DNA from: Promethearchaeota archaeon
GTDB taxonomy: Archaea; Asgardarchaeota; Lokiarchaeia; Sigynarchaeales; SOKP01
Direction: 5' to 3'
Assembly (NCBI GenBank): GCA_016839425.1
Contig: JAEOUI010000245.1
Location: 1-7,479, forward strand
DNA length: 7,479 bases
Part shown: in pieces, positions 1 to 7,479 of the stretch
Layout of the letters: each line of letters starts with the position of its first letter
Numbering within the stretch: the first letter of the stretch is position 1
Translations under genes and position numbers: made by a program
The notes under the pieces: generated by a model
What the model was told of the DNA's origin: nothing
The model's input: the letters and a program-made list of their open reading frames with translations, nothing else
Databases searched by the model: none

Positions 1-159
1 AGAATAAAGGAGGAAAATCAACCTATTTACCTAGAAACACACACGGAGTACAATGTAAATTTCTATAAAAATCTTGGATTTAGGGTATTAGAAGAATCTT
101 TAATTCCAAATACGGAAATAAAGCAATGGGCCATGCTAAACGACTTTAACATGAAATAA
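1..159 (+). CDS. GNAT-family N-acetyltransferase, C-terminal fragment
   Basis: This frame is open from the left edge to a TAA stop at 157-159 and encodes 52 residues, so the gene begins outside the window. The fragment contains YLETHTEYNVNFYKNLGF, followed by a segment with IPN and WAML. That is the typical end of GCN5-related acetyltransferases: the beta strand with the LET motif, then N-x-x-FY-x-x-LGF around the final helix and strand, and a closing W-x-M strand. Members of this family move an acetyl group from acetyl-CoA to an amine. The acetyl-CoA loop (R/Q-x-x-G-x-G/A) lies upstream and is not visible, and the substrate cannot be read from this part. The next gene starts 177 bases later, behind its own AT-rich promoter-like box, so the two are probably separate units. 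Confidence 0.72.
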   Translation, partial: RIKEENQPIYLETHTEYNVNFYKNLGFRVLEESLIPNTEIKQWAMLNDFNMK

Positions 160-228
160 ATATTCTCTTTATTTCAATCAATAAAAATCATCATAATTAT
201 ATTTCTTGAAGGATATTGATTTTTAATT

Positions 229-254
229 CATTTGAGAACTAAAATACATTTGAG
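229..254. repeat. Direct repeat CATTTGAG, 18 bp apart, upstream of the hydrolase gene
   Basis: CATTTGAG occurs at 229-236 and again at 247-254. The pair lies 82 to 107 bases upstream of the GTG start of the ADP-ribosylglycohydrolase gene and upstream of its TATA-like box. Two equal sites 18 bp apart could be an activator site. In such AT-rich DNA an 8-mer repeated once is weak evidence. Confidence 0.25.
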
Positions 255-296
255 TAGAATGATTTTTTACTCATAAAAAGATAATTAATGAGATGG

Positions 297-314
297 TATT
301 ATTTAATATTAAAA
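297..314 (+). promoter_or_regulatory. TATA-like promoter box for the ADP-ribosylglycohydrolase gene
   Basis: TATTATTTAATATTAAAA lies 22 to 39 bases before the GTG start at 336. An archaeal TATA box is usually centred about 26 bases before transcription starts, so a start near 330 and an almost leaderless mRNA would follow. No Shine-Dalgarno sequence is present in front of the GTG, which agrees with leaderless translation. Confidence 0.4.
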
Positions 315-335
315 TTAAAGAATAATTAATTAAAA

Positions 336-1286
336 GTGAAAGAGTTAATTTCAAGGATTAAAGGTGGCATTCTCGGACTAGCCATAGGAGATGCCTTAGG
401 TGCTCCTGTAGAAATGCAATCCAGTCGGTTTATTAAGGAAGAGTTTGGAGTTTTGAACAACTTCTTAGATAAAAGATACTGGAAAGGAGAATGGACTAAA
501 TGGGAAAAGGGAAAATGGACGGACGATACGGCTTTTACTTTAGAAATTATTAAATCAATTATTGAAAAACAGAAGATCGATCCAGAAGATATATCCAATA
601 GATTTTTCAATCTAGCTGAAAGTGGAGAACTTGAAAACATGCTTGGAGGGACTACAATAAGAGCAATGAAAGCAATTGGAGATGGTTACTCCTGGGAAGT
701 GACAGGAAAGATTGCGATGAGAGAGGAAATACAAGGAGCAGGAGGATTGATGAGATCATTGCCAATTGGAATATTTTTGTATCGTTTTCCCAGAGAAAAT
801 CAAATTCAAAGCAGGAATGTTTGTCGTATAACTCACGCGTCTCCCTTAAGCACGGATGCATGCGTTGTCTATAATACAATCGTTGGAGAAGTATTGTTAA
901 ACGATCTTTCAATTGAGGAAATCCGTAAAGTATTAGAACAAATAGCGTTATCAGCCGAAATAAATAGCGAAGTAAGTGATGGGATTAATAAAGCGTTAAA
1001 AACTTCGAAAAATGAAATCGCACCTTTCAAAGATCGAGAACCAAATATATTATCCATTTTCGAGACGAGTTTATGGATATTTTTGAACTCAATTAATTTT
1101 GAAGACGCTCTTGTGATATCTATAAATATTGGAGGTGATATAGACACAATAGCAGCAGTTACAGGAGGCCTCTTAGGGATATATTATGGTCTAGAATCCA
1201 TCCCTAAAAGATGGTTGAGAAAATTATCTCAGAAAAAAGAAATAAATACTTTAATTAATGAATTATGCAAACTCATAGCAGGTTAA
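336..1286 (+). CDS. ADP-ribosylglycohydrolase (DraG/ARH family)
   Basis: This 316-aa protein belongs to the ADP-ribosylglycohydrolase fold (PF03747 type), which removes ADP-ribose from proteins or other targets using two Mg2+ ions. The family signatures appear in order: G-L-A-I-G-D-A-L-G-A-P-V-E at residues 14-26, the metal-binding TDDT at 62-65, GAGGLMRSLPIGIF at 134-147, ITHASPLSTDA at 165-175, and the second metal site GGDIDT at 266-271 followed by a glycine-rich helix. All expected Mg2+ ligands seem to be kept (TDDT 62-65, D268, D270, T271), so the enzyme is probably active. It has no signal peptide and should be cytoplasmic. The length is normal for the family. A stop codon in frame at 327-329 rules out a longer N-terminus, and the next in-frame ATG is at residue 27, inside the first motif, so GTG 336 is the start. 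No ADP-ribosyltransferase or nitrogenase gene is visible nearby, so the substrate is open. Confidence 0.93.
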   Translation: MKELISRIKGGILGLAIGDALGAPVEMQSSRFIKEEFGVLNNFLDKRYWKGEWTKWEKGKWTDDTAFTLEIIKSIIEKQKIDPEDISNRFFNLAESGELENMLGGTTIRAMKAIGDGYSWEVTGKIAMREEIQGAGGLMRSLPIGIFLYRFPRENQIQSRNVCRITHASPLSTDACVVYNTIVGEVLLNDLSIEEIRKVLEQIALSAEINSEVSDGINKALKTSKNEIAPFKDREPNILSIFETSLWIFLNSINFEDALVISINIGGDIDTIAAVTGGLLGIYYGLESIPKRWLRKLSQKKEINTLINELCKLIAG

Positions 1287-1325
1287 AATATGATATTTGT
1301 ATTTTAGGAGAGATTGAAAATTGAG

Positions 1326-1369
1326 CCCTCTTTAATATTAGAAGTCTAATAAACTTCTAATATTGAGGG
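1326..1369 (+). terminator. Long stem-loop 40 bases after the hydrolase stop, possible 3'-end structure
   Basis: The arms are CCCTC (1326-1330) with GAGGG (1365-1369), and AATATTAGAAG (1334-1344) with CTTCTAATATT (1354-1364). This gives 16 paired bases with a TTT bulge on the left side and a 9-base loop (1345-1353). Its position just behind the hydrolase gene suggests a transcript 3' end or stabilising structure. It is not followed by a T-run, which archaeal termination normally needs, so terminator is a best guess. A small mobile-element remnant or a protein site would also fit. Confidence 0.4.
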
Positions 1370-1430
1370 TGATAAGATTATGAGTTTTTCAATAGTAAAA
1401 AATATATTATCTAATTTAAGTGTTACGGAA

Positions 1431-1444
1431 TTATAATATAGTAT
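1431..1444. repeat. Copy 1 of the 14-bp repeat TTATAATATAGTAT
   Basis: The same 14 bases occur at 2291-2304, where they overlap the likely promoter of the - strand TrmO gene. Both copies sit inside short dyads: here TAATATAGT (1434-1442) pairs with ACTATATTA (1453-1461). The two copies lie on either side of the TrmO gene, in the same orientation. The sequence is AT-rich, so chance cannot be excluded. Confidence 0.35.
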
Positions 1445-1601
1445 GAAGTGCCACTATATTAATTTTAAGTTTAATTTTAATAATATCCTTTTCCCTCTTA
1501 AGTTTTTGAAATAAATATATTTCTTAAATTATAAATTGCATTGATAAAATAATGGGAAATCTTCTAGACAAAAAATAAATTAGAATTTCAATAATAAATA
1601 T

Positions 1602-1630
1602 AGGATTTTTTTTGGTGTATATAAAATCCT
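1602..1630 (-). terminator. Possible 3'-end hairpin of the TrmO gene
   Basis: AGGATTTT (1602-1609) and AAAATCCT (1623-1630) form an 8-bp stem with a 13-base loop. The stem begins 22 bases past the stop of the - strand TrmO gene and is followed, on that strand, by AU-rich sequence. Read on the + strand the same place holds a run of eight T (1606-1613), so it could also stop + strand transcription from the left. Confidence 0.3.
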
Positions 1631-1652
1631 TAGAGTTTTTTCGAAATTTGGA

Positions 1653-2258
1653 TTAATTGGTATTAATACAAGGATGAGCACGAATATCAGAAGATTCCTG
1701 ATGTGTAGAATCATTTAGTCCATTATTTATTCTCATTTTATTTAATCTATCCATTAAATCATACATCCAGTCCGCTAGTTTAACATTTATAGGTGAATCC
1801 GAAAATGTTAGGTGGGGTTTAATGTCTATTACGGGAGTATCGTTTATGGCGTCTAATCCTTCAACAAATAGAATAGATCCTTTTTTTTCCACTAATCTTA
1901 CAGTTGTCTTGCAAATTGGATTAGGTCTTACAGGAGATCTCGTTGCAAATATTCCTTTCAATGGCATTTCCATTAACCCTGCGGGGTGTACTTTTTTAAT
2001 TTGACGGGCTTCTTCAGGAACCTCATTCGTCCAGAAAATAATAATGATGTGTGAAAATTCTTCAATCCCATCCAAGCAGTCTATATATTCTTCGTTTATT
2101 ATGATTTGAGAAGTTTTTACATCGTTTGTATGATTTTCTTTCACATCAAGATCTAATTTTATGTCTCTATTTGAATATTTTAAGATTGCCTTATTCAATT
2201 TGCTTTTTACGATTCCTATTGGTTTTATAATATATTCTTTCAAGATAGAATTACTCAT
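1653..2258 (-). CDS. trmO: TrmO/TsaA-family tRNA N6-methyltransferase (t6A37 methylation)
   Basis: This 201-aa protein carries the TsaA/UPF0066 beta-barrel domain. Characterised bacterial members (TrmO, formerly YaeB) use S-adenosylmethionine to methylate N6 of threonylcarbamoyl-adenosine at tRNA position 37. The signature GIFATRSPVRPNPI stands at residues 102-115, after HPAG at 91-94. It is followed by VRLVEKKGSILFVEGLDAIND (120-140) and TPVIDIKPH (141-149), all typical. An N-terminal strand PIGIVKS (13-19) opens the barrel. E. coli TrmO has a further C-terminal domain. Here only about 50 residues follow the core, ending in a polar tail that looks unstructured, as in the shorter archaeal members. 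The ATG at 2258 has a TATA-like box 33 to 46 bases upstream. The gene is divergent from the epimerase at 2435. The archaeal substrate is inferred from the family. Confidence 0.88.
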   Translation of the reverse strand: MSNSILKEYIIKPIGIVKSKLNKAILKYSNRDIKLDLDVKENHTNDVKTSQIIINEEYIDCLDGIEEFSHIIIIFWTNEVPEEARQIKKVHPAGLMEMPLKGIFATRSPVRPNPICKTTVRLVEKKGSILFVEGLDAINDTPVIDIKPHLTFSDSPINVKLADWMYDLMDRLNKMRINNGLNDSTHQESSDIRAHPCINTN

Positions 2259-2282
2259 TTTCTTTGTTTAAAATACCTGATC

Positions 2283-2304
2283 ATACTATTTTATAATATA
2301 GTAT
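2283..2304 (-). promoter_or_regulatory. Probable TrmO promoter with dyad; copy 2 of the 14-bp repeat
   Basis: On the - strand this reads ATACTATATTATAAAATAGTAT in two halves: ATACTAT and ATAGTAT (plus-strand 2298-2304 and 2283-2289) are perfect inverted arms around a TATA-like core. The core centre is about 38 bases before the TrmO ATG, which would give a leader of roughly 10 bases. The 2291-2304 part repeats bases 1431-1444 exactly. The dyad around the box could let a repressor compete with TBP. Confidence 0.4.
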
Positions 2305-2400
2305 TACTTTTAAGTCCATAGCTTTTTGTTTTGAGAGTATAATTTTTTAGAAAAAGATTTTTTCACATTCGCTTAAGATTTCTTTATCAAGGGAAATAAA

Positions 2401-2408
2401 TTATAAAT
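2401..2408 (+). promoter_or_regulatory. TATA box of the epimerase gene
   Basis: TTATAAAT is centred about 30 bases before the ATG at 2435. With usual archaeal spacing, transcription would begin about 4 bases before the start codon, making a nearly leaderless message. No ribosome-binding sequence precedes the ATG; the space is T-rich. Confidence 0.5.
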
Positions 2409-2434
2409 TAGAAGTAATTTTTTTCTCATTAATT

Positions 2435-3481
2435 ATGACTAAAAAATTTCTTATCACGGGTGGAGCTGGGTTTCTTGGAATCAATCTATGTCGATATCTA
2501 CTGAAAAAAGGATACGATGTTCGGAGTTTAGATGTGGCAGAATTTGATTATCCCGAAAAAAATCGTGTTGAAGTCATTACTGGAGATATAAGAGACGAAA
2601 AAATAGTAAATAATGCCTTTGAAGGCGTGGATATTGTCGTCCATTGTGCTGCAGCATTACCTTTATACCCGCCCGAAGAGATTTATGCTGTAGATGTTAT
2701 TGGCACTGAAATTATCATGAATAATGCTCTAAAACACGGGGTCGATCGAGCAGTAATGATCTCTTCAACAGCAGTTTATGGCATTCCCGACCACCACCCA
2801 CTCTACGAAGACGATCGATTGGAAGGAGTGGGTCCATATGGGGAAGCAAAAATTTTAGCTGAAAAAGTATGTGAAAAATACCGAAAAAAAGGGTTGTGCG
2901 TACCTATCTTACGCCCAAAATCCTTTATTGGTGAGGAACGCCTTGGAGTGTTTGCAATTTATTACGATTGGGTTGTAAGCGGAAAAAGCGTACCAATTGT
3001 GGGAAATGGAAGGAATCGTTATCAACTTTTAGATGTTCAGGATTTATGTGAAGCCTGTCATCTTGCGTCCACTTTACCAAAAGAAAAAGTCAACGATGTA
3101 TTTAATATTGGAGCTGAAAAATTCACGAACATGAAAGAAGATTTCGGTGCCGTTCTAACTAAGGCAGGATTTGGTAAGAGAATCATTCCCACGCCTCCAA
3201 AATTAACTATTTTGGGATTGAGAATCCTTGAAAAAATGAAATTATCACCATTATATAAATGGGTATACGAGACAGCTCCCGAGGACTCTTTCGTTTCGAT
3301 AGAAAAAGCTCAACAAATGTTGGGTTTTAAACCCAAGTACAGCACCAAGAGAACGCTCGTGAAAACCTACGATTGGTACAAGAACAATCACGAAAAAACA
3401 AGTAATAAAACGGGAATTTCCCATCGGGTACCTTGGTCTCAAGGAATTCTAAAATACGCAAAAAAATTAATGATATTATAG
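2435..3481 (+). CDS. NAD-dependent epimerase/dehydratase (extended SDR, sugar-nucleotide type)
   Basis: This 348-aa cytoplasmic protein has an N-terminal Rossmann fold. The dinucleotide motif TGGAGFLG is at residues 8-15 and an acidic D33 ends the second strand, favouring NAD over NADP. GDIRD (50-54) and HCAA (70-73) follow. The active site is readable: SSTAVYG (110-116), with T112 at the catalytic Ser/Thr position, and the Y135-x-x-x-K139 pair. The C-terminal half (NRYQLLDVQDLCEACHLA and beyond) resembles the substrate lobe of GalE-like enzymes. Such enzymes epimerise, dehydrate or reduce nucleotide-linked sugars, and the exact substrate cannot be told. The last 25 or so residues, with SHRVPWSQGILKYAKK, extend past the usual fold and may form a helix that docks on the membrane or a partner. 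The next + strand genes encode sequon-rich surface proteins, so a role in glycan supply is possible but only inferred. It stands alone with its own promoter. Confidence 0.9.
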   Translation: MTKKFLITGGAGFLGINLCRYLLKKGYDVRSLDVAEFDYPEKNRVEVITGDIRDEKIVNNAFEGVDIVVHCAAALPLYPPEEIYAVDVIGTEIIMNNALKHGVDRAVMISSTAVYGIPDHHPLYEDDRLEGVGPYGEAKILAEKVCEKYRKKGLCVPILRPKSFIGEERLGVFAIYYDWVVSGKSVPIVGNGRNRYQLLDVQDLCEACHLASTLPKEKVNDVFNIGAEKFTNMKEDFGAVLTKAGFGKRIIPTPPKLTILGLRILEKMKLSPLYKWVYETAPEDSFVSIEKAQQMLGFKPKYSTKRTLVKTYDWYKNNHEKTSNKTGISHRVPWSQGILKYAKKLMIL

Positions 3482-3524
3482 AGATTATTTCAGACTGGTT
3501 TTTAGGACAATAAGAAAGAAAACT

Positions 3525-3566
3525 TCTTGTAAAAATATTTTTACAAGATGTAAATTAATTTTTACA
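3525..3566. promoter_or_regulatory. Two tandem operator-like dyads, TGTAAA-N6-TTTACA, 21 bp apart
   Basis: Site 1 is TGTAAA (3528-3533) with TTTACA (3540-3545), and it extends to a perfect 24-bp palindrome at 3525-3548. Site 2 is TGTAAA (3549-3554) with TTTACA (3561-3566). Both have exactly six bases between arms, and their centres (3536.5 and 3557.5) are 21 bp apart, two DNA turns, so two dimers would bind the same face. They lie 30 to 70 bases upstream of the TATA-like box at 3596. That suits an activator, or a repressor that loops or coats. Site 1 could also fold as a hairpin and end the epimerase transcript, whose stop is 43 bases before the palindrome. Confidence 0.6.
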
Positions 3567-3586
3567 ATAATTCGCCGTTCTTCGTC

Positions 3587-3614
3587 TAGAAAGCCTTATA
3601 TGTTGCCCTTTCTA
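3587..3614 (+). promoter_or_regulatory. TATA-like box TTATATG flanked by an inverted repeat
   Basis: TTATATG (3596-3602) lies between TAGAAAG (3587-3593) and CTTTCTA (3608-3614), a perfect 7-bp inverted repeat with a 14-base spacer. A transcription start near 3623-3626 would be expected. The arms cover both sides of the TBP/TFB footprint, so a bound dimer would block initiation. Together with the dyads upstream this looks like a regulated promoter for the transglutaminase region. Confidence 0.45.
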
Positions 3615-3622
3615 TTGTTTAT

Positions 3623-3721
3623 GTGAGTTTAATCGAGGTTAAGCTTTCTTGCGTTGATAATGGAAGAGTAAACCAATATGAATCTAATATTATCATAAAA
3701 GAGCTAACTTCGAATATTTAA
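3623..3721 (+). CDS. Possible leaderless small ORF (32 aa) upstream of transglutaminase-like protein A
   Basis: GTG at 3623 opens a 32-codon frame beginning MSLIEVKLSC and ending IIIKELTSNI, with TAA at 3719-3721. The GTG lies about 24 bases after the centre of the TATA-like box at 3596-3602, the spacing expected for a leaderless start. The ATG two bases earlier (3621) runs straight into TGA and cannot be used. The stop is 22 bases before the start of the transglutaminase-like gene. The peptide is mixed polar and hydrophobic without a membrane segment, and I recognise no family. A similarly placed 27-codon frame precedes the second paralogue. In DNA this AT-rich a 32-codon frame can occur by chance, so this is a candidate only. 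Confidence 0.35.
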   Translation: MSLIEVKLSCVDNGRVNQYESNIIIKELTSNI

Positions 3722-3727
3722 AATAAA
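3713..3727 (+). promoter_or_regulatory. Alternative TATA-like box for transglutaminase-like gene A
   Basis: AATATTTAAAATAAA is centred about 24 bases before the ATG at 3744 and would give a leaderless message. It overlaps the end of the small ORF. Gene A may therefore have its own promoter, be read from the box at 3596, or both. Confidence 0.35.
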
Positions 3728-3743
3728 GATATGGACAATAAAA

Positions 3744-5006
3744 ATGAATAAAATAAAAAAAATAACCTTAAAGTATTTATCATTAGCTCTTATAGCGTGC
3801 GGACTTGCTGTTTCAGTTACAAATATATCTTCTTCAATAGGAACGCATCCCAATGATAGTTTAGAATTCTTAAACACATCAGTTGCGACTAATTATACAA
3901 TTAATAAGAGCATTACCTACGAAGTAATTCTCGATTATGCTTTCCAACACACGACAACAAGTTATGGATATTATTGGTTTAAAATGCCACGATTCGATAA
4001 TCGAGGTCCTGAATCTATAGATACACCTGATACTCCGCCATATCAAGAAAGCACTCTGATGGAACATGAAATTGTGGGAAATGAAAGTGAAATATATTTG
4101 TATAAAGACAAGTTTAATAATAAGTTTGATATTTTTAACCAAACTTCACCATCGCAAAGTCAGATTATAGGATACCACGCAAAATACAATATTACGGTTA
4201 ATCAAATAACTTTTGGCGATATAGACGAATATAATCCCATATATGACTATTCGGATCCGATCTTTGACTTATATTGCAACAACACTGAACAATATTTCAA
4301 CATTAGCGACCCAGATCTCATTTACGCAGCATATAATGAATGCAATATATTCTCAACAGATACCCCCGTGACTAAAGCAAGAAAGATTTGCGAGTTTGCG
4401 AATAGCCACATTACATTCAATGGGAGTTCAAACACGGAATACGGTGCTTCGGTGGCTTATGAAAGGGGCGAGGGTGATTGTTCCGAATTTACTGATTTGG
4501 CAATAACTCTCTTGAGAATTCATAAGATCCCCGCTCGTAAAGTTCACGGTTTTATAGTTGGCGATAATCTCCAGTTCCAACTAGAAGAAGGCTATCATGA
4601 AACAAACAATTTGAATGGACATGTGTGGTTAGAATATTATGTACCTAATATTGGTTGGATTTCATGCGAACCACAAGATCCGAGTCGGTATAAAATAAGC
4701 TATTGCAATATACTCGAAAAAACAGTTGGAGCTTGGTTTGAATTTCCAAATTTCGATGGTTCAACTATTTACCTTTCCGAATGGGGAGGCCTTCCAGTTT
4801 CTTTTAATTCGTCGGGTAAATATGTTTACATGAATTTTACAGTAATAGTAATTGATGTAAATATTAATATGAATTCAGAGGAGGATACAAGCCCTTCACC
4901 AGATAATAGCATTGGACTTAGCTTATTTGGAGAAATCGGAATCTTAATAATTTGTTCTGTTGGTTTTACATCACTTGTAATACTCCGAAAAAAACAAAAT
5001 TGTTAG
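3744..5006 (+). CDS. Secreted, membrane-anchored transglutaminase-like protein A (catalytic Cys and His kept)
   Basis: This 420-aa protein has a basic start and a hydrophobic stretch at residues 11-26 (signal peptide or anchor). A beta-rich extracellular region follows, then a transglutaminase-like core at about 205-325, and a C-terminal membrane helix at about 398-414 before RKK. The core shows GDCSEFTDL with nucleophile C246, then KIPARKV, then GHVWLEYY with H293, then GWISCEPQDP. Glu309 stands where the triad Asp usually is, and D312 is close by. Proteins of this superfamily act on Gln or peptide bonds through a Cys thioester: cross-linking, deamidation or proteolysis. Which applies here is unknown. 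There are 12 N-x-S/T sequons, in keeping with an N-glycosylated surface protein. The N-terminal LIAC at 16-19 resembles a lipobox, but the paralogue has Phe at that place, so a lipoprotein is doubtful. ATG 3744 is the start because the hydrophobic segment follows at once. Confidence 0.85.
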   Translation: MNKIKKITLKYLSLALIACGLAVSVTNISSSIGTHPNDSLEFLNTSVATNYTINKSITYEVILDYAFQHTTTSYGYYWFKMPRFDNRGPESIDTPDTPPYQESTLMEHEIVGNESEIYLYKDKFNNKFDIFNQTSPSQSQIIGYHAKYNITVNQITFGDIDEYNPIYDYSDPIFDLYCNNTEQYFNISDPDLIYAAYNECNIFSTDTPVTKARKICEFANSHITFNGSSNTEYGASVAYERGEGDCSEFTDLAITLLRIHKIPARKVHGFIVGDNLQFQLEEGYHETNNLNGHVWLEYYVPNIGWISCEPQDPSRYKISYCNILEKTVGAWFEFPNFDGSTIYLSEWGGLPVSFNSSGKYVYMNFTVIVIDVNINMNSEEDTSPSPDNSIGLSLFGEIGILIICSVGFTSLVILRKKQNC

Positions 5007-5027
5007 TAAAAAATCCAATTTCCAATC

Positions 5028-5037
5028 TTTTTTTTTT
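5028..5037 (+). terminator. Oligo-T terminator after transglutaminase-like gene A
   Basis: A run of ten T begins 22 bases after the stop codon, in a C/T-rich stretch and without a stem in front. Archaeal RNA polymerase stops at such runs. It suggests that gene B is transcribed from its own promoter and not only by read-through from A. Confidence 0.6.
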
Positions 5038-5125
5038 CCTACTTCTAAGAAATAATTTTGAAGATCTAACTCTTTTTGACCATTCAAAACATTTTTTAAT
5101 TGGAATAAGATTCTTCATCAGCAAC

Positions 5126-5133
5126 TTTTATTA
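5126..5133 (+). promoter_or_regulatory. TATA-like box upstream of small ORF and transglutaminase-like gene B
   Basis: TTTTATTA is centred about 25 bases before the ATG at 5155, the same spacing seen for the box and GTG in front of gene A. The match to a TATA consensus is modest and the surroundings are very T-rich. Confidence 0.28.
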
Positions 5134-5154
5134 TTTTCATCATATTTACTATTA

Positions 5155-5238
5155 ATGTGTTTAGTTGGGAAGATAAGGAAAAATTCATTTATTGCATCAA
5201 GAGTTGAATTTGATAAGGGATTAATAAAAGAATATTAA
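5155..5238 (+). CDS. Possible leaderless small ORF (27 aa) upstream of transglutaminase-like protein B
   Basis: ATG at 5155 opens 27 codons beginning MCLVGKIRKN and ending GLIKEY, with TAA at 5236-5238, only 8 bases before the ATG of gene B. A TATA-like box lies about 25 bases upstream. The start region resembles that of the small ORF before gene A: ATGTG then TTTA occurs in both, with two extra bases in A, and TTA is codon 3 in both. Both peptides hold an R-V pair and end near I-K-E. This may mean the promoter and ORF were duplicated with the genes. The peptide is too short to assign and may be non-coding leader sequence. Confidence 0.3.
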   Translation: MCLVGKIRKNSFIASRVEFDKGLIKEY

Positions 5239-5246
5239 GGAAAAGG

Positions 5247-6491
5247 ATGAAAATAAACAAAAAAATTATTCAGAATTATGTAGTTTTAGCAATCGTTGCC
5301 TTTGGTCTTCCGATTTCTGCAATGAGCAGTATTTTAGTAAGTAATAATATCGATGAGACATATTCAAGCACTATAAAGATTTCGAAGGCTTCAAACTATA
5401 CAATTGCTCAAAGCATTAAATGTGAAGTAGTACTCGATTTTATCTTCTCTCAAACAGATACGAATCCACATAATTTTTCATGTAAGGTACCTCGCTTCGA
5501 TACGAGAGGTCCTGGTTCGTCCTTATCTGCTAATACGCCCCCATATCAAGTAAGTGAGCGATTAGAACACGATATTAATGGATCTCAATACGAGCCTTTC
5601 TTAACCCGGGACAGGTTTAATAATACATTTGATGTATTTAATTACACGTTCATGCCATATGGACAGAAAATGAGCTATCACACAAAATACAACATAACTT
5701 TAAATCAAGTAATTTTTGACGACCTTGAAGATTATTATCCAACATACAATTATTTCGATCCTATCTTTGACTTGTATTGTAATAATTCAGAATTGTATAC
5801 CAATATTAGCGATCCTCAACTTATTAATTGTGCCATAAACGAGATGGGGATTCATGCTGACGATTCTCCAATGACCAAGGCGCGAAAAACATGTGCTTTC
5901 GTGAGTAACCACTTGGAATTTCAATCGATGTCCGGCGTTCATAGAGGTGCATCGTGGGCTTACGAAAATGGAATAGGAGATGGTTCAGAGTTCTGCGATT
6001 TAATGGTAACCCTTCTGCGGATACTCAAAATACCCGCACGAAAAGTAGAAGGTTTTATCATAGGACCTAACAACTTAGAATTCAAGCCTTACGAAGGATA
6101 TACTCAAACAAACAACTTTAACACGGGCATATGGATTGAATATTATATTCCAAATATAGGGTGGATTGCGTGCGAACCACAAGTTGCTACCGAGTACAAG
6201 ACGAGTCATTTTACATTGATACACTCAGTCGTGGGAGCGTGGTTTAGCTTTCCTCTAATTGATAACTCTACTTTCTGGCTTTCAGAATGGAACAATGCAA
6301 TGTACACCAAAACTTCTCCTTATGACGCCACGATCAATTTTACCGTGAAAATTATAGATATAAACCTTGTATCTTCAAATAAAAATAATATTAAAGAATT
6401 TGATTGGATAAAAACTATTAGTATTGTTTTTTTTTGTTCAATTGCAGTTCTTTGCCTTGTAGTGTTTATTGGAAAACGAAAATTTGAATGA
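5247..6491 (+). CDS. Secreted, membrane-anchored transglutaminase-like protein B, probable pseudoenzyme
   Basis: This 414-aa paralogue of protein A matches it along the whole length. In residues KVPRFD through FDVFNYT I count 30 identities in 55 by hand, and the first 245 residues need no net gap. It has a hydrophobic N-terminal segment (11-26), an extracellular region with 10 N-x-S/T sequons, and a membrane helix at about 391-408 before GKRK. In the transglutaminase core, GDG replaces GDC, so the nucleophile Cys is Gly246. NTGIW replaces NGHVW, so the His is Gly294. Glu310 of the CEP motif and the structural KIPARKV and NIGW segments are kept. A Cys appears four residues later (C250), but without His it is unlikely to restore activity. 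The intact frame and kept fold argue for a selected non-catalytic role, such as binding a ligand or partner of A. A purine-rich AAGG lies just before the ATG. The stop is 27 bases from the convergent regulator gene. Confidence 0.83.
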   Translation: MKINKKIIQNYVVLAIVAFGLPISAMSSILVSNNIDETYSSTIKISKASNYTIAQSIKCEVVLDFIFSQTDTNPHNFSCKVPRFDTRGPGSSLSANTPPYQVSERLEHDINGSQYEPFLTRDRFNNTFDVFNYTFMPYGQKMSYHTKYNITLNQVIFDDLEDYYPTYNYFDPIFDLYCNNSELYTNISDPQLINCAINEMGIHADDSPMTKARKTCAFVSNHLEFQSMSGVHRGASWAYENGIGDGSEFCDLMVTLLRILKIPARKVEGFIIGPNNLEFKPYEGYTQTNNFNTGIWIEYYIPNIGWIACEPQVATEYKTSHFTLIHSVVGAWFSFPLIDNSTFWLSEWNNAMYTKTSPYDATINFTVKIIDINLVSSNKNNIKEFDWIKTISIVFFCSIAVLCLVVFIGKRKFE

Positions 6492-6518
6492 AATATTATT
6501 TATCAAGCAATCTTTATT

Positions 6519-7232
6519 TCAATCATCAATAACTTGCTTTTTTCTTGAAAGAATCAGAAATATAATGCTACAAGTAAAAGCAAAAATTAATAATACCAAT
6601 CCAATTAGTTCCGTAATCAATCCAGATATATTATTACCCATAACAGTGATTTTACCAAAAACCAGCAATGCACCGAGAAAGCTGGATAATGATATTGCAA
6701 AAATTAATAACCGATTCTTTTTCAGAAAATATATCCAGATAAGGTTCATTAATAGATACGATAAAATCGATTTGGTGCGATATAGTACCATTAAAATAAT
6801 CGTTATCGCTAAAAAGACAAATATAATACCTAAAATGCGATTATCAATCATCAATAATATTCCTAAATAGAAAAATGCAAACCACCACGATGTTAGTAAT
6901 ATATATGGTGTATTTAAATTACTAAAATTGTATCCAATTCCAGAAAGTTTAAGAAAAACCGAATTTTTATTTTCGCTAAACATTATCAAGGATTTCTTTC
7001 CTTCCTTAGTCAGATAATAATCACCGTCTTTAGATTTTTCGAGTAAATTCGCATCAACGAGGATTTTTATGTGATAAGCGATATTACTAGAGGCAGGCAA
7101 GTTTAAGGATTTTAAAAGATATGAATATGAGACTGTAGAATTATGTTTTTCAATGATTCGAATAATATCACGTCGTATGTTATGTCCTAAAGCTTTAAGG
7201 ACATTCTTGATTTTTTCCTCGTCTTCCTCCAT
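6519..7232 (-). CDS. Membrane-bound winged-helix (ArsR-like) transcriptional regulator
   Basis: This 237-aa protein has a DNA-binding domain at about residues 7-85. LGHNIRRDIIRII (15-27) is the first helix of an ArsR-type fold, SYSYLLKSLNLPASSNIAYHIKILVDANLLE (35-65) holds the turn and recognition helix, and GDYYLTKEGKK (70-80) is the wing. Five hydrophobic segments follow, at about 112-129, 133-151, 155-170, 174-192 and 205-228, ending with SRKK. It is therefore a one-component regulator fixed in the membrane with its DNA-binding part in the cytoplasm; no separate sensor domain is seen. The signal might be membrane state, a lipid or a partner protein. It is convergent with the transglutaminase pair, ending 27 bases from gene B, and is a candidate for their control, though no shared site proves this. 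ATG 7232 fits a TATA box about 34 bases upstream. Confidence 0.85.
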   Translation of the reverse strand: MEEDEEKIKNVLKALGHNIRRDIIRIIEKHNSTVSYSYLLKSLNLPASSNIAYHIKILVDANLLEKSKDGDYYLTKEGKKSLIMFSENKNSVFLKLSGIGYNFSNLNTPYILLTSWWFAFFYLGILLMIDNRILGIIFVFLAITIILMVLYRTKSILSYLLMNLIWIYFLKKNRLLIFAISLSSFLGALLVFGKITVMGNNISGLITELIGLVLLIFAFTCSIIFLILSRKKQVIDD

Positions 7233-7236
7233 TCTA

Positions 7237-7270
7237 AGTTAACATCCAAACAAGTAGTTAACATATAAAA
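7237..7270 (-). promoter_or_regulatory. Regulator promoter: TATA box and direct repeat AGTTAACAT
   Basis: On the - strand TTTTATATG (7270-7262) is a good TATA box about 34 bases before the ATG at 7232, giving a predicted leader of about 7 bases. On the + strand AGTTAACAT occurs at 7237-7245 and 7256-7264, 19 bp apart, each with the palindrome GTTAAC. One copy overlaps the TATA box and the other covers the predicted transcription start. Binding there would block initiation, so self-repression by the winged-helix protein is a natural guess. Confidence 0.5.
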
Positions 7271-7374
7271 CGCAATAGATAATAAAAATCCATCTGGTAA
7301 ATTCTTAAATAATCAAATTTCTTGAGATTTAAAGCTAAAAATTGGAGAGGAGAAAAACTGCCCATATTCTTGAA

Positions 7375-7477
7375 TCAAAAGTATTTCAAAATATAAATAA
7401 AAATCCTTGCGAACATGGTAATGTTCGCTTCAAATCACGGTAACTTTTTTTCCTTGTAATGCCAAGTCCAGCTGCCT
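7375..7477 (-). pseudogene. Possible frameshifted remnant of an FAD/NAD-dependent oxidoreductase
   Basis: On the - strand, codons from 7477 to 7433 read RQLDLALQGKKVTVI and then meet TGA at 7432-7430. LALQGKKVTVI resembles the second Rossmann strand of pyridine nucleotide-disulphide oxidoreductases, where E usually follows. Skipping one base (T at 7432) gives EANITMFARIF, which continues in the expected style, before the frame closes at 7377-7375. No further coding similarity is seen to the left. It may be a decayed gene end, a real C-terminus ending in VTVI, or coincidence. The rest lies beyond the window. Confidence 0.25.
7409..7428. other. Perfect 8-bp hairpin with GGTA loop
   Basis: GCGAACAT (7409-7416) and ATGTTCGC (7421-7428) pair fully around the loop GGTA. 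This is one of the few GC-containing stems in the AT-rich spacer. On the - strand it is followed by T-rich sequence (from 7404 down), so it could end a transcript coming from the right. On the + strand seven T lie at 7445-7451. A protein-binding site is the other option. Confidence 0.45.
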
Positions 7478-7479
7478 TA

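Follow-up and report, generated by a model that had tools for sequence, protein, structure and literature searches.

The transglutaminase-like protein B, encoded next to its paralogue A in the 7,479-nucleotide stretch of DNA analysed here (the window), lacks both the cysteine and the histidine that its family uses as catalytic residues, and shares this double loss with an intact orthologue in a second genome. Its transglutaminase core is strongly constrained, and A is absent from the sister locus. B is probably a selected pseudoenzyme whose inactivated transglutaminase fold most likely serves for binding or as a scaffold at the cell surface, and for which A is not required.

Two adjacent paralogues

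The window carries genes for an ADP-ribosylglycohydrolase, TrmO, an NAD-dependent epimerase, A, B and a DUF7347 winged-helix regulator. By its closest relatives, the source organism is probably Lokiarchaeal. The ADP-ribosylglycohydrolase, at 336-1286 and upstream of the A/B locus, is matched with a good score (PF03747, 9.5e-60). The features that define the locus are as follows, with their basis in brackets.

2435..3481, + strand: NAD-dependent epimerase, upstream marker of the A/B locus (Pfam; 91% identical in locus L001, described below)
3744..5006, + strand: gene A, predicted membrane-anchored transglutaminase-like protein with Cys246-His293-Glu309 (open reading frame, PF01841, structure model)
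4479..4481, + strand: codon TGT of the predicted catalytic Cys246 of A (sequence; column conservation)
4620..4622, + strand: codon CAT of the predicted catalytic His293 of A (sequence; column conservation)
4668..4670, + strand: codon GAA of Glu309, third triad residue of A (sequence; alignment column)
5247..6491, + strand: gene B, predicted membrane-anchored pseudo-transglutaminase (open reading frame, PF01841, orthologue P0002, structure model)
5982..5984, + strand: codon GGT of B Gly246, at the position of the catalytic Cys; also Gly in P0002 (sequence, alignment)
6126..6128, + strand: codon GGC of B Gly294, at the position of the catalytic His; Ala in P0002 (sequence, alignment)
6174..6176, + strand: codon GAA of B Glu310, third triad position retained (sequence)
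6519..7232, - strand: winged-helix regulator (DUF7347) that includes hydrophobic segments; marks the downstream side of the locus (58% identity to its L001 counterpart)

An alignment of A with B spans almost their entire length, at 47% identity. Both match Transglut_core (PF01841) above the Pfam gathering cut-off of 23 bits, A with 67.7 bits (E 1.3e-18) and B with 52.5 bits (E 6.8e-14). Their structure models (mean pLDDT 84.1 for A and 84.6 for B) are alike and run from an N-terminal helix, hydrophobic in both proteins as judged from sequence, through a beta domain and the transglutaminase core to a C-terminal hydrophobic helix. The predicted fold of both is of the papain-like/transglutaminase type; the Cys-His-Asp/Glu triad is present in A and broken in B. 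By its triad, A would be an active-type transglutaminase-like cysteine enzyme. B would be displayed at the cell surface by a signal segment at its N-terminus and a transmembrane helix at its C-terminus. The preliminary description of this DNA had reported two paralogues with a common N-terminal segment, core and C-terminal anchor, of which A has Cys246 and His293 and B has Gly246, Gly294 and Glu310. The gene coordinates, Pfam matches, identity and models all agree with that architecture, and the residues read from the sequence are the same.

Catalytic columns across the family

The family alignment comprises 99 sequences, some of them near-identical, drawn from two protein searches, a genome-contig scan and a search of 227 genomes of the phylum of G001, the genome that carries the B orthologue P0002. 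This last search found a member at E 1e-30 or better in 49 of the 227 genomes; 54 of its 56 matches entered the alignment, and the counts of catalytic residues leave out two partial matches of the 56 (G119:C136 and G087:C191). Cysteine occupies the Cys column in 97 of the 99 sequences, the only exceptions being B and P0002. In the His column, histidine is found in 95 of 98 sequences (one fragment has no residue there), the exceptions being B (Gly), P0002 (Ala) and P0046 (Gln, with the Cys retained). In the whole alignment, both residues are absent only in B and its orthologue. At the third triad column, 69 of 98 sequences have Asp and the other 29 Glu, which makes the Glu of A and B ordinary for the family. 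Of the family columns that are at least 90% conserved (n=95), B retains 71, P0002 71 and A 74.

A third protein search, run with a profile of B and P0002, returned 13 matches and no additional B-type protein; it supplied eight extra members of the family, all of which carry GDC and GHAW when inspected by eye. Among viral contigs, 600 pattern matches gave no confirmed relative. P0046 (L043:3261-4769) is a 503-residue member located away from the usual home locus of the family (see below) and possibly represents a second, partial loss. The genome that carries it has another copy with the triad.

Orthologue P0002 and the age of the loss

P0002 is encoded at locus L001 of Candidatus Lokiarchaeota archaeon Zod_Metabat.1389 (JAFGGO010000182.1; genome G001). 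Its reading frame is uninterrupted and its product is 68% identical to B over the length of P0002. The flanks of L001 match those of the window, the epimerase being 91%, the winged-helix regulator 58% and the upstream TrmO 77% identical, and a CPBP/Rce1-like gene lies between the B orthologue and the regulator. In a tree of 47 rows, from which the two catalytic columns were excluded, B and P0002 group together with supports of 100/99, A joins them at 100/100 and P0004 comes next at 100/99. This grouping implies that the A/B duplication predates the split of the two species, and that the double loss of Cys and His occurred once, before that split.

Across the three genomes of its genus, G001 is the only one with a B-type gene, and 46 of the 65 genomes of its taxonomic family hold some member of the protein family. 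These genus and family searches (3 and 65 genomes) revealed nothing comparable to B, with a best other match at E 3.9e-75 versus 7.6e-273.

Selection after the loss of catalytic residues

Between B and P0002, pS is 0.63, pN is 0.19 and the NG86 dN/dS is 0.16, at a dS of about 1.4 that places synonymous sites near saturation. For scale, the dN/dS of neighbouring genes is 0.06 for the epimerase, 0.22 for TrmO and 0.21 for the regulator. Internal stops are absent; a simple neutral simulation accumulates on average ~8 to 18 stops and yields no stop-free run in 500 at each of three divergences. Constraint on B is strongest in the transglutaminase core. Over core residues 201-311, the pN/pS of B and P0002 is 0.15, versus 0.169-0.389 (median 0.278) in 84 pairs of relatives in which Cys and His are intact (62-82% identity); the pairs reuse sequences and are thus non-independent. 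Over residues 50-372, the corresponding value of 0.20 is at the low end of the range of the 84 pairs (0.195-0.426, median 0.321) and not below it. Of the two segments around the lost residues, 240-260 is 81% identical between B and P0002, slightly under the 84-pair median of 86%, and 286-312 is 78% identical, for a median of 71%. As only two B-type sequences are known, the constraint in the B clade is that of a single comparison.

B has thus lost its catalytic residues and retained its predicted fold, and purifying selection after the loss is common to B and its one known orthologue. The shared loss and the strong constraint on the core together mark B as a selected pseudoenzyme. That B is merely a decaying duplicate which has not yet acquired stops is highly improbable. 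Its path from the common node of the tree is slightly longer than that of A (about 0.61 vs 0.44), as such a reading would have it, but core pN/pS is 0.15 at a pS above 0.6, neither species has a stop or frameshift, and the core is at least as constrained as in pairs that retain Cys and His. The preliminary description had taken the loss of both residues in an intact frame as a sign of selection, to be doubted if B-type genes were frameshifted or decayed, or if the Cys and His columns of A were themselves variable. It is borne out by P0002, which has the same loss in an uninterrupted frame, by the position of the strongest constraint in the core, by the intact state of both B-type genes (2/2) and by the conservation of the two columns (Cys 97/99, His 95/98).

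A pseudogene, a frameshift and an assembly artefact were also considered as the nature of B, and were set aside because the orthologue is intact.

History of the locus

Two features upstream of A bear on how the locus arose.

3482..3743, + strand: spacer in front of A; its homologue in L001 precedes the lone B orthologue (shuffle test)
3528..3566, no strand assigned: two 18-bp palindromes, 21 bp apart (TGTAAAAATATTTTTACA and a copy with 3 mismatches), also present in L001

At L001 the epimerase and the B orthologue are only 276 bases apart, with no A between them. This interval is assembled without a break, though A could lie in a part of the genome not covered by the contigs of G001, which is a metagenome-assembled genome. 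Profile matches in G001 consist of the B orthologue, one weak match and a full-length paralogue with the triad, G001:C180, which is about 36% identical to A. The L001 spacer aligns to the spacer before A with a score of 174.5 (98.3 +/- 8.5 in 100 shuffles), and to the A-B spacer with a score of 119.5, inside the shuffled range (96.1 +/- 8.4, maximum 124). Because B is the only copy at the Zod locus and follows a spacer of the pre-A type, A was most likely deleted there. The simplest history would be a deletion of A in the Zod lineage that brought B behind the upstream region of A. In the reverse history, which is possible, A was inserted in the lineage of the window, and an outside source for A would be needed. 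P0002 also switches sharply from A-like to B-like sites near codon 57 (33 vs 23 informative sites; maximum chi-square, 1/5000 permutations). This junction weakly fits a deletion of A. It is not relied on here because saturation in the fast-evolving signal segment could produce the same pattern, and the homology of the spacers is the better evidence.

The counterpart of the palindromes in L001 is at 9798-9836, upstream of the lone B orthologue. By its sequence, the pair resembles a double operator, at which the DUF7347 regulator encoded nearby might act. The exact arrangement of TGTAAA, six bases and TTTACA, sought in the 300 bases upstream of 45 family genes (43 loci), occurs before the L001 gene only.

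The idea that an active and an inactive copy form a tandem unit, also put forward in the preliminary description, is not supported by this comparison. In the only other genome found with a B-type gene, B stands alone at its locus (L001), and a conserved active/inactive pair is not seen. In the survey's other two tandem pairs (G002:C267 and G103:C231), neither copy has lost the triad. One copy of each of these pairs (L002:1820-3817 and L052:3669-5678) has a long C-terminal extension, for totals of 666 and 670 residues, and the extended copy in L002 ends with CxxC motifs.

The usual home locus of the family

A survey of 43 flanked loci with 45 family genes indicates that most members occupy a different neighbourhood. 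The family gene adjoins a GTPase-like gene (mostly 439-493 residues) in 34 of the 43 loci and a gene for a protein of ~213 residues in 33, with both neighbours present in 31; L038:8133-11628 is an example. Three of the large neighbours were run against Pfam, and all three match Gtr1_RagA and Arf. Three of the ~213-residue neighbours gave nothing above the Pfam cut-off, and the search for a PDB relative of this protein returned nothing convincing (best E 0.07); that it is longin-like is only a guess. G001:C180 sits at the home locus, and A and B of the window and the B of L001 do not, which makes the A/B group an offshoot. A family with a usual Rag/Arf-like GTPase neighbour may merit attention in its own right.

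Proposed role of B and its alternatives

A surface transglutaminase-like cysteine enzyme would have been duplicated in the ancestor of a Lokiarchaeal lineage. One copy would then have lost its nucleophile (Cys to Gly) and its base (His to Gly or Ala) before the two species split, and the inactivated copy, B, would have been maintained by purifying selection. Shown outside the cell by means of its signal segment and transmembrane helix, B would most likely bind without turnover in the inherited groove, and could serve as a receptor, adhesin or scaffold for the side chains or peptides on which A-type enzymes act. It has no need of a neighbouring A, given a sister locus where A is missing and B follows a spacer of the pre-A type.

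B might instead be a dead subunit, regulatory or heteromeric, that modulates A or another active paralogue at the surface, a role named among others in the preliminary description. We regard this as rather unlikely. In its favour, A and B are adjacent paralogues of the same architecture whose models share the order of secondary structure elements, and the transglutaminase-like domain of yeast Cyk3, which lacks the catalytic Cys, stimulates the chitin synthase Chs2 (PMC4758748). The absence of A from the sister locus argues against it, as do the two other tandem pairs, with the triad in both copies, and the 240-base spacer between A and B, across which a shared transcript is not evident. G001 has B without A and still retains the triad paralogue C180, so B could partner a paralogue other than A. 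An A-B regulatory or heteromeric role is possible only as a local, non-obligatory arrangement.

Two residues of B raise a further alternative, in which activity is not lost and the active site has moved.

5940..5942, + strand: B His232, found in the two B-type sequences only; Glu in 94/99 (alignment)
5994..5996, + strand: B Cys250, on the same helix as the lost Cys and four residues past it, found in the two B-type sequences only; Ser in 89/99 (alignment, model)

Besides the two losses, the changes fixed in the B clade include Glu232 to His, Ser250 to Cys and Ala295 to Ile. B could accordingly be imagined as a rewired enzyme, with Cys250 and His232 in place of Cys246 and His293. Each of the two residues is unique to the B-type sequences among the 99, and migrated catalytic residues are documented in the transglutaminase/papain-like superfamily (PMC10318531). 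Such rewiring is nonetheless very doubtful: the two ancestral catalytic residues disappeared together, residue 250 is possibly buried, and Cys59 and Cys79 also arose in the B clade, so that the new cysteines may be structural. There is only a slim chance, then, that one lineage holds a surface cysteine enzyme whose active site migrated within the cleft, beside a sister of ancestral type. The binding or scaffold reading remains the preferred one.

Comparison with known systems

Judged by titles and abstract beginnings, searches of openly licensed papers brought up no inactive archaeal surface transglutaminase. The earlier statement, that no described archaeal system of this kind is known, is in line with these searches, but inactive transglutaminase-fold proteins with other roles are already known in eukaryotes. 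Erythrocyte protein 4.2 (EPB42; entries 7uzs and 7tvz) is one of these; it is cytosolic and bound at the membrane to band 3, and its loss is independent. The entry 3ISR, a putative cysteine protease (transglutaminase-like) from Cytophaga hutchinsonii, shows 13-16% identity and presumably has an intact triad.

By analogy, B most likely resembles protein 4.2 or Cyk3, with an inactivated transglutaminase fold put to use in binding or as a scaffold. Cyk3 is like B in the absence of the catalytic Cys (PMC4758748). It differs in being intracellular and in retaining His and Asp, whereas B is without both Cys and His. Rad4/XPC, CC2D2A and FBXO21 contain inactive transglutaminase/papain-like domains retained for other roles; unlike B, these belong to other families and compartments, and the examples are eukaryotic (PMC10318531). 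Among archaea, the TG-type adhesin-like proteins of methanogens are membrane-anchored surface proteins with a transglutaminase-like domain. They differ from A and B in their archaeal big domains and pseudomurein-binding repeats, and the account of them in the excerpted source mentions no inactive copy (PMC11532034).

The loss in B maps to a single branch of the tree of this Lokiarchaeal family, and next to B lies a sister gene that keeps its triad. In a related genome the inactive copy stands without that sister and follows what looks like the other gene's former upstream region. If the deletion reading is true, a non-catalytic copy of a surface enzyme has taken over that enzyme's place at the locus in an Asgard archaeon.
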